A stretch of DNA of 64,000 bases from Streptomyces sp. CB02056 (lineage in GTDB: Bacteria; Actinomycetota; Actinomycetes; Streptomycetales; Streptomycetaceae), in NCBI RefSeq assembly GCF_001905545.1, contig NZ_LIPD01000006.1:1-64000 (forward strand), given 5' to 3'. Below the pieces are notes generated by a model. It was given only the letters and a program-made list of their open reading frames with translations. It ran no database searches and was not told the DNA's origin. The position numbers and the translations under genes are program-made. Shown piece after piece: positions 1 to 64,000 of the stretch (positions are counted from its first letter, which is position 1; each line of letters opens with the position of its first letter).

Positions 1-135
1 TTCCCCTAACACACAAAAAACAAGCTGAAGAAGAGAACACGAGACCCGGGATCGGAAAAGCGGACACCAGTCCGTGAATCCGAGCCGGAAACCCGGGCCC
101 TGGGAAGAGAGAAAGAGCACGCACCGCACGAAGAC

Positions 136-179
136 TAAAAACGCGAATGAGCCGGGCACTTCACGTGCTTCCGGCTCAT
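136..179 (-). terminator. Rho-independent terminator on the minus strand
   Basis: The 9-base arms ATGAGCCGG (148-156) and CCGGCTCAT (171-179) pair perfectly, with an inner GCAC/GTGC extension. Read on the minus strand, the hairpin is followed by TTTTT (complement of 137-141). It would end transcription of the decayed minus-strand gene upstream. The flanking 1-135 is unusually AT-rich for this genome and shows no gene. Confidence 0.75.
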
Positions 180-192
180 CGCGCTATCCGTC

Positions 193-480
193 CGAACTCG
201 CGGCCCCGTACAGGTGCCGGAGCCTCACGCCCCTCGACCTAGGCGGCCCACTGTTCACGTTCCATGGCGATCGCGCGCTCGTCCGCGGGCCATGCGTGGT
301 AGAGGTCGGGGCGACGGTGAAGGCGGCGTCGCGGCACTGGAATTAGTGGGATACGCCATCGACGGTGGTGAGCGCCTTGCGCGGACCGTCGTACCAGTCA
401 AGCTCGACGTACACGGGCTCGAAGCCCACTACTCCGGCGCCCCGGTCGATCCGGCATCCCGGAGGCGCCCGCCGGTGCTC
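193..480 (-). pseudogene. Decayed gene for a small conserved actinobacterial protein (WYDGPR family)
   Basis: On the minus strand, about 432 to 343 translates as a clean segment containing VYVELDWYDGPR, then meets an in-frame TAA at 343-345. Downstream, in a different frame, the segment YHAWPADERAIAMEREQW follows and is cut by a TAG. From memory, streptomycete proteins of unknown function run from a WYDGPR motif through a short linker to a WP-DE-A-ExEQW motif, so the order fits one ancestral gene broken by at least one frameshift and two stops. A good terminator sits just downstream. Function is unknown; the family match is recalled, not searched. Confidence 0.55.
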
Positions 481-557
481 CCTGGCATCATGCGGTCCGC
501 GGCCGGGAACCAGCACCGGCTGCAACGGGCAGGTGTCGTGGGGTGGGTGAGGGCGCG

Positions 558-1277
558 ATGGGTGTCGGGACGGAACCGGTCATCAAGCCGAGCAGGCGGG
601 CGGCGCGGCTCCGGGCGGCGGGGCGGGTGCTGATCGTGCTGGCGGGGCTGGTGCCCGTCGTGGCCGGGTTCCTCCTCTTCGTGCGCACGTACGACGTGAC
701 GGTGGCGTACCGGACGGCCCCGGTGTGCGGGACGTCGGCGGCCGGGGCGGGTGCGGACTGCCTGCGGCTGGAGAGCGGGCGGGTCGTGAGGAAGAAGGTG
801 GACACCGACCGGGAGAACGACCTCAGTTCGTACAAGCTGGTCGTCGTGCGCGAGACCGCGGGCGGCGACGAGTACGACGTGGGCGAGCCCTTCTTCCAGG
901 ACGTAGAGGTCGGCACCGCGATCGACGTGGGGGTCTGGAAGGGCGAGGTGGTGCAGATCTCGTACCGCGGCCACCGGGCGGTGAAGCCTCAGCTGCCCTG
1001 GCTGCCCGTCCTCGGGGTGGCGCTGCTGATCGGCGTCGGCAGTGCGGCGGTCGTCCACGGTCTGCACCGGTCCCGGGAGGGCCTCAGGGACGTGGTGCAG
1101 GTCGGGAGCATCGTGTTCACCGTCGGGTCGTTCGCCGGTTCCCTCGTCCTCATCGGGGCGTTCCAGTGGTCGTTCCCCGTGACGATCACGGTCGCCGTCC
1201 TGGCCTGGTTGAGCACCGTCGCGGCCTGTGCGGTGGTCGGCCGCCTGTCCTTCGGGCCGGCCCGGGCCTGTGCGTGA
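558..1277 (+). CDS. Membrane protein of unknown function
   Basis: About 239 residues. There is a basic N-terminus, a hydrophobic segment at about residues 20-40, an extracytoplasmic region of roughly 100 residues with two cysteines and many charged residues, then three hydrophobic segments in the C-terminal half. The layout suggests a DUF3592-like sensor or scaffold membrane protein, but no catalytic motif is visible. The ATG at 558 has GAGGG at good spacing; a GTG at 543 in the same frame is an alternative that adds five residues. It stands alone, about 100 bp before a secreted peptidase. Confidence 0.7.
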   Translation: MGVGTEPVIKPSRRAARLRAAGRVLIVLAGLVPVVAGFLLFVRTYDVTVAYRTAPVCGTSAAGAGADCLRLESGRVVRKKVDTDRENDLSSYKLVVVRETAGGDEYDVGEPFFQDVEVGTAIDVGVWKGEVVQISYRGHRAVKPQLPWLPVLGVALLIGVGSAAVVHGLHRSREGLRDVVQVGSIVFTVGSFAGSLVLIGAFQWSFPVTITVAVLAWLSTVAACAVVGRLSFGPARACA

Positions 1278-1376
1278 CCGGTGGGTTCGGGAATCGGCTT
1301 GCACTGACGCAGGATTGTCAGGTTATCGCCATGGGAAGGGAGCAGGCCACAGACCGTTCCCTCCGGAAGGACCCCC

Positions 1377-2702
1377 GTGCACCGCACCACCGTCAGAACC
1401 GCCACCGCCCTGCTCGCCACCGTACTCGCCGGTGCGGTGCTGGGGGCCGCGCCCGCCGGGGCCCGTCCGGCGGGCGACAACCGTCCGGCGGGCGACAAGC
1501 CGTCGACACGTCAGGTGGAGGTGTTCGCCGAGGACGGCGGCATCTCCCGGGCCCAGGCCCCGGCCGTCTCCCCCTATCTCGCCGACGGCGCCCAGGGCGT
1601 GGCCCCGATGCGGGGCGACGGCGACGTGACGGCGCTGGTCCGCAACGGGGAGCCGGCCGCCAAGCTGGACGTGGTGGTGATCGGCGACGGGTACACCGCG
1701 CAGGAGCAGGACAAGTTCCGCGCGGACGCGGCCCAGAAGTGGCGCGAGATGACCGCCGTGGAGCCCTACGCCAGCTACCGCGCGCTGTTCAACGTCTGGG
1801 CGGTGTCCGCGATATCGCCCGAGTCCGGGGTGACCGGGGATCCGGACCAGGGGACGGTGCGGCACACCGCGCTGGGCTCGTACTTCTGGTGCGACGGCGT
1901 GGAACGGCTGCTCTGCGTGGACGAGAAGGCGGTCGAGTCGTACGCGGCGAAGGCCCCGCAGGCGGACCTGGTGCTCGTGGTGGCCAACAGCGCGAAGTAC
2001 GGCGGCGCCGGCTACAACGACGTCAAGTCCCCGCTCGGCTACGAGGGGATCGCCACCGTGGCGGGCGGCAACGCGAAGTCCGGGCAGATCGCGGTGCACG
2101 AGACCGGGCACTCGCTGGGCAAGCTGGCCGACGAGTACGCGTACGACGGCCAGGGGACGTACCAGGGCAGCGAGCCCACCGAGGCCAACATCAGCACCCT
2201 GACCGCCGACCGAATGCGCCAGCAGGGCACCAAGTGGTCGCGCTGGCTGGGCCAGGCCTCGCCGGACGGCGGCACGGTCGGCGCGTACGAGGGCGGCGGC
2301 TACTACCCGACCGGGCTCTACCGGCCGACCGAGAACTCGATCATGCGCTCGCTCGGACGGGAGTTCAACCTGCCCGGGCGCGAGGCGATGATCGCGGGCT
2401 TCTACCGCCACGCCACGCCGCTCACCAGCCCCACCGCCAACGGCAGTCGGCTCACCGCCGCGGACCGCCTCACCGTCGATCTGCCGGTGGCCGGCACCCG
2501 GCTGCGCTGGTACCTGGACGGGAAGGAGCTGCCCCGACTGGGCGGCCGCACCGCACTGGACCTGGCCGAGCTCAAGCTGACCGGGCCGCGCTCCCGGCCG
2601 CACGTGCTCACCGCGGTCGCCACCGACCCGACCCCGGCCGTCGCGGACCCGGCGCTGCGCGCGAAGCTGACCGCGAGCCTGTCCTGGACGGTGACGCGCT
2701 AA
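1377..2702 (+). CDS. Secreted M64-family-like zinc metallopeptidase
   Basis: 441 residues from a GTG start. The first roughly 27 residues form a Sec signal peptide ending in an Ala-rich cleavage region. The zinc site is HETGHSLGKLADEY (about residues 241-254), an HExxH helix with the downstream acidic residue typical of the IgA-peptidase M64-like group. DVVVIGDGYTAQEQ lies upstream, as is usual for the family. The C-terminus resembles a small beta-sandwich domain. Probably an extracellular protease of unknown substrate. A 15-bp perfect hairpin follows and separates it from the convergent MarR gene. Confidence 0.85.
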   Translation: MHRTTVRTATALLATVLAGAVLGAAPAGARPAGDNRPAGDKPSTRQVEVFAEDGGISRAQAPAVSPYLADGAQGVAPMRGDGDVTALVRNGEPAAKLDVVVIGDGYTAQEQDKFRADAAQKWREMTAVEPYASYRALFNVWAVSAISPESGVTGDPDQGTVRHTALGSYFWCDGVERLLCVDEKAVESYAAKAPQADLVLVVANSAKYGGAGYNDVKSPLGYEGIATVAGGNAKSGQIAVHETGHSLGKLADEYAYDGQGTYQGSEPTEANISTLTADRMRQQGTKWSRWLGQASPDGGTVGAYEGGGYYPTGLYRPTENSIMRSLGREFNLPGREAMIAGFYRHATPLTSPTANGSRLTAADRLTVDLPVAGTRLRWYLDGKELPRLGGRTALDLAELKLTGPRSRPHVLTAVATDPTPAVADPALRAKLTASLSWTVTR

Positions 2703-2751
2703 GCGCGTTAAAGGCGCCGGAACGCGCCGGGAGGCGCCAACACGACAGGAT

Positions 2752-2793
2752 GCCGCCGTCCCGCCCACTGGTCGACAGGGGCGGGACGGCGGC
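2752..2793. terminator. Bidirectional terminator hairpin
   Basis: The arms GCCGCCGTCCCGCCC (2752-2766) and GGGCGGGACGGCGGC (2779-2793) are perfectly complementary over 15 bp with a 12-nt loop. It lies between two convergent genes, as expected for a shared terminator. There is no long T-tract, as is common in streptomycetes. Confidence 0.75.
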
Positions 2794-2825
2794 GTCACGT
2801 TCGCCCCTGCCAGCGCGGCCCGCCC

Positions 2826-3395
2826 CTACTCCTCCTCGTCGAGCCTGGCGAGCCGGGTCGTCACATCGTCGGCGAAGCGGGCGAGGAGCCGGACGAGGTC
2901 GTCGCGGTCCTGCCGGGGCCAGTCGCCGAGGGCGTCGGTGAACCAGCCGAGCAGGAAGGCGAGGTAGCGGTTGACGGCCTCGGCGCCGGCCTCGGTGGGT
3001 TCGATGAGGCGGGCCCGGGCGTCGTACGGGTCGGGGATGCGGCGGGCGAGGCCGTGCTTCTCCAGGATCTGGACCTGGCGGGTGATGTGCGGGCCGACGA
3101 CCTGCATGCGGTCGGCGATCTCGCCGATCCGCAGGGGTCCGTCGGCCGTGCGCAGGGTGACGAGCACGCCCACCGCGGGCCGGTCGCGCCCCAGGCCCGC
3201 CTCCTCGACGGCGCGTTCGACGAGGCGGCCCCGGGTGAGGGCGGCGCTGAGCCGGGAGATCCGGGTCAGCGCGGCGAGGAGGTCGGGCCGCGGCTCCCCC
3301 GGTTCGCGGGCCTCGGGGGAATCGGAAGCCTTGACGGAGTCGGGCGCCTCGGGGAACCCGGGGGTCTCGGCGGGCTCAGGAATCTCAGCGGGCAT
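2826..3395 (-). CDS. MarR-family transcriptional regulator
   Basis: 189 residues from the ATG at 3395, which has GGAGG at close spacing. The N-terminal 40 residues are Pro/Glu-rich and probably disordered. Then comes a winged helix with recognition region around IGEIADRMQVVGPHITRQVQ and the MarR wing DPYDARARLIEPTEAG. A longer in-frame ORF exists upstream but would run through the operator palindromes. It is divergent from a flavin monooxygenase; two palindromes in the shared region suggest it represses both genes until an aromatic ligand binds. The ligand is unknown. Confidence 0.88.
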   Translation of the reverse strand: MPAEIPEPAETPGFPEAPDSVKASDSPEAREPGEPRPDLLAALTRISRLSAALTRGRLVERAVEEAGLGRDRPAVGVLVTLRTADGPLRIGEIADRMQVVGPHITRQVQILEKHGLARRIPDPYDARARLIEPTEAGAEAVNRYLAFLLGWFTDALGDWPRQDRDDLVRLLARFADDVTTRLARLDEEE

Positions 3396-3411
3396 GGCGC
3401 CTCCATGTTGC

Positions 3412-3428
3412 ATACCTAAGTTAGGTAT
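3412..3428. promoter_or_regulatory. Probable MarR operator 1
   Basis: ATACCTAA-G-TTAGGTAT is a perfect palindrome with 8-bp arms. It lies 17 bp upstream of the MarR start codon and is AT-rich in a GC-rich setting. The same core TACCT...AGGTA recurs at 3485-3495. Position and symmetry fit autoregulation. Confidence 0.7.
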
Positions 3429-3484
3429 CTGTATTGTGGGGGGTGGCCACCGCCCGCGAGGGCGACGTGCGACCTCCATAAAGA

Positions 3485-3495
3485 TACCTGAGGTA
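3485..3495. promoter_or_regulatory. Probable MarR operator 2
   Basis: TACCT-G-AGGTA is a perfect 5-bp palindrome matching the core of the site at 3412-3428, with flanking AGATAC/GTATCT half-symmetry. It lies on the monooxygenase side of the divergent region, about 75 bp before that start codon. Confidence 0.6.
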
Positions 3496-3571
3496 CGTAT
3501 CTTTCCGCTCGTCCAGGTGCGTACCACCGACGTGCCGGCGGGGATGCCCGCCGGGAAGGAAGTGAGAGGCC

Positions 3572-4795
3572 ATGAACACCGTGTCACGCCCCGCCCGTCG
3601 CGTCCTCGTCTCCGGGGCCAGCATCGCGGGGCCCGCGCTCGCGTACTGGCTCGACCGGTACGGATTCGAGGTGACCGTCGTCGAGAAGGCCGCCGCCGTG
3701 CGCGGGGGCGGCTACGCCATCGACGTTCGCGGGCCCGCCCGCGAGGTCGTGGAGCGCATGGGGCTGCTGCCTCGCCTGCGCACCGTCCACGTCGACAGCC
3801 AGCGAATCACCTTCGTCGATTCCGTCGGGCGGACCGTCGGCTCGCTGCGCCCGGAACAGCTGACCGGCGGCGCGGCCGGCCACGACCTGGAGGTCCGGCG
3901 CGGCGACCTGGCCGACGCCCTCCAGGAGCCGCTGCGCGGCCGGGTCGAGTTCCTCTTCGAGGACTCGATCGCCGCGCTGGAGGACGACGGGGAGGCCGTC
4001 CACGTACGGTTCGACAGCGGCGCCAGCCGCAGCTTCGACCTCGTGGTCGGCGCGGACGGCCTGCACTCGAACACCCGCCGGCTGGTTCTCGGCCCCGAGG
4101 AGGCCTTCCACCGCTACCTCGGGCACGTCTTCGCCGGCTTCACGCTCCCGAACGAGTTCGGCCTCGTCCGCGAGGCCGTCGTCTGGAACGACGTCGGGCG
4201 CGGCGCGGTCCTCAACGCGCACGAACCGGCCGACCGGCTCCACGGCTTCCTCACCTTCACCCGCGACGACCCGCCCTTCGAGGCCTTCCGCGATCCGCGG
4301 GCCCAGCGCGAGCTGGTCGCCGCGCGGTTCCCGGAGCGGGTCTGGCACCTGCCGCGCCTGGTGGCGGCGATGCGGGACGCCGAGGACCTCTTCTTCGACG
4401 TCGTCAGCCAGATCCACCTGCCCAGCTGGTCGCGCGGGCGGGTGGTCCTCGCGGGCGACGCCGCGCACGCCACGTCGTTCCTGTCCGGCCAGGGGTCCAG
4501 CCTCGCCCTGGTCGGCGCGTACGTCCTGGCCGGCGAACTGGCCGCGCGCTCCGACCACACCGCCGCCTTCGCGGCCTACGAGCGCCGGATGCGCCCCTTC
4601 GCCGAGCGCAACCAGGCGCTGGCCACCGGAGGCGGCACGTCGGTGGCGCCGAGGACACGGGAGCAGTTGGAGGCCCGCAACACCGTGGTGCGCGATCCGG
4701 AATCCGCCGCGAGCGAGCTGGCGACGCCGAGTGCCCGGGCGGCCCGGGCCGCCCACTCGGACCTGCGGCTGCCGGACTACGCCGGACGGCTGTGA
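3572..4795 (+). CDS. FAD-dependent aromatic monooxygenase
   Basis: 407 residues. The N-terminal Rossmann motif VLVSGASIAGPALAYWL (GxSxxGP variant) binds the ADP of FAD, VVGADGLHSNTR is the DG motif, and VVLAGDAAHATSFLSGQG is the GD motif that contacts the FAD ribityl chain. This is the class A flavoprotein hydroxylase fold, close to the TetX/rifampicin monooxygenase-like group that hydroxylates phenols or inactivates drugs. The gene is divergent from a MarR regulator and shares its operators, suggesting substrate-induced expression. The substrate cannot be told from the sequence. Confidence 0.88.
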   Translation: MNTVSRPARRVLVSGASIAGPALAYWLDRYGFEVTVVEKAAAVRGGGYAIDVRGPAREVVERMGLLPRLRTVHVDSQRITFVDSVGRTVGSLRPEQLTGGAAGHDLEVRRGDLADALQEPLRGRVEFLFEDSIAALEDDGEAVHVRFDSGASRSFDLVVGADGLHSNTRRLVLGPEEAFHRYLGHVFAGFTLPNEFGLVREAVVWNDVGRGAVLNAHEPADRLHGFLTFTRDDPPFEAFRDPRAQRELVAARFPERVWHLPRLVAAMRDAEDLFFDVVSQIHLPSWSRGRVVLAGDAAHATSFLSGQGSSLALVGAYVLAGELAARSDHTAAFAAYERRMRPFAERNQALATGGGTSVAPRTREQLEARNTVVRDPESAASELATPSARAARAAHSDLRLPDYAGRL

Positions 4796-4824
4796 CGGTC
4801 AGGACGATCGGGCGACGGACCACC

Positions 4825-4860
4825 GGTGCCGGCCTCCCCACGAACGGGGAGACCGGCACC
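4825..4860. terminator. Bidirectional terminator hairpin
   Basis: The arms 4825-4839 and 4846-4860 pair over 15 bp with one mismatch and a 6-nt loop. It sits between the convergent monooxygenase (ends 4795) and nuclease (ends 4875). Confidence 0.75.
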
Positions 4861-4874
4861 GTCGTCCCCGGCCG

Positions 4875-7274
4875 TTACGGCAGCGGGATGCGCACCACCT
4901 GCGGGTCGTGGTCGCTGAGCTGCGTGCTGAACTCGCTGTTGATGTGCACGATGTCGTAGCTGTACGACGTGGCCGCGAGCGCGCCGGAGATCAGGATGTG
5001 GTCCAGCACCTGCGAGTTGCCCTCGTACACGTAGGTGTAGCGCTCGGGCAGCGGCAGGGTGCGCGGCAGGTCGGTGAGCGAGCCGCCGGCGGTGAGGATG
5101 TCGGCGGTCTGCGAGAACTCGAAGTCGTTGAGGTCGCCGAGCACGATGACCGAGGCGTTCGGGTCCACGGCCAGGATCTGGTCGGTGAAGCCCTTCACCG
5201 CGGTCGCCTGGGCGTGGCGCTGGGTCTCCGAGGGGTGGGCCGGCGGCTGGTAGCGGCCGAAGAGGGGCTGGTCGCCGCCCTTGGAGTTGAAGTGGTTGGC
5301 GATCACGAAGACCGGCTTGCCGTTCCAGCGGAACTCGCCGGCCAGCGGCTTGCGGCTGGAGTTGAACGCCGAGTTGGTCGGGTCGATCCGCCCGGGCGAG
5401 TAGGCGAGCTGCGGTGTGCCGCCCGCGTTCACCACGGAGTCGGCGGTGGTGGATCCGGCGCCGGGGCGGTCGGTGAAGGAGAGGCCGCGGTCGGTGCGGA
5501 ACAGGAACACCTGGCGGATGTTGCCGCCGGGCTGCCCGCCGTCCTGGCCGTCCACCGGGTCGATCTCGCGGTAGGAGTAGGAGGGGCCGCCGGCCGCGGT
5601 GATGGCCGCGGTGAGCTTGGCCAGGGTCTGGGTGGCGCTGACCGTGCCGTCGTCGGTGGCGCCGCTGTTGTCCTGGATCTCCTCGAGGGCGACCAGGTCG
5701 GGCGAGCGCAGGTTGGTCACGATGCCCGCCGCGAGGCCGTCGAACTTGCTCTGCGGGTCGGAGGGGGCGAGGTTCTCCACGTTGAAGGTGGCCGCGGCGA
5801 GCTGCCCGGCCGTCGGCGCGGCGGTGGTCTCGGGCGCGATGCCGCCGGAGGTGACCGCCGGGGTCGCGGTGACCTGGAGGGTGAAGTTGCCGAAGGCGTA
5901 GTCGAGCACGCCGACGGTGGCGCCGTTCAGGGTGTCGCCGACGTTGGCGGTCGGGGTGGGCGCGAGCGCCTTCCCGAGGACGACCCGCTCCGGGTTGCCG
6001 TCGTTCGCCTGGAGCAGGATGCCGCCCCGGTTGGTGCGGGTGGTGCTGCCCGGCGGGACGACGACGAGCTCGCCGTACTTGTTGGTCGGGCCGACCACGG
6101 CCGCGTTGTCGATCTCGACCCGCATGCCCTCCAGCGACCTCCAGAAGTCCAGGCCGTCGGTGGCGGGCTGGAAGTTCCCGGCCGCCTCGACGTCGCCGGA
6201 GGTGACGCTGGAGATGACCGCGGACGGGGGCACCCGCCCGCCCTGGCCGACCACGGTGGCGGCGGGCAGCGCGACGTTGTGGGCGACCACCGTGACGGTG
6301 GGCGCGGTCAGTTCGGTGATCGACAGGTTGGTGGTGCCGCCGGTGCCGCCGGGGCGGTACTGGGTGACGGTGGCGTTAACCGTCACCGAGTCGCCGACCG
6401 CGACCGAGGGCGCGCCGGCGGTGTAGACGTAGATGCCCTCGCTGGTGCCGGGGTCGTTGTCGGGCTGCGGGTCCTGGTACCAGAAGCCGTTGGGGCCGAC
6501 GGCCGTCACCACACCGGGCACGGCGCTGACCGCGCTGCCCGCCAGCGGGGAGGTGCGGGCGGCGCCCTGGATGTCGTGGATGCGGGTGCCGGCGGGGTTG
6601 CCGCCGGTGCCGGTGGAGGAGGAGTTGCGCGGCACGGGCGCGGTGATCGCGAAGTCCGCCGCGTTGTTGTCGGTGTCGGTGGCGCCGCCGCCGGTGCGCA
6701 GGGCGGCGGTGGAGTTCGACAGGTTGCCGGTCGGCGTCCCCTCGGCGGAGCTCGCGCCGCTGCCGTAGCCGACCAGGTCCTTCACCCCGGACTGGCTCGC
6801 GCAGCCCGAAGTGCAGGTCAGCGCCGTGCCGTTGGTGACGAGGGCGACCTTGCCGGAGGTCGCGGACATGGCGATCGTTCCGGTGGCGTCCGGCGTCGGC
6901 AGCGCGGCGCCCGTACCGGCTCCGGCGGCCTCCTGGACGAGGAAGTAGCGGCCGGGCGCGATCGTCCCGGAGAGGGTGGTCCGCGACCAGCTCCCCCCGG
7001 CGGCCGAGGCGTACTGCACCGTCCAGCCGGTGACGGACACCGGCGCGGTGCCGCGGTTGTACAGCTCGACGAAGTCGTTGGCGTACGGGGCGCCGGAGTT
7101 GCCGCCACCGCCGTACACCTGGCTGATCACGATGTCGGGCGACGCGGCCTGCGCCACGCCGCCGGGCAGCGCCACCAGCGCCGCCACCACGGCCGCGGCG
7201 GAGGCCGCCGCGAGCGTCCGGCGCCGGAACCGCGGCGCTCTCGGGTTGATCCGGGGGTTCGGGGTGCTCCGCAT
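4875..7274 (-). CDS. Secreted ExeM/NucH-type endonuclease with lamin-tail domain
   Basis: 799 residues. A twin-basic signal region (RRRTLAAASAAAVVAALVALPGG) is followed by a lamin-tail domain (DIVISQVYGGGGNSGAPYAN ... FVELYNRG), an OB-like middle region, and a C-terminal endonuclease/exonuclease/phosphatase domain. Visible catalytic landmarks are ATFNVENL, ALEEIQD, VIANHFNSKGGDQP, VLGDLNDFE and the final SDHDPQVV. This order is that of ExeM/NucH extracellular nucleases, which degrade environmental DNA for phosphate or biofilm turnover. The ATG at 7274 has AGGAGT upstream. Pho control is plausible, but no PHO box was seen. Confidence 0.92.
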   Translation of the reverse strand: MRSTPNPRINPRAPRFRRRTLAAASAAAVVAALVALPGGVAQAASPDIVISQVYGGGGNSGAPYANDFVELYNRGTAPVSVTGWTVQYASAAGGSWSRTTLSGTIAPGRYFLVQEAAGAGTGAALPTPDATGTIAMSATSGKVALVTNGTALTCTSGCASQSGVKDLVGYGSGASSAEGTPTGNLSNSTAALRTGGGATDTDNNAADFAITAPVPRNSSSTGTGGNPAGTRIHDIQGAARTSPLAGSAVSAVPGVVTAVGPNGFWYQDPQPDNDPGTSEGIYVYTAGAPSVAVGDSVTVNATVTQYRPGGTGGTTNLSITELTAPTVTVVAHNVALPAATVVGQGGRVPPSAVISSVTSGDVEAAGNFQPATDGLDFWRSLEGMRVEIDNAAVVGPTNKYGELVVVPPGSTTRTNRGGILLQANDGNPERVVLGKALAPTPTANVGDTLNGATVGVLDYAFGNFTLQVTATPAVTSGGIAPETTAAPTAGQLAAATFNVENLAPSDPQSKFDGLAAGIVTNLRSPDLVALEEIQDNSGATDDGTVSATQTLAKLTAAITAAGGPSYSYREIDPVDGQDGGQPGGNIRQVFLFRTDRGLSFTDRPGAGSTTADSVVNAGGTPQLAYSPGRIDPTNSAFNSSRKPLAGEFRWNGKPVFVIANHFNSKGGDQPLFGRYQPPAHPSETQRHAQATAVKGFTDQILAVDPNASVIVLGDLNDFEFSQTADILTAGGSLTDLPRTLPLPERYTYVYEGNSQVLDHILISGALAATSYSYDIVHINSEFSTQLSDHDPQVVRIPLP

Positions 7275-7520
7275 GAGGCTGACTCCTGACCACCGTCCGG
7301 GCGCGCGGCCCGACGGTTGTGACCACGGATGGGAAAGTGGGGCGCTGAGGTTCTAGCAGTGCCACCAGATCCCTACCGGTCGCGTCGGGCAACGGCCAGA
7401 CGTACGGCGGAAGAACGTTTCTACGCGCGACAAGTGGGAGACTCTGCTCCGGATTCAGGCGGTCAACTGCCGCCTTTTGAGCGTTTGTTGATTCACCGAA
7501 ACAACAGGAACAGCACGGAG

Positions 7521-7556
7521 CCCGGGCCCGGCAGCGCCCCCGCTGCCGGACCCGGG
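7521..7556 (-). terminator. Terminator hairpin in the 7275-7598 intergenic region
   Basis: The arms 7521-7536 and 7541-7556 pair over 16 bp with one mismatch around a CCCC loop. It lies downstream of the minus-strand gene at 7599 and upstream of the nuclease promoter. The rest of 7275-7598 is moderately AT-rich and would hold the nuclease promoter; no further gene is seen there. Confidence 0.7.
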
Positions 7557-7598
7557 CCGGTCCTCGTCGTCCGTGTCGCCCTCGCCGCCGACCCCGGC

Positions 7599-7973
7599 TC
7601 AGCCGGGGCGGTGCTGCGCCGCCCCCGGCACCGGCCGGGGCGGACGCCGGCGCAAGGGCGCCAGTTCGCGTTCCAGGGCCCGCACGTCCAGCGCTATCCG
7701 GGACGCGGTCTCGCGCGGGCCGGTGCCGGCGGGCAGCCGTCGCGACCACGAGCGGGGCTTGGCCGGGCCGTCCTGGACCATGTGGAAGTTGAGTCGCAGC
7801 ACGTCGGCGACGTCGACCAGGCTCACCAGGATCCTGGTGTCGGCGAGGTCGATGCAGACTTCGTTCCCGATGCACGAGCAGGCCACCAGGCCCTCGATGG
7901 CCTCCTCCGCCAGATATCTGGCCAGGGGTACCGCCTTCCCCCGCACCAGAAACGGACGTTCCACCGGAGTCAC
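7599..7973 (-). CDS. Small conserved protein of unknown function
   Basis: 124 residues from the GTG at 7973, chosen because GGGAGGAGG lies 7-8 bases upstream; a longer reading to 8033 has no such site. The protein is soluble, with two close cysteines (ACSCIGNEVC) in a hydrophobic core and an Arg/Pro-rich C-terminal tail. No known domain was recognised. It is monocistronic, with a terminator directly downstream. Confidence 0.6.
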   Translation of the reverse strand: MTPVERPFLVRGKAVPLARYLAEEAIEGLVACSCIGNEVCIDLADTRILVSLVDVADVLRLNFHMVQDGPAKPRSWSRRLPAGTGPRETASRIALDVRALERELAPLRRRPPRPVPGAAQHRPG

Positions 7974-8079
7974 CGGAACCGCCTCCTCCCCAGCAGCTGT
8001 ACGGTGCTCGGCCGCGGCGCAAGCGCACCGCAACGGACCGGGCCCGGCCTATGCTCCACCACATCGGACCGGTTCGCCA

Positions 8080-8098
8080 ACTCGGTGTCTCACCAAGT
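8080..8098. promoter_or_regulatory. Imperfect inverted repeat, possible operator
   Basis: ACTCGGTG-TCT-CACCAAGT is an 8-bp inverted repeat with one mismatch, lying about 110 bp upstream of the gene that starts at 7973. It could be a repressor site. The binding protein is unknown, and no coding frame is convincing in 7974-8267. Confidence 0.35.
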
Positions 8099-8267
8099 GA
8101 ATTGGGAGAACGCACCGGACCGGCGCACCGGCGCACGCCCCAGCGCACCGGGCCGGCCCCGGCAGCCCGGCCACGACGGCGGGCGCACGGCCCCGGAACG
8201 CGCGTGTGCCCGCCCGCACGAGGCGGACGGGCACAGCGGCGATGCGCGGAACCGGGCGGGCCGGGGC

Positions 8268-8861
8268 TCAGCGGCCGCCGCGGCCGTGCAGCACCAGGGA
8301 GCGGGTCAGCGCGAGCAGACCGCCGGTGCAGAGCGCGGTGCGGAGCATGTTGACCGGCACCCAGCTGTCCGCGAACTTGGCCCGCACGGCGGCGAAGTCG
8401 TGGATCTGCGCCGGGTCGCCGGCCGCCGCCAGCTCGTTGTTCAGCGGGATGTTGACACCCATGGTGACGATCAGCGCCACCACGTACAGCGCCGTCGCCA
8501 GGCCCGCCCAGAGCGCCGCCTGGCGCCGGCCGGCCTTGTGCAGCAGCCAGGCCGCCAGGCCGGTCGCCGCGAAGGCGCCGACGAAGACCAGGCCGAACAG
8601 CCCGTTCTCGATCGACTTGTTGATGTGCTGCATCGCCGTGACGTAGGTCCGGTCGTCCCCGGCCGCCAGGCCCGGCATCACCGACACGTCGAAGGCGAAG
8701 AACAGCCCCGCCATCAGGCCCATCGCCACGGTGGAACCCACCAGCAGCGGCCCCGCGGCCTTGCTCTGTCCGACAGCCCGCACCGAACTCCCCACCCCCG
8801 CACTCCCGATGGCCGACGGCGCCGTGTACGACAGCGGAACCGCGGTCTGATCCGAACGCAT
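8268..8861 (-). CDS. DUF1772 (anthrone-oxygenase-like) membrane protein
   Basis: 197 residues with four hydrophobic segments after a disordered N-terminal 35 residues. The motif NIPLNNELA after the third segment and the closing WVPVNMLRTALC segment are characteristic of DUF1772, which includes fungal anthrone oxygenase-like proteins. GAGAGGG precedes the ATG at 8861. In bacteria these proteins are mostly uncharacterised; no neighbouring polyketide gene supports an anthrone role here. Confidence 0.8.
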   Translation of the reverse strand: MRSDQTAVPLSYTAPSAIGSAGVGSSVRAVGQSKAAGPLLVGSTVAMGLMAGLFFAFDVSVMPGLAAGDDRTYVTAMQHINKSIENGLFGLVFVGAFAATGLAAWLLHKAGRRQAALWAGLATALYVVALIVTMGVNIPLNNELAAAGDPAQIHDFAAVRAKFADSWVPVNMLRTALCTGGLLALTRSLVLHGRGGR

Positions 8862-9072
8862 CCCTGGACCCTCTCAATCTTCCGGCCCCGCGGAGTGCGG
8901 CGCCGACGAACGTGGAACTCTCGACACCGCCCACCGTGCGGCGCACCGCGCAACGGAACCGCGACAACCGGAACCCCGGCCCCCGGCAGGGCACTTGCGG
9001 CACCCGGCGGTGCCGCGCCCGGCCGGGGCCGGCGCACCTCACCGCCCCGGCGAACACGGCGAAGAGGCCGGC

Positions 9073-9720
9073 TCAGAGCACCGCGCCCAGCCCGCGCCGG
9101 TACCGCCGGTCCAGGACCGTCCGCCCGAGCAGCCGCACCGGGGCCGGGATGGTCGCCGAGACCGCCCGGACCGAGGCCGCGTCCGCGCCGTCGAACATCC
9201 AGGGCTGGAGGTAGGTCATCACCTGGGTCGGCGCGCTCCCGATGATCCGGCGCTCGACCCGCAGGTACTCGTCCACCGACAGGCCGGCCAGCGCCGGGAA
9301 GACCACCGGCTCCTCGTGCCGCAGGTGCTCGCGCACCAGGCTCTCGAACGCCTGGGCGGCCTCCGGGAGTTCGGCGCGCAGTCCGGAGCCGAGCACCCCG
9401 GCGACCCGGCGCATCGAGGCGTCCAGCGCCTCGTGGTCCTCCTCCAGGACCCCGCTGCCGTCGAAGCCCGCCACCCGGCCACGCAGGTACGGCCAGAGGA
9501 TCTCGTCCTCGCTGTGGTGGTGCCAGTCGATCACCGAGCGCAGCCGCCCGAACCACTCCGCGAGCGCCGCGGCGGAGCCCGCCGAGCCGCGCTGCGCGGC
9601 GGCGGTCAGCCGTGCCGCGTCCCGGCGCATCGCGACGTGCATCAGGCCGAAGCCCTTGAGCTGCTCGGGCAGGGCGCGCAGCCCCTGCTCCGTCGACCAG
9701 ACCGTTGTGCCGTCCGTCAT
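9073..9720 (-). CDS. Hemerythrin HHE-domain protein
   Basis: 215 residues. Metal-ligand landmarks are in order: HVAMRRD near residue 28, WHHHSEDEILWP, DHEALD and HLRHEEPVVFP, giving the His/Glu/Asp set of a di-iron four-helix bundle. The C-terminal 60 residues form an extra helical tail common in streptomycete HHE proteins. Likely roles are oxygen, nitric oxide or iron handling. It is monocistronic as far as can be seen. Confidence 0.85.
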   Translation of the reverse strand: MTDGTTVWSTEQGLRALPEQLKGFGLMHVAMRRDAARLTAAAQRGSAGSAAALAEWFGRLRSVIDWHHHSEDEILWPYLRGRVAGFDGSGVLEEDHEALDASMRRVAGVLGSGLRAELPEAAQAFESLVREHLRHEEPVVFPALAGLSVDEYLRVERRIIGSAPTQVMTYLQPWMFDGADAASVRAVSATIPAPVRLLGRTVLDRRYRRGLGAVL

Positions 9721-9803
9721 GACCAGACCTCCAGTGTCCGTTCGGATTCCCTACCAGCGCCCGCCCGGAGACGGGCGGTCGGAGCCGCCCCGGACGGGTC
9801 GGC

Positions 9804-10640
9804 TCACACGTTCCACACGCCCGAGGCGGCGGCCTCGCGGGCGTAGTCGGCGAAGTCCCGCGGCTCACGGCCCAACGCCCGCCGCACCCCGTCGCCCAGC
9901 GACGCATTGCGGCCGTCCAGGATCACCGAGAACAGCTCCGCGAAGTCCGCCGGCAGCCCCGCCGCCTCCAGCACCCCCCGGTACGACTCCTCCGACACCG
10001 CCTCGAACCGCACCTCACGCCCCGTCGCCGCCGACAGCTCCACCGCCACGTCCGAGAACGACAGCAGCCGCGGCCCCGTCAGCTCGTACACCTCCCCCGC
10101 GTGCCCCGCCTCCGTCAACGCCGCCACCGCCACGTCCGCGATGTCCTCCGCGTCCACGAACGGCTCCACCGCACCACCCACCGGCAGCGCCAACTCCCCC
10201 GCCAGCACCGGCTCCAGGAAGAACGACTCACTGAAGTTCTGGTTGAACCACGCGCACCGCACCACCGTCCACGCGGCCCCCGACTCCATCACCGCCTTCT
10301 CCCCCGCCTCCGCGGCCTCCTCACCGCGCCCCGACAGCAGCACCAGCCGCCCCACCCCGCGCTCCGCCGCCAACCGCGAGAACGCCCCCACCGCCTCCAC
10401 CGCACCCGGGAACGCCAGATCCGGGTAGTACGTCAGATACGCCGCACTCACACCCTCCAACGCCCCCTCCCACGTCCCCTCGTCGTGCCAGTCGAACGGC
10501 ACCGCACCCGAACGCGACCCCACCCGCACCCCGTACCCCAGGGCCGTCAGCCGGTCCGCCACCCGGCGACCCGTCTTCCCCGTCCCACCGACCACCAGCA
10601 CGACACCGGACTCGACCGCGAGATCCACCACACCAGCCAT
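9804..10640 (-). CDS. NmrA-like NAD(P)H-binding reductase
   Basis: About 278 residues from the ATG at 10640; an in-frame ATG at 10655 is possible. GVVLVVGGTGKTGRRVADRL is the nucleotide-binding Rossmann motif, followed by the atypical SDR features of the NmrA/ergot-alkaloid AgnL-like group (WFNQNFSE, PFVDAEDIADVAVAAL). There is no clear YxxxK catalytic pair, so it may be a redox sensor rather than an enzyme. Confidence 0.82.
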   Translation of the reverse strand: MAGVVDLAVESGVVLVVGGTGKTGRRVADRLTALGYGVRVGSRSGAVPFDWHDEGTWEGALEGVSAAYLTYYPDLAFPGAVEAVGAFSRLAAERGVGRLVLLSGRGEEAAEAGEKAVMESGAAWTVVRCAWFNQNFSESFFLEPVLAGELALPVGGAVEPFVDAEDIADVAVAALTEAGHAGEVYELTGPRLLSFSDVAVELSAATGREVRFEAVSEESYRGVLEAAGLPADFAELFSVILDGRNASLGDGVRRALGREPRDFADYAREAAASGVWNV

Positions 10641-11410
10641 CACACACACCCTCATTCCAAGACTCGGAGGAATCACCGACGACCGGTCCTTCGGAGGCGC
10701 CGGTTGCGCCCGATCGGTTCGTCGTCGTGGCACCAATTCAAATCCCCCCTGGCCCGGCGATCCATAGCCGCCGCTCTCAGTTCCATGCGCGAGCGTCTAC
10801 GCCACCGGTACGTCACCGACCAGCGGCGCTCCGCCCACCCACGGCCGTCGAGCCGTCCGCGGCCAGGGCTCCCCTGCCACCCACCACAACACACCCCACC
10901 CCCGGCAGAAAGCCCTTTCCAGCACCTCTCGACCCCTCCTCGACCGCGTGGGGCAATCACCGCGCGGTGCGTCCGCAAAGGGCCGAGGGGAAATCCGGGG
11001 GAACCGCGTCGGTCGGCCGGATCCGCATTCCCGTCACGCCGGGACCGCGGAATCCGTCGCCGTCGCCGATCGCCCCACGGTACGGGCCCGTACGAATATC
11101 GTCCGGGCCGGGCGGCCCTGTTCCGCCCCGGATGCGGCCCGCCGCCCCGCCGACCCCCCTTCGGCCCCGCTCGGGCGTCGAGGCCGCGCCGACCTGCCCG
11201 AATACCCCCGTGGCCCCGGGGCCGGGCGATTGGCTGGGACCTGTCGAATCCTTGAACCGGTCTACCCGACGGATCATCAGACTTGTTGTGAGTTAGGGAG
11301 ATTGTCCGTGCACGGGCTCCCGTTCCATGGCTAGCATCGGAAATCCATTCTGTTCGAGCGCTAATCGCCTGGGAGGGGCGGCGCCGGACAGACCGACAGG
11401 AGACTTCTTC
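10641..11410. other. Long intergenic region without a convincing gene
   Basis: Several overlapping open frames exist on both strands, but all are low-complexity Pro/Arg translations of GC-rich DNA with no start-site support. The last 150 bases before the Rieske gene are more AT-rich (about 11270-11410) and probably carry its promoter. No clear -35/-10 pair with normal spacing was found. Confidence 0.5.
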
Positions 11411-12637
11411 ATGCGCGTGTCCAAGCACGTCCACCCCGTCAGCAGCCGCCCGACCGCGGCCGATGTCGCCCTGCCACCGGCACTGCCCTACCCCGACGGC
11501 TGGTCCGCACTCGCCTTCTCCGCCGAGCTCAGGCCCGGCACCGTCCTCACCCGCCAACTCGCGGGCGAGGACGTCGTGCTGTACCGGCTGCGCAACGGCC
11601 GCCTCCGCGCGATCCGCCCGTACTGCCCGCACCTCGGCGCCCACCTCGGCCTGGCCGCGGTCGAGGGCGACCACCTGGTCTGCCCCTTCCACCGCTTCGC
11701 CTTCGACGCCGAGGGCCGCTGCGTGCGCACCGGGTACGGCACCCCGCCGCCCAAGGCGGCACTGACGCCGCTGCCGGTGCGCGAGGTGAACGAGGCCGTC
11801 TTCGTCTGGCGCCACCACGACGGCCGGGAGCCGGACTGGGAGATCCCCGCCTGGCACCGGATCGACGACGGGCGGCAGCCCCTGCGGTACACCTCCTTCG
11901 AGATGCCCGGCTACGCCCAGGACGTCATGGAGAACTCCTTCGACCTGGGCCACTTCGTCACCCTGCACGGTTGGCCACAGGGCGAGTTGGTGAAGCCCGT
12001 GGAGTTCGACGGCACCACCTTCCACATCTCGATGCTGGTCCGGGAGACCTTCCCGCTGCTCGGCCTGCGCGAGGTCCAGGTCGAGGTGGACGGGTACGGC
12101 CTCACCGCCCTGCACACCGACGTGCACACGCCCTCGCTGGGCCTGGAGATCTGCTCGCTGGTCATGGCCACCCAGGTCGCTCCCGGCCGGATGCAGCTGC
12201 GGCAGGCGAGCCGCTTCGTCATGTCGGAGCCGTCCGGACTGCCGCCGGTCGTCGCCCGGACGGTCAGCCGGGCGGTCACCAGGCTGCTGGCGGGCCCGAT
12301 GTTCAAGCGCAACCTGGAGTTCACCGCGGCCGACTTCCCGATCTGGTCCACCAAGCGGTACATGTCGCCGCCGAAGCTCGCCCCGGGCGACGGGCCGATC
12401 GGCGCGATGCGGCACTGGGCCCGGCAGTTCTACCCGCCGGACCACCAGGCGCACCTCCCGGGGCCGGCCGCCCTCACCGACCGGGACGGGCCCGGCGCGA
12501 ACGGGAGCAGCACGCCCGACGGCGCTGCGAACGGGCACGGCCCGAACGGGAGCAGCACGCCCGACGGTGACGCCGCCCCGAGCCGCACCCCGGCGGAGGC
12601 CCCCGGCACCGCCCCCAGCGGAGCCGCCCGGAGCTGA
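11411..12637 (+). CDS. Rieske [2Fe-2S] non-haem iron oxygenase
   Basis: 408 residues; the ATG at 11411 has AGGAGA upstream. The Rieske cluster motifs CPHLGAHLG and CPFHRFAF (CxH and CxxH) lie near residues 74-97. The catalytic domain has ENSFDLGHFVTLHG, supplying the Asp/His ligands of mononuclear iron. The architecture resembles KshA/DAF-36-type sterol oxygenases. The final 50 residues are a Gly/Ser/Asn/Pro tail with a duplicated NGSSTPDG unit. It opens the SARP/ketoreductase locus and may tailor its product. A separate reductase partner is not encoded nearby. Confidence 0.87.
   Translation: MRVSKHVHPVSSRPTAADVALPPALPYPDGWSALAFSAELRPGTVLTRQLAGEDVVLYRLRNGRLRAIRPYCPHLGAHLGLAAVEGDHLVCPFHRFAFDAEGRCVRTGYGTPPPKAALTPLPVREVNEAVFVWRHHDGREPDWEIPAWHRIDDGRQPLRYTSFEMPGYAQDVMENSFDLGHFVTLHGWPQGELVKPVEFDGTTFHISMLVRETFPLLGLREVQVEVDGYGLTALHTDVHTPSLGLEICSLVMATQVAPGRMQLRQASRFVMSEPSGLPPVVARTVSRAVTRLLAGPMFKRNLEFTAADFPIWSTKRYMSPPKLAPGDGPIGAMRHWARQFYPPDHQAHLPGPAALTDRDGPGANGSSTPDGAANGHGPNGSSTPDGDAAPSRTPAEAPGTAPSGAARS
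12500..12567 (+). repeat. 23-bp direct repeat inside the Rieske oxygenase tail
   Basis: The same 23-base unit beginning AACGGGAGCAG occurs at 12500-12522 and 12545-12567, encoding NGSSTPDG twice. Identity at the DNA level suggests recent slippage duplication in a disordered tail. Confidence 0.75.
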
Positions 12638-12874
12638 GCCGGCCCCGGCCACCCGCCGCCCCTCTCCGCCCAGCTCCGTCGTCCCGACCTGGAAACGGGC
12701 GTGCCGGCTCCGGAGAGCGAGAACCCTCCTCGGCGCCTGGCAGGGCACCCTGGGCAGCCAACAGACCTTCGTCAAGCCGGACTTCGCGATCACCATCACC
12801 CAGGGCCGGACCAACGACCCGGTCGCGCAGATCCGCAACAACGAAGCGGGAAGAAGCACCCCCGGTTCCTCACA

Positions 12875-12914
12875 CGGCGGGGCGGCCCCCACTCCCCCGG
12901 GGGCCGCCCCGCCG
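12875..12914 (+). terminator. Strong hairpin terminator in the 12638-13166 gap
   Basis: The arms 12875-12890 and 12899-12914 are perfectly complementary over 16 bp with an 8-nt loop. It lies 240 bp after the Rieske gene and upstream of the SARP gene. The stretch 12700-12860 has an open frame that reads LLGAWQGTLGSQQTFVKPD and looks somewhat protein-like, possibly a gene remnant; no start or family could be assigned. Confidence 0.7.
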
Positions 12915-13084
12915 CTTCCGGCTGCCCGGAAGCCCCCACCAGATCGCCCGGAACCCCGCTCGACGGGCACTTGAGGAATCCGGCCGCCCCTCCGTGGCGC
13001 CGCTAGGGTGCGACGCATCCACCCCACCATCCCCCTGATTCGAACACACTTCCGCACCAGCAGCGCACAGTTCACCGGACCCGC

Positions 13085-13132
13085 GGGTCCACGGGTCCAC
13101 AGCCCCACGAATCCACGGGCTCACGATCCTCC
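13085..13132 (+). repeat. Degenerate 8-bp tandem repeat upstream of the SARP gene
   Basis: Six consecutive 8-base blocks occur; the first five end in CAC: GGGTCCAC, GGGTCCAC, AGCCCCAC, GAATCCAC, GGGCTCAC. They end 34 bp before the SARP start codon. This could be a slippage array or a multi-site regulatory element. Confidence 0.5.
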
Positions 13133-13166
13133 GAGCCCCACTCACCCGCACGAGAGGAGAACCGCC

Positions 13167-13985
13167 ATGCACCTCAGGGTCCTCGGCCCCCTCACCGCCG
13201 ACCTCAACGGCATCTCCGTCGTCCCCACCGCCGCCAAGCAGCGCCAGATCCTCGCCCTCCTCGCGCTCTACCCGAACCGGATCCTGCCCACGGCCACCCT
13301 GATCGAGGAGATCTGGGGCGACGACCCGCCAAGACAGGCGCTCACCACGATGCAGACGTACATCCTGCAGCTGCGCCGCCGGATCACCCAGGCCCTCGGG
13401 CCGACCCCGCACGCCACCGCCAAGGACATCCTCACCACCCGGCACGGCGGCTACCAGCTCACCACCCACCCGGACAACCTGGACGTCCACACCTACAACC
13501 TGCTGACCACCCAGGGCCAGCACGCCTTCAACCACGGCCAGGACCACCAGGCCGCCACCCAGTTCCGCCAGGCCCTCGCGCTCTGGCACGGCCCCGCCCT
13601 GGTCGACGTCCGGCCCGGGCCGATCCTCACCATCGAGATCATGCGCCTGGAGGAGAGCCGGCTGATCACCCTGGAACGCCGCATCGACACCGACCTGCGG
13701 CTCGGCCGGCACAACGAGCTGATCCCCGAGCTCACCCACCTGACCCACCAGCACCCGCACCACGAGGGCCTGCACGCCCAGGCCATGGTCGCGCTCTACC
13801 GGGCCGGCCGGCAGACCAGCGCCCTGACCACCTACCACCACCTGCGGCACCGGCTGACCACCGAGCTCGGCATCCAGCCCTCGCCGCACCTCCAGCACCT
13901 CCAGCACGCGATCCTCACCCTGGACCCCACCCTCAACACGCCCACCACGGCCCACCCGACCACCTACAACCTGTACTCGGCCTGA
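13167..13985 (+). CDS. SARP-family pathway activator
   Basis: 272 residues; the ATG at 13167 has GAGGAGA upstream. The N-terminal OmpR-like winged helix (about residues 1-95, with LRVLGPLTADLNG and the helix around TLIEEIWGDDPP) is followed by the bacterial transcriptional activation domain (about 100-255, ending TELGIQPSPHLQHLQ). There is no ATPase domain, so this is the short ActII-ORF4/RedD class that activates antibiotic clusters. It lies just before the ketoreductase, its likely target. His is unusually frequent, replacing Arg/Ala seen in most homologues. Confidence 0.9.
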   Translation: MHLRVLGPLTADLNGISVVPTAAKQRQILALLALYPNRILPTATLIEEIWGDDPPRQALTTMQTYILQLRRRITQALGPTPHATAKDILTTRHGGYQLTTHPDNLDVHTYNLLTTQGQHAFNHGQDHQAATQFRQALALWHGPALVDVRPGPILTIEIMRLEESRLITLERRIDTDLRLGRHNELIPELTHLTHQHPHHEGLHAQAMVALYRAGRQTSALTTYHHLRHRLTTELGIQPSPHLQHLQHAILTLDPTLNTPTTAHPTTYNLYSA

Positions 13986-14051
13986 GCCCCGTCCGGACGG
14001 CCGTCCCCGCCGACCTCTCCCAGCTCCCAGCCCTCACCCACAGGACGCGTC

Positions 14052-14840
14052 ATGACCACCGCACCCGAGAAACCCCTCGCCCTGATCACCGGCGGTACCC
14101 GCGGCATCGGCCTCGCCATCGCCCGCGAACTCGGCAGCCGCGGCCACCGTGTCTTCATCTGCGCCCGCACCGCCCGGGACATCGACCAGGCCCTCGCCAC
14201 CCTGCGCGACGAGGGCCACCAGGCCGACGGCCTCACCTGCGACGTCCGCGACCCCGTCCAGGTCGGCGAACTGATCCGGCACGCGGTGGCCGAGTACGGC
14301 CCGATCACCGTCCTGGTCAACAACGCCGGACGCACCGGCGGCGGGCCGACCGCGACCACCACAGACGACCTCTGGTACGACGTCATCGACACCAATCTGA
14401 ACGCGGTCTTCCTGGTCACCCGGGAGACCCTCCGGCACGGCCACATCACCAGCACCGCCCACCCGAGGATCATCAACATCGCGTCCACCGCCGGGAAGCA
14501 GGCCGTCACCCTGGGCGCCCCGTACACCGCGAGCAAGCACGCCGTGATCGGCTTCACCCGGGCGCTGGCCAAGGAGCTGGCGCCGACCGGCACCACCGTC
14601 AACGCCATCTGCCCGGGGTACGTCCAGACCCCGCACACCACCAGGATCCACCACGAGTACGCGACCGCCTACAACACCACCCCCGAGACCATCCACCAGC
14701 ACTTCCAGCAGCACATCCCGCTCGGCCGCTACACCACGCCCGAGGAGGTCGCCTCGCTGGCCGGCTACCTCACCAGCCCCACCGCGGCCAGCATCACCGC
14801 CCAGGCACTGAACGTCTGCGGCGGGCTCGCCACCCAGTAA
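14052..14840 (+). CDS. ActIII-type aromatic polyketide ketoreductase (SDR)
   Basis: 262 residues. The motifs follow actinorhodin ActIII closely: TGGTRGIG, the NNAGRTGGG loop, NIASTAGKQ (catalytic Ser), the YTASK pair and CPGYVQTPH, ending ITAQALNVCGG. ActIII enzymes reduce the C9 carbonyl of type II polyketide chains. Here the GATSGIG of ActIII is GGTRGIG and the substrate loop is His-rich. It lies 66 bp after the SARP and is probably co-transcribed. No ketosynthase is present, so the substrate is uncertain and it could serve a distant cluster. Confidence 0.88.
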   Translation: MTTAPEKPLALITGGTRGIGLAIARELGSRGHRVFICARTARDIDQALATLRDEGHQADGLTCDVRDPVQVGELIRHAVAEYGPITVLVNNAGRTGGGPTATTTDDLWYDVIDTNLNAVFLVTRETLRHGHITSTAHPRIINIASTAGKQAVTLGAPYTASKHAVIGFTRALAKELAPTGTTVNAICPGYVQTPHTTRIHHEYATAYNTTPETIHQHFQQHIPLGRYTTPEEVASLAGYLTSPTAASITAQALNVCGGLATQ

Positions 14841-14901
14841 CCCCGGCGCGATCCCGGCCGGCCACGGGAAGGATGAGGGCTCCGGTGCCCGCTGATCAGC
14901 C

Positions 14902-17238
14902 ATGACGAACCGTCAGTTCTCCAGCGCACCCGTCACCTTGCTGGTGGCCGGCGCTCCCGCGCCCGAGCCCTGCCTGCCCGCCGGCCGTCCGCCCGGGCCG
15001 CTGGACGCCGGGGCGGTGCGCGCCGCGCTGGCCGGCGCCGCCCCCCGGCCCCGGCGGACCCCCGAACGGCCCGCCCGGGCACCGGAGTTCGTCCTGGTCG
15101 AGCTGCACCGGAGATACCCGCCGGAGGCGCTGCGCACCGCGCTGCGCAGCGTCCTCGCCGACGACCCCGCCGGGCCCGCGGCGGACCTGCTCTGGCAGCG
15201 GACGGTGGACGGCCCGGACGGGCTCGACCGGGTGCTGGTGGAACTGGGGCGCAGCCTGGCCGGCGGCCCCCGGCTGCGGGCCGTCCTGGTCGAGGACGCG
15301 CGCGACGCCACCGGGGACGGCGGGCGCCACACCACCGGGGACGGTGCGCCGGACGGCGGGCGGCGGCTCTTCGTCGGCGTCGCCCAAGGCCCGCTCGCCC
15401 GCGCCGCCGGGGTGCTGGAGGAGCTGCGCGAGGCCCTGGCGCACCCGCCCGAGCCGGTCACCGTACCGACCAGCGCCCTCCAGCGGGAGCTGCTGCGCCA
15501 GGTGATCGGGGAGTCCGAGCCCGGCGGGCGGCACGTCGAGCAGCTGTCCTGGAACTGGCACGGGCCGCTGGACACCGAGCGCTTCACCGCGGCCTGGCAG
15601 TCCGTCTTCGACCACGAGACGGTGCTGCGCGCGGCCTTCGACTGGGACGAGCACGGCCCCGACGACCCCTGGATGGTGCTGCACGAGCACGCCGTCCCCG
15701 AGGTGACCCGGCACCGCCACGGCGCCGCCGACTGGGAGGACCTGCTCGCCGCCGACCGTCGGCGCGGCTTCGACCTGCGCCGCCCCGCCCTGCTGCGCGC
15801 CACCCTCGTCGACGCCCCGCCGGACGCCGGGGAGGGGCCCGCCACCCGGGTCCTGCTCACCTACCACCACGCGATGCTGGACGGCTGGAGCGTACGGCTG
15901 CTGCTCCAGTCCTTCTACCGCGCCTACCTGACCGGCGGCGTGCTGGCCGGCGGCCAGCGCCGCCCCGACCTGCGCGACCACGCCCGCTGGCTGTCCGGCC
16001 GGAGCACCGACGCGGCACGGCAGTTCTGGTCCACCCGGCCCCCCGCCACCGCCGTCCTGCCGCTCGCCCCCGACCCGCGCCGGCGCGGCAGCGGCCGGGC
16101 CCGGCGCCGGCTCACCCCGTACGAGGCGGTCCGGCTGCGCGGCTGGGCGGCCGCCTGGGGCGCGGGCGAGAGCAGCGCCCTCCAGGCGGCCTGGGCGCTG
16201 CTGCTGTACCGCGCCGAGCAGACGGACCGGCCCCGCCGCCCGGCCCGCGCGGTGCGGGTCGGCTTCGCGGTGACCGTCTCCGGCCGGGGCATCCCGCTGG
16301 ACGGCGTCGAGCGGCTGCCCGGCGCCCTGCGCAACCCGCTGCCGATCTCCGTCCGGGTGCAGCCGGGCACCACCGTGCCGCAGCTGCTCGCGGCGCTGCG
16401 CGACGGGGTGCTCGACCTCGCCGCGTACGAGTGGGTCTCCCCCGGCCAGGCCCACCGCTGGACGCCCGGCGCGCGCGGGCAGCGGCCGAACAGCCTGGTC
16501 GTCCTGGAGCACCAGCCCGCCGCGGCGCACCACCTGCGGCTGGAGACCGACCTGGCCGCGCACGGCATCCACGTGGAGGGTCCGGCCCCGGCCGGCACCC
16601 TCACCTCGTACCCGATCACGCTCGCCGCCCACTACGACGCCACCGGCGGGCTGGTCCTCACCACCACCCACGACCGTGCCCTGCTCGCCGACCGGGACGC
16701 CGCCGAACTCCTCGACCAGAGCGCCCACCTGCTGCGCAGCTTCCCCGACCTGCCGAGCGGGCTGGGCACCACCGAGGTGCTGCGCTCCACCCTGGCCGGA
16801 CAGCCGGCGCCCCGGCTGGGCGAGCCGGCGGCCGGCGCCGCCGAGGGCACCGAGCCGGCCGCCCCGGCGGTGCGCCTGGACGTGCTGCGCCGGGCCGCCC
16901 ACCCGGGCGCGGGCTGGGTCCTGCTGCTGCCCCCGCCCGACGCCCCGCACACCCGCTACCCCGGCGCCGCGCGCGACTGGCCCGGCCCGCAGGCCCTCGG
17001 GGTGCTGCGCCCCGCCGGGGACGACCCGCCCCCGGCCGCGTACCGACCGGTGCTCGGCCCGCTGCTGGAGTCCCGCGCGCCGGTCGCCCTGGTCGCCCCG
17101 CCGGGGCTCGGGGCCACCGCGTGCGGGATCGCCCGGCTGGGTTCGCCGGCGCACCCGCCGCTGGTGGTGCTGCTCGACGGGGACGGCGACCTGGCAGCGG
17201 TGGCGGGCCTGCTGGGGGGCCTGCCTCGGCGCCGCTAG
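14902..17238 (+). CDS. Free-standing NRPS-type condensation-domain protein with unusual termini
   Basis: 778 residues. A condensation domain spans about residues 190-620, with the active-site motif HHAMLDG (HHxxxDG) near residue 315 and the later segment NPLPISVRV. The N-terminal 180 residues are Ala/Pro-rich and not recognised. The last 150 residues resemble a badly degraded thioesterase (WVLLLPPPDAP, then a LVAPPGLGATACG segment where GxSxG is expected). No adenylation or carrier domain is present. It may join an acyl and an amine or alcohol partner supplied in trans. It sits between the ketoreductase and an SRPBCC gene on the same strand. Confidence 0.78.
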   Translation: MTNRQFSSAPVTLLVAGAPAPEPCLPAGRPPGPLDAGAVRAALAGAAPRPRRTPERPARAPEFVLVELHRRYPPEALRTALRSVLADDPAGPAADLLWQRTVDGPDGLDRVLVELGRSLAGGPRLRAVLVEDARDATGDGGRHTTGDGAPDGGRRLFVGVAQGPLARAAGVLEELREALAHPPEPVTVPTSALQRELLRQVIGESEPGGRHVEQLSWNWHGPLDTERFTAAWQSVFDHETVLRAAFDWDEHGPDDPWMVLHEHAVPEVTRHRHGAADWEDLLAADRRRGFDLRRPALLRATLVDAPPDAGEGPATRVLLTYHHAMLDGWSVRLLLQSFYRAYLTGGVLAGGQRRPDLRDHARWLSGRSTDAARQFWSTRPPATAVLPLAPDPRRRGSGRARRRLTPYEAVRLRGWAAAWGAGESSALQAAWALLLYRAEQTDRPRRPARAVRVGFAVTVSGRGIPLDGVERLPGALRNPLPISVRVQPGTTVPQLLAALRDGVLDLAAYEWVSPGQAHRWTPGARGQRPNSLVVLEHQPAAAHHLRLETDLAAHGIHVEGPAPAGTLTSYPITLAAHYDATGGLVLTTTHDRALLADRDAAELLDQSAHLLRSFPDLPSGLGTTEVLRSTLAGQPAPRLGEPAAGAAEGTEPAAPAVRLDVLRRAAHPGAGWVLLLPPPDAPHTRYPGAARDWPGPQALGVLRPAGDDPPPAAYRPVLGPLLESRAPVALVAPPGLGATACGIARLGSPAHPPLVVLLDGDGDLAAVAGLLGGLPRRR

Positions 17239-17266
17239 GACCGGCGCGGCTTCGAGAGGGCCTAGG

Positions 17267-17722
17267 GTGGCGACCGTGGCCCGCTTCGTCCTGATCCGCC
17301 GTACGCCGCTGCCGCCCGCCGAGTGCTGGGAGCGGCTGACGGACTGGTCCCGGCACGGGGACCGGGTGCCGTTCACCCGGGTCCGCGTGGTCCGGGGCTC
17401 CGGCCGGGAGGCGGGCGACGTCGTCCTGGCCCGGACGGCCCTCGGGCCGTTCCGTTTCGACGACCCGATGGAGCTCACCGAGCTGGTCGTCCCCGGCCCC
17501 GGCCGGGACGGGCGGTGCCGGCTGGTCAAGCGCGGCCACCCGGTGCACGGCTGGGCCGAGCTGCGGGTCCGGGCGGTGGGCGGCGGCAGCGCGGCGGTCT
17601 GGACGGAGGAGCTGACGGTCGCCGGCCTGCCCCGGACGCTCGATCCGCTGCTCGATCCGGTCCTGGCGCGGTCCGGGCGCCTGGTCTTCGGCCGGGTCCT
17701 GGACCACCTGCTGGGGCTGTAG
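17267..17722 (+). CDS. SRPBCC-fold protein (polyketide cyclase-like)
   Basis: 151 residues from the GTG at 17267, supported by GAGAGGG upstream; a longer ORF upstream is the shadow of the preceding gene. The pattern of alternating strands with LPPAECWERLTDWSRHGDRV at the start and a long C-terminal helix (VLARSGRLVFGRVLDHLL) fits the START/Bet v1 fold of polyketide cyclases and polyketide_cyc2 proteins. It follows the condensation gene by 28 bp. It may be a cyclase or binding protein for the locus product, but the fold is also common outside biosynthesis. Confidence 0.7.
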   Translation: MATVARFVLIRRTPLPPAECWERLTDWSRHGDRVPFTRVRVVRGSGREAGDVVLARTALGPFRFDDPMELTELVVPGPGRDGRCRLVKRGHPVHGWAELRVRAVGGGSAAVWTEELTVAGLPRTLDPLLDPVLARSGRLVFGRVLDHLLGL

Positions 17723-17734
17723 CGGCCCGGCCGC

Positions 17735-18226
17735 TCAGGACGGCAGGAAGCGGGCGCCCGGGCCCGGGCTGCGGTAGACGGAGTCCGGGGGCAGGTGGGT
17801 GTGGCCGCCCGCGCACTCCAGCACGAGGGTGACCGGTTCGTCGCAGTCGTGCTCCTCGCCGCCGCCGTGCCGGACGACGACCGACGGGCCCTCCTCGTCG
17901 GCGAGGTACTTGTCGCCCCACTCCAGCAGGGCGATCACGGTGGGCCGCAGGTCCCTGCCCTTCTCGGTGAGGTGGTACTCGAAGCGCTGCCGGTCGCCGG
18001 GCTCCTGGTACGGCACGCGGCGCAGCACGCCCGCGGCGACGAGGCCGTCGAGCCGGGTGGACAGCAGGTTGCTGGCGATGCCGAGCCGGGTGCGGAACTC
18101 CCCGAAGCGGCCGACGCCGTCCAGCGCCTCCCGCACGATCAGCAGCGACCAGCGTTCGCCGACCGCCGCGAGGGCGCGCCCCATCGAACAGTTCACCGGG
18201 TCGATCCGCCGCCGCTGCTCCGCCAT
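17735..18226 (-). CDS. HxlR-family winged-helix regulator
   Basis: 163 residues. The N-terminal CSMGRALAAVGERWSLLIVREAL segment and the helix around ASNLLSTRLDGLVAAGVL are the signature of the HxlR family. The final 50 residues are an extra domain with two cysteines and two histidines, a common streptomycete extension. It is divergent from a tautomerase-like gene; two direct repeats lie in the shared region. HxlR proteins usually sense small electrophiles or redox change. Confidence 0.88.
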   Translation of the reverse strand: MAEQRRRIDPVNCSMGRALAAVGERWSLLIVREALDGVGRFGEFRTRLGIASNLLSTRLDGLVAAGVLRRVPYQEPGDRQRFEYHLTEKGRDLRPTVIALLEWGDKYLADEEGPSVVVRHGGGEEHDCDEPVTLVLECAGGHTHLPPDSVYRSPGPGARFLPS

Positions 18227-18250
18227 GGGTCGATCCTAGCCCGTCCGACC

Positions 18251-18310
18251 CACCTGGGTTGACAATCCGTACTCAGCCCGGGCTAGGCTCCGGGCCACCT
18301 GAGTTGAGAA
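18251..18310. promoter_or_regulatory. Divergent promoter region with two direct repeats
   Basis: CACCTGGGTTGACAA (18251-18265) and CACCTGAGTTGAGAA (18296-18310) match at 13 of 15 positions and are exactly 45 bp apart. TTGACA (18259-18264) within the first copy may be a -35 box for the rightward gene, with TAGGCT (18284-18289) as -10 at 19-bp spacing. The repeats are candidate HxlR operators. Confidence 0.55.
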
Positions 18311-18333
18311 ATTAAATCCAGGAGGCGACGGCC

Positions 18334-18831
18334 ATGCCGATGCTCGACGTCCACATCCCCGACGGCGCCCTGCGCCCGGAGGCGGAAGCGGCCCTGCTCA
18401 ACCGCATCACCGAGATCCTGATCCGCCACGAGGGCTTCGACCCCGCCGACCCGGTCACCCGCTCGGTGTCCTGGCTCTTCCTCCACCGGCCCGCCGCCGT
18501 CTACGTCGGCGGCGAGCTCGCGGACGCGCCGCGCTACAAGGTCGTCCCGTCGGTGCCCGAGGGCCAGCTCGACGCCCGCAAGCGCGCGGGCGTCATCGCC
18601 GACGTCACCGAGGCGATCCTGGACGCCGAGGACGGCGCCTGGCCGCGCGACCCCGGCCGGATCTGGGTGTTCCCCACCGAGATCCCCGAGGGCCACTGGG
18701 GCGGCTTCGGCAAGGTCAGGCCGCTCGCCGCGATCCTCGCCCGGCTCACCGGCAACGACCGCGCCCGGGCCCGCGACCTCGCCGCGCGGCGGATCGCCGA
18801 GAGCCGCGCCGAGCACGCCCGGCTGCCGTAG
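18334..18831 (+). CDS. Tautomerase-superfamily protein
   Basis: 165 residues with GGAGG upstream. After the initiator Met comes Pro (MPMLDVHIPDG), the catalytic N-terminal proline of the tautomerase superfamily. Two repeated beta-alpha-beta halves follow, the second starting near the RIWVFPTEIPEGHWGG segment. This suggests a fused cis-CaaD/4-OT-like enzyme acting on small keto or halogenated acids. The divergent HxlR gene probably controls it. The substrate is unknown. Confidence 0.78.
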   Translation: MPMLDVHIPDGALRPEAEAALLNRITEILIRHEGFDPADPVTRSVSWLFLHRPAAVYVGGELADAPRYKVVPSVPEGQLDARKRAGVIADVTEAILDAEDGAWPRDPGRIWVFPTEIPEGHWGGFGKVRPLAAILARLTGNDRARARDLAARRIAESRAEHARLP

Positions 18832-18844
18832 GGCGCACCCGACG

Positions 18845-18885
18845 CCCGGGGGCCCGGCGCCGGTGACCGGCGCCGGGCCCCCGGG
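18845..18885. terminator. Perfect 19-bp terminator hairpin
   Basis: The arms 18845-18863 and 18867-18885 are fully complementary over 19 bp with a TGA loop. It lies between two convergent genes and directly abuts the stop codon of the minus-strand gene at 18886. Confidence 0.85.
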
Positions 18886-19773
18886 TCAGCCCCCGTCGCG
18901 ACGGCCGCGCCGCGGGTCGGCGGAGGCCCGGCGCCAGTCCAGGTACTGCTGGCGGACGTACGAGCGCGCGTCGTCGTCGGTGGCGGCGGTGACGCCGTCG
19001 TGCTCGCACAGGTAGCCGGCCGAGATCCGCGCCCACACCACCTGCTCGCGGTCCGCGTCACCGCCCGCCAGCGCGATCCGGTCGGCCTGGGCGGCGGCGC
19101 GCAGCAGGTGGGCACGCCGCTTGCGGGGCGGGCTCTTGGCGGTGTTCCGGCCGGCCGCCAGGTACGCCTCCTCCTCCGCTACGCCCGGGGCGGCCGCGTA
19201 CGCCTCCGCCGCCGTGGGCACCGGCCCGGCCGGCACGCTCCGCACCGCCGGGGGCGGCGTCGGCGGCAGCCCTCGGGTATGGAGCACGTCGTCGGCGAAC
19301 TCCGGCCGGTCGACGGGCAGCCCGTGCCGGCCGAAGAGGGCGAACAGCTCGGCCAGGGCGCGCGGTTCGAGGCCGCGCGGCCGGTCGTCGTCGGTGACGT
19401 CGAACCGGCCGAGCAGCGGGCCCCAGAACCGGCCCGGCGGGTCCACCAGGCGCAGCCGGAGGGTGACCCGGTGGACGCTGGTCTCCTCCTCCTCGTCGAA
19501 CTCCATGGCCAGGCCGCGGATCTCCGACCAGGCGTAGCGGCGCGGGACCAGCAGCCGGACCACGGTGAGGCCGTCCGCCTCCTCCCGCAGCCAGAAGGTG
19601 TGCGGCACTCCGACGGCCACCGCGCCGGCCACCACGGCGCCGACGAGCACGGCCGTCCCCGGGCCGACCAGACCGGACTCCCCCAGCACGATCACCGTCA
19701 CCAGGGCCAGCAGGCAGCCGACGCCGATGATGTCCACCCGCCGCCGCATGTACGACAGCCGTACCGTCCGCAT
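18886..19773 (-). CDS. Membrane protein with PH-like domain, unknown function
   Basis: 295 residues from the ATG at 19773 (MRTVRLSYMRRRVD), which has GGGGGCGGG upstream; the open frame extends further but lacks support. Two hydrophobic segments at about residues 15-60 are followed by a bacterial PH-like domain (FWLREEADGLTVVRLLVPRR, then YAWSEIRGLAMEF). The C-terminal half is charged, with two helical stretches. The layout matches streptomycete PH-domain membrane proteins of unknown role. Confidence 0.75.
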   Translation of the reverse strand: MRTVRLSYMRRRVDIIGVGCLLALVTVIVLGESGLVGPGTAVLVGAVVAGAVAVGVPHTFWLREEADGLTVVRLLVPRRYAWSEIRGLAMEFDEEEETSVHRVTLRLRLVDPPGRFWGPLLGRFDVTDDDRPRGLEPRALAELFALFGRHGLPVDRPEFADDVLHTRGLPPTPPPAVRSVPAGPVPTAAEAYAAAPGVAEEEAYLAAGRNTAKSPPRKRRAHLLRAAAQADRIALAGGDADREQVVWARISAGYLCEHDGVTAATDDDARSYVRQQYLDWRRASADPRRGRRDGG

Positions 19774-19897
19774 CCCGCCCCCTGGTGTCCCCTGCGTGTG
19801 GGCTCCACGCTCCCGGCAGCGGCCGGGCCCGGGCAAGCACCGGCGGGCAGCTGTGACGGCCCCGTGACGAACCCGGCCCACCACGCTCCGGACAGCG

Positions 19898-20839
19898 CTA
19901 CCGCCCGCGCAGCCGCCGGACGAGGTCGCGGGCGGCCTCCGGCCAGCTCGGGTGGTCGAAGGTGAAGCCGGCGTCGAGCAGCCGGGTCGGGACGACGCGG
20001 CGGCTCTTCAGCAGCAGTTCGGTGTCGGAGCGCAGCGCGAAGGCGCCCAGTTCGGCCATCCAGCGGGTGGCGGGCAGGGCCAGCGGCATGCCCCAGGCGG
20101 TGCGCAGCTCGCGCATGAACGCGCGTTGCGGCAGCGGGTTCGGGGCGGCGAGGTTGACCGGGCCGGTGAGGTCCTCACGGGCGATCAGGAACTCGACGGC
20201 GCGGGCGAAGTCGCGCTCGTGGATCCAGGAGACGTACTGGGCGCCGCCCGCGACGGGGCCGCCGGCGCCGAGCCGGGCCAGCCAGGAGAGCGCGTCGAGG
20301 GAGCCGCCGCGCTCGGGGCCGAGGACGGCGGCGGTGCGCAGGGCGACCCGGCGGGTGTACGGGGTGTCGGCCTCCGCCTGGGCACGCTCCCAGGCCCGGG
20401 CGACGTCGATGCTGTGCCGCCAGGCGGCCGGGGCGTCGGGCTCGCTGCCGCCGATCAGGCCGTCCCGCTCGCCGTTGGGGGCGTCGTGGCGGTGGGCGTA
20501 GACGGTGGCGGTGCTCATCTGGAGCCAGTGCGCGGGCGGGCGGCGGGCGGCCGCGACGGCCTCGCCGACGACCCGGGTCGACTGCACCCGCGAGTCCATC
20601 ATCTCCTGGCGGTTCGCCTCGGTGGAGCGGCAGTTGACGCTGCGCCCGGCGAGGTTGAGCACGACGTCGGCCCCGTCGACCTCGGCCGCCCAGGCGCCGA
20701 GGGTCCGTCCGTCCCAGCCGACCTGCCGGGGCCCGGCGGGCCTGCGGCTCAGCACCACGACCTGGTGTCCGGCGGCGGTCAGGCTCCGGTCGAGCAGCGC
20801 CCCGAGTGCCCCCGATCCGCCGGGAATGACGACCTTCAT
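19898..20839 (-). CDS. TIGR01777-family NAD-dependent epimerase
   Basis: 313 residues from the ATG at 20839, preceded by AGGAGGGGG; an N-terminal extension in the same frame is not supported. VVIPGGSGALGALL is the Rossmann motif; the family landmarks LAGRSVNCR, SRVQST, QMSTATVYAHRHD, YVSWIHERDF and the C-terminal DUF1731 segment (LLKSRRVVPTRLLDAGFTF) are all present. Family members act on unknown sugar or polyketide substrates. It is divergent from a P450, with a perfect palindrome between them. Confidence 0.88.
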   Translation of the reverse strand: MKVVIPGGSGALGALLDRSLTAAGHQVVVLSRRPAGPRQVGWDGRTLGAWAAEVDGADVVLNLAGRSVNCRSTEANRQEMMDSRVQSTRVVGEAVAAARRPPAHWLQMSTATVYAHRHDAPNGERDGLIGGSEPDAPAAWRHSIDVARAWERAQAEADTPYTRRVALRTAAVLGPERGGSLDALSWLARLGAGGPVAGGAQYVSWIHERDFARAVEFLIAREDLTGPVNLAAPNPLPQRAFMRELRTAWGMPLALPATRWMAELGAFALRSDTELLLKSRRVVPTRLLDAGFTFDHPSWPEAARDLVRRLRGR

Positions 20840-20891
20840 GGCTTCCCCCTCCTGCCCCCGGTTCCTGGGAGCCCAGCCTAGCCCAAGCTTC

Positions 20892-20903
20892 TGAACGCGT
20901 TCA
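20892..20903. promoter_or_regulatory. Perfect 12-bp palindrome, candidate TetR-type operator
   Basis: TGAACGCGTTCA is a perfect palindrome in a locally AT-rich stretch between the divergent epimerase (start 20839) and P450 (start 21027). Sites of this form are typical of TetR-family repressors. No such regulator is encoded next to it. Confidence 0.5.
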
Positions 20904-21026
20904 ATTACACCGTCCGCGCCACCGCCCGGACGACTGAAACCACGGTGAAACCGCACTGAAGGCGGGCCCCGGCAAGCTCCGGGGCATCGAAAGCCGCACA
21001 GCCGTGTGACGAAGGAGAGACCCGCC

Positions 21027-22277
21027 ATGACCACCACCCCCGTCCGGCTCACCCCCGAGGACGTCGAGAACCCCGTCGGCGCCTACGCCCGCTTCCGCGA
21101 GCAGACCGAGCTGCCCCGGGTCGTCCTGCCCGGCCTGGACACCCCGGTCCGACTGGTCACCCGCTACGCCGACGTGAAGGCCGCGCTCACCGAGCCCCGG
21201 CTGGTCCGGGACCGGGCGGGGCTCGCCGCTCCGGCCGACGCCGGATCCGACCCGCAGGACGAGCTGCTGGCCGCGGCCTTCGACAGCTTCCCCGCCGAGT
21301 ACGCCGGCTACCTCTCCGGCCACCTGGCGCTGTTCGACGGCGAGGAGCACGCCCGCCGCCGCGCGCCCCTGACCCGCGCCTTCACCGCCCGCCGGATCAC
21401 CGCCCTGCGCGGCTTCGTCGAGCGCACCGCCGCCGAGCTGCTGGCCGACCTCGCCGCCCGGGACGAACCGGCCGACCTGCTGGGCGAGTTCGCCTACCCG
21501 CTGACCACCCAGGTGATCTGCGAGCTGGTCGGCGTCGAGGAGGCCGACCGGCCCCGGGTCTGCGGCTGGATCCGCGACTTCGCGTACGGCGACGGCAGCC
21601 GCACGGTCGAGGGCCTGGTCGGCATCGTCGACCACGTCAAGGAGCTGATCGCGCGCCGCCGCGCCGAACCCACCGGGGACCTCGTCTCCACCCTGGCCCA
21701 CGACACCCGCGAGGGCGAGCAGCCGCTGGACGAGGACGACCTGGTCGCGGCCGTCTTCCTGCTGATCAACACCGGCATCACCCCGCCCGCGCTGTTCCTC
21801 GCCCACGGCCTGCTCGCCCTGTTCGACCACCCCGACCAGCTGGCCCGGCTGCGCGCCGAGCCGCAGCTGCTGGAGCGGGCCGTGCCCGAACTGCTGCGGT
21901 ACGTCACCCTGGTGCGGATCGGCGCCACCCTGTACGCCGCCGAGGACTTCACCTTCGCCGGGACGGCGCTGCGCACCGGCGACCCGGTCACCGTCGCCCT
22001 GCTGGCCGCCGACCACGACCCGCGGGAGTACGGCGAGGCGCCCGAACGCCTCGACATCGCCCGGCAGTTCGGGCGCGGCGACGGCCACCTGGCGTTCGGC
22101 CACGGCGCGCACTACTGCCTGGGCGCGGCCCTCGGCCGGCTGGTCACCTCGGTGGTGCTGGACCAGGTGCTGATCCGGCGACCGAAGGCGGCACTCGGGG
22201 TCGCGCGGGACGGGCTGGAGTTCGGCCACTGGCCGGCCGACGGCTTCCACCTGCTGCGGCTGCCGGTGCGGCTCTGA
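21027..22277 (+). CDS. Cytochrome P450 with atypical I-helix
   Basis: 416 residues; the ATG at 21027 has GGAGAG upstream. The haem-binding loop FGHGAHYCLG and the ExxR helix (PELLRYV) are intact, so haem should bind. The I-helix, normally AGxE/DT, reads INTGITPPAL, replacing both the acidic residue and the conserved Thr that deliver protons for O2 activation. Such P450s sometimes do unusual chemistry or use peroxide. No ferredoxin gene is adjacent. The next gene, convergent, is an AfsR-like regulator. Confidence 0.88.
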   Translation: MTTTPVRLTPEDVENPVGAYARFREQTELPRVVLPGLDTPVRLVTRYADVKAALTEPRLVRDRAGLAAPADAGSDPQDELLAAAFDSFPAEYAGYLSGHLALFDGEEHARRRAPLTRAFTARRITALRGFVERTAAELLADLAARDEPADLLGEFAYPLTTQVICELVGVEEADRPRVCGWIRDFAYGDGSRTVEGLVGIVDHVKELIARRRAEPTGDLVSTLAHDTREGEQPLDEDDLVAAVFLLINTGITPPALFLAHGLLALFDHPDQLARLRAEPQLLERAVPELLRYVTLVRIGATLYAAEDFTFAGTALRTGDPVTVALLAADHDPREYGEAPERLDIARQFGRGDGHLAFGHGAHYCLGAALGRLVTSVVLDQVLIRRPKAALGVARDGLEFGHWPADGFHLLRLPVRL

Positions 22278-22317
22278 GCGGGCGGCGGCACGCCGGGGCC
22301 CGTTCTGGGTTCTGCGC

Positions 22318-25300
22318 TCAGCCGCCCACCAGCCGGCGCGCCTCGGCCGCCAGGGCGGACCGGTCAGGCGCCGCGTACGCGGCCACCGCCCGGCGGTACT
22401 CCGCCGGATCGGCCCGCTCCGCGTCCGCCCGGGCCGCCGCCGAGCCCATGGTCGGCTGGAAGGTGCGCAGGCAGCGGAACCGCTCGGCCAGCACGACCAG
22501 CCGTACGCCCGTCCGAGTCCGCTCGGGATCGCCCTCCCGGCCGCCCCGGTCCAGCGCCACCAGGCCGAGCGCGAGCAGCAGCGCCCCCGCGAGCGGGCCC
22601 TCCACCAAAGCGGCCGGCCGGCCCAGCAGTTCGACCAGCCGCTCCGGGAGGGAAGCCGCCAGGGCGGCCACCCGCTCCGACTCGCCGTACCGGGCGTGCG
22701 CGGCCACGCAGGCCGCCATCGGCTCCAGCGCCCAGGACGGCTCGGCGGGCGGCTCCGCGGCGCGGGCGAGCAGCTCGGCGGAGCGCCGCCACAGCGCCAG
22801 ACCGGCGTCCACCTCGCCCCGGGCGAGGGCGAGTTCGGCCCGGAGGCCCAGTTCGGGGGCGGGCAGCTCGGCGGCCTCCGCGGGCCGGTGGCGCACCGCC
22901 AGCTCCAGCCAGTGCTCGGCGCCGTCCGGGTCCCCCGCCTGCAAGCTGCCGATCACCATGCCCCAGCGCAGGCCCAGCATGTCGTTCCAGTCGCCGAGCC
23001 GGTCCAGCTCCGCCATCGCCGCGCCCAGCAGCGGCAGGGCCTCGGCGCCCCGCTCCCCCTGCAGATGCAGCTCGCCGAGCCGGGCGAGCGCCAGCACCCG
23101 CAGCCAGGGCACCGGCAGCGTCTCGAAGGCCGCCAGCGTCCGCCGCGCCGAGGCGGTCGCCCGCTCCATCTCCTGCGCGGCCTCCCAGCGGTAGCCGGCC
23201 ACCGCCTCGGCCACACCGGCGAGCAGCGGTTCGGGGGCGGCGCACAGGGCCGCCAACAGCCCGCCGCCCGGGGCGCCCACCTCGCCATCGTTCGGGCCGA
23301 GCACCTCGGGGACGGCCGCCATCACGGTGGCGATGGCCCGCACCGGGGTGTCCGGCGCGGCCGGGGGCAGCCGCCGCAGGGCGGCGAGCAGCCGCAGCGC
23401 GCCGGTGCCGGTGCCGAGCCCGCCGCCCGCGGCGAGCAGGGTGTTGACGGTGCTCAGGGCGGCGAGGGTGCGCACCGGCTCCAGCAGGTCGGGCCCGGGC
23501 CGCAGCCGGGAGACCGGGCCGCCGGTGTCCTCGGCGAGGGCGAGCAGCCGGACGTAGTTGCCCTCGGTGGTCCACAGCCCGGCGAGGACGGCCGCGGCCG
23601 CGGCGACGGCGGGCCCGTCCCCGGCGGCGAGGGCCAGCCGCAGCGCCCGGACCAGGTTGTCCTGCTCGGCGCGGACCAGCCGCCACTCCGGTACGGCCGC
23701 CGGGCCGAACGGGCCGTCGTGGTGGTCGATGCCGAACTCCCGTGCCCAGACCAGGAACCGGGCGGTGACGGCCTCGTCCTCCGCCGCCTTCGTCCGCTCG
23801 GCCGCGCCGAACTCGCGGACCGTCTCCAGCATCCGGAACCGTCCCCCGCTCGGGGTGTCGGTCAGGCGCAGCAGCGACTGGTCGACCAGGTCCTCCAGGA
23901 CGGTCAGGACGTCGGGGTCGTCGAGCAGTCGCCCGGCGGCGCGGGCGGTGAAGCCGCCGGGGAAGACGGAGAGCGCGCGCAGGGCGGCCCGGCCCGGCGG
24001 GTCCAGCAGGTTCCAGCTCCAGTCGACCACGGCCTGCAGGGTGCGGTGGCGCTGCGGCGCGTCCCGGGGCCCGCCGCGCAGCAGGGCGAAGCGGTCGGCC
24101 AGCCGGTCGGCGATCTCGGGCACCGCCAGCACCCGTACCCGGGCCGCCGCCAGCTCCAGGGCCAGCGGGAGCCCGTCCAGCCGGGCGCACAGCGCGGCGA
24201 CCGGGCCGGCCGGCAGCTCGACGTCCGGGCGGGCCGCCCGGGCCCGCTGGGTGAACAGCTCGACGGCGGATGCCCGGTCCAACTCCGGGAGCAGGTACAC
24301 CGATTCGGCGGAGATCCCGAGCGGGGTGCGGCTGGTGGTGAGCACCCGCAGGTCAGGGCGGGCGGCCACCAGCGCGTGCACCAGGTCGGCGACACCGCGC
24401 ACCACCTGCTCGCAGTTGTCCAGTACCAGCAGCACCGGCCCGGCGGCGAGCGCACCGGCGATCCCCGCCCGGTCGCCGGCGCCGAGGGCGGCGGCCACCG
24501 CCCCGGCCACGTCCTGGTCGGCCGCCACTCCGGCCAGCGGCACCAGGTGCACCACCCGCTGCGCCGCCCCGCGCGCCACGGCGGCGACGACCCGGGTCTT
24601 GCCGAGCCCGCCGGGGCCGACCACCGACACCACCCGGGCGGCGCCCAGCAGTTCCGCCACGGCGGCGAGATCGGCCTCCCGGCCGACCAGCGGGTTCGGC
24701 TCGTGCGGCACCCCGCGCCGCACCGGAGCCGCCGCACCGCGCAGCAACTCCTGGTGCAGTGCGCGCAGTTCGGGCCCCGGGTCGGCGCCCAGGGCGTCCC
24801 GCAGGCTGCGGCGGTAGCGGTCGTACCGGCCGAGCGCGGCCGCCGCCCCGGCCGTCCCGGCCTCGCAGCGCAGCAGCTCCAGCAGCACCTCCTCGTCCCG
24901 CGGCTGCCCGGCGGCCTCCTCGGCGAGCGCTTCGACGGCCGCCGCGTGCCGCCCGGTGCGCGCCAGCGCGAGCGCCCGGGCCCGCCGCAACACCCGGTGG
25001 GTGCGGGCCCGTTCGGCGCGCAGCGCGGAGGCCGGGTCCGTCCCCTCGGGCTCCGCGGGAGCGGTGTCCCCGCCCCAGAGCTCCAGCCCCGCCTCGGCCT
25101 CGGCGAGCGCCCCGGCATGGTCCCCGGCCCGGGCCTTCTCGGCGCAGGCGGCGGCGTGCAGCAGCACCGCCGAGGCGTCCACCCGTTCCTCCCCGAGCCC
25201 CAGCCGGTACCCGGTCGGCGTGCTGGCGATCAGCTCCGCCCCGAACTTCGCCCGGGCCCGCGACACCAGCACCTGCAACGCCTTCTCCGGCCGCTCGGGC

Positions 25301-25455
25301 CGCTCCTCCGGCCACAGCCCGTCCACCAGCCGCCCCCGGCCGCACCCGGCCCGCACCTCCCCGGCCAACAGGGCGAGCAGCCCCCGCAGCCCGGGCGCGG
25401 TGACCTCCTCACCCCGGCAGGAGACCGTGGACAGCACGCGCAGCTCGATCGTCAC
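22318..25455 (-). CDS. Large AfsR/SARP-like regulator with BTAD and NB-ARC ATPase domains
   Basis: 1045 residues from a GTG start. A winged-helix domain (residues 1-90, LRVLSTVSCRGEEVTAPGLR) and a BTAD (about 95-245) are followed by an NB-ARC ATPase with Walker A GPGGLGKTR near residue 280, Walker B LLVLDNCE and the LTTSRTPLG sensor. The last 450 residues are Ala/Leu-rich helical repeats with no C-terminal HTH. These proteins activate secondary metabolism in response to nucleotide-linked signals. The target is unknown; the neighbouring P450 and methyltransferase are candidates. Confidence 0.9.
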   Translation of the reverse strand: MTIELRVLSTVSCRGEEVTAPGLRGLLALLAGEVRAGCGRGRLVDGLWPEERPERPEKALQVLVSRARAKFGAELIASTPTGYRLGLGEERVDASAVLLHAAACAEKARAGDHAGALAEAEAGLELWGGDTAPAEPEGTDPASALRAERARTHRVLRRARALALARTGRHAAAVEALAEEAAGQPRDEEVLLELLRCEAGTAGAAAALGRYDRYRRSLRDALGADPGPELRALHQELLRGAAAPVRRGVPHEPNPLVGREADLAAVAELLGAARVVSVVGPGGLGKTRVVAAVARGAAQRVVHLVPLAGVAADQDVAGAVAAALGAGDRAGIAGALAAGPVLLVLDNCEQVVRGVADLVHALVAARPDLRVLTTSRTPLGISAESVYLLPELDRASAVELFTQRARAARPDVELPAGPVAALCARLDGLPLALELAAARVRVLAVPEIADRLADRFALLRGGPRDAPQRHRTLQAVVDWSWNLLDPPGRAALRALSVFPGGFTARAAGRLLDDPDVLTVLEDLVDQSLLRLTDTPSGGRFRMLETVREFGAAERTKAAEDEAVTARFLVWAREFGIDHHDGPFGPAAVPEWRLVRAEQDNLVRALRLALAAGDGPAVAAAAAVLAGLWTTEGNYVRLLALAEDTGGPVSRLRPGPDLLEPVRTLAALSTVNTLLAAGGGLGTGTGALRLLAALRRLPPAAPDTPVRAIATVMAAVPEVLGPNDGEVGAPGGGLLAALCAAPEPLLAGVAEAVAGYRWEAAQEMERATASARRTLAAFETLPVPWLRVLALARLGELHLQGERGAEALPLLGAAMAELDRLGDWNDMLGLRWGMVIGSLQAGDPDGAEHWLELAVRHRPAEAAELPAPELGLRAELALARGEVDAGLALWRRSAELLARAAEPPAEPSWALEPMAACVAAHARYGESERVAALAASLPERLVELLGRPAALVEGPLAGALLLALGLVALDRGGREGDPERTRTGVRLVVLAERFRCLRTFQPTMGSAAARADAERADPAEYRRAVAAYAAPDRSALAAEARRLVGG

Positions 25456-25564
25456 CGCGCCAGGGTAACGATCACCGGACCGTACGTCCGTTCTGATCCC
25501 CGGTCAGCGGACGTGGGCCTTGTCCCTCGTCCCTTGTCCCGCAAAGCGGCAGCGCCTACCCTCC

Positions 25565-25600
25565 CGATATATCGATCCGATACATCGAACCGATAGCTCG
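25565..25600. promoter_or_regulatory. Three-unit 13-bp iterated site
   Basis: Three 10-bp units, CGATATATCG, CGATACATCG and CGATAGCTCG, are separated by ATC and AAC, giving a strict 13-bp period. The first is a perfect palindrome. The array is very AT-rich for this genome and lies between the AfsR-like gene (start 25455) and the methyltransferase (start 25681), so it probably controls one or both. Confidence 0.55.
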
Positions 25601-25680
25601 CGCCCCCGGGGCCGGTCGACCCCGGGCGGACGCCCGCGCGCTGTGCACCCGGCACAGCCCGCCGACCACGAGGAGCCACG

Positions 25681-26535
25681 ATGACGGGGACCGACCACGG
25701 CACGGAGCACCACCGGGATGCCACCCGCGGCCACGCGCCCACCGGACAGGTGCCGGCGCAGGACGAACGACGGCTGCACAGCTCGTCGTTCGGCCGGGCG
25801 GCGGTCGCCTACGCCGAGCACCGCCCGGACTACGCGCACGCCGCCGTGCACTGGGCACTCGAAGCCGCGCCCGGCCCGCGGGTGCTCGACCTCGGCGCCG
25901 GAACGGGCAAGCTCACCGCCACGCTGGTCGCACTGGGCCACCAGGTCGTCGCGGTCGAACCCGACCCGGCGATGCTGGCCGAACTGCGCGGCACACTGCC
26001 GGACGTCCGCGCGCTGGAGGGGAGCGCCGAGGCGATCCCCCTGCCGGACGGGTCGGTCGACGCCGTGGTGTCCGGCAACGCCATGCACTGGTTCGACATG
26101 GCCGCCGCAGGCCCCGAGATCGCCAGGGTCCTCGCGCCCGGCGGCGTCCTGGCCGGCCTGTGGAACGTCTTCGACGACGGCGTCGACTGGGTGGCCGGCC
26201 TCGCCAGGGTCACCGGCCCCGCCGCCATCGGCCCGCGCGACGTGCCCGGCAGCTGGCGCACCGAGACGGCCCGGATGCACCTGCCCGCGTCGGGCGGCGC
26301 CGACGCCTGGTTCGACTCACCGGAGCAGGCGGAGTTCCCCCACGGCCAGCGGCGCACCGCCGACTCCCTCGTCTCGACCCTCGCCACCAAGGCCGGCGTC
26401 CTGGTCATGCCCGAGCAGGAACGCGAGGCCCTCCTGGCGGCGACCCGCACCTACCTCGCCGCCCGACCGGAGACCGGCGACGGCGAGTTCATCCTCCCGA
26501 TGCTGACCAGCGTCCTGCGCGTCCGCCGGATGTGA
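25681..26535 (+). CDS. Class I SAM-dependent methyltransferase
   Basis: 284 residues. Motif I is VLDLGAGTGKLT, followed by VVAVEPDPAML (motif post-I), AEAIPLPDGSVDAVV (motif II) and RVLAPGGVLAGLW (motif III), all of the methyltransf_11/25 class. The first 40 residues are hydrophilic. GAGGAGCC precedes the ATG. The acceptor is unknown. An iterated 13-bp site upstream suggests tight control. Confidence 0.88.
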   Translation: MTGTDHGTEHHRDATRGHAPTGQVPAQDERRLHSSSFGRAAVAYAEHRPDYAHAAVHWALEAAPGPRVLDLGAGTGKLTATLVALGHQVVAVEPDPAMLAELRGTLPDVRALEGSAEAIPLPDGSVDAVVSGNAMHWFDMAAAGPEIARVLAPGGVLAGLWNVFDDGVDWVAGLARVTGPAAIGPRDVPGSWRTETARMHLPASGGADAWFDSPEQAEFPHGQRRTADSLVSTLATKAGVLVMPEQEREALLAATRTYLAARPETGDGEFILPMLTSVLRVRRM

Positions 26536-26632
26536 CGCCCGTCCGCCGCCTGCCGCCCGGGGCCCCTACAGCGTCCCGGCGTCCGGCCGGTTCGACCGCC
26601 GTGCGGCTGGTCGTGGACTGGTGGAGAGCCGT

Positions 26633-28126
26633 TCAATCGGCGCGGAGGGCGCGTTCCGTGATGTTGCGGGCCATGCCTCCGAAGACGGCGCTGTGGAACG
26701 GGGCGATGGCCCACCAGTAGGCGTGTCCGGCCAGGCCGTGCGGGTGGAACAGGGCCCGCTGCCGGTAGCGCGCGCCGCGCTCGCCGTCGGGTGTGACGGA
26801 GAGTTCGAGCCAGGCAAGCCCTGGTAGGCGCATCTCGGCCCTCAGGCGGAGCAGCCGACCGGGTTCGATCTCCTCCACCCGCCAGAAGTCGAGGGAGTCC
26901 CCGACCCGCAACCGGGCCGGGTCACGGCGGCCCCGGCGCAGTCCGACGCCGCCGACCGCGCGGTCGAGCCAGCCGCGCAGGGCCCAGGCGAGGGGGAAGG
27001 AGTACCAGCCGTTGTCACCGCCGATGCCTTCGATGATCCGCCAGACGGCGGTGACCGACGCGGTGACGGTGCGTTCCCGGATGTCCTGGTAGAGGCTGCC
27101 GCCCGCCCAGTCGGGGTCCGTGGGCAGGGGGTCGCTCGGGGCGCCGGGCAGGGAGGCGGAGGACCAGCGGGTGGCGACGTCGGCGTCCTTGATGCGGCGC
27201 AGGGCGAGCGTGACGGCCTGGTCGAAGCCGGTCAGCCCGTTCGGCGGGTCCGGGATCCACCCGGCGATGTCGTGCTCGCCGCAGACGACTTCGTGGCGCA
27301 GGGACTCGACCAGGGGGCGGGCGATGGAGTTCGGCACCGGGGTCACCAGGCCGACCCAGTGGCTGGAGAGGCGGGGGGTGAGGACGGGCACGGGGACGAC
27401 GAGGCGGCGGCGCAGTCCGGCCGCGCGGGCGTAGCGCCGCATCATCTGCCGGTAGTCGAGGACGTCGGGGCCGCCGATGTCGAAGGTGCGGTTCACCTCG
27501 GGTGGCAGATCGGCGGCGGCGGCGAGGTAGCCCAGGACGTCGCGGACGGCGATGGGCTGGATACGGGTCGACACCCAGCGAGGGGTGACCATCGCGGGCA
27601 GGCGTTCGGTGAGGTAGCGGAGCATTTCGAAGGAGGCGCTGCCGGAGCCGATGATCACGGCGGCGCGCAGCTCGGCGGTCGGGACGCCGCTGGAGCGCAG
27701 GATCCGGCCGACCTCGGCGCGGGACCTCAGGTGGGGTGACAGGTCCGCTTCCGGCACCGCGGTGGGCACGAGGCCGCCGAGGTAGACGATCCGGGTGACG
27801 CCGGCGGCCGCGGCGGCGGCCCCGAAGGCTCGCGCGGCTTCCCGGTCGGTGGTCTCGAAGGAGGGTCCGGTGCCGAGGGAGTGCACGAGGTAGTAGGCGG
27901 CGTCGACGCCGGCGAGGGCCCCCGGGAGGGTTTCGGGCCGGGTCACATCGCCGGGGACGACGTCGACGTCGGCCCGCCACGGCTGGTCCCGCAGCCGGTC
28001 GGGGTCTCGCACCAGGCAGCACACGGAGTGCCCGCGCGCGAGCAGTTCGGGCACCAGACGGCCGCCGATGTAGCCGCTCGCGCCGGTCACCAGGCAGCGC
28101 TTCGAGTCGGGTCGCAAGGCGTTCAT
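26633..28126 (-). CDS. SDR-type NAD(P)-binding protein with DUF2867 domain
   Basis: 497 residues from the ATG at 28126 (GAGGAG upstream), overlapping the photolyase stop by 4 bases (ATGA), so translation is coupled. The N-terminal half is an atypical SDR (CLVTGASGYIGGRLVPELL); the C-terminal half is DUF2867, about 160 residues, ending in AYWWAIAPFHSAVFGGMARN. This two-part protein often lies next to photolyases and carotenoid or light-response genes in actinobacteria. The biochemical role is unknown. Confidence 0.85.
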   Translation of the reverse strand: MNALRPDSKRCLVTGASGYIGGRLVPELLARGHSVCCLVRDPDRLRDQPWRADVDVVPGDVTRPETLPGALAGVDAAYYLVHSLGTGPSFETTDREAARAFGAAAAAAGVTRIVYLGGLVPTAVPEADLSPHLRSRAEVGRILRSSGVPTAELRAAVIIGSGSASFEMLRYLTERLPAMVTPRWVSTRIQPIAVRDVLGYLAAAADLPPEVNRTFDIGGPDVLDYRQMMRRYARAAGLRRRLVVPVPVLTPRLSSHWVGLVTPVPNSIARPLVESLRHEVVCGEHDIAGWIPDPPNGLTGFDQAVTLALRRIKDADVATRWSSASLPGAPSDPLPTDPDWAGGSLYQDIRERTVTASVTAVWRIIEGIGGDNGWYSFPLAWALRGWLDRAVGGVGLRRGRRDPARLRVGDSLDFWRVEEIEPGRLLRLRAEMRLPGLAWLELSVTPDGERGARYRQRALFHPHGLAGHAYWWAIAPFHSAVFGGMARNITERALRAD

Positions 28127-29583
28127 CTCGGCTCCTCGTCCGACGTCAAGGGTGTCGGGTCCGGCCGGTGCCCGGACCGACGGGACCAGGATCCCGCCTT
28201 GCTTCCGGAGCCCGCGACCGGGTGGACCGGCGGGCGCGTCGGCCGGTCCTGGCGTTCGCCCGCGCCGAGGACCGGCCGGCCGTGCTGGAACCGGGCCGTG
28301 AGGTCCTCGGGCGCGACGATCGGGGGCGGGTAGTCTCCGTCGAGGAGCCAGGGGCGGTGGATGGACGGCCCTGGCAGGTGGGCGAGTTCGGGCACCCAGC
28401 GGCGGACGTACGCGCCGTCCGGGTCGTAGCGGTCGGCCTGGCGCAGCGGGTTGAGCACCCGGTTGGGGCGGGTGTCGGTGCCGGTGCCCGCGACCCACTG
28501 CCAGTTGAGCTGGTTGACGGCGATGTCGCCGTCGACGAGCAGGGAGAGGAAGTGGGCGGCTCCGATCCGCCAGTCGAGGTAGAGCGACTTGGTGAGGAAG
28601 CTTGCCGTCAGCAGGCGGGCGCGGTTGTGCATCCAGCCCTCTTCGGCGAGCTGGCGCATCCCGGCGTCGATGATCGGGTAGCCGGTGCGGCCCTGCCGCC
28701 AGGCCTCGGCCTCGTGCTCGTCGTGGTGCCAGTGGTCGTCCCGGGTGCGGTAGTCGCGGTGTGCGGCGTCGGGGCGGGCGGCGAGGACCTGGTGGTGGAA
28801 GTCGCGCCAGGCGAGCTGCCGGACGAAGGCCTCCGCTCCGGGCCCGCCGCGCTGGAGCGCGCCTGCCGCAAGCTCGGTGGCCGACAGGCAGCCGAAGTGC
28901 AGGTACGGGGAGAGCCGGGAGGTGGCGTCGGCCGCCAGGTCGTCATGGACGTCGGCGTACGCGTCGACGTCCCAGCGACGCCGGAGTTCCCGGCCCGCTC
29001 TCTCGCCACCGTGCGGCAGGGAGGGCGAGAGCGGGCCCCTGAACACGAGGTTCTCGCTGCCGATGCCGTCCGGCGTGCGGATCACCCGGGGCGCGGCCAG
29101 GACGCTGCGGTGGGGGGCCTGCTGCCAGGCGCGGTGGTACGGGGTGAAGACGGCGTAATGGTCGCGGCCGGCCGGGGTGATCCGGCCCGCCGGGACGACC
29201 GTCAGCGAGGCGTCGTGGACGTGCAGGCGGTCGCCGAACACCTCGCGCAGCCGTTCCTCCCGCCGGTGCGCGAAGGCGCTGACGCCTGCGGCGACGTGCA
29301 CGGTGGCGGCACCGGCCTCGGCGGCGACCCTGGCCGCCTGCTCGGCGGGCTCGCCGCGCCGCACGACCAGCCGGGAGCCGATCCGGCGCAGCGAGGCGTC
29401 CAGGTCGGCGAGGCAGTCGGCCAGGAAGGCCAGCCGGTTGGGGGCGGCGAACCCGGCGCCCTCGACGGCGGGATCGAGGACGAACAGCGGCACGACCTGG
29501 TCGGCCGCGGTGTGGGCGGCGTGCAGGACCGGGTTGTCGTGCAGCCGCAGGTCCTGGGTGAACAGGGCGATGGAGACGGTCAC
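28123..29583 (-). CDS. phr: Deoxyribodipyrimidine photolyase
   Basis: 486 residues. The N-terminal antenna domain begins SIALFTQDLRLHDNPVL. The C-terminal FAD domain has the segments WRDFHHQ, YPIIDAGMRQL, WMHNRARLL and NWQWVAGTGTD, with RVLNPLRQADRYDPDGAYVR, typical of class I CPD photolyases. It repairs UV-induced pyrimidine dimers with blue light. The last 50 residues, after about residue 430, are a Pro/Arg/Ser tail not usual in the family. It lies downstream of a LitR/CarH-like regulator and overlaps the next gene. Confidence 0.92.
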   Translation of the reverse strand: MTVSIALFTQDLRLHDNPVLHAAHTAADQVVPLFVLDPAVEGAGFAAPNRLAFLADCLADLDASLRRIGSRLVVRRGEPAEQAARVAAEAGAATVHVAAGVSAFAHRREERLREVFGDRLHVHDASLTVVPAGRITPAGRDHYAVFTPYHRAWQQAPHRSVLAAPRVIRTPDGIGSENLVFRGPLSPSLPHGGERAGRELRRRWDVDAYADVHDDLAADATSRLSPYLHFGCLSATELAAGALQRGGPGAEAFVRQLAWRDFHHQVLAARPDAAHRDYRTRDDHWHHDEHEAEAWRQGRTGYPIIDAGMRQLAEEGWMHNRARLLTASFLTKSLYLDWRIGAAHFLSLLVDGDIAVNQLNWQWVAGTGTDTRPNRVLNPLRQADRYDPDGAYVRRWVPELAHLPGPSIHRPWLLDGDYPPPIVAPEDLTARFQHGRPVLGAGERQDRPTRPPVHPVAGSGSKAGSWSRRSGHRPDPTPLTSDEEPR

Positions 29584-29742
29584 GGGCGGTGCCTCGCAGG
29601 GAGTGCGGTCGGGGTGGTCGGGTGTCGGCGCGTGGCAGGGGCGCGAACCCGCCGGTGCGGGCCGCGGACTCGGCCCGGCCGGGCCGTTGCGCGCCGAGCA
29701 GGCCCGGGACAGGGGACGGGACGGTGGGTCGGTGGTGGGACT

Positions 29743-30807
29743 TCAGGCCGTGACGGCCTGCTCCAGGAGGTCGACGGCGTCCGCGAGGGTGCGAGGGCGG
29801 GCTGCGCCGGCCCGGGGCTGGTCGCGGGCCCAACCGGGACCGGCGGCCACGACCAGGGCTCCGCCGCGGGCTCCGCGCGGGCCCCACACCCTGTCGCCGA
29901 CCCTGCGCACCAGCTCGCGGTCCGCGGTGTGCTGGTCCTGGGACCAGATCATCACGGCCGACGGCCCGATCCGGTGGACGGCGTCGAGCAGGGCCCGGGG
30001 CGGGACGGCCGCGCCCAGTATGCGAAAGGGGACCCCGCGCTCCGTGAGCGCCGCGGCCGTGGCCTCGATGGCGAGGGTGTGCAGTTCGAGGGGCGTCGCC
30101 GTCAGGAGGACGGGCCTCACCTGGCGGGCGGCGGGCCCGCCGACGGCCACGCCCCGCAGAGCGCTGGAGACGTGCCAGGACAGCAGGTGCTCGACCTCGA
30201 CGTACTGCTCGCCGTCCGCCGCCCACCTGCGGCCCGCGGCGCGCAGTGCGGGCATCATGACCTCCGTCCACGCGTCGACCACCCCGAGCGCGTCCACCGC
30301 TTCCCGCAGGATCCGGGCGACCTCCGGCCCGTCCAGCCGCACCGCCGCCCGGGTCAGGCCCCGGCATTCAGGGCGCACCGCTTTGACCCGCGAGGCGTGG
30401 CTTCCGCCTGGACCGTGCCCGAGCCGCCCGCCGCCCTGTGAGTCCGTTCGCGGCTCGGGGAGAGCGCGTCGCGGGCTGTCCTCGTGTACGGAGACGTCGC
30501 GCTCGGCCAGGGCCGCCCGTGCCGCCTCGCCCGGAGGCACCCCGCGTGCCGTCAGCCGGCACATCGTCTCCAGGACGGCGATGTCCCGGGGGCTCCAGCG
30601 GCGGTGGTGTCCGGCCTCCCGACGGGCCGGGCCGATGCCGTAGCGGCGTTCCCAGGAGCGGACCGTCGTGGGTGACACACCCAGCCGCTGGGCCACCCGG
30701 CCGGTCGGAAGCCCGGCATCGTCCACCGGCTCGGGTGCCGGGTCCGGGTCTCCGGATCGCACTCCGATGCGCCGGCCGGGGTCTCGGCCGGCCGATGGGG
30801 TCACCAT
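29743..30807 (-). CDS. MerR-type regulator with B12-binding domain (LitR/CarH-like photoreceptor)
   Basis: 354 residues from the ATG at 30807 (GGGGAGGA upstream). A MerR helix-turn-helix (TGRVAQRLGVSPTTVRSWERR, about residues 33-53) is followed by a variable linker, the light-sensing helix bundle with Trp-x10-Glu-His (WAADGEQYVEVEH), and a B12-binding fold with ELHTL, where CarH has its cobalamin-binding His. CarH has nine residues between Trp and Glu; here there are ten. Proteins of this type repress photolyase and carotenoid genes in the dark and release DNA in light. The photolyase gene is next downstream on the same strand. Confidence 0.82.
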   Translation of the reverse strand: MVTPSAGRDPGRRIGVRSGDPDPAPEPVDDAGLPTGRVAQRLGVSPTTVRSWERRYGIGPARREAGHHRRWSPRDIAVLETMCRLTARGVPPGEAARAALAERDVSVHEDSPRRALPEPRTDSQGGGRLGHGPGGSHASRVKAVRPECRGLTRAAVRLDGPEVARILREAVDALGVVDAWTEVMMPALRAAGRRWAADGEQYVEVEHLLSWHVSSALRGVAVGGPAARQVRPVLLTATPLELHTLAIEATAAALTERGVPFRILGAAVPPRALLDAVHRIGPSAVMIWSQDQHTADRELVRRVGDRVWGPRGARGGALVVAAGPGWARDQPRAGAARPRTLADAVDLLEQAVTA

Positions 30808-31642
30808 CCCGCGGTCCTCCCCGCGGCGAGCCCCGCGCGGCACACCGCCACGGCGGCGATGACCGGCTGCGGGCTCCGGCCCGACCGGGCCGTGTGCGGC
30901 TCGGCCCACCCCGGAGTGGAGATGCCCGCGCACCTCGACGCCTCGCGCTCGGGCGTCTGGGCGGGCGGGCTCGCGGGAGCGGGACGCTCCCGGGCGGGAA
31001 GCTGTCGGGCGATGGTCACGCGCACAGCCTCCCGGTCGACGGCGCACAGGTCCACCCGCCCTGGATGGAACACCGGCACGGACCGGACCACCGGAGGCCG
31101 CCGGCGGCAGGCGACTCCGTACACGGGTGCGGCAACCGCGCGGTGGAGCACCTCGGACGCGCCTTCGTCGCCGGGCGCCGGCAGGTCCAGGAGACGACCC
31201 GGGTCCGCGGCGGTCGGCACTTGCCTGCCGCGGGGATCCAGGCCGGAACGGGTTCGGATGAGCGAGGTCACGCGGCCACGGTGCAGCGGTTCAGCACCGA
31301 TAGCCCATCCGCGTCGTTTGTGCAGCGTTTCCCGGCGGAACCGGACCTGCCGGACGATGGCGAAGCACGACCGCGTCAGCGAGTCCGGCACCCTCGCCGT
31401 CCCCGACCGCCGCCGCGCGACGGCCCGCACGACGGCCACCGCCGGCCCCGGCGGAGACGACACCACGGAGTCCCGTACCGCTCGCCCTCGAACGCCCGGC
31501 GGACACCACCGCGGTCCGCGATACCCCGGCGGTATCCCAGAACTCTAGGATACCGCCGGCAGCGGCCGACACCCAGCATCAGTACGGACGATCCCGCCGG
31601 CGCACGGGCGCCGCGTAAGTGGAGCCAGCTCTGGAGCCGTCC
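30808..31642. other. Intergenic region with an uncertain minus-strand ORF
   Basis: A minus-strand frame (31466-30801) of up to 221 residues overlaps the regulator start by a few bases. It contains a fairly protein-like stretch around VPVFHPGRVDLCAVDREAVR, with faint likeness to SsgA-type proteins, but it has no good ribosome site and an Arg/Pro-rich end. It may be a decayed gene. Plus-strand frames here are not convincing. The right part holds a 12-bp inverted repeat. Confidence 0.3.
31526..31559. promoter_or_regulatory. 12-bp perfect inverted repeat, probable operator
   Basis: CCGGCGGTATCC (31526-31537) and GGATACCGCCGG (31548-31559) are exact reverse complements with a 10-bp spacer. A further GATACC half-site at 31520-31525 makes a second palindrome with 31531-31536. 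It lies about 85 bp before the LAL regulator. It could bind a dimeric regulator, or form a terminator-like hairpin. Confidence 0.55.
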
Positions 31643-34006
31643 ATGACCACCTTGTTCGAGTCCACCGTCCCCCAGCCGGAGCCCGCGGACCACCGGGCCG
31701 TCGCGGGCGAGCTGTTCGGGCGGGCACGTGAGACGGCCGAGCTGCTGCGGCTGCTCGCCGACCCCACCGTGCCGGGCGTGCTGCTGCACGGCCTTCCGGG
31801 CAGCGGCAAGACCCGGCTGGCGTCCGCGGTCGCCGAGCAGTACCGAGCGGCGGGCCCATCCGCCGGAACTCCCCGCCCGGCTTCGTTGCTGACTGTCGAT
31901 CAGGTCGAGCCGGACGAGTACCCGGCACTGCTGGCCCGGTGCGCCTCGACCGGGGCGAAGCTGCTCGCGACCGGCCGCCTGCCAACCACCGGCGCCGACG
32001 TGGCGTACCGGGTGGACCCACTGGCCGTTCCGGTGGACTGGTCACCGATCGACCTGGACGCCTTCTGCCGCATCCCCTCGGTACAGGTCTTCACGGCCGC
32101 CCGGCGGGCCTGGAGCCCGTGCTTCACGGTGACCGCCCGGAACCAGCAGGCCGTAGGCCGGATCTGCGTGGAACTCCGCGGCCTGCCGGGTGCGCTGGTG
32201 GTCGCGGCCCGGATGGCGGCACTGGAGGGCATCGGCGCCGTGCTGGCCGCACTCGGCGGGGCGGGAGGAGACGGAGCCGCAGGAAGCGCCCCCGCAGGAG
32301 GGGGGCTTCCGGCCGACGGCGGGGTGGAGGCCGATCCGAACCGGCCGGTGGCCCCCTGCCCCGGGCCGCGCGTGCCGCCGGCGGGCCGGCCGGCGGACGG
32401 GGCGCCGGGACGAGCGGCGAGGCGACCGGCGGGGCGGAGCGGCCCGCTCGGCGCCGACGAGACGCGGCTGATGTCCTGCGCGCCGCTGTTCGCCGGCGGA
32501 TTCGGACCCGAGGCGCTCCGGGCGGTATCCGGGATCACGCCGAGCGCCTTCCCGGCGGCGCTCGAAGCCCTGCTCGGCCGGCAGTCGCTGACGCTCGAGG
32601 ACCGGCCGTCCGGCCGACTGGACGGTGCGGCCGAAACGCGACTTCACGTGCCGTTCGACGGCCTGCCCGAGGCCCGGCCCGCCGACGGCAGGCACACCGT
32701 CCTCATGCTCCGCCACGCGCGCTACTACGCCCGGCTCGCGGCCGGGGCCGGCCGTCGGCTGGCCGCCGGTGACCAGCCGACAGCCCTGCTCGCCCTGCGC
32801 GTCGAGGAGGCCAACCTCCGATCGGCGGTCGACACCCTGACCGACCACGGGTCCACTGCCGAGGCCCTCGACCTGATGGAGCGGCTGCTCGCCCACGCCC
32901 GCGTCGTCGGCCTCGGCCCGGCCTGGACCGACCGGGACACCGCGCTGCCCGGCTCCACCAGCGCCACGGGTGAACGGGCACGCGTCCGGCTGGCGCTGAT
33001 CCGCGCCGAAGCCCGGCTGCTCGACGGCGACGACGAGTCGGCTACCGCCCTGCTGGGCGAAGCCGAGGCGGCCGCGGACGCGTCGGACCGATGTCGGACC
33101 GAACCCGATGCCCCCTCCACGGCGGCCCGTCTCCTGCGACTGCGGGGCCTGACCGGGTGCGACCGTGACCCTTCCCGAGCCCTCGCCGCACTCACTCGGG
33201 CGGCAGGGCTCCTCCGCGAAGCCGACGACGAACCGGCGGCCCTGCGCGTCGAGTTGGAGGCCGCCCTGGCCGAGCTTCGGCTCGGTCGAACCGGCCCCGG
33301 CAGCGCGCTGGCGGACCGGGTGCTGACCGCCGCGCGGCACCGGGGGGACGCGCTGCTGGCCGGCGCGGCCCTGCTCCACCTGGGTCTGCTCGCCGCCGCC
33401 GACGGCGATCCGTCCGCGTCCCGCGCCCGCTGCGTCGAGGGGCTGGCCCGGCTGCGCCCGCTCGGCGCCGTCGCCACGCTCGGCGCGCTGGTCGGCCTGG
33501 CCGCGAGTCCGCTGCGCCCCGCACCGGCCCGGGCGACCGACGCCGCCCGACTGCTGGGCAGTTTCTACCCGGGGCGGGCCGGCATTCCCGGCGACCCCGC
33601 GGATCCCGACCTGGCCACCGCCCGGCTGCTCCCCGGCATCCGCCGCCGGCTCACCGAGGACGAGTTCACCCACGCACTGGCGGCCGGCGCGGCCACCTCG
33701 CTCCCGGACCTGCTCCGCTCCCTCGGCGAGTCGGACTCCACCGGGACACCGTCGAAGCGGAAGTTGACGAACCGCCAGTTCCAGGTCTCGCTGCTGGTGG
33801 CCGACGGACTGAGCAACCACCAGATCGCACGTCGCCTGGGCATCTCGGAGTGGACCGTGGTCAACCACCTCCGCGAGGCGATGCGGCGGTTGCAGTGCTC
33901 CTCGCGGGTCGGTGTCGCCGGCTGGGTGCACCGCTCCGGCCGGCCGCCGGGCCCCGCTCACGGCGCGAGGCGGGGATGGCACGACGAACCGTTCGAAGCC
34001 TCCTGA
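31643..34006 (+). CDS. LAL-type LuxR regulator with ATPase domain
   Basis: 787 residues from the ATG at 31643 (GGAG upstream); a GTG at 31619 is also in frame. Walker A GLPGSGKTR lies near residue 56. The central part is helical and Ala/Leu-rich, with a Pro/Gly-rich low-complexity insert at about residues 205-275 that differs from normal LAL proteins. The C-terminus has a LuxR helix-turn-helix (LTNRQFQVSLLVADGLSNHQ, then IARRLGISEWTVVNHLREAM). It is convergent with the lanthipeptide operon and is the likely pathway regulator, although RamR-type response regulators are more usual there. Confidence 0.82.
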   Translation: MTTLFESTVPQPEPADHRAVAGELFGRARETAELLRLLADPTVPGVLLHGLPGSGKTRLASAVAEQYRAAGPSAGTPRPASLLTVDQVEPDEYPALLARCASTGAKLLATGRLPTTGADVAYRVDPLAVPVDWSPIDLDAFCRIPSVQVFTAARRAWSPCFTVTARNQQAVGRICVELRGLPGALVVAARMAALEGIGAVLAALGGAGGDGAAGSAPAGGGLPADGGVEADPNRPVAPCPGPRVPPAGRPADGAPGRAARRPAGRSGPLGADETRLMSCAPLFAGGFGPEALRAVSGITPSAFPAALEALLGRQSLTLEDRPSGRLDGAAETRLHVPFDGLPEARPADGRHTVLMLRHARYYARLAAGAGRRLAAGDQPTALLALRVEEANLRSAVDTLTDHGSTAEALDLMERLLAHARVVGLGPAWTDRDTALPGSTSATGERARVRLALIRAEARLLDGDDESATALLGEAEAAADASDRCRTEPDAPSTAARLLRLRGLTGCDRDPSRALAALTRAAGLLREADDEPAALRVELEAALAELRLGRTGPGSALADRVLTAARHRGDALLAGAALLHLGLLAAADGDPSASRARCVEGLARLRPLGAVATLGALVGLAASPLRPAPARATDAARLLGSFYPGRAGIPGDPADPDLATARLLPGIRRRLTEDEFTHALAAGAATSLPDLLRSLGESDSTGTPSKRKLTNRQFQVSLLVADGLSNHQIARRLGISEWTVVNHLREAMRRLQCSSRVGVAGWVHRSGRPPGPAHGARRGWHDEPFEAS

Positions 34007-34096
34007 CCCGGCGGGAGCGCCCGCCGCCCGGGCCTCTGCCGAACCGGATTCCAGGTCGGCCGGTCCGGACACCCGCGCCCCGACCGCTCGGGGCGC

Positions 34097-35611
34097 CTAA
34101 CGCAGCCCGGTGAGGGTCGCCACCCGGTCGAAGCGGCCGTCGATGGCCTCGTCCCCGTGGTGCACGACGAGCAGGGCGCGCCCCTCGGTCCGCTCCCGGA
34201 GCACCCGGAACACCAGCTCCCGGCCGCCGTCGTCGAGGTTCGCGAACGGCTCGTCAGCCAGGTACACGTCCGCGTCCTCGTGCAGGAGCACGGCGACCCC
34301 GACCCGCTGGCGCTGGCCGGACGACAGGTCCGAGGGCAGCTGGTCGGCCAGGGCGTCCAGACCCATCGCGGCGCGCAGCCGCTCGTCGGCGACCAGTTCG
34401 CGCACCGGCAGCGGAGGCAGGTGCACCGGAGCGGTCAGGCTCGCCACCCGGGGCGGCAGGGTGACCGCCCCGGCGTCGGGGGCGAGGGTCCCGGCCATGA
34501 CGTGCAGGAGCGTGGTCTTGCCGCAACCGTTGGGGCCGCGGAGCAGCACGCGCTCACCGACGCGCAGGTCGAACTCGTCGATCGAGACCCTGGCCTCCTC
34601 GCCGTACCCGACCCGGACTCCGCGGACCCGCACCAGGGCCCCCTCGTCGTAGTACGGGGCCTGCCCGGAGTCCCGCAGGGACTCGATCCGCTTGAGGACC
34701 GCGCTGCTCCGGCGGGCCTGCGGAATCATGTTGACGAGGTCGAAGATCCCGGTCACCGCCCGCCACAGCGAGTTCACGAAGGCGAGGAAGCTGCCGAACG
34801 ACATCCGCCCGGCGAAGACGAAGAAGGCTCCGATGATCATCGAGGCGGTGTCCGACAGGTTCATCACCAGGTCGCTGAGGGCTCGCTGCCGCTGTGACAG
34901 ACGGAAGTTGACGAAGGTGAGGTCGAGGAACCCGCGCAACGCGTCCCGGTTCACCGCGCGGGTGCCCGGCAGCAGCGACGGCAGTCCGCGCAGGGCGGGG
35001 AAGGACTCCAGCGTGCGGGTCAGCGTGTTGATGTACCGCGCCTCCGCCTCGCGTTCGGGCCCGGTGTTCTGCTCGATCCGCCTGCCGAGCCGGTTGCTCA
35101 CGAGCACCAGCGGCGGCACGATCACCAGCAGGATGAGGCTGGCCTGCCAGGACAGGTAGAACAGCACGCCGAGGAAGGCGACCGACGCGACCGCCTGTCG
35201 CGCGATGCGGAGGGAGACGTCGATGGCCGGCAGGACGCCCTGGGAGACGTCGTTGTGGATGCGGCTGACGTACGAGGCGTTTCCCGCCTTCGCCACCTCT
35301 CGGCCGTCCAGGCCGAGCGTGCGGCTCAGCAACTCCGTCTCCAGCACCAGTGTGAACGCGTTCTCGAGGCGCTTGCGCCAACAGGCGACGGCGTAGCCCG
35401 TGATGTTGAGGGTCAGTCCGAGCAGGAGGTACCCGAGGCCGAGGACGAGGAACCTGCGGAAGTCGGCGGTCAGGATCGCCTGGTCGAACAGGGCCTTGAG
35501 CAGCAGGGGGTGCAGCAGGGCCTCGAGCCCGCCCGTGGCGGCCTCGGCGACGAGGACCACCACGAACGGGGCCCGGTGGCCCCGCAGCGTACGCCACAGC
35601 CGGTTGTTCAC
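34097..35611 (-). CDS. lanT: Lanthipeptide ABC exporter (LanT-like)
   Basis: 504 residues from the GTG at 35611, overlapping the synthetase stop by 4 bases (GTGA). Six hydrophobic segments fill about residues 10-290. The ATPase domain has Walker A RGPNGCGKTTLL, signature LSSGQRQRVG, Walker B VYLADEPFANLDD and H-loop VVHHGDE. The nucleotide domain is short and there is no N-terminal C39 peptidase, so the leader must be removed by another protease. It is last in the lanA-lanKC-lanT operon. SapB-type loci usually carry two half-transporters; here only one is seen. Confidence 0.88.
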   Translation of the reverse strand: MNNRLWRTLRGHRAPFVVVLVAEAATGGLEALLHPLLLKALFDQAILTADFRRFLVLGLGYLLLGLTLNITGYAVACWRKRLENAFTLVLETELLSRTLGLDGREVAKAGNASYVSRIHNDVSQGVLPAIDVSLRIARQAVASVAFLGVLFYLSWQASLILLVIVPPLVLVSNRLGRRIEQNTGPEREAEARYINTLTRTLESFPALRGLPSLLPGTRAVNRDALRGFLDLTFVNFRLSQRQRALSDLVMNLSDTASMIIGAFFVFAGRMSFGSFLAFVNSLWRAVTGIFDLVNMIPQARRSSAVLKRIESLRDSGQAPYYDEGALVRVRGVRVGYGEEARVSIDEFDLRVGERVLLRGPNGCGKTTLLHVMAGTLAPDAGAVTLPPRVASLTAPVHLPPLPVRELVADERLRAAMGLDALADQLPSDLSSGQRQRVGVAVLLHEDADVYLADEPFANLDDGGRELVFRVLRERTEGRALLVVHHGDEAIDGRFDRVATLTGLR

Positions 35612-38304
35612 CGCGCCGCCTCGTCCAGCAGGAAGTCGGCGGTGCCTCCGGTGTTCACGCGGTGGAGCACCCGCAGCAGCCCCGCCGACCCGGTCAGGTA
35701 GTCGCAGGAGCAGCGCAGCAGCCCCTCGCCGGGAAGACCCAGCAGGGTACGGCCGTCCTGGCGCGGCAGGCCGAAGCGCTCGGCGGGCTCGAACAGGAAC
35801 ACCCTCCGGACGGTGTCGAGCTGCGTCAGCGCCCTGTCGCGGTAGGAGCGGTCCCCGGTGAACTCGGCCGCGTCGAGCAGCGCGTCGGCGATCCCGGTCA
35901 TGCCGAAGCCGTACCCGGGCAGCACCGAGTAGCGGACGTCCAGTCCGCGCAGGACGGTGCGCGCCGCGTCCAGGTCGCCGTAGCGCAGCAGCACCTGCGC
36001 CACGCCGGCGGACCCCACCTCGATGTACGGCTCCATCGTCCCTTCGTGCTCGAACATGACCGGGCCCCCGTCGTTCAGGGGCTTGGCGTGGGCCATCTCC
36101 CAGGAAAGCGCCTGCCGTCCGAGCCGCAGGTGGTGATCCTCTCCCGTGACCTGGTGCATGCGCAGCAGGAACATGGCGACGCCGGCCTGTCCGAAGCCGA
36201 GGCCGGTCAGCGGCCCCTCGGTGGCGAACTCGTTCACCCAGTGGGCTCGCCCGCCGTCGTGCCGCACCGTGTCGTGCAGGGCCTGCGCGCAGTCCCGTGC
36301 CGCGGCGAGGTCGCGCGGGTCGCGGCCCTGCAGGAAGAAGCGCAGGTTCGTCATCCCGACGCCGGCGAGGCCGTAGTAGAAGGTGTAGTCGCCCTTCTCC
36401 AGCGCGCGCCTGTTGGCCCGGGCCAACAGGCGCCTGGCCTCGGTCCCGAACCCGAGCGAGTCGGCCGCCCAGGCGATGCCGGCCAGGCCGTTCATGAGAC
36501 CGTCCGGGTACTCCGCGCTGTCGATGCCGGCCAGTTCGCCGCCCAGCCAGTCGCGCCATTCGGGCCGGATCGCGATGCCGGAGGACTGCAGCGCCCACAG
36601 GACGCCGCTCGCCCCGAAGCCGAGGCTCAGCGGGTTGGTGACGTGAGCGAAGGGGTCCACGGGGAAGAGCGTGCCCCGGCCGGGGTCGGCGACGGCCTCG
36701 ACGAACGCGGCCACTCCGTCCTCCGCCTCCACCAGTCCGAGCCGTTCCTCGACGACCGGCCGCGCCGGGAGGGCCTCGACCTGGTCGAGCAGCTCCGCCT
36801 CGTCCTCCAGGGCGTCCAGCACGTCGGTGAGGCCGATCCGGTCCCCGGCCAGGTCGGTGATCAACCGGTGGACGCGCTCCGGCCAGCCCAGGCCCTCGGT
36901 GATGTGGATCCGGTACAGGTCGAGGACGTCCTCGCGCAGGTAGGACATCGCCGCGATCGGGAAGACGAAGTACGCCATGGTGGACGCCAGGGCGTACCGG
37001 TCGCCCTCCGGCCCGAATTCCCTGAAGCCGTCGCGCGAGAGGCTGAACCCCGGTGTGTAGAGCTCGACGGGCTGCTCCAACTCCGTTTCGCCGCTCCCGC
37101 CGCGGCTGTCGGTCCCGGCCAGCCGGCAGGCCTCCAGGTCGACGATGGTCACCTCGTGGGTGTCCGGGTCGACGAGCAGGTTGGAGGCGGTGAAGTCGGC
37201 GAGGATCACCCCGCGGTCGTGCGCGGCCTGGATCGCGCGGGCCAGCCCGCGGAAGACGGCGAGGAAGATCCGCAGGTACTCCCGCGACTGCTCGATGTCG
37301 AACCCCGGCCGCGCGAGCGGGTTGCGTTCGAGCAGCACCGAGCGGAGGTCGGAGGCGTCGACGAACTCCTCGGCGATGAAGTGGTGCTCCCAGTGGCGGA
37401 ACTTCGCGATCGGGGCCGGGTACGAGCCGATGTCCGCCAGCCGGTTCAGGAACATCCACTCGCGGTCGAGGATGTCCACGGCGTCGTGGTTCCGACGGGG
37501 GTTGATGTTGGTGTGCGGACGGGCCTCCTTGAGCAGCACCGGCCGGTCGTCGTGCGCCGTGTCCTCGGCCGTGTACACGCCGCCGCTGTTGGAGAACTGG
37601 ATCGCCCCGGTCACCCGGAACCGGCCCCCGACCAGGCCGTCGTCCTCGTCCTCGTCCTCGGGCTTCCAGTCGTCGAAGGGCCAGGGCACCCAGTCGGGCC
37701 GGGCGTTCCCCACGCTCCGGTCGTCGGGGACGGGACCGTCCGGTCCGAGGATTCGCGGGTGCCGCCGGCCGAGGACGTCGACGGTGTGGGTGTCGAGGAA
37801 CTGGCCGTAGCGGAAGTACAGCGCCCTGCTGTCCCGGTAGCGCAGGTCCGACAGGACGTAGGCGCCCTCGTAGCCCTCCAGGAGTCCGGCCAGGTCGGCC
37901 AGGACCTTCCTGAACTCGTCGTCACCGCGCGGGTAGACGGTGACGAACTTGCCGCCGCTCCCCCGGGACATGGCCTTGGAGTTGAGCATCTCGAAGACGT
38001 TGAGGTCGAGGGCTATCTTGAAATCGGTCCCGCGTTCCGTCAGATATCCGATCACCGAGGCGGCGACCTCGCGCACGTGACGGCAGCTCGCCGACACGTG
38101 GATCTTCCAGCCCTGCGCCGGCAGGTCCGGGCTGGACCGATGGCTCCACCAGATGCCGCTGCGGACGAACCGCGCCCTCAGCGGCTCGTCGAGCCCGGCG
38201 AGGAAGTGGTCCGCACTCGGTTCGTACGAGACGTCGAGCGGGTCGAAGAACAGCGTGTCGTTCCACGCGAAGAGGAAGCGGTAGACCCATCGTTCGTTGC
38301 GCAT
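35608..38304 (-). CDS. lanKC: Class III lanthipeptide synthetase LanKC
   Basis: 898 residues, the normal size for class III. The N-terminal lyase domain (about 1-210) is followed by a Ser/Thr-kinase-like domain (about 220-520) with the ATP lysine in VLLKEARP, the catalytic loop ILADFTASNLLV and VDLEA in place of DFG. The C-terminal LanC-like cyclase (about 560-890) has YYGLAGVGM and TGLGFGQAG but lacks the WCYG and CHG zinc-ligand motifs, as expected for class III. It phosphorylates and eliminates Ser/Thr in the precursor, then forms lanthionine or labionin rings. The precursor gene lies 89 bp upstream, separated by an attenuator hairpin. Confidence 0.93.
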   Translation of the reverse strand: MRNERWVYRFLFAWNDTLFFDPLDVSYEPSADHFLAGLDEPLRARFVRSGIWWSHRSSPDLPAQGWKIHVSASCRHVREVAASVIGYLTERGTDFKIALDLNVFEMLNSKAMSRGSGGKFVTVYPRGDDEFRKVLADLAGLLEGYEGAYVLSDLRYRDSRALYFRYGQFLDTHTVDVLGRRHPRILGPDGPVPDDRSVGNARPDWVPWPFDDWKPEDEDEDDGLVGGRFRVTGAIQFSNSGGVYTAEDTAHDDRPVLLKEARPHTNINPRRNHDAVDILDREWMFLNRLADIGSYPAPIAKFRHWEHHFIAEEFVDASDLRSVLLERNPLARPGFDIEQSREYLRIFLAVFRGLARAIQAAHDRGVILADFTASNLLVDPDTHEVTIVDLEACRLAGTDSRGGSGETELEQPVELYTPGFSLSRDGFREFGPEGDRYALASTMAYFVFPIAAMSYLREDVLDLYRIHITEGLGWPERVHRLITDLAGDRIGLTDVLDALEDEAELLDQVEALPARPVVEERLGLVEAEDGVAAFVEAVADPGRGTLFPVDPFAHVTNPLSLGFGASGVLWALQSSGIAIRPEWRDWLGGELAGIDSAEYPDGLMNGLAGIAWAADSLGFGTEARRLLARANRRALEKGDYTFYYGLAGVGMTNLRFFLQGRDPRDLAAARDCAQALHDTVRHDGGRAHWVNEFATEGPLTGLGFGQAGVAMFLLRMHQVTGEDHHLRLGRQALSWEMAHAKPLNDGGPVMFEHEGTMEPYIEVGSAGVAQVLLRYGDLDAARTVLRGLDVRYSVLPGYGFGMTGIADALLDAAEFTGDRSYRDRALTQLDTVRRVFLFEPAERFGLPRQDGRTLLGLPGEGLLRCSCDYLTGSAGLLRVLHRVNTGGTADFLLDEAAR

Positions 38305-38349
38305 GTCAGCCTCTGTGATCGTCCGCGGGCAGCCGGTGGGAGCGGCGGG

Positions 38350-38384
38350 GTCCGTGCGGGGGCGCGGCGCACCCCCGCACGGAC
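38350..38384 (-). terminator. Attenuator hairpin between precursor and synthetase genes
   Basis: GTCCGTGCGGGGG (38350-38362) and CCCCCGCACGGAC (38372-38384) are perfect 13-bp complements with a 9-nt loop and no T-tract. It lies 9 bp after the precursor stop codon. Such hairpins in RiPP operons let the precursor transcript exceed that of the enzymes. Confidence 0.75.
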
Positions 38385-38392
38385 CCGTCGGG

Positions 38393-38515
38393 CTACGACT
38401 CGCCGGGCTTCGGCGGGGTGGTGCAGCAGCGGCCGGTGCTGCTCGTCAGGCTGACGATGGCCACGGCGCTCAACTTGACGCGGGCCTCCATGTTCTGGAG
38501 CTTGAGGACACTCAT
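38393..38515 (-). CDS. lanA: Class III lanthipeptide precursor peptide
   Basis: A 40-residue ORF from the ATG at 38515 to TAG at 38393-38395, with AGGAG 10 bases upstream. The leader begins MSVLKLQNMEAR, matching the LxxLQ-ME helix that class III synthetases recognise (compare SapB MNLFDLQSMET). The C-terminal region SLTSSTGRCCTTPPKPGES has Ser22-x2-Ser25-x4-Cys30, a labionin/lanthionine-forming pattern, plus vicinal Cys30-Cys31 and further Ser/Thr at 24, 26, 27, 32 and 33. It immediately precedes lanKC on the same strand. Function after maturation (morphogen, antimicrobial or other) is unknown. The core differs from SapB/AmfS, which have two separated rings. Confidence 0.88.
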   Translation of the reverse strand: MSVLKLQNMEARVKLSAVAIVSLTSSTGRCCTTPPKPGES

Positions 38516-38865
38516 CAGGGTCGTCTCCTGGGAGATCACGTGCGCGGGACGCGCAACAAGGGTGGGATGCGCACCGGCCGGCAGCCGGCACGGGCCCGGA
38601 CCGTGATGCCTCCGCGGCCCGGGTGATGGAGAGTCTCGTCGCGGCGCACCGGGTGCCGGTAGGGGCTGATAGTTGTCATGGCCTTCCGACCGGTTCGGCC
38701 GCAGACTGAAGAGTTGTCGTCCTTCCGGGCCTCGGGCACGACGGCGGCGGAGCCCGCGATTCGTCCTCGCGAGCCCCGCCCGGTGTCACGCTGTCACCTG
38801 CGTCGGCAGCAGTGCCTGTCGCGGCTGACGAGGGTGTGCCCCTCGGTGCCGCCGCGGCGTTCTGA
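38516..38865. other. Promoter region of the lanthipeptide operon
   Basis: No second precursor ORF with a leader motif and cysteines was found on either strand. Minus-strand sequence at about 38640-38710 is more AT-rich and is the likely promoter area, but no clear -35/-10 pair could be fixed. Small open frames here are Arg/Pro-rich and unconvincing. Confidence 0.5.
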
Positions 38866-40266
38866 TCAGGGGTCCACCGTCACGGTGATGGTCTCGGGGT
38901 TGGCACTGTTGTCCTGGTACACCGGGTCACCGCTGTAGACGGCGGTGACGGTGTGGGTGCCCGCGGTGCGGAAGGCGGTGACCGTCCCGCCGGCGGCGCA
39001 GGTGCCGAGGGAGAGGATCAGGCGTCCCGTGCCGAGGGTCGTCCCGGTGGTGGTGTCGGTGAACGTGACGGTTCCGGTGGGCCTGGTCGTGGAGCCCGCG
39101 CCGGGGCAGACGATGTCGCTGAGCACGACCGGCGAGCCGGTCCGGGTGCGCTGGGGCATCGCGGTCAGGGTCGTGGTGATCGGCTTGCCCACGGTGTAGC
39201 TGATGACCACCTGGCCGTTGTGGTTCGCCGTCCCGATCGTCGAGGCCGCATAGGACGTCCCGGTGCCCGACGGGGTCGCGAAGCTGCTTCCCCCACCGCC
39301 ACCGCCGCCGCTCGCCTCCGTGCCGGTGTTGTTGACGGCGCCGCTGCCGCCGCCCCCGCCGGCGAAGTACCCGCCGCCACCGCCCCCGCCCGCACCGGTG
39401 GCGGTGGCGGCACAGCCGCCGTCGATCGCTCCGCCGTTCCCGCCGGTGCCGATCGTGGTGCCGACGAACCCGCCCCCCGGCCCACCCGACGTGGCACTAC
39501 AGGGCGCGGCGGCGCCGGCGGCCCCGCCCGCACCGCCCGTGGTCGTGCTGGTGCTGCCGCCGCCCCCGCCGTGCCCCGCCGCGGCCCCGGGGCCGGTGGC
39601 GCTTCCCGTGGTACCGCCGGTGGCATCGGGCGTCGTCCCGCCGTTGCCCCCGTTGCCGCCCGCCAGGCCGCTCCCGGTGCCCCCGGCGGCACCGCCGCCC
39701 CCGGCGACCACCAGGAAGGAGCCCACGCTGACGCTGGAAGCACCGCCCCCACCCGGCCCTTCCGCCCGGAAACCGGTGACCGGGATGCCCCCACCCGAAG
39801 CACCGCCGTTGAACCCGCCGGCACCCCCCGTACCCGTGCCGTTGCAGCCCTTGCCGCCTGTACCGCCGACGTTGACGGTGACCGTCGTCGGCGCGGTGGT
39901 CTGCGGGAGAGTGGTGACGACCCGCGCCCCCGTCCCGCCCGTCCCCGTGACGGAACAGGAGGTGCCGGTGTTGTCGGCACCGCCCGCGCCGTCGGCGGTG
40001 ATCGTGACCACCGCCTGGGCCGGGATGGTGAGGCTCTGCGGAGCACCGGTGAAACCGAAGGTGACCACCGGGTCGGCCCCTCGGGTCCGCACCGGGGCGG
40101 TGGCCGGCGCGGACCCCGTGGCCGCGGCGGTCGCGGGGCTCAGCCCGGTCCCGGCCAGTGCCACGCACACCCCTGCCACGACACCGGCCTGCCACCACCG
40201 CGCACGAGCCTGGGCACCTGCCTCTCCTTCGGCGACGGGATGTCCTGGGGCATGGTGTCTGATCAC
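38866..40266 (-). CDS. Secreted glycine-rich protein with Ig-like domain
   Basis: 466 residues from a GTG with GGGAGA upstream. A signal peptide (hydrophobic segment about residues 26-47, ending SPATAAA) leads to a beta-rich segment and then about 200 residues of Gly-rich repeats (about 110-345: GGGG, GTGG and GGAGG runs). A C-terminal bacterial Ig-like repeat (about 370-466) has PTGTVTFTDTTTG and HTVTAVYSGD. It is probably a cell-surface or extracellular matrix protein. It lies beside the lanthipeptide operon on the same strand but is separated from it by 350 bp. A link is possible but not shown. Confidence 0.8.
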   Translation of the reverse strand: MIRHHAPGHPVAEGEAGAQARARWWQAGVVAGVCVALAGTGLSPATAAATGSAPATAPVRTRGADPVVTFGFTGAPQSLTIPAQAVVTITADGAGGADNTGTSCSVTGTGGTGARVVTTLPQTTAPTTVTVNVGGTGGKGCNGTGTGGAGGFNGGASGGGIPVTGFRAEGPGGGGASSVSVGSFLVVAGGGGAAGGTGSGLAGGNGGNGGTTPDATGGTTGSATGPGAAAGHGGGGGSTSTTTGGAGGAAGAAAPCSATSGGPGGGFVGTTIGTGGNGGAIDGGCAATATGAGGGGGGGYFAGGGGGSGAVNNTGTEASGGGGGGGSSFATPSGTGTSYAASTIGTANHNGQVVISYTVGKPITTTLTAMPQRTRTGSPVVLSDIVCPGAGSTTRPTGTVTFTDTTTGTTLGTGRLILSLGTCAAGGTVTAFRTAGTHTVTAVYSGDPVYQDNSANPETITVTVDP

Positions 40267-40551
40267 TGCTGTCTCCCGATGTGACGGCTTGAGGTGAGAC
40301 TTCGGGGTGCTGGATCACGCGCCCCGTGCAGCGGTGGTGTCCCTGCTCCGGAGCGTGATCAACAGGGACAGCGTGACGACCGGACGGCCCTTGTGCCCCG
40401 ATTGCTCCGACAGCGGCATGCCACACACCATCACACTGGGCGGCACACGAACTCACTGAGCTGGTCACGGGCGGATGACTTCGCGGAGATCGTCGGCCGG
40501 CGGGCGACTCCGCGCCCACGGCCCGGACGGGGTTGGCCGGGTCGGCTGGGT

Positions 40552-41859
40552 TCAGGCCCGGGCGGGGTGGGTGAGGGTGTGCCAGGCGGCGTAGCCGCCG
40601 AGGAGGTCGGAGACGTCGGGGTGGCCGTGGTGGCGCAGCAGGCTGGCGGCGATGGAGGAGCGGTGGCCGCTGGCGCAGTGGATGACCAGGGGGTGGTCGG
40701 TGGGGATCTCGTCGAGGCGGGTGGGGAGTTCGGTCAGGGGGATGTGCAGGGCTCCTTCGATGAAGCCCGTTTCGCGTTCGCCGCAGGTGCGGACGTCGAG
40801 GACGGTGGGGGGCTGTTCGGCGGTGAGGGTGGTGCGGAGTTGGTCGGCGGTGAGGCGGCTGGCGGGGGTGAGGTGGTCGGCGAGGGCGGGCAGGGCGTTG
40901 TCGGGGTTGCGCAGGTAGCCGGCGATGTGGTCGAAGCCGATGCGGGCGAGGCGGGTGACGACCTCGTCCTCGCGGTCCTGCGGGGCGATGATCGCGATGG
41001 TGCTGTCGGGGGTGAGGACGGTGCCGGCCTGTTCGGCGAAGCGGCCATCGACGGGGACGTTGACGGCGCCGCGCAGGTGTCCGGCGCCGAAGTCCTGGGG
41101 GCTGCGGGCGTCGAGGACGACGGCGCCCGCGGTTCGGGCCTCCTTGAAGCCTTCGGGGCACAGGGGGCGGGTGGCGTTCGTGCGGTCGAGCAGCGGGCGG
41201 TCCTGCCGGTTGAGGGCGGCGTCGTGGCCGAAGTAGGCGGGGGCGGCGGACTGGCCGGCGGTGACGATGCGGACGAAGGTGTCCTGGTCCATCGGCTGGC
41301 AGGCGTAGTTGGTCAGTCGCTGCGCGCCGATGGTGGACTGGCGGTCGGTGGAGAGGTTCTTGCCGCAGGCCGAGCCGGCGCCGTGGGCGGGGAAGACGAG
41401 GGTCTCGTCGGGCAGGGCCATCAGCTTGCGGTGGACGCTGTCGTAGAGCATCGCGCCGAGTTCGGCGGCGGTGACGCCGACCGAGGCGAGCAGGTCGGGG
41501 CGGCCGACGTCGCCGATGAACAGCGCGTCCCCGGTGAGCACGCCGTACGGGACGGCGTCGTCGGGCTGCTCGAAGACCAGGATGCTGATCGACTCGGGCG
41601 TGTGCCCGGGGGTCTCCAGGATCTGCAGGGTGACGTCGCCGAGTTCGATCCGTTCGCCGTCGGCGAGGTGGCGGATGGGGTAGTCGGTCTCCGCGCGGCG
41701 TCCGTACCCGATCCAGGCGCCGGTGCGGTCGGCCAGTTCGAGGTGGCCGGCGAGGAAGTCGGCGTGGAAGTGGGTGTTGATGACGCCGACGACGGTCAGG
41801 CCGCGTGCGGTGGCGTCGGCGAGGTACTCGTCGACGTCCCGGCGGGGGTCGACGATCAC
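40552..41859 (-). CDS. Persulfide dioxygenase-rhodanese protein, 5' end apparently damaged
   Basis: The 435-residue reading starts at a GTG (41859). The metallo-beta-lactamase fold has THFHADFLAGH, TPGHTPES and the TGDALFIGDVGRPDL loop, as in ETHE1-type persulfide dioxygenases. The first rhodanese domain lacks a Cys; the second has the active loop HCASGHRSS. Normal family members begin about 25 residues earlier with a strand like YYLDCLSQASYLI; that strand is encoded in frame (41931-41860) but is preceded directly by TAG (41932-41934) with no start codon. Either the GTG or a non-standard codon is used, or the gene is broken. Role: sulfide/persulfide oxidation. Confidence 0.8.
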   Translation of the reverse strand: MIVDPRRDVDEYLADATARGLTVVGVINTHFHADFLAGHLELADRTGAWIGYGRRAETDYPIRHLADGERIELGDVTLQILETPGHTPESISILVFEQPDDAVPYGVLTGDALFIGDVGRPDLLASVGVTAAELGAMLYDSVHRKLMALPDETLVFPAHGAGSACGKNLSTDRQSTIGAQRLTNYACQPMDQDTFVRIVTAGQSAAPAYFGHDAALNRQDRPLLDRTNATRPLCPEGFKEARTAGAVVLDARSPQDFGAGHLRGAVNVPVDGRFAEQAGTVLTPDSTIAIIAPQDREDEVVTRLARIGFDHIAGYLRNPDNALPALADHLTPASRLTADQLRTTLTAEQPPTVLDVRTCGERETGFIEGALHIPLTELPTRLDEIPTDHPLVIHCASGHRSSIAASLLRHHGHPDVSDLLGGYAAWHTLTHPARA

Positions 41860-41931
41860 GGCCTGGCCGGTGCGCTCGTCGGCGATCAGGTACGAGGCCT
41901 GGGAGAGGCAGTCGAGGTAGAACTGGGCGAA

Positions 41932-42578
41932 CTATGTCAACCGATCCGGTAGGGAGATCGTATAGGCGAGGGAGAGGCTGGGGAAGGGGGGCAGGGTGCG
42001 GGCCAGGTACGCGATCAAGCCGCTGCCCAGGTATGCACAAGCAGTGCGGAGCATGCGGTTGACACCCCGGACAGGACTATGCTGACCTGCGAAAATGCCT
42101 CCCCCGATCTACTGTCAGGGCTGCCGCCTGGCGAACACAGGACGCTCTTGAGCAGCTCGCGCAGGAAAGCTGCGGGCAGGCCTCCGGGCGTCCCGTGGCG
42201 ACTCGGCATGGTCGACGAGTGCTCTCATGTGTCCGCGTGTACAGCAGGGTCTACTCATCCTGATGCTGACCTCTTGCTGACCTTGTCTGATCATGCGTCA
42301 GCTCGGGATTCCATTCCGGTTGCCGCGCATCGCGACCTCCCTGCCGACCGCCTTCCCGCCCCCGAGCCACAGCGCCGAGGCCGACGGACGGCATCAGCCC
42401 GGGAGTCGCCAACGTACTCCGGCACCGGCCGAACTCCGTTCCGCCGGCTCGGCCGGAGGAGCCATCGGCCTGGCCTGCGGGTTCGACACCGGTGGTGTAG
42501 GCGGAGGAAGGTAGGCGGTTGGCGGCCCTCGCCGGACAACGGTCGGCGCGAGGCCCGGCACGGCAGTGAGGAGCGGCA
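41932..42578. other. Intergenic region with mosaic composition
   Basis: No gene is convincing in this stretch. Its base composition is lower in GC than the surroundings. In the same frame as the persulfide gene, a minus-strand segment from about 42054 to 41935 reads RTACAYLGSGLIAYLARTLP and ends at the TAG; it has good GC3 and could be the tail of a lost membrane protein. On the plus strand, TTGACA (42059-42064) is followed by TATGCT (42078-42083), too close for a normal promoter. Confidence 0.4.
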
Positions 42579-43334
42579 GTGAGCGATCGAAGCGCAATCG
42601 AGTGGACGGAAGCGACCTGGAACCCGACCACCGGATGCGACCGGGTCTCCGCCGGCTGCGACAACTGCTACGCCCTGACCCTGGCCAAGCGGCTGAAGGC
42701 CATGGGCGCCGCCAAGTACCAGACGGACGGTGACCCTCGAACGTCCGGACCCGGCTTCGGTCTTGCGCTGCATCCGGACGCGCTCGACGTCCCGAAGCGC
42801 TGGCACAGCCCCCGGGTCGTGTTCGTGAACTCGATGAGCGACCTCTTCCATGCCCGGGTGCCGCTCCCGTTCGTCCGGGACGTGTTCCAGGTGATCGCCG
42901 ACACCCCCCAGCACACCTACCAGGTGCTGACGAAGCGCTCCGTGCGCCTTCGCCGGGCCGCCGGCCGACTGAAGTGGCCGGACAACTTGTGGATGGGAGT
43001 GTCGGTCGAGGACGAGAGCCAGCTGGATCGCATCGACGATCTGCGAGCCGTCCCGGCCGCGGTCCGGTTCCTCTCCCTGGAGCCGCTGCTCGGACCGCTG
43101 CCGGAACTGGACCTCGACGGCATCGGCTGGGTGATCGTCGGCGGCGAGTCGGGCCCCGGCCACCGCCCGATGGACCCCGCGTGGGTCGCCACCGTCCGCG
43201 ACGCCTGCCAGGCGGCCGGCGTGCCGTTCTTCTTCAAGCAGTGGGGCGGCCGCAACCCCAAGGCTCGCGGCCGTGACCTCAACGGCCGTACCTGGGACGA
43301 GATGCCCGTACGGGGGCCGCTCGTGGCGCCCTGA
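42579..43334 (+). CDS. DUF5131 (phage Gp37/Gp68-like) three-Cys-motif protein
   Basis: 251 residues from a GTG with GAGGAG upstream. The N-terminus has SAIEWTEATWNPTTGC, with three cysteines at 20, 27 and 30 (Cx6CxxC) as in the family, then MSDLFH and the LEPLLGP and IVGGESGPG segments. The family is radical-SAM-like and occurs in phages and bacteria; its reaction is unknown. The downstream gene is its usual partner TcmP, 91 bp away on the same strand. Confidence 0.88.
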   Translation: MSDRSAIEWTEATWNPTTGCDRVSAGCDNCYALTLAKRLKAMGAAKYQTDGDPRTSGPGFGLALHPDALDVPKRWHSPRVVFVNSMSDLFHARVPLPFVRDVFQVIADTPQHTYQVLTKRSVRLRRAAGRLKWPDNLWMGVSVEDESQLDRIDDLRAVPAAVRFLSLEPLLGPLPELDLDGIGWVIVGGESGPGHRPMDPAWVATVRDACQAAGVPFFFKQWGGRNPKARGRDLNGRTWDEMPVRGPLVAP

Positions 43335-43424
43335 TCCAGTGCGCCGTGCACGCCCTCTGTTCGCGCCGTGACGATTGTGTGATCCTGCCTCCGGCAGCGA
43401 CGGCTCACCGCACCGGGGAGACAC

Positions 43425-44519
43425 ATGGCGGCACCGAAGGACGTCATCTGGCCACGCGACCCGCACACCGCCGCCAAGCACGCCCTGCTGCGGCGCTACC
43501 TCCAGGCCTGGGCACCGATCATGCTCAGCCGCAACGAGATCATCACCTATGCCGAGGGCTTCGCGGGCCCCGGCGTCTACCGCGACGGCGAACCCGGCTC
43601 CCCTGTCGTCGCCCACCAGGTCTTCTCCGGAGCGCTTCGGCGCAGCCCCCGGCGCGTGAATATGGTACTGGTCGAGGAGGACGCCCGGCGCAGGACCGAG
43701 CTGGAACGCCGCATCGAGGCGGCCGCAGGCACCCACGGGCCCCGGAGCGGCCGACTGGACGTGCACGTAGCACAGGGCCGGTGCCATCCCGACCTGCTGC
43801 AGCAGCTCGCCCTAGCCGGCAGTCTGATCCACCCCATGTTCGTCCTGCTCGACGGCTTCGGCGGTCCGGAGATCCCGTTCCCCCTCCTGCGACGGATCGC
43901 CACCCAGCGCCGCAGCGAGGTGATGGTCACCTTCCAACCCGCCTTCCTCGTCCGCTTCGCCGGCAAGGACGAACGCCACCGCGCGGCCGGCGACGCCTTC
44001 TTCGGCGACAGCGACTGGCACGGCGTTTTCCAGCAGCCCTCCTCCGCGAAGGCCGCCTACCTGCGCGACCGCTACCGCGAGTCCCTCGGACGCGCCGGGT
44101 TCCAGCACACCCTGGTCTTCGAGATGATCGACGAGGCCGGCCACCTCCTCTACCTGATCTTCGGCACCCGCCACGAGCGGGGCGTGGAGAAGATGAAGGA
44201 GGCCATGTGGGTCGTCGACACCACCTCCGGCGTGCGCTACCGCGACCCCAAGGACCCCAACCAGCAGGCCCTCGACCTCGAACTCGAACCCGACACCGGC
44301 CCCCTGCGCCGCATCCTGCTCGACCACCTGCGCACCGCCCCCGCCGCCCGCAGCGTCGACCAGCTCAAGAAGTACGCCCTCCTGGAGACCGTCTACCGCC
44401 CCACCCAGGTCATACCGCTCCTCAAGAGGATGCGCGACGACCGGGACATCGATGTCTCCCCGGGCCGGATCACCGGAGCCAGCACCGTCACCGCGCTCCG
44501 CCAGGCCGCCCTGTTCTGA
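43425..44519 (+). CDS. tcmP: Three-Cys-motif partner protein TcmP
   Basis: 364 residues with GGGGAGA upstream. The N-terminal HALLRRYLQAWAPIMLS and YAEGFAGPGVYRDGEPGSP segments and the central FVLLDGFGG are typical of TcmP. The name marks its consistent genomic pairing with the three-Cys DUF5131 protein, which is present here. The C-terminal 70 residues look like a winged helix (KKYALLETVYRPTQVI). The function of the pair is not established; they recur in phages and accessory islands. Confidence 0.88.
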   Translation: MAAPKDVIWPRDPHTAAKHALLRRYLQAWAPIMLSRNEIITYAEGFAGPGVYRDGEPGSPVVAHQVFSGALRRSPRRVNMVLVEEDARRRTELERRIEAAAGTHGPRSGRLDVHVAQGRCHPDLLQQLALAGSLIHPMFVLLDGFGGPEIPFPLLRRIATQRRSEVMVTFQPAFLVRFAGKDERHRAAGDAFFGDSDWHGVFQQPSSAKAAYLRDRYRESLGRAGFQHTLVFEMIDEAGHLLYLIFGTRHERGVEKMKEAMWVVDTTSGVRYRDPKDPNQQALDLELEPDTGPLRRILLDHLRTAPAARSVDQLKKYALLETVYRPTQVIPLLKRMRDDRDIDVSPGRITGASTVTALRQAALF

Positions 44520-44677
44520 AAAACGGTCTCGGCGCGGCCCGACGGCGTCGCCACGGTCTCCTGAGCCAGGGCCCGGCGGCGTTACGCCTGCCGCCCTCGC
44601 ACGCCTGCCCGGACCGGTTCCCGGACACACCCCGCCGTCCGGGTTTGCCGGTCCGGTGCCTGGCTAGCCGCTCTGGT

Positions 44678-45565
44678 ATGGAAAACACACCCCTGCACAC
44701 CCGCCGGTGGTCCCGCCGACTGCGCCAAGCCCTGGACGCACCGGAGCACTGGGACCTCCTCGACGCTCCGGCCCGCCCTCTCGCCAAAGCGGTCGAGGCC
44801 CTCCCGCTCGGGCCCTATCGAGACGCGCTGCACGGCGTGTGGCTGGGCCACCCGCTCCACCCCGCGTTGGTCCAGCTGCCGATCGGCTTCTGGACGTCCG
44901 CCGCAGTACTGGACTACCTCCCCGGCGGCCACCGGTCCGCCGACACCCTGGTGGCGGCCGGGCTGCTGACCGCCGGGCCCACCGCCCTCACCGGTTGGGT
45001 GGACTGGGCCCGGCTCGACCCGCCGCGCCGCCGCACCGGCCTGGTGCACGCGCTGGGCAACACCACCGGTGTGCTGCTCTACGCCGGCTCGCTCGTGGCC
45101 CGCTGCCGGGGGCACCGGGCCCGCGGCCGGCTGCTCGGCCTGGCCGGGGCGACCGTCGTCTCAGCCGCCGCCGCGCTCGGCGGGCACCTGGCCTACCGGC
45201 AGGCCGCCGGCCCCGACCGGGCCGCCGCCGTGCCTCGCCTGGCGCCCGCGGACTGGGTCTCCCTCGGCGCGGTGGAGGACTTCCCGGAGGGGAAGCCCGT
45301 GCGGGCGACGGCCGGCGAACTGGCCGTGGTCGTGGTCCGCGAGGGCGACCGCTGCCACGTGCTGGCCGAGCGCTGCGCCCACCTGTCCGGGCCGCTCTCC
45401 GAGGGCTCCCTCGTGGAGGGCTGTCTGCGCTGCCCCTGGCACGGCAGCACGTTCCGGCTCCGGGACGGCGAAGTGGTGCACGGCCCGGCCACCGCACCCC
45501 AGCCGGTCATGGAGACCCGAGTACTTTCCGGGCATCTGGAGATCCGGCTCCCCGCAGCTGGCTGA
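44678..45565 (+). CDS. DUF2231 membrane protein fused to a Rieske [2Fe-2S] domain
   Basis: 295 residues from the ATG at 44678; no Shine-Dalgarno is visible. The N-terminal half is DUF2231 (HPLHPALVQLPIGFWTSAAV plus three further hydrophobic segments). The C-terminal 100 residues are a Rieske ferredoxin domain with CAHLSGPL and CPWHGSTF supplying the Cys/His ligands. It is probably a membrane-tethered electron-transfer protein. It lies at the left end of a stress-gene region and converges on the iron-redox gene. Confidence 0.87.
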   Translation: MENTPLHTRRWSRRLRQALDAPEHWDLLDAPARPLAKAVEALPLGPYRDALHGVWLGHPLHPALVQLPIGFWTSAAVLDYLPGGHRSADTLVAAGLLTAGPTALTGWVDWARLDPPRRRTGLVHALGNTTGVLLYAGSLVARCRGHRARGRLLGLAGATVVSAAAALGGHLAYRQAAGPDRAAAVPRLAPADWVSLGAVEDFPEGKPVRATAGELAVVVVREGDRCHVLAERCAHLSGPLSEGSLVEGCLRCPWHGSTFRLRDGEVVHGPATAPQPVMETRVLSGHLEIRLPAAG

Positions 45566-45610
45566 CCATCCTTCCCGGTCGGACCGCGCGAGGTCGCGGG
45601 CGGGCTCGAT

Positions 45611-46606
45611 TCAGCCCGTGCCGTCCGGGAGGGGTGAGCGAAGCGAGCTGCGTCCGGCCCTCCAGTGGTCGAGCAAGTGGTTCGCGAAGCGCCCGCCGAC
45701 CACCCCGGCCGCGGCCACGCCGAACGCCACGTCCCTGGCGAACTCGGGCTCGGCCGCGACCAGTTCCTCGATGACCCCGCGGCGCACGAGTTGCTCGTGG
45801 ACGGCGTCCGCCTCGACGTGCTCGCGGTAGAAGAGGGTGCCGTCCGGGCCGCCGCCGAGCCGTTCCAACGCCGCCGCCAAGCGGGCGGAGCCGGGCGAGG
45901 AAGTGATCTCGACGGTCGCGAAGTGCCCGACGGCCGCCCCGCGCATCGCCCGGTGCAGGCCGAAGAGCGTCATCAGGTTGACCACGGCCAGGGTCGGCGC
46001 CGGCACGAAGTCCAGGTAGTGCCCGTAGCCGGGGTCGAGGCCGAAGGCGGCCATCATCCGCTCGAAGAGCCGGGCGTGGGCCCGCTCCGGCCGTCCGGCG
46101 CCGTACTCGTCGTAGAGGATCGCCGTCAGCACCGCCTGTGCGGGCCCATGGATCCTCGGCAGCATCCACAGCTGCGGGTCCGCCTCCTTGAGGTGGTAGA
46201 CCGATCGGTGCACCAGGTACTCGCGGGCGTGCCGGCGCTCACCCTCGGCGAGCAGGAAGTGCGACGGGCCGGTGCCGTCGGGCGGCTCGGTGAGCAGTGC
46301 TTCGAACGCGTCCCGCAAGGGCGGCGCGGGCTCCGCCTCCGCACGCACCGCGGCCAGGAACGAGCGCTCCAACCCCTGGCGGAATCTCAGGAGTTCGGGA
46401 TCCCACTCCCAGTCGTCCAGGACCCCGGGCAGCCCGCGGTCGTGGAGCTCGTAGCAGAGGTGCAGGGCCAGCTGATGGTCCTCGCCCCACGGCTCGTCGA
46501 ACGGGCCGGGCGGTGTGGGCAGACAGCCCGCTCCGGGCGGTCCGGAGGTGAGCAGGGCCGTCAACGCCGCCGACAGCGGACCGCGCGACGCGGGCAGCGC
46601 GTTCAC
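45611..46606 (-). CDS. Iron-containing redox enzyme family protein (heme-oxygenase-like fold)
   Basis: 331 residues from the GTG at 46606, overlapping the upstream DUF3040 stop by 4 bases and preceded by AGGAGGAAGG. The helical region with ELHDRG, HYLDFV and the late EHVEADAVHEQL helix fits the HDO-type di-iron or heme-oxygenase-like family. These proteins carry out oxidative C-C or C-N cleavage or have unknown roles. It is translationally coupled to a DUF3040 membrane protein. Confidence 0.82.
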   Translation of the reverse strand: MNALPASRGPLSAALTALLTSGPPGAGCLPTPPGPFDEPWGEDHQLALHLCYELHDRGLPGVLDDWEWDPELLRFRQGLERSFLAAVRAEAEPAPPLRDAFEALLTEPPDGTGPSHFLLAEGERRHAREYLVHRSVYHLKEADPQLWMLPRIHGPAQAVLTAILYDEYGAGRPERAHARLFERMMAAFGLDPGYGHYLDFVPAPTLAVVNLMTLFGLHRAMRGAAVGHFATVEITSSPGSARLAAALERLGGGPDGTLFYREHVEADAVHEQLVRRGVIEELVAAEPEFARDVAFGVAAAGVVGGRFANHLLDHWRAGRSSLRSPLPDGTG

Positions 46607-46908
46607 CCTTCCTCCTGGCGGCCTTCGGCGCAGGCACAGAGCACCGCGAAGGCGATGGTCAGGGTCAGGGCCCAGCAGCCCGTGAAGACCCACAGAAACG
46701 GCGCCTCGGACGTCCCCAGGCCTGCCCCGAGCAGGCCCAGCGACAGCAGGGCGAGCGCCAGCACGGTCCGCGGCCGCACGCCGCGCAGCACGTCCCAGGC
46801 CCGGCCGCGCAGGCGGAACCCGACGACGCGAAGCCTCAGCTCCAGGACGTGGTCCCGGCGCAGCCCCCGCTCGATCCCGCGCAGCTCCACCCGCTCACGC
46901 CGATCCAT
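46603..46908 (-). CDS. DUF3040 membrane protein
   Basis: 101 residues from the ATG at 46908 (AGGAGGCGG upstream). The N-terminal LRGIERGLRRDHVLELRLR matches DUF3040, normally a small two-helix membrane protein of actinobacteria. Two hydrophobic segments fill about residues 48-94. Its stop overlaps the start of the next gene, so the two are one operon. Confidence 0.82.
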   Translation of the reverse strand: MDRRERVELRGIERGLRRDHVLELRLRVVGFRLRGRAWDVLRGVRPRTVLALALLSLGLLGAGLGTSEAPFLWVFTGCWALTLTIAFAVLCACAEGRQEEG

Positions 46909-47073
46909 CCGTCCGCCTCCTCGCGCCGCCGTCCCCATGGTCCGCCGCTGCGGCTACCCGGGTTCCGCGTTCGCTAACGCCCCGGCCCCGCCCGAAGCCG
47001 GACGGCCAGCAGACAGGCTCAAGGGCGGGCGGCCTGAAGCCGCACGCCGGAACCGCGGCTCGCCTGGTCGGCC

Positions 47074-47985
47074 TCAGCCGACTCCCTCCGGCTCCGGTCC
47101 GTCGGCCCAGCCGTCGGCGTCCAGGTCGTCCAACTGCTCGCGCAGCAGGGCGAGGGTGGCACTGAGCAGCCGGGAGACGTGCATCTGGGAGACGCCGATC
47201 CGGTCCGCTATCCGGGACTGGGTGCAGCCGTCCCAGAACCGCAGCTTGAGGACGGTCTGCTCGCGCTCCGGCAGGCGGGCCAGCAGCGGGCGGACGGCGG
47301 TGCGGAAGTCGGCGAGTTCGATGCCGGGGTCGCAACCGCCGAGCCGGTCGAGCAGGGCGCTGCCGGTCTCGTCGGCCTCCTGATCGCGCAGCGCGTCCAG
47401 GGAGCTGGGGCGGCAGGCCCGGCCCGCCAGCAGCCCCTCGGCGGCCTGCTCGACGGTGAGGTGCAGGTCCTCGGCGATCTCCTCGGGCCGCGGTTGCCGG
47501 CCGAGTTCCTGCTCCAGGCGGTCGGAGCCGCGGACGACGGCGAGGTAGAGCTCCTGCGTACCGCGCGGGACGCGCACCGGCCAGGAGGTGTCGCGGAAGA
47601 ACCGCTTGATCTCGCCGGTGATGGTGGGGATCGCGTAGGTGACGAACTCCAGGCCGCGCCGCGGGTCGTAGCCGTCGACCGCCTTGATCAGGCCGATCGT
47701 GCCGACCTGGAGGATGTCCTCCATGTCCTCGGCCCGGTGCCGGTAGCGGGCGGCGATGAAGCGCACCAGCGGCATGTTGAGCTCGATGATCGTGCCGCGG
47801 ACGTAGCTGTAGGCGCGGCTCTCGCGGGCCAGCCCGGCCAGCCGCCCGAACAGCGCGTCGCTCAGCTCCCGCGCCTCGGACTTCCCCATACGGCGGAGTT
47901 CAGCCGCCGTGGGCCGTCGCGGCAGATCGGGCGGCAGACCCGCAGGGACGGCTTCGCGATCGGTGGTTTCCACACGGATAGACAC
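47074..47985 (-). CDS. SigB/SigF/SigG-family RNA polymerase sigma factor
   Basis: 303 residues. Region 2 includes NMPLVRFIAARYRHRAEDME and DILQVGTIGLIKAVDGYDP; region 3 has RGTQEL and the RPRPEEIAEDL helix; region 4 ends with LKLRFWDGCTQSRIADRIG and QMHVSRLL. This is the stress-response SigB/F/G group of streptomycetes, controlled by anti-sigma and STAS antagonists. An RsbW-like ATPase gene follows upstream on the same strand, and STAS genes lie at 50733 and 54143. Confidence 0.92.
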   Translation of the reverse strand: MSIRVETTDREAVPAGLPPDLPRRPTAAELRRMGKSEARELSDALFGRLAGLARESRAYSYVRGTIIELNMPLVRFIAARYRHRAEDMEDILQVGTIGLIKAVDGYDPRRGLEFVTYAIPTITGEIKRFFRDTSWPVRVPRGTQELYLAVVRGSDRLEQELGRQPRPEEIAEDLHLTVEQAAEGLLAGRACRPSSLDALRDQEADETGSALLDRLGGCDPGIELADFRTAVRPLLARLPEREQTVLKLRFWDGCTQSRIADRIGVSQMHVSRLLSATLALLREQLDDLDADGWADGPEPEGVG

Positions 47986-48244
47986 TGGATCTCCAGGGCA
48001 TCGGCATCACGCCCGGCGACACGTGTGGGGCTCACACCCCATGCGTCGCGGACTCCTTTCCCAGAACCTGTGCCCGGCTTCTTCAAGCGCGGTCCCGGTG
48101 GCACCGTCCACGGTGCTGCGGCAGCCGGACGGATCACGGCCGCTCTCTGAGGCTTCTACCCCGGAATCGGTTCCCGACTCAGGATCCGAGCTCTCTCTTG
48201 CCGAGCCGACCTCGGATGGCCACCCAGCGTCCCGGGCCCGGTCC

Positions 48245-48769
48245 TCAGGCCGAGCACTCTCGGTGGTTCGGCGGACCCGGCGGGAACCCAATCTCCAGCC
48301 AGACCACCTTGCCCCCGCCCTCGGGCGCGCAGCCCCAAGACCCCGCAAGTCGCTCCACCACGCGGAGACCGTGTCCGCCCGGTCGGCCCGGGTCGGCGTG
48401 CGGGCGCAGCTCGGGCGGCACCGGGCTGGTGTCCGTGACCTCCGCCCGCAGACGGCGCCCGTCCCAGCTCAGCCGCAGTTCGCCCGGCCCACCGGAGGTG
48501 TGCAGGCAGGCATTGGCGACCAGTTCGGCGACCATCAGCAGGAGGTCCTCGGCGACCCCCAGCCGTTCCTCGTCCGCGGTCGGCAGCCAGGACCAGGACC
48601 GCAAGGCCTCCCGACTGAAATCACGGCCCGCCTGCACGGCGCCCTCCCGACCGGAGAACACGAACCGCTTGGTCTCCCCCGCGCCCGGAGCCCCCGGGTT
48701 CACCGGGACTCCGACCGGGCCTGCCGTTCCGATCGGCCCTGTCAGCGGCACTTGCCGGAAGCGGTCCAT
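48245..48769 (-). CDS. RsbW-like ATP-binding protein (GHKL fold)
   Basis: 174 residues. N-box ELVANACLH, G1 VTDTSP and G2 GGHGLRVVERLAGSWG show a GHKL ATPase of the SpoIIAB/RsbW group. The first 35 residues are Pro/Gly-rich. Such proteins act as anti-sigma kinases or phosphorylate STAS antagonists. Proximity to the SigB-type gene suggests a partner-switch role, but many streptomycete paralogues have unknown targets. Confidence 0.85.
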   Translation of the reverse strand: MDRFRQVPLTGPIGTAGPVGVPVNPGAPGAGETKRFVFSGREGAVQAGRDFSREALRSWSWLPTADEERLGVAEDLLLMVAELVANACLHTSGGPGELRLSWDGRRLRAEVTDTSPVPPELRPHADPGRPGGHGLRVVERLAGSWGCAPEGGGKVVWLEIGFPPGPPNHRECSA

Positions 48770-49032
48770 GCCTGGCCTCCTCTCCTCGGCCCGGTCCGGC
48801 CATGCCCAGCGCCTGCCCGAGCGGGTCGCGGCTACACGTCCACGGGACGGAACGCGCGCCGCTGATCACCGCCCGGCCCCGCGAACGACTCCTGACCTGG
48901 AGGGGGTCGGACCGGCGGCTGATCGTAGCCGGCCGCCAGGCAGGTCGACTGCCCCTCCGTCAGCTGGTCGTGTGGATCGGCACCGGTCGGGACCGACCGC
49001 ACCACGGCCGGGGGTTCGGGTGCCGCCCGGGG
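48770..49032. other. Intergenic region, no convincing gene
   Basis: A plus-strand frame (48802-49083) reads a protein-like stretch around RERLLTWRGSDRRLIVAGRQ but lacks a ribosome site and runs into the opposite hemerythrin gene. It is treated as non-coding. Confidence 0.4.
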
Positions 49033-49593
49033 TCAGTGCGGCCCGCCCGGGGTCAGGAAGTCCCGCACCCGCTCGGCGGCTGAGCGCTCGGGGGACGGCA
49101 GGCGGTCCGCCGGGCGTGCGGTGGGCGGCTGGTGGCGGGGCCGGCCGGTGGAGGACTCCTTGGTCTCCCGCGCCCTGATCGCGAGGTCACGCAGCTCGGC
49201 CTCGCTCGACACTGCCCGTACGGCCGGGAAGAGTCGCCCCTCCTCGTCGCCGGCGTGCCGGGTGACCTCCTCGATCAGCCGGGCGACCAGCCGATCGAAG
49301 CGGGGCGAGGTGACATGGGTCGGGCGGAGCTCCTCCAGCAACGCTTCCACCCCTCGGTGGTCGGCGAGTTCGCGTTCCACCAAGGCCTGCCCGTCGGCCA
49401 ACCGGTCACGGGCGAGCGGATAGAGATGCTGCTCCTCGGCCCGGGTATGGCGGACCAGTTGATCGGTCACGAGGTCGGCCAGGTCCTTGCGCTGCGGGTC
49501 CCCACTGGGGATGCCGCTGAGTTCGCTGAAGTGGACCAGCACGGACCGGTGGTCGGCGGTCAGCTGCTCCAGTAGGTCTTCGTCGTGGTGCAC
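49033..49593 (-). CDS. Hemerythrin HHE-domain protein
   Basis: 186 residues from a GTG with GGAG upstream. Ligand motifs: ADHRSVLVHFSEL, HTRAEEQHLYPLA, DHRGVEALL and HAGDEEGRLFP, two HHE-type helix pairs giving a di-iron bundle. The C-terminal 45 residues are disordered and charged. It is a second, divergent hemerythrin in the window (compare 9073). Likely role: oxygen, nitric oxide or redox protection within the stress-gene region. Confidence 0.85.
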   Translation of the reverse strand: MHHDEDLLEQLTADHRSVLVHFSELSGIPSGDPQRKDLADLVTDQLVRHTRAEEQHLYPLARDRLADGQALVERELADHRGVEALLEELRPTHVTSPRFDRLVARLIEEVTRHAGDEEGRLFPAVRAVSSEAELRDLAIRARETKESSTGRPRHQPPTARPADRLPSPERSAAERVRDFLTPGGPH

Positions 49594-49756
49594 GGCGGAC
49601 GCTCCGTTCTCTGTCCTTGCCGGTTACGGGGGTCAGCCCGACGGTGCGGTGAAGCCCCGCCTCCGTCGGGCGGGTTTCCATCGCCCCTGCGTGTCCCCGG
49701 GAGCCCCGGAGCCAAACAGTCGTCGCACGTGGCCCGCGCTCAGCGCGCGCCAGCGG

Positions 49757-50002
49757 CCCCGGCCGGGTGCGCAGCGCGGCATCGACTCCCCGGAGGAAGT
49801 GTTCGAGGTCACCGGGGTTGCGTGAAGTCACCAGCCGCCAGTTGCCGGCGTCGTCCGTGACCAGCGGTTCGTCGGCCCGGGTGGGGGCTGCGATGTCGAC
49901 GTGGACGCCGTTCTCGCGCAGGTGCCGTACGGGGACGAGCAGTTCGTCCTGTTCGACGCCGTAGTTCGTCACGATTGCCAGGGCCCTGCCGTGCTGGGTC
50001 AT
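49757..50002 (-). pseudogene. Internally deleted DJ-1/PfpI-family gene
   Basis: The start at 50002 has a strong AGGAGGAGAA site. The first 45 residues (ALAIVTNYGVEQDELLVPVR, then HLRENGVHVDIAAPT) match the N-terminus of PfpI-type proteins. They are joined directly to the family's C-terminus (GNWRLVTSRNPGDLEHFLRG). About 100 central residues with the nucleophilic Cys (AxCHG) are missing. No stop follows; the frame runs on to 49406 and would overlap the hemerythrin gene, so the normal 3' end is also lost. The product cannot be an active PfpI enzyme. Confidence 0.72.
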
Positions 50003-50183
50003 TTCTCCTCCTGGTCCGCGGGATGCCTCGGGTGCGCGAACGCGCGCCCCGGGCTCGGCGGGTACCCGCCGCACCCTGGGCCACGCCTGATCAGCCGTTT
50101 CCGATCCGACGTCACCGCGGGGCGTGGACCGGCCGCCGGGCGGGTGTCCCGGCGGCCGGTGGCGCGGACGATCGGAAGCGGGT

Positions 50184-50642
50184 TCAGCCAGGGCTGATCC
50201 GGCCCCGCCAGCCGCCCTCCTCCCGGCCGCGTTCCTCGATGAACGTCTTGAACCGCGTCAGGTCCCCCTTCACCCGGCGGTCGACCACACCCGTGACATC
50301 GGCGGCCCGCTCCGCCACGCCCTCGGGCCGGAAGTCGATGGCCATGGCGACCCGGGTGTGGTCCTGGTCGAGCTGCCGGAAGGTCACCACGCCCTTCTGG
50401 TCGACGTCGCCGCCGGTGGTCCGCCAGGCAATCCGCTCGTCGGGCTGCTGGTCGACGATCTCGGTGTCGAACTCACGGGTGACGCCGCCGATGCTGGTCC
50501 GCCAGTGGTTGTGGCGGTCGTCCAGCTGGGTCACCGAGTCGACCCCCTCCATGAAGCGCGGGAACTCCTCGAACAGCGTCCACTGGTTGTAGGCGGTGTG
50601 CAGGGGGACGTCCACGTCCACGGACTCCTTCACCATGCTCAT
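50184..50642 (-). CDS. SRPBCC-family protein
   Basis: 152 residues with GGAGGAGG upstream. The opening KESVDVDVPLHTAYNQWTLFEEFPRFMEGV is the standard start of the streptomycete cyclase/dehydrase-like SRPBCC proteins, followed by alternating strands and the closing helix VKGDLTRFKTFIEER. It binds a hydrophobic ligand in a central cavity. In stress-gene regions such proteins are common and of unknown function; no polyketide context is present. Confidence 0.85.
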   Translation of the reverse strand: MSMVKESVDVDVPLHTAYNQWTLFEEFPRFMEGVDSVTQLDDRHNHWRTSIGGVTREFDTEIVDQQPDERIAWRTTGGDVDQKGVVTFRQLDQDHTRVAMAIDFRPEGVAERAADVTGVVDRRVKGDLTRFKTFIEERGREEGGWRGRISPG

Positions 50643-50732
50643 CCGGTCCTCCTCCCACGGTACGGCCGGGGATTTCCCGGCCGACCGTGCGCCTGCCCGT
50701 CCGCTGCCGGCTCAACCGTCCCGCTCGGATGG

Positions 50733-51428
50733 TCATCCTCCGTCGGGGCGCGGGGCGGGAAGCGGGCGGTGCCGCAAGGCGTCCTCAACGGTGGGGTGGA
50801 CGGGGAACAGCGCGGCGGTCCCGGTGAGCTCCAGCACCCGCAGCGTCCGCCCGGAGGGGGCGACCAGCACGAGGGGGATGCCGATGTCCAGCGCGCGCCG
50901 ACGGGCGGCGAGGAGCAGGTTGAGCCCGGTGCAGGTGAACAGCTCCACACCCGCCAGGTCGACCGCGAGCAGGGCGGGACGCCGGACGAGCGCGGCATCG
51001 AGTGCCCGGGCGGCGACGGGCTCGCTGTCCAGGACCATGTCCCCGGTGAAGGAGCACACGAGGGCGTCACCGGCCCGGACGGTCTCCGCCTTCAGGCAGG
51101 GCGGAACGGCCCACTCCTCGGGCCGGGAGCCGCACCGCACGGCCGCGCCGGCCCCGCCGTCGACAGCGGCCCGCCCGGGCTGGAGGGACGCGATGCGTTC
51201 GAGGTCCTGCCACAGGTCGAGGGCCCGCTCGTGAAGCCCCGCCGCGGTGCGGCTGCCCTCTTCGAGGGCCGTCAGGTAGGCGTCGACGCCGGTGACGGCG
51301 TGGCGCACCTGCCGGCACAGCGGCTCCCCGCAGGTGCGGGGGTCCCGACCGCCCTCGCGGGGCGGCCCCAGGCAGTCGACCAGCCGGGACCTCAGCCGTT
51401 CCAGCCCGTGCCTGCTCATCGGGTCCAT
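50733..51428 (-). CDS. STAS-domain protein, possible anti-sigma factor antagonist
   Basis: 231 residues from the ATG at 51428 (GGAG upstream). The N-terminal 130 residues are Cys- and Arg-rich with a helical hairpin. The C-terminal STAS domain (about 145-225) has FTGDMVLDSEP and LAVDLAGVELFTCTGLNLLL. At the usual DSS/T-G phosphorylation loop it has TCTG, so only Thr could be phosphorylated. It is likely to belong to the partner-switch network around the SigB-type factor. Confidence 0.78.
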   Translation of the reverse strand: MDPMSRHGLERLRSRLVDCLGPPREGGRDPRTCGEPLCRQVRHAVTGVDAYLTALEEGSRTAAGLHERALDLWQDLERIASLQPGRAAVDGGAGAAVRCGSRPEEWAVPPCLKAETVRAGDALVCSFTGDMVLDSEPVAARALDAALVRRPALLAVDLAGVELFTCTGLNLLLAARRRALDIGIPLVLVAPSGRTLRVLELTGTAALFPVHPTVEDALRHRPLPAPRPDGG

Positions 51429-51537
51429 GGAACCATCTCCAGAAGCAGAGCCGCCGGGGAATCCGCGGCGAAGCACTGCGGAGTGCGGCCCTTCCACTCT
51501 TCGCCCGTCCGCCAGACATGTCAACCATTGCACGAAT

Positions 51538-51571
51538 CTCCTGTCGTGTATCGGCAGTCGTGAAACAGGAG
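51538..51571. promoter_or_regulatory. 7-bp inverted repeat upstream of the HTH gene
   Basis: CTCCTGT (51538-51544) and ACAGGAG (51565-51571) are perfect complements separated by 20 bp, just before the start codon at 51587. This is a candidate autoregulatory site. Confidence 0.4.
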
Positions 51572-51586
51572 TCCTATCGTGGAGGA

Positions 51587-51880
51587 ATGGACAACGGCAC
51601 GACGACCGAACGGCGATGGACCTTCCTGACCAACCACGCCCGCGTGCTGGTCCAGATCGCCCGCGACCCCGGCATCCGCGTGCGCGACATCGCCGCCCGC
51701 TGCCTGCTCACCGAACGCGCCGTCCAACGCATCATCGCCGACCTCGAACAGGCCGGATACCTCAGCCACGAACGCCACGGCCGCACCAACCACTACAGCG
51801 TCGTCACGAGCAAGCAGCTGCGTCACCCCGCCGACGCCGGCCCCACCATCGCCGAACTCCTCGCCACCCTCCTGCGCTGA
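51587..51880 (+). CDS. Small MarR/ArsR-like winged-helix regulator
   Basis: 97 residues from the ATG at 51587 (GGAGG very close upstream); an earlier ATG at 51518 would cover the inverted repeat and is less likely. The fold is a lone winged helix: VRDIAARCLLTERAVQRIIADL is the recognition part, and HERHGRTNHYSVV is the wing. There is no effector domain. A similar layout occurs in many streptomycete regulators of unknown target. Confidence 0.8.
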   Translation: MDNGTTTERRWTFLTNHARVLVQIARDPGIRVRDIAARCLLTERAVQRIIADLEQAGYLSHERHGRTNHYSVVTSKQLRHPADAGPTIAELLATLLR

Positions 51881-52556
51881 TGCCCACCGACGGCACGGAG
51901 AGCCGACGGCAACGCCGAGGCGGCCGGACGGCCACGGACAGGGCGTGAGCTTCTTGGGAGGCGAGGCGGCGCAGCGCACACAGATAGCCGGGCTTGACCA
52001 CGACGGGGCGGGACGTCAGGCCGCGGTCAGCGGCTGATCGGCGCGAAGCCGAGAATCCAGCCCAGGGCGCGGGCCGCGCCCGCCGCCCGGACGCGCTCGG
52101 GGCCCGGGCGGTCACGGTCGCGCGAGAGCTCGATCGCCGCACGCTCCTCCACCGCGAGGTCGGCGTCGGCCGGCGGGCCGTCCAGGACACGGCCGGTCAC
52201 CGGCGCCGGCCCCACGTCAGTGCGCGAAACCGGCGGTAGCTCTTTCCTGGGCGCCATGCCGACCAGCCCATGACGGCACGGGCCCTCCAGGGCGATCCTG
52301 AGGAACGCCGGCACCGCGCCCGGCACCGGCCGCGCCCAGGTGCTGCGCCGGTTCGTCGCCTACACACAGCCGCCTGTAGCCGCGAAGGCGCTCGGCTACA
52401 CCGACTTCACCACCGAGCAGGCCGCGACGGACAAGGGGCTACCCGGAGTCGGTACGTCTCCGGAGACCACCAGCGCTGACCGGCCCCCTGGGCGCGCCAG
52501 TGGGACACAGGAGCCGGTTCTGACGGCCGGGGTGGTTGCGGTGGTTCCCGGCCTCG
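51881..52556. other. Intergenic region with weak ORFs only
   Basis: A minus-strand frame (52257-52027) of about 76 residues starting MAPRKELPPVSRT has plausible codon use but no Shine-Dalgarno. On the plus strand, about 52340-52480 reads FVAYTQPPVAAKALGYTDF, which is protein-like and may be a gene remnant. Neither is annotated as a gene here. Confidence 0.4.
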
Positions 52557-52805
52557 TCAGGCCGGCCCGTTGTCCGTCGGCGCGGTTGGGTGACTGTCCG
52601 GATCGGGGGCGGGCAGTGGCCAGTCTGGGTGGGCGAGGTGCCGGCGCAGGGCGTCGAGGCGGGCGAGGTGGTGGTCGAGGGCGGCGTTGACGGTGCTCGT
52701 GGTGGCGGCCACTCGTGCTTCGAGGCCGTGGATCCGGTCCAGGAGGTCCTGCCAGCGCCTTTCGGCGGTGGCGACAGGGTCAGGCGCGGCGTCGGTCACT
52801 GTCAT
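52557..52805 (-). CDS. Small coiled-coil protein downstream of rheA
   Basis: 82 residues. The centre ([20 protein letters not shown]) is a predicted amphipathic helix or short coiled coil, with a Pro/Asp-rich tail. Its start lies 26 bases inside the end of the rheA-like gene, so translation is probably coupled. No family was recognised. Confidence 0.6.
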
Positions 52806-53469
52806 CGCGGATCTGGGTGGTGTGGTGGGTGAGGGCGTCGAGGCGGGTGGCGAGGTCGCCGTGGCCGGAGCCGAGGTGGGGGCGGACGGCGGCGAGGGGC
52901 TCTATCAGGTCGGCGGGTTCGGTGGCGCCGAGGGCGGCGGTCAGGGCGGCCTGGGCAGGACGGGCGCCGGGAGCGAGTGCGGCCGTGGTGATCCGCGCGG
53001 CGAGGACCCGCAGCTCGGCGGCGTGGTCGCGGGCCCAGACGGTGACCGATCGGTCGGCGGCCCGCCGGTCGCGGACGGCCTTGACCCGTTCCGCGCCGGT
53101 ACCGGACCGCGAAGCGTCGGCGAAGGCGGGCTTGAGACGCAGGTAGCGGTTCTCGGCGGCCTGGCGGCTGGCGACGCCCATCGGGTGGGCGAGGTCGGCC
53201 CAGGTGGCGCCGGCCTCCCGGGCGCTCTCCACCAGGCCGGCCTCCCAGCCGGCGAGTTGGCCGCGCAGCTCGCGCAGCAGGACGAGTGCGGCCAGGGCCT
53301 GCTCGGGGCCACCGTGCTCGTCAGGGGTGGTCGGGGGCCGGGACGCGGGGTTCTGGGCGGTGCGGACGGCGTCGTCGATGGCGGCCAGCGCCGCCGCGGC
53401 CGCCAGGAACGAGACGGGCTCGACCGGTGGGGAGGCGTCGGGGGCGGCTTTGCGGGACTTCTCGCTCAT
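52780..53469 (-). CDS. rheA: HSP18 transcriptional regulator RheA-like
   Basis: 229 residues. It is mostly helical, with a likely DNA-binding helix pair at about residues 85-112 ([20 protein letters not shown]). It is divergent from hsp18, and the shared region holds TGTCATC-N5-GATGACG, almost exactly the operator reported for Streptomyces albus RheA (TGTCATC-N5-GATGACA, recalled from the literature). RheA is a thermosensor that represses hsp18 at normal temperature. The family assignment rests on context and the operator more than on a motif. Confidence 0.7.
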
Positions 53470-53498
53470 GCCGTCACTCTATAGGCGACGCGGCAACT

Positions 53499-53517
53499 TG
53501 TCATCGGATGGATGACG
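53499..53517. promoter_or_regulatory. RheA-type operator
   Basis: TGTCATC (53499-53505), GGATG spacer, GATGACG (53511-53517). The left half and 6 of 7 bases of the right half match the published RheA inverted repeat as recalled. It lies between the rheA-like start (53469) and the hsp18 start (53579). Confidence 0.7.
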
Positions 53518-53578
53518 CGCTAGAAAGGACTCAGGTGAAGCGCACTGGCACCCATTCGATCCATGGAGGTGTTTCGCA

Positions 53579-54013
53579 ATGCTGCTGCGCACTGACCCGT
53601 TCCGCGAGCTGGACCGGCTGACCCAGCAGTTCCTCAACACGACCGGCACCTGGTCGCGTCCCACGCCGATGCCGTTGGACGCCTACCGGGTGGGCGACGA
53701 GTACGTGATCTGCTTCGACCTGCCGGGGGTCGACCCGGAGGCGATCGACATCGACGTCGAACGGAACATGGTGACCGTCAAGGCCGAGCGCCGCCCGCGC
53801 CAGGACGGCGAGGGCATCAAGTGGGAGCTGTCCGAGCGCCCGCTCGGCGTGTTCTCCCGCCAGGTCATGCTCTCCGACACCCTCGACCCCGCCGGGATCA
53901 CCGCCGACTACGACGCCGGCGTCCTGACCCTGAAGATCCCGGTCGCCGAGAAGGCCAAGCCCCGCAAGATCGAGATCAGCCACAGCGGAAGCCGCAAGCA
54001 GATCCGGGCCTGA
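53579..54013 (+). CDS. hsp18: Hsp20/alpha-crystallin small heat-shock protein
   Basis: 144 residues with GGAGG upstream. The alpha-crystallin domain spans about residues 40-130: VICFDLPGVDPEAIDIDVE, VKAERR, GVFSRQVML and the closing YDAGVLTLKIPVAEKAKP with the IPV-type motif. It is an ATP-independent holdase chaperone of the S. albus Hsp18 type. The divergent rheA-like gene and its operator indicate heat induction. Confidence 0.93.
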   Translation: MLLRTDPFRELDRLTQQFLNTTGTWSRPTPMPLDAYRVGDEYVICFDLPGVDPEAIDIDVERNMVTVKAERRPRQDGEGIKWELSERPLGVFSRQVMLSDTLDPAGITADYDAGVLTLKIPVAEKAKPRKIEISHSGSRKQIRA

Positions 54014-54142
54014 CCCGATCCCCGATGCCGTTCCGGCCGCCCCCCGATCTCTCCCCCTCGATCGAGAGGGGCGGCCGGAACACCCCCCGACCGTCAGGCC
54101 GGCCTACCCGGACCGGCCTACCCGCAGCGACGCGGAAACGCC

Positions 54143-54439
54143 ATGAACGGCCAGAGCAGCAACCAGCCCTTCATCGTGCGAGCCCACGGCGAGATCGACC
54201 TCGACGCCGCACCCTCGCTGCGCCGTGCTCTGGCCACCGCGCTCGAGTCGCACCGGGAGGTGGTGCTGGATCTGTCGGAGGTGACGTTCATGGACTGCGC
54301 GGGCCTGGGCGCCCTGGTCCGGGCCCGCGCCCAGGCCGACCGGTGCGGTGCCCGCCTGGTCCTGCGCGGGGCCGGCCGCCGCGTCGTGCGGCTGCTCAAG
54401 CTGACCGGTCTGCACCGGCGCCTGGCCGTCGAGCCTTGA
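54143..54439 (+). CDS. Single-domain STAS protein
   Basis: 98 residues: one STAS domain, VRAHGEIDLDAAPSLRRAL, VVLDLSEVTFMDCAGLGALV and LKLTGLHRRLAV. At the phosphorylation loop, where antagonists have DSSG or DSTG, it has DCAG, so no Ser/Thr is available. It may be a constitutively active antagonist or a non-phosphorylated variant. It lies between hsp18 and two DUF2267 genes. Confidence 0.85.
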   Translation: MNGQSSNQPFIVRAHGEIDLDAAPSLRRALATALESHREVVLDLSEVTFMDCAGLGALVRARAQADRCGARLVLRGAGRRVVRLLKLTGLHRRLAVEP

Positions 54440-54483
54440 GGCCACCCGGGCGTGCCGGGCCTCGGGACGGAGGGAGAATCGCG

Positions 54484-54888
54484 ATGACGCTTCGATGGGA
54501 GGCGTTCCTGGAGGAGGTCCGGGAGCGCGGTGAGTACGACAGCCCGCAGGAGGCCGAGCGGGCCGCCCGGGTGGTCCTTGCCCTGCTCGGCGCCCACCTG
54601 GTCGGCGACGTGCGCGCCGAACTGGCCACCCGACTGCCCGAGACCATGGCCCTGATCCTGCTCAACCCGCTGCAGGCCGCCGAGCCGCTCAACACCGAGC
54701 GGTTCGTCCGCGCGACCGCGGCCTGGATCGAGGGCGCCACCGAAGCCACGGCCCCGTGGGACATCGGCGCCGTCCTGTCCACGGTGGCCGACGCCGCCGG
54801 CGACGACCTCATGGACCAGGTCCTGCTCCAGCTGCCGCCCGGCTACGACCTGCTGTTCGGCCGCCCGACCGCAAGGACACGGCCCTGA
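54484..54888 (+). CDS. DUF2267 protein, first copy
   Basis: 134 residues, GGAGGGAGAA upstream. It is a helical protein with FLEEVRERGEYDSPQEAERA, VLALLGAHLVGDVRAELATR and the end PPGYDLLFGRPT, typical of DUF2267. Members are common near stress genes in actinobacteria; function is unknown. A second copy starts 64 bp downstream. Confidence 0.85.
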   Translation: MTLRWEAFLEEVRERGEYDSPQEAERAARVVLALLGAHLVGDVRAELATRLPETMALILLNPLQAAEPLNTERFVRATAAWIEGATEATAPWDIGAVLSTVADAAGDDLMDQVLLQLPPGYDLLFGRPTARTRP

Positions 54889-54952
54889 CCCTGACCACCC
54901 CTCACACGCCGCCGGCCCGCCCGGCGGCCGGCCCCAGGAAGGCCCCACGGTC

Positions 54953-55351
54953 ATGACCCGCTACCGCCACCTCCTCCAGCAGGTCCGCAACCTCGGCCGC
55001 TACCCCACCGACGAGGAAGCCGAACGCGCCCTCGACGCCGTCCTGACCCTCCTCGGCTCCCAGCTCACCGGCGACGAACGCTGCGACCTCGCCGCAGCCC
55101 TGCCCGAACGGGCCCGCGCCGTCCTCGCCGCCCAGATCCCCCTCCCGTCGCCCGTCACCGCCCCCGCCTTCGTCGAAAGCCTCGCCCACACCCTCGGCAC
55201 CAGCCTCACCGCCGCCCGCTGGGATGCCTCCTCCGTCCTGGCCGCCCTCACCACCCTCACCGACGACACCCTCACCGACCGCCTCCTCGCCCACCTACCC
55301 CGCGGCTACGCCCTGCTGTTCGGCCGCGCCGACCTGGCCGCCGTCGCCTGA
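54953..55351 (+). CDS. DUF2267 protein, second copy
   Basis: 132 residues. It has the same fold and landmarks as the preceding gene (LLQQVRNLGRYPTDEEAERA, VLTLLGSQLTGDERCDLAAA, end RGYALLFGRADL) but clearly diverged sequence, so it is an old tandem duplication. It probably shares a transcript with the first copy. Confidence 0.85.
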   Translation: MTRYRHLLQQVRNLGRYPTDEEAERALDAVLTLLGSQLTGDERCDLAAALPERARAVLAAQIPLPSPVTAPAFVESLAHTLGTSLTAARWDASSVLAALTTLTDDTLTDRLLAHLPRGYALLFGRADLAAVA

Positions 55352-55653
55352 AACAGCGGGCCCGACCTGACAGCGCCGGCTGCACGTGCATCCTCACGCC
55401 TGTGCGCACAGGGTAGTAGGACGGGCAGAGCTCGCTACTTCACTGAACGCGACCCCACCAGACCCGAAACACCCGGCACCGGAGATCGTCACCGCGGAGC
55501 CGCCATGCCCCCGCAGGGCCCGGCATCCACCGTGCAGGCGGCGGCCGGACGGCGAAGGGACTCGGATCAGGTGCCCTTCGTCGGTTCAGGCCCGGAGTTC
55601 CCGGGCACCCGCGAGGTATCCCACCGGCAACGACTCACGAAGGAGAGCCCGCC
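55352..55653. other. Intergenic region before the repeat protein
   Basis: About 300 bases with no convincing gene on either strand. Locally AT-rich at 55410-55450; the promoter for the downstream small gene is probably in 55400-55630. Confidence 0.45.
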
Positions 55654-55902
55654 ATGACGAAGTCCGGCGACAAGGGCACCCAGCCGAACGAGACAACGCG
55701 GGACCGCTCCGCCGAGGAGCGTTCGATCACCTCCCCCACCCCGGCCGACGTCCGGGCGAAAGCGGACGGGATCGTCGGGGCCCGCGAGCGCTCCGCCGAG
55801 GAGCGCGGGATCACGGCTCCCACCCCGGCCGACGTCCGGCGCAAGGCCGACTCGGACGACGACGAACCGGAGCCGCCGGCGGCGGACACCGTGGCGCCCT
55901 AG
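55654..55902 (+). CDS. Small hydrophilic protein with two internal repeats
   Basis: 82 residues, with AAGGAGA upstream at good spacing. Two repeats of about 24 residues dominate: DRSAEERSITSPTPADVRAK and ERSAEERGITAPTPADVRRK. The whole protein is charged and probably disordered, with no hydrophobic core. No family was recognised. It lies among stress genes and could be a small stress or DNA/protein-protection factor. Confidence 0.7.
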   Translation: MTKSGDKGTQPNETTRDRSAEERSITSPTPADVRAKADGIVGARERSAEERGITAPTPADVRRKADSDDDEPEPPAADTVAP

Positions 55903-56151
55903 GGAGAATCGTGGCCGCCCGGCAAGCCCGCGCCGCTCCTCCCCGGACCGGCGCGCGCCGGGCGGGGACGGCATGTCAGGAGGCCGACTGCGGCGCACAC
56001 GGCCGCTTCGACGACGAAGCCCGTGATCACGGCGCCCAGCTGTGGGGCTCCCCCTACCAGCCGTCGGCGGGGCCGCGTTCGTCGCCGCCGCGGCCGGCGC
56101 GATGGCATCCGGCGCGGCGGCCGCGGTGAGCGGTGCGGACCGTCCGTCCGC

Positions 56152-56409
56152 TCACCTCCCACCGGCCGCACCGTCCGAGTCGCGCGGGCCCTGCTCCCGG
56201 GCCCGCAGCGGCCGTCCGTGCCGCCGGTGGCTGGTGTCGCAGAACGGGTACGTGCGGCTGCGCCGACAGGCACACAGGGCCACCACGGGGCGCTCGGACA
56301 GCCTCCGGGTGCCGTCGGGGAGGACCACCTCCACCGGGCCCTCGACCAGCAGAGGGCCGCCCGGCACGACGACCACCCGGGTGGCGTAGCGATCAGCGCC
56401 CGCGGACAC
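56152..56409 (-). CDS. CDGSH iron-sulfur domain protein
   Basis: 85 residues from a GTG. The cluster motif is CACRRSRTYPFCDTSH, matching CxCx2(S/T)x3PxCDxxH, which binds a redox-active [2Fe-2S] centre with three Cys and one His. It overlaps the end of the upstream methyltransferase gene by 17 bp, so they are one operon. Role: small electron-transfer or redox-sensing protein. The 250 bases to its right (55903-56151) show no gene. Confidence 0.87.
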   Translation of the reverse strand: MSAGADRYATRVVVVPGGPLLVEGPVEVVLPDGTRRLSERPVVALCACRRSRTYPFCDTSHRRHGRPLRAREQGPRDSDGAAGGR

Positions 56410-57112
56410 CGCGCACCACCACCAACTCCTCCTCGCGCTCGCCGGGCCGGATCACTCCGAGCCGCTCGAACAGGGCGGCCCGGGCCGTCATCACCGGCCC
56501 GAAGGGCTGCCGCCGCCGAGCCGCCACCTCTGTGCGCAGCGCGGCCGCGCGCAGGAGCGCCAGGGTGGCCGGCACGCCCGCGAGCGCGGACTGCACGACC
56601 AGCAGCACGCCGCCCTCGGCCAGCACCCCGGGAACCGTCCGGCAGATCCGGTCCAGGACCAGCCGTCCGTCCGGTCCGGCGTCCCAGGCCAGCTCGGCGC
56701 CCCGGCCGGGAACCGCGCCGTCCGGGTCCGTCGGGACGTACGGGGGATTCGCGGTCACCAGGTCGAAGCGTTCACCGGGCAACGGCGCCAGGAGGTCGCC
56801 CCGGCGCAGCCGGACCCGGTCGTGATGCAGCCGGGCGTTGCACCAGGCAGTGGCCACCGCCCTGGCGGACAGGTCCACCGCCGTGACCAGGGCCCCGCTG
56901 CGCGCCGCCGTGATCGCGACGGCCCCGGTCCCGGTGCAGAGGTCGAGCACCCGGCTGGAGCCGTCCAGCGGCTCCCGGCGCACACAGGCGGCCAGCAGTT
57001 CGGTGTCGCCCTGGGGCGCGTAGACCCCGGGCGGGCGGATCAGCAGCATGCCGAGCGGTTGCCCGGCCCGGCACGGTTCACACCTGCCGCACGGCGGCTC
57101 GTACCGGGACAT
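56393..57112 (-). CDS. HemK/PrmC-like N5-glutamine methyltransferase family protein
   Basis: 239 residues from the ATG at 57112; an ATG at 57049 (MLLIRPPGVYAPQ) is a shorter alternative that fits many homologues. Motif I is VLDLCTGTGAVAI, and the catalytic motif is NPPYVP. The longer form adds a Cys-rich start (CGRCEPCRAG) resembling a small zinc site. HemK-like enzymes methylate Gln in release factors; this short group lacks the helical N-terminal domain, so the substrate may be another protein or a small molecule. Coupled to the CDGSH gene. Confidence 0.82.
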   Translation of the reverse strand: MSRYEPPCGRCEPCRAGQPLGMLLIRPPGVYAPQGDTELLAACVRREPLDGSSRVLDLCTGTGAVAITAARSGALVTAVDLSARAVATAWCNARLHHDRVRLRRGDLLAPLPGERFDLVTANPPYVPTDPDGAVPGRGAELAWDAGPDGRLVLDRICRTVPGVLAEGGVLLVVQSALAGVPATLALLRAAALRTEVAARRRQPFGPVMTARAALFERLGVIRPGEREEELVVVRGVRGR

Positions 57113-57214
57113 GTCCCGAGCGTCCGCTCGCGTCCAGCCGCCCCGAGCGTTCGTCTTCGGGCCGGACCCCGGATCCGTGATGCCGACGTGGCCGGGAGAA
57201 GGGACTCTGGTCAG

Positions 57215-59326
57215 GTGGACGGCAGCGGCGCCCCGGGCGCGCGAGGAGCCCGGCAGCCCGTGGCAGGCACTGCGGGCCGTGGCCGGGGGCCGACGCCGAC
57301 GGTGGGCCTGGAGGAGGAGCACTTCGTCGTGGACCCCGTGTCCCGGGCCGTGGTTCCCGCGGGCCCGCGGCTGGCCGCCCGCGCCGCGGGCGTGCTGGGG
57401 GACCTGGTGTCCGGTGAGTTCACGGACCTCCAGGTCGAGGTGCGGACACCGCCGTGCGCCACCATGCGCGAGCTGTCCGCCCAGCTGGCCCGGTTGCGCC
57501 GCGAGCTCGCCGCGTGCGCCGAGGCCGAGGGCCTGGCCGTGTGCCCCAGTGCGACGCCCGTGATCGGGGGCGGCGGCGTGGTGCCGGTGGGCCACCACCC
57601 CCGGTACCTGGACGGGGTGGAACTGTTCCGCAGCCTGATGGACGACTTCGCCGTCTGCGCCCTGCACGTCCACGTCTGCCTGCCCGACCGCGAGGTGGCG
57701 GCCCTGGTCGGCAACCATCTGCGCCCGTGGCTGCCGCTGCTGGTGGAGATGAGCGCCAACTCGCCCTTCCACGCCGGACGGGACACCCGGTACGCGAGCT
57801 GGCGCTCGGTGCTGCGGCTGCGCTTCCCCTCCCTCGGACCGCCACCGTGGGTCGAGTCCTTCGACGACTACCGGCGCGTCGCCGCCGCGATGGCGGAGGT
57901 CGGCGGGAGCTCCTTCGCCGACCTGCCGTTCTGGGACACCCGCCCGCACCCGCGCCTGCCGACGCTGGAAGTGCGGTGCATGGACGTTCCGGCCGAGTCC
58001 GCCGACTCGGTGGCCCTGGCGGCTGTCGTGCGCGGCCTGGTGGTGACCTCCGCCCGCCTGGCGGAGCGCGGCGACAAGGGACCGCAGCTTCGCGGTGAGC
58101 TGTTGCGCGGCTCGTACTGGTACGCGACCCGCGACGGCTGGCCGGGGCCGGGAGCGGACGCGCTGACCGGACGCGTCCTGCCCGCCCCGGAACGCGCACG
58201 GCGGCTCGTCGAGCACATCGGCCCCGCGCTGGAGGAGCTGGGGGACCTGGAGCGGGTCACCGCCTTCGTCGACCGGCTGGCCGCCCGGGGCAGCGGCGCC
58301 CACCGCCAGCGCGCCGCACACCGGGCCGGCGGCCTGCCAGCGGTCGTGGACGACCTCGCGACCTGCATGACCAGCCCGCAGGCCGTCCCGCCCCGGTCAT
58401 CCGCACAGCGGTCACCCCAGGGGCGCGACCCCGACGGGTGTGCCAGCGTGGAGGAAGCCGGAGGGGCACGCGGCCCCATCTCCACGGACGCCCGCGACCA
58501 CCCGGAGAAGCCGATGGACGACAGACCGGAGCAGCACGGACGCCCGCCGGAGCGCGGCGGGCGGGTGCGCCGTGACGGGTACGCCCGCCTGAACGCCGCC
58601 GACCTCGGCATCGACACCGTGGCCCTGGCCGAGGACTTCACCCGGCTCGCCGACTCCTACCAGGACCTGCCGCCGGATCCGTACGCCCGTGAGACCCACC
58701 GCTTCCGCCGCTACTCGCACGCCGTCCACCTGCCCTGGACCGGCGAGCTCTCCTACATCCCGGGCACCCCCGACGAGGAGTTCGGCACCGTCACGGAGTA
58801 CTGGCAGGACGAGCACAACCCCGAGTACCCCCGGGTGCGGCGCCGGCTGCCCGACATCCCGGAAGCCCTGCACCGCAACCGGCTGCTCGACGCCCTCGTC
58901 CATGCCGACCTGGACCGTGCCCTGTGGCTGGAGGACCTGCGCCGCGTCCCCGTCTACGTCGGCATCCACCTGATCTCGCTCGGCATCCACGACCAGGACC
59001 AGGAGGCGGTGTCCTCACCGAACTGCCTGCATCAGGACGGCGGTTCACCGGCCACCTTCACCTTCGCCCACCTGATCGGCCGCCGGAACGTGAAGGGCGG
59101 CGAGAACGTCATCGCCACCCCGGAGAGCGCCGGCCGACAACCCGACGCGCTGCCCCCGGAAGCGATCCACGACCGCTTCGTGCTGACCGAGCCGCTGGAC
59201 GGCTACGGCGTCCACGACCGACGCGTCAGCCACTACGTCGGCCCGGTCCGCCTCGGCGACGACGGGAACGAAGGGCGCCGCGACATCCTCATCATCGGGA
59301 TCGCCCCCTACGCCCCGGGGCTTTGA
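57215..59326 (+). CDS. In-frame fusion: YbdK-type carboxylate-amine ligase and 2OG-Fe dioxygenase
   Basis: 703 residues from the GTG at 57215; other GTG starts nearby are possible. The N-terminal part (about 30-385) is a glutamate-cysteine ligase 2/YbdK domain: VGLEEEHFVVDP, LHVHVCLPD, EMSANSPFHAGRDTRYASW and TLEVRCMDVPAESAD. A disordered linker leads to a 2OG-Fe dioxygenase domain (about 450-703) with HQDGGSPATFTF and VSHYVGPVRLG. No stop separates them. An ATG at 58514 with GGAG upstream could also start the second domain as an independent protein. It may ligate an amino acid and hydroxylate the product. Confidence 0.78.
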   Translation: MDGSGAPGARGARQPVAGTAGRGRGPTPTVGLEEEHFVVDPVSRAVVPAGPRLAARAAGVLGDLVSGEFTDLQVEVRTPPCATMRELSAQLARLRRELAACAEAEGLAVCPSATPVIGGGGVVPVGHHPRYLDGVELFRSLMDDFAVCALHVHVCLPDREVAALVGNHLRPWLPLLVEMSANSPFHAGRDTRYASWRSVLRLRFPSLGPPPWVESFDDYRRVAAAMAEVGGSSFADLPFWDTRPHPRLPTLEVRCMDVPAESADSVALAAVVRGLVVTSARLAERGDKGPQLRGELLRGSYWYATRDGWPGPGADALTGRVLPAPERARRLVEHIGPALEELGDLERVTAFVDRLAARGSGAHRQRAAHRAGGLPAVVDDLATCMTSPQAVPPRSSAQRSPQGRDPDGCASVEEAGGARGPISTDARDHPEKPMDDRPEQHGRPPERGGRVRRDGYARLNAADLGIDTVALAEDFTRLADSYQDLPPDPYARETHRFRRYSHAVHLPWTGELSYIPGTPDEEFGTVTEYWQDEHNPEYPRVRRRLPDIPEALHRNRLLDALVHADLDRALWLEDLRRVPVYVGIHLISLGIHDQDQEAVSSPNCLHQDGGSPATFTFAHLIGRRNVKGGENVIATPESAGRQPDALPPEAIHDRFVLTEPLDGYGVHDRRVSHYVGPVRLGDDGNEGRRDILIIGIAPYAPGL

Positions 59327-59339
59327 CCGGGGGATCCAA

Positions 59340-59474
59340 TGCCTGAATTTCCCTGCGGCGCTTCCTTCCGGAGCGTCGGGACGCGGTCCGGAAGCGCTAC
59401 GGCTGTTTCCCGGACGACGACGTGTACGACTACGAACCGGAGATGCCGATCACACCTGGCCGGCAATGCTGCGC
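59340..59474 (+). other. Possible gene remnant
   Basis: A plus-strand frame here reads LPERRDAVRKRYGCFPDDDV then YDYEPEMPI without a start codon or ribosome site before merging with the opposite gene. It is protein-like and may be the tail of a lost gene. No family was recognised. Confidence 0.3.
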
Positions 59475-59708
59475 TCAGGGGAGCGGGGTGGCGCGCAAGC
59501 AGGTGTGCTGGCCCGGCCCTGTGGCGACGTCCAGGGGCCTGGCCACACCGGCTTGGATCTCCACCCGGAAGGTTCCGGTGTCGTCGGCGTAGATCGGGAT
59601 ACCGTCGGGCGTCCTGTCACTGGTGGCGTGGACAACGACGATCTCGGGCGGACGGTGCGCGCCTGGTGGGCCCGGCAGGGTGATCGCGTAGCGCTCGGGG
59701 GTGTCCAT
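59475..59708 (-). CDS. DUF6296 family protein
   Basis: 77 residues from the ATG at 59708 with GAGG upstream. The start MDTPERYAITLPGPPGAH, the middle VVVHATSDRTPDGIPIYADD and a TGTFRVEI segment match the DUF6296 family, small proteins seen mainly in Kitasatospora and Streptomyces. It follows the STAS fragment by a few bases and is probably in one transcript with it. Function is unknown. Confidence 0.75.
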   Translation of the reverse strand: MDTPERYAITLPGPPGAHRPPEIVVVHATSDRTPDGIPIYADDTGTFRVEIQAGVARPLDVATGPGQHTCLRATPLP

Positions 59709-59716
59709 GGCGGGCC

Positions 59717-59902
59717 TCATTCTGCAGGGGGCACCGGCGTCGGTGAGGGGGCGCGGACGGTGTCGCGGACGGTGAAGACCTCGTCTGCGCCGGTGATCTG
59801 CCGCAGGCGCCGGGTCTGGGGGAACGGAGAGGCCGACACCAGGGCGGTTGCGGCGGCGGCCGGTCCGGCGGACATCCTCAGCGGACGGTGATCGGGGGAC
59901 AT
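59717..59902 (-). pseudogene. Miniature STAS-domain remnant with intact start
   Basis: 61 residues from an ATG with AGGAGG at ideal spacing. After about 18 residues it continues as the C-terminal third of a STAS domain (ALVSASPFPQTRRLRQITGA, then DEVFTVRDTV). The N-terminal two thirds, including the phosphorylation loop, are absent. The good ribosome site suggests it can be translated, so it may be a deletion derivative of a full STAS gene rather than random sequence. Confidence 0.6.
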
Positions 59903-60254
59903 GATCGGCCTCCTCACGTGAGGGAAGCTGTCCGCTTGTGATCCTGCCCGGCCGATGAGCTCGGAATCCATCGGCCGGGGCCGCCGGAGTCGCCCGCTCG
60001 ACCAGCTCGGCGACACCCTTGAGGATCACCGCGCCAGTCGCGGGTAACCCACCAACCCGCATGCCCGTTGCCCGGAGGCCTCCCCGCTCCGGCTGTCCGC
60101 AGGCAACGCCGTGGGCGACGGCGACGGGCTGATGGCGATCGCTGTCTGCGGAGGGCACCGTGTGGCGTGTTGCCGCGCCCGCGGCCCACCGGGGACGGTG
60201 TCGGTGGACAGTGGAGGCGGCTGTCTTTGCGCACCGGACGGAGAGGGCGTCGGC
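59903..60254. other. Intergenic region between divergent genes
   Basis: 352 bases hold the promoters of the minus-strand STAS remnant and the plus-strand permease family gene. A minus-strand frame shows the protein-like piece ILKGVAELVERATPAAPADG, perhaps a further remnant, but there is no start or family match. Confidence 0.4.
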
Positions 60255-60626
60255 ATGACGTTTCAGCATCCTGCTCGTAAGCATGGGAACGGTCGGCGCG
60301 GGCGGTTCGAGGAGTTCGCGGAACTGGCGTCGAACTTCACCAGCTCGCCGCTGTTCGCGGTGCTGTGTCTGTGCCTGGTGGGCGCGGTCGTCGCGGTGCA
60401 CGTGGCCGGGCTGCCGATCGAATGGCAGCTTCTGGTGGGCGATGCGATGGGCGCGGTGACGCTGTTGCTGCTGGCGATGCTGAAGAACTCCGAGCGACGG
60501 GCCGAGCATGCCATCCAGCGCAAGCTGGATGCGATCGTCCGGGCGATGCTGGAGCAGCATGAAGGCAAGCGCGGTCAGGCCTACGAGGATCTGAAGGCAG
60601 CCATCGGGATGGAGGAGCGGCTGTAG
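60255..60626 (+). CDS. Low-affinity iron permease family protein
   Basis: 123 residues from the ATG at 60255 (GGAGAGGG upstream). Two hydrophobic segments (about residues 34-52 and 62-78) are followed by NSERRAEHAIQRKLDAIVRA, the signature of PF04120, the iron_permease family of small membrane proteins. Bacterial members are short and their transport role is unproven. It converges on the Mrp antiporter operon. Confidence 0.87.
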   Translation: MTFQHPARKHGNGRRGRFEEFAELASNFTSSPLFAVLCLCLVGAVVAVHVAGLPIEWQLLVGDAMGAVTLLLLAMLKNSERRAEHAIQRKLDAIVRAMLEQHEGKRGQAYEDLKAAIGMEERL

Positions 60627-60640
60627 GGACCGGGGAGGAT

Positions 60641-62449
60641 TCAGGTCTGGGCGGCGATCGCGACGCACAGCACCGCGACGCCGAGGGCGAGCCAGGCGAG
60701 GTAGTCGCCGAGGTGTCCGGAATGCAGGCGGCGCAGCGCCCGTACGGCTCGGGCAGCCGCGTGCCGGTCGGCGGCGGGCCGGTGGAGGGCGGCCGTGGCC
60801 AGGGCGAGGGCGACGGCTGCGGACAGCAGGCCCAGCAGCATCCCGGTCACGGTCCAGTCCGCGGCCGGCACGGGTCCGGGCGGCGTGTTGGCGTGGGTGA
60901 GGACGACGGCGCTGTAGCCGTCGGGGTCGGTGAAGACGGCCGCGCCACGGGCGAGGGCAGCGGGGATGGCGGGTAGGGAACCGACGAGGACGGCGAGGCC
61001 GATCAGACCGGCCGGGACGATCGTCATGGTTTGCGGCAAAGCGCGCTGCGGGGAGCGGATTTCGGGTTCCTCGCCCTCGCCGGTGGTCTCGTCCTCGTCC
61101 GGTCGGCTGTGTGGGGCCGGGCCGATGCCGAAGAAGATCCGCAGGGCCGCGCGGAGAGCGGCCGCGCCGGTGGCGGCGGAGGCCGCGACGAACACGGCGG
61201 GCAGCCACGGCTGCCAGTGGCCGGCGGCCTCCTCGCTCAGGGCTTTGCCAAGGCCGGTACCGAACGGCGGCATGCCGGCCAGGGCCAGGGCGCCGGCCAC
61301 GAACAGCACCCCGACGGTGCGCAGGTCGCGTGCCTTGCCGTGCAGGCCGTGTTCATCGACGCTCCCGTAGCGGTCCAGCAGTACACCGGTGAGGGCGAAC
61401 AGCGCGGCCTTCACCAGGCCGTGCGCGGCGACGTACACCGCGGTGCCGGTGGCGCCGTCGGGGGTGAGCAGGGCGACGGCGATGAGGAACAGGCCGACGT
61501 GGCTGATGGTGGAGAACGCGAGCAGGCGCTTGAGGTGGCGCTGCTGCCAGCACATCAGGGCGCCGAGGAGTGCGGTCAGCACACCGATCGCGGTGAAGGT
61601 GGTGCGGAAGGCCTGGGGGTGGATGCCGCCCGGGCCGGCGAAGACGGTCCAGTAGACGCGGGCGATGCCGTAGACGCCGAGTTCGACCATGGCGCCGGAC
61701 ATCAGCATGCACACCGGGGTGGGCGCCACCGCGTGCGCGTCGGGCAGCCAGAAGTGGAACGGCACGGCGGCGGCCTTGACCAGCAGGGCGGTGGCGATCA
61801 GGGCGAACGCGGCCACGGTCAGCACGTCGGTGTGGTGGCCGGCGAGCTGCCGGCCGAGGCGGGCGAGGTTGAGTTCGCCGGTGCGGGCGTAGAGGAGGCC
61901 GATGCCGAGCAGGGAGCAGTAGGCGGCGAAGGAGGTGACGATGCCGAAGGTGAGTGCCCCCTGGAGCGGGCGGGGGTCCTCGATGCGGTAGCCGGTCAGG
62001 GCGTAGGCGGCGGCTCCCATGAGTTCGAAGAAGACGAAGGCGTTGAACAGGTCGCCGGTGAGCGCGAAGCCGGCCATGCCGGCTTCGAACAGCAGGATCA
62101 GGGCGGGGAAGGCGCCGGCGTGCTCGCCGGTGGGTTCGTCGAAGTACCGCCAGGCGTAGACGACGACCGCGAGGACCAGGACGGCGACGAGCAGCGCGAG
62201 TCCGGCGCCGATGGGGTCGGCGGCGAGCACGATGCCGAGGCGGGCGGGCCAGCCGCCCAGGTCGGCGGTGACGAGGCGCCCGACGGTGCGCGCCCAGAGC
62301 AGGGCGAGGCACGCTGCCTCGGCACCGGCGCAGGTGGTGGCCAGGATGTCGCAACCGGTCCGGGGGAGTCTGCGGCCGGCGACGGCGAGCAGTGCGGCGC
62401 CGAGCAGGGGAATGGCCACCGCGAGCGGCAGCAGGGCTGCTTCGGTCAC
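60641..62449 (-). CDS. mnhD: Mrp antiporter subunit D (MnhD-like)
   Basis: 602 residues from the GTG at 62449, 2 bp after the MnhC stop. About 14 hydrophobic segments. Family landmarks: DLFNAFVFFELMGAAAYAL, VKAAAVPFHFWLPDAHAVAP and SGAMVELGVYGIARV, with LLAFSTISHVG, as in MrpD/NuoM-type proton-translocating subunits. Part of the multi-subunit Na+/H+ (or cation/proton) antiporter. A charged loop rich in Glu/Asp at about residues 470-490 is unusual. Confidence 0.9.
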   Translation of the reverse strand: MTEAALLPLAVAIPLLGAALLAVAGRRLPRTGCDILATTCAGAEAACLALLWARTVGRLVTADLGGWPARLGIVLAADPIGAGLALLVAVLVLAVVVYAWRYFDEPTGEHAGAFPALILLFEAGMAGFALTGDLFNAFVFFELMGAAAYALTGYRIEDPRPLQGALTFGIVTSFAAYCSLLGIGLLYARTGELNLARLGRQLAGHHTDVLTVAAFALIATALLVKAAAVPFHFWLPDAHAVAPTPVCMLMSGAMVELGVYGIARVYWTVFAGPGGIHPQAFRTTFTAIGVLTALLGALMCWQQRHLKRLLAFSTISHVGLFLIAVALLTPDGATGTAVYVAAHGLVKAALFALTGVLLDRYGSVDEHGLHGKARDLRTVGVLFVAGALALAGMPPFGTGLGKALSEEAAGHWQPWLPAVFVAASAATGAAALRAALRIFFGIGPAPHSRPDEDETTGEGEEPEIRSPQRALPQTMTIVPAGLIGLAVLVGSLPAIPAALARGAAVFTDPDGYSAVVLTHANTPPGPVPAADWTVTGMLLGLLSAAVALALATAALHRPAADRHAAARAVRALRRLHSGHLGDYLAWLALGVAVLCVAIAAQT

Positions 62450-62451
62450 GG

Positions 62452-62799
62452 TCAGCCCTTGAGGCCGGTGAGGGCCTGCGGGTCGACGGTGTGGTGCCGT
62501 TTGCGCAACTGGATGGTGAGGGCGAGCAACAGCGCGGTGACGGTCGCGCCGACCACGACGTCGGTCAGGGCAAGGGCCTGCACGACGGGGTCGACGACGG
62601 GGCGGGTTCCGGGGGTGAGGTCGGAGTAGACGGGGGCGGTCGCGCCGCGGCGGTAGCCGACGGCGAGGAGCAGGAGGTAGGTGGAGGACTGGGCGACGGC
62701 CAGGCAGCCGATGGCGTGGATGAGGTTGCGACTGGTGACCAGGCCGTACAGGGCGATGAGCAGGACCCATCCGGCGGCCAGGAAGACCCACGTTCCCAT
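62452..62799 (-). CDS. mnhC: Mrp antiporter subunit C (MnhC-like)
   Basis: 115 residues; its ATG shares the A of the upstream TGA (TGATG). Three hydrophobic segments with GWVLLIALYGLVTSRNLIHA and DPVVQALALTDVVVGATVTA, typical of MnhC/NuoK-like subunits. Part of the antiporter operon. Confidence 0.9.
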   Translation of the reverse strand: MGTWVFLAAGWVLLIALYGLVTSRNLIHAIGCLAVAQSSTYLLLLAVGYRRGATAPVYSDLTPGTRPVVDPVVQALALTDVVVGATVTALLLALTIQLRKRHHTVDPQALTGLKG

Positions 62800-63551
62800 C
62801 AAGTGTCTCCGTCTCTCTGGTGGTCGGGTTCGGTGAGTTCGACGGCCTGGTCGAGGAAGTGTGCGAGCAGGGCGATCAGGCCGCAGGCGACCTCGACGCC
62901 GACCACGGCGTTGAGGACCGGGACGGTGCCGCCGGAGGTGATGGTGTTGAAGGTGCCCAGCGGCAGCACGTTCTTGAGGAACGCGCCGCCTGCGATCAGG
63001 CCGGCCAGGCCGACGAGGCTGTAGGAGGCGGCGGCGAGCGAGTCCGCGACGTCGAGGGCGGCGAGCGGGCGCAGTTGCTTCAGGGCCCGGTAGTCCGCGG
63101 CCACGTAGGCCAGGTGCAGAGCGGTGGCGAGGACGACGCCGCCCTGGAAGCCGCCGCCGGGGCTCAACTGGCCGTGCGCGACGATGTAGACGCCCACGAC
63201 CAGGGTGACCGGTAACAGCAGTGCGCCGAAGAGGCGGGTCGTGGGCATGACCCGCTCGGCTTCGGCGCGGCGGTGGCGTTCGTCGCGGGCCCGGCGCAGC
63301 AGCAGGGTCGCCCCGAGCACGGTGCCGAAGAGGATGGACTCCTCGCCGAGGGTGTCGAAGGCGCGGATGTCGAAGTTGACGGCGGAGACGACGTTGGCGG
63401 TGCGCCGGTCCAGCGCCGCCGCCACCGCCTGGTCCCCATAGGGGTGGCTGTCCGTGCCGAACGGCGGGAGGTGAGTGCACGCGGCCGTGAAGAACGCGGC
63501 GATGACGGCGGCCGCTGCCAGGAACATCGTCAGCCGGGCGCGGGCCGTCAC
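62799..63551 (-). CDS. Mrp antiporter MbhE/MnhB domain protein
   Basis: 250 residues from the GTG at 63551 (GTGA overlap with the upstream stop). The N-terminal part has VNFDIRAFDTLGEESI (MbhE-type). The rest is an MnhB domain with HGQLSPGGGFQGGVVLATAL. In many Mrp systems these domains are the C-terminus of MnhA and a separate MnhB; here they are one gene with DUF4040 split off. Confidence 0.88.
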   Translation of the reverse strand: MTARARLTMFLAAAAVIAAFFTAACTHLPPFGTDSHPYGDQAVAAALDRRTANVVSAVNFDIRAFDTLGEESILFGTVLGATLLLRRARDERHRRAEAERVMPTTRLFGALLLPVTLVVGVYIVAHGQLSPGGGFQGGVVLATALHLAYVAADYRALKQLRPLAALDVADSLAAASYSLVGLAGLIAGGAFLKNVLPLGTFNTITSGGTVPVLNAVVGVEVACGLIALLAHFLDQAVELTEPDHQRDGDT

Positions 63552-63838
63552 TTCCGTTCCCGCCCGTTGTCGCCGGCGCTGGCCCGGTCGTCGGTGCGGG
63601 TGGGTCGGCGGGTGACCTTGCGTACGGTCAGCAGGATCAGCAACGGGGTCAGCGCGGTGCCCACGGCGAGCTGGGAGAGCGCCACGTCGGGCGCCTGCAG
63701 CACCGCGAACAGCATCGCCAGGCCCAGACCGAGCACGGAGAGGACGACCGCCTGGCGGGCCGGGTCGCGGGTGAGGACCGCCGTGGTGGCGGCGAGGACG
63801 ACGAAGGCGACGACGAATCCGATCAGCCATGCGTTCAC
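63548..63838 (-). CDS. DUF4040 (MbhD-like) antiporter subunit
   Basis: 96 residues from the GTG at 63838 (GTGA overlap with the mnhG stop). Three hydrophobic segments and AVLQAPDVALSQLAVGTALT, typical of the DUF4040/MbhD domain. It equals a piece of MnhA in fused systems. Confidence 0.88.
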   Translation of the reverse strand: MNAWLIGFVVAFVVLAATTAVLTRDPARQAVVLSVLGLGLAMLFAVLQAPDVALSQLAVGTALTPLLILLTVRKVTRRPTRTDDRASAGDNGRERK

Positions 63839-64000
63839 GGCCTGCTCACCGCTTCGGCCTCGGCTTGGCGGGTGGCACGACCGACGGCGATCGTGGTGAC
63901 CGTCCCGCCGACGGCGAAGACCAGGCCGATGAACAGCGTCTTGGCCGCCCCCCGGCCCGGTCCCTGGTCGACTGCCACGGCCGCGGCGATCAGCGGCACA
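63835..64000 (-). CDS. mnhG: Mrp antiporter subunit G, partial (MnhG-like)
   Basis: The gene runs off the right edge; only about the last 54 residues are seen, with FIGLVFAVGGTVTTIAVGRA and a hydrophilic tail. Position and the GTGA overlap with DUF4040 fit mnhG, usually just upstream of these subunits. The short piece makes the name less sure. Confidence 0.65.
   Translation of the reverse strand, partial: VPLIAAAVAVDQGPGRGAAKTLFIGLVFAVGGTVTTIAVGRATRQAEAEAVSRP

Follow-up and report, generated by a model that had tools for sequence, protein, structure and literature searches.

A compact class III lanthipeptide gene set with a twin-cysteine precursor in Streptomyces sp. CB02056

We analysed a 64,000-nucleotide stretch of the genome of Streptomyces sp. 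CB02056 (the window), in which a lanthipeptide precursor (lanA), a lanthionine synthetase (lanKC) and an ABC exporter (lanT) follow one another on the reverse strand (Table 1). The sequence AGGAG lies 9 bases 5' of the lanA ATG, lanKC starts 88 bases past the lanA stop, and the GTG start of lanT (35611-35609) overlaps the TGA stop of lanKC (35610-35608) in a shared GTGA. A preliminary description of this DNA had read here a 40-codon frame with an LKLQNME leader, a Ser22-x2-Ser25-x4-Cys30 pattern and adjacent Cys30-Cys31, upstream of a complete lanKC that is coupled by a 4-base overlap to a peptidase-less exporter, and all of these features were borne out, lanKC encoding an uninterrupted protein of 898 residues. 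Above Pfam cut-offs LanT consists of ABC_tran and ABC_membrane only, and none of its 13 listed Pfam matches is a peptidase domain. The locus is almost certainly, as regards class assignment, a small intact lanA-lanKC-lanT gene set of class III lanthipeptide type. Upstream of lanA and on the same strand lies a Gly-rich open reading frame with a bacterial Ig-like domain (Big_3_5; 38866-40266). A search for sigma-70-like promoters from 33900 to 38900 gave no promoter-like site, and a search for terminators gave three weak terminator-like sites only, all within lanKC.

Table 1. Features of the lanA-lanKC-lanT locus (positions in the window)
Feature	Position	Strand	Basis
lanA, 40-residue class III precursor, MSVLKLQNMEARVKLSAVAIVSLTSSTGRCCTTPPKPGES	38393..38515	-	NF038160, 48.7 bits; homologues
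lanA core motif Ser22-Leu-Thr24-Ser25-Ser26-Thr-Gly-Arg-Cys30-Cys31	38423..38452	-	family pattern S-x-[TS]-S-S-x3-C-C
AGGAG ribosome-binding site of lanA	38525..38529	-	sequence
18-bp G+C hairpin, loop of 3, between lanA and lanKC	38348..38386	-	stem score, covariation
lanKC, class III lanthionine synthetase, 898 residues, lyase + kinase + cyclase	35608..38304	-	NF038151, PF25816, PF05147
lanT, ABC exporter, 504 residues, GTG start	34097..35611	-	Pfam; homologue (69-81%) in 17 of 19 relatives
LuxR-type regulator, convergent, adjoining lanT	31619..34006	+	AAA_16 match barely above cut-off

The precursor-family search proposed in the preliminary description placed LanA in a curated family: it matches NF038160 (lanthi_III_c, 'class III lanthipeptide') over the whole model (positions 1-33 of 33; cut-off 27 bits, E 6.1e-13). 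The frame had also been thought to fall below gene-calling limits; it is indeed short, but this NCBI model detects it. LanA was the single NF038160 match in the genome among the 150 scored of 173 first-look candidates, and the model found no other precursor there. With a profile of 16 precursor seeds, the window peptide among them, the lanA frame scored 1.9e-19, and the best of all other segments from a six-frame translation of the window reached 0.4. LanA carries a hydrophobic L-x-LQ leader and an S-x2-S-x2-5-C core, and its core (residues 22-40) is hydrophilic, with a GRAVY of -0.77 versus +1.61 for the durhapeptin S26T core as printed in PMC13380574. Its calculated monoisotopic mass (neutral) is 1907.872 when unmodified and would be 1853.840 with three dehydrations.

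A scan of genome contigs returned 25 pattern matches, 19 of which are LanKC relatives with 62-83% identity to the window enzyme. One to five motif-bearing precursors lie upstream of LanKC, and a lanT homologue is present, in 17 of the 19, eight of these 17 having more than one precursor. Plasmids, also considered as a source of relatives, gave a best LanKC of 32% and no precursor. Run over the loci of the 19 relatives and over loci found with NF038160 (in the class, in the genus of the window and in that of a further genome, G385), the latter being loci picked out by a model that favours such peptides, the profile yielded 60 distinct peptides. Forty-six of them lie in loci with a LanKC of the window's group, and 41 of these 46 combine an L-x-[LM]-Q leader with the pattern S-x-[TS]-S-S-x3-C-C; the other five are the L054 peptide, with one extra residue before CysCys, a degenerate copy in L020 and three low-scoring spurious frames. 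Among the 14 peptides outside such loci the motif occurs once, in the orphan L012.

Residue counts were made on the 42 motif-bearing peptides, leaving aside the 18 without the motif (5 in group LanKC loci, 13 elsewhere); as the 42 were selected by the motif, its letters are invariant among them, and the fair count is 41 of 46. The Leu and Gln of the leader motif are fixed in all 42, in support of the earlier claim of a class III operon with its cognate precursor. At its third position the motif has Thr in 40 peptides and Ser in 2, and at its seventh Ser in 36 (Gly28 in the window); Asp stands in 21 where the window has Arg29. The motif is preceded by 21 residues in 39 peptides and by 22 in 3. 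Behind CysCys the tail is 5 to 11 residues long and differs in sequence from peptide to peptide. A Pro-rich tail had been described, and at least one Pro is indeed found in 39 of the 42 tails, but 21 have just one, and only 7 have three, as in the window; the triple-Pro tail is atypical of the group. Nor is the core unusual, as had been supposed, since its pattern is the consensus of a subgroup within NF038160. That family is broad, and other members that pass its cut-off, encoded beside other LanKCs, have cores such as SSCDSQSC (L033), SSGSCDSNSC (L036, L037) and SGLCTSTSASTGC (L051); the S-x-T-S-S-x3-C-C set is one subgroup of it.

NF038160 matched above cut-off in at least 3 of 394 genomes of the class, at least 7 of 70 of the window's genus and at least 12 of 392 of the genus of G385, and the twin-cysteine type, as read from the peptides, occurs in at least 3 of the 70 and, not counting the L054 variant, at least 7 of the 392. 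All of these are lower bounds because part of the first-look candidates was scored per genome (19 of about 50-130 in the class and the genus of G385, at most 94 in the window's genus). One genome of the window's genus, G433, has the same precursors as Streptomyces sp. CB01881 (L018) and, by identity to the window LanKC, seemingly the same enzyme. In L020 a degenerate second precursor (4771-4896; GLTSGAADC, CysCys broken) comes straight after an intact one. At L101 (around G385:C1:7154334) and L102 a twin-cysteine precursor stands as an orphan: the genes called within ~8 kb include neither a LanKC nor a LanT, and the sole close LanKC of the genome is 3.8 Mb away, so that modification in trans is possible. 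A different class III set (L053, L065, L067, L068; genome G499) has several short precursors beside a ~32% LanKC; CysCys occurs in one of them (SSASFGSQCC), and others have just one Cys (SSASFQC).

In the literature covered we found no paper on the motif or product of this subgroup. Key reviews and supplements lay outside that coverage, so the lists of PMC7268733 may well contain these peptides. Neither motif nor product is mentioned in the available passages of PMC8960859, PMC9576775 and PMC7601586; the last covers the species of two relatives, and the words 'class III' are absent from its main text. This kind of precursor is, in short, already recognisable by a curated model, while for its twin-cysteine subgroup no product was found in the literature covered.

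We compared LanKC with known synthetases. It scores 601.6 bits against the class III model NF038151 (cut-off 575) and 418.2 bits against NF038150 (cut-off 650), and class IV (LanL) membership was rejected. The window enzyme keeps each of the 13 lyase and kinase positions that were checked, and the whole set is retained in 18 of 20 group LanKCs; eight lyase residues, the kinase Lys and the D-x-E were taken from passages of PMC10604976, and the kinase Asp and Asn from an alignment with ThurKC. In the cyclase, the stretches LPGYGFGMTGIAD and RCSCDYLTGSAG, located by motif in place of a confident structure, have no Cys-His pair, and the domain appears to lack the Cys, Cys-His zinc ligands. Cys672, Cys865, His554 and His881 are invariant in 20 of 20 group LanKCs; such group-specific residues could form another metal site, in a region where the AlphaFold model (pLDDT 63.8) is poor. 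All of the best 20 Foldseek matches of this model are lanthipeptide synthetases (ThurKC, SalKC, PneKC, CurKC, CuvL). With ThurKC of Bacillus thuringiensis (PDB 8SAM, 8SAO, 8SAP; passages of PMC10604976) LanKC shares the three domains, a zinc-ligand-free cyclase and the eight lyase residues, but the two are only 20-21% identical in the Foldseek alignments, and they superpose poorly, with an rmsd above 11 Å over the whole chain.

In a tree of 46 LanKCs the 20 group members make up one side of a branch found in 100% of 200 bootstrap trees (100/100), the other side holding 26 further LanKCs of the window's genus, among which long branches may have been drawn together. The window LanKC itself is not on a long branch (0.11). 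Non-group LanKCs are at most about 37% identical to it in the best blastp segment (short fragments reach 43%), and the genome of the window has further distant copies, the best of them 35% identical at full length. The cyclase motif is mostly [GA]-Y-[GASC]-F-G in the group and mostly G-L-F-[N/H/R/E]-G in the other sampled LanKCs. Phe800 occurs in 18 of 18 intact group members; of the 26 others, 2 have a gap at this site and none of the remaining 24 has Phe. Cys672, Cys865 and Glu839 are nearly or wholly private to the group. In this tree the group LanKCs come out as a single branch with full support, and their cyclase motif is altered. In ThurKC, F770-D771 replace the zinc ligands and matter for labionin formation (passages of PMC10604976). 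By motif analogy, the altered motif of the group may occupy the place of F770-D771, which pairwise alignment positions unreliably in the window LanKC (second domain i-Evalue 0.076).

The two group LanKCs that do not retain all catalytic positions come from Streptomyces virginiae (L028:5001-7535) and S. amritsarensis (L029:5001-7532). In both, the kinase has lost its Asp, its Asn and the first residue of D-x-E, and the equivalents of K94, K108, K117 and R191 are gone as well; no precursor was found at either locus, and lanT is missing. Their dN/dS is 0.56, versus 0.23-0.33 in four intact pairs. Judging from these changes, substrate, exporter and catalysis have been lost together, perhaps in one event, because the two are sister rows. 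Their frames are open, the cyclase Cys and His residues of the group are kept and the regulator is still adjacent; these LanKC homologues may be either decaying genes or repurposed pseudo-enzymes.

The hairpin between lanA and lanKC is a second conserved element. Its score in the window is 50, compared with a mean of 22, a 95% limit of 30 and a maximum of 50 in 465 control segments, and the whole intergenic stretch is unusually stable (z -3.31; 1 of 200 shuffles equally stable). A hairpin between the last lanA and lanKC was present in 18 of 18 loci tested, namely the window and the 17 precursor-bearing relatives, where scores range over 36-52. In an alignment of 17 of these 18 loci, 98.8% of cells pair, a figure favoured by taking the best stem of each intergenic stretch and by the relatedness of the sequences; sliding the alignment lowers it to 32-56%. 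The stronger evidence, since stem choice and kinship inflate pairing, is that 8 of 15 pairs are altered on both sides, versus a mean of 3.5 after shuffling, with none of 500 shuffles that high. The hairpin is not wholly private to the group, a comparable stem occurring within 150 bases upstream of 4 of 26 other LanKC genes, all of the L070-L072/L084 group. No T-run follows it on the 3' side; it is therefore likely to be an attenuator or an mRNA-stabilising element. We found no paper on such a hairpin in the literature searched, and no Rfam family scored above threshold.

We also looked at control elements shared by the relatives. Each of the 19 relatives has a LuxR-type ATPase regulator of ~1000 residues next to its cluster; apart from the queries themselves, these proteins are 37-91% identical to one or the other of two query regulators. 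In L013-L027 and L030 a palindrome-like box stands upstream of lanA: 16 of 17 relatives have ATGGGG-N8-CCCATGT, allowing for up to 2 mismatches, 78-130 bases 5' of the first lanA, compared with 7 of 338 random segments that match as well. The pattern was derived from an alignment of 13 of the 17, and three of the other four also have at most 2 mismatches. The box is possibly the site of the conserved regulator. Neither element was found in the window: the two regulator queries had no match in the 64 kb at E 1e-5, and the best box within 900 bases upstream has 4 mismatches, the commonest control value. The operon thus appears to have lost the control elements of its group, and it may be expressed under other control or be silent. 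The LuxR-type gene of the window adjoins lanT, at the place where the large regulator stands in most relatives, but resembles the relatives' regulators over about 100 C-terminal residues only; it is at most a candidate partner of the operon. Beyond it, on the reverse strand (29743-31047), is a gene for a MerR-type regulator with B12-binding domains, an architecture known from the light-responsive CarH/LitR proteins.

How the product might be made can be proposed from the parts. By homology, the L-x-L-Q helix of the leader would dock on the kinase domain of LanKC, the kinase would phosphorylate Ser and Thr of the core and the lyase would eliminate the phosphate. The metal-free cyclase may then form a bond between Cys30 and dehydrated Ser25, as a rule followed by one between Ser25 and dehydrated Ser22, which gives a labionin; it may also join Cys31 to dehydrated Ser26 (or Thr24/Thr27) in a second thioether. 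LanT, again by homology, would export the peptide, and an unlinked M1-type metalloprotease would trim its leader. The hairpin, to judge by its structure, could let the lanA transcript exceed that of lanKC. The expected need for an unlinked protease is consistent with the locus: none was found within the operon, and M1 peptidases (PF01433) occur at nine places in the genome. According to passages of PMC10885120, AplP-like M1 proteases encoded outside clusters process class III peptides. PF01433 is also present in 8 of 14 control genomes, S9_N has one marginal place in the window's genome, and no particular M1 peptidase is tied to the operon.

We read the ring pattern from the conserved residues: Ser22/Ser25/Cys30 matches the class III motif, Ser26/Cys31 repeats its Ser-x4-Cys spacing, and the regular occurrence of Ser26 together with the two cysteines speaks for the use of both cysteines. 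On the best reading, Ser22, Ser25 and Cys30 would form a labionin or lanthionine, and Cys31 would take part in a second crosslink. Taken as a whole (operon, workflow and use of both cysteines), the proposal is probable, with considerable room for doubt; the exact two-ring topology, taken alone, we advance tentatively, as somewhat more apt to be wrong than right. A fused bicycle on the adjacent cysteines, in which the altered-cyclase LanKC branch would interlock a labionin on Ser22/Ser25/Cys30 with a lanthionine on Ser26/Cys31 (both Ser-x4-Cys), is a speculative and rather unlikely form; such a topology is absent from the passages of class III literature examined. Ser26 and Cys31 could also have been conserved for a purpose other than a second ring: recognition, a vicinal disulfide or the binding of a metal. 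The same operon could then make a single crosslink, a lanthionine or labionin on Cys30 or Cys31, with the other cysteine free, disulfide-bonded or metal-binding. Ser22-x2-Ser25-x4-Cys30 satisfies by itself the class III motif S-x2-S-x2-5-C given in passages of PMC11251773, labyrinthopeptins have a disulfide beside the labionin (passages of PMC10676316), and noursin, a LanKC product, can bind copper (passages of PMC10206099). However, 41 of the 46 hits beside group LanKCs, and L054 too, have both cysteines and Ser/Thr residues in addition to the labionin trio, and we consider a single crosslink plausible but doubtful.

The remaining alternatives concern the operon itself. Its genes may be open with expression or selection gone after the loss of regulator and box, as the control-level box and the unmatched regulator queries would allow; the best match to the large regulator in the genome is only 33% over residues 28-445, and L028/L029 show that decay does occur in the group. 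Against such a decayed or silent cluster, three frames are open, the ribosome-binding site of lanA is good, catalytic residues and hairpin are intact, the LanKC branch is not long and another LuxR-type gene adjoins the operon, which makes it improbable. It is still less probable, indeed very much so, that the operon makes a morphogen of SapB/AmfS type: durhapeptin, of that family, shares the set of lanA, lanKC and transporter (passages of PMC13380574), but LanA has a single Ser/Cys cluster, not two S-x2-S-x3-C motifs, and its LanKC is on a branch separate from the 26 others of the genus, whichever of these may serve SapB. That lanA is a chance frame and the true precursor lies elsewhere was rejected as having next to no probability; G385 does encode a twin-cysteine precursor far from its LanKC, but the lanA frame matches the family, is conserved in position and letters in 17 relatives and gave the one NF038160 match found in its genome.

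The proposed two-crosslink product would come from a compact class III subgroup of one enzyme, precursors of 36-43 residues and one exporter, in which tail and loop have varied and two adjacent cysteines with their likely partners have been kept. If both cysteines do cyclise, the subgroup would offer an undescribed ring topology and a LanKC cyclase motif unlike that of ThurKC, which would be useful for understanding what decides whether a zinc-free cyclase makes lanthionine or labionin. The subgroup also bears on regulation and decay in class III operons, through its covarying hairpin, conserved box and inactivated LanKC copies.

Labyrinthopeptin, SapB and AmfS have two ring motifs each. Durhapeptin also has two, according to passages of PMC13380574. 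The window system has in common with all four the enzyme class, the LQ leader and the S-x2-S-xn-C logic, but its core has one cluster, adjacent cysteines and a short hydrophilic tail. Membership of the SapB/AmfS group, with its two S-x2-S-x2-5-C motifs and hydrophobic core, was rejected on the single cluster and the negative GRAVY, which fits the earlier expectation of a product unlike SapB/AmfS. A noursin-like (LanKC-Hbt) assignment, with a core His for histidinobutyrine and a single Cys, was likewise rejected. As described in passages of PMC10206099, NorA has a single Cys and a His crosslink in its core and the nor cluster an S9 peptidase, whereas the window core has two Cys and no His and its operon no such peptidase; the two systems are alike in their short cores and in having a separate LanKC subgroup whose cyclase domain is divergent.
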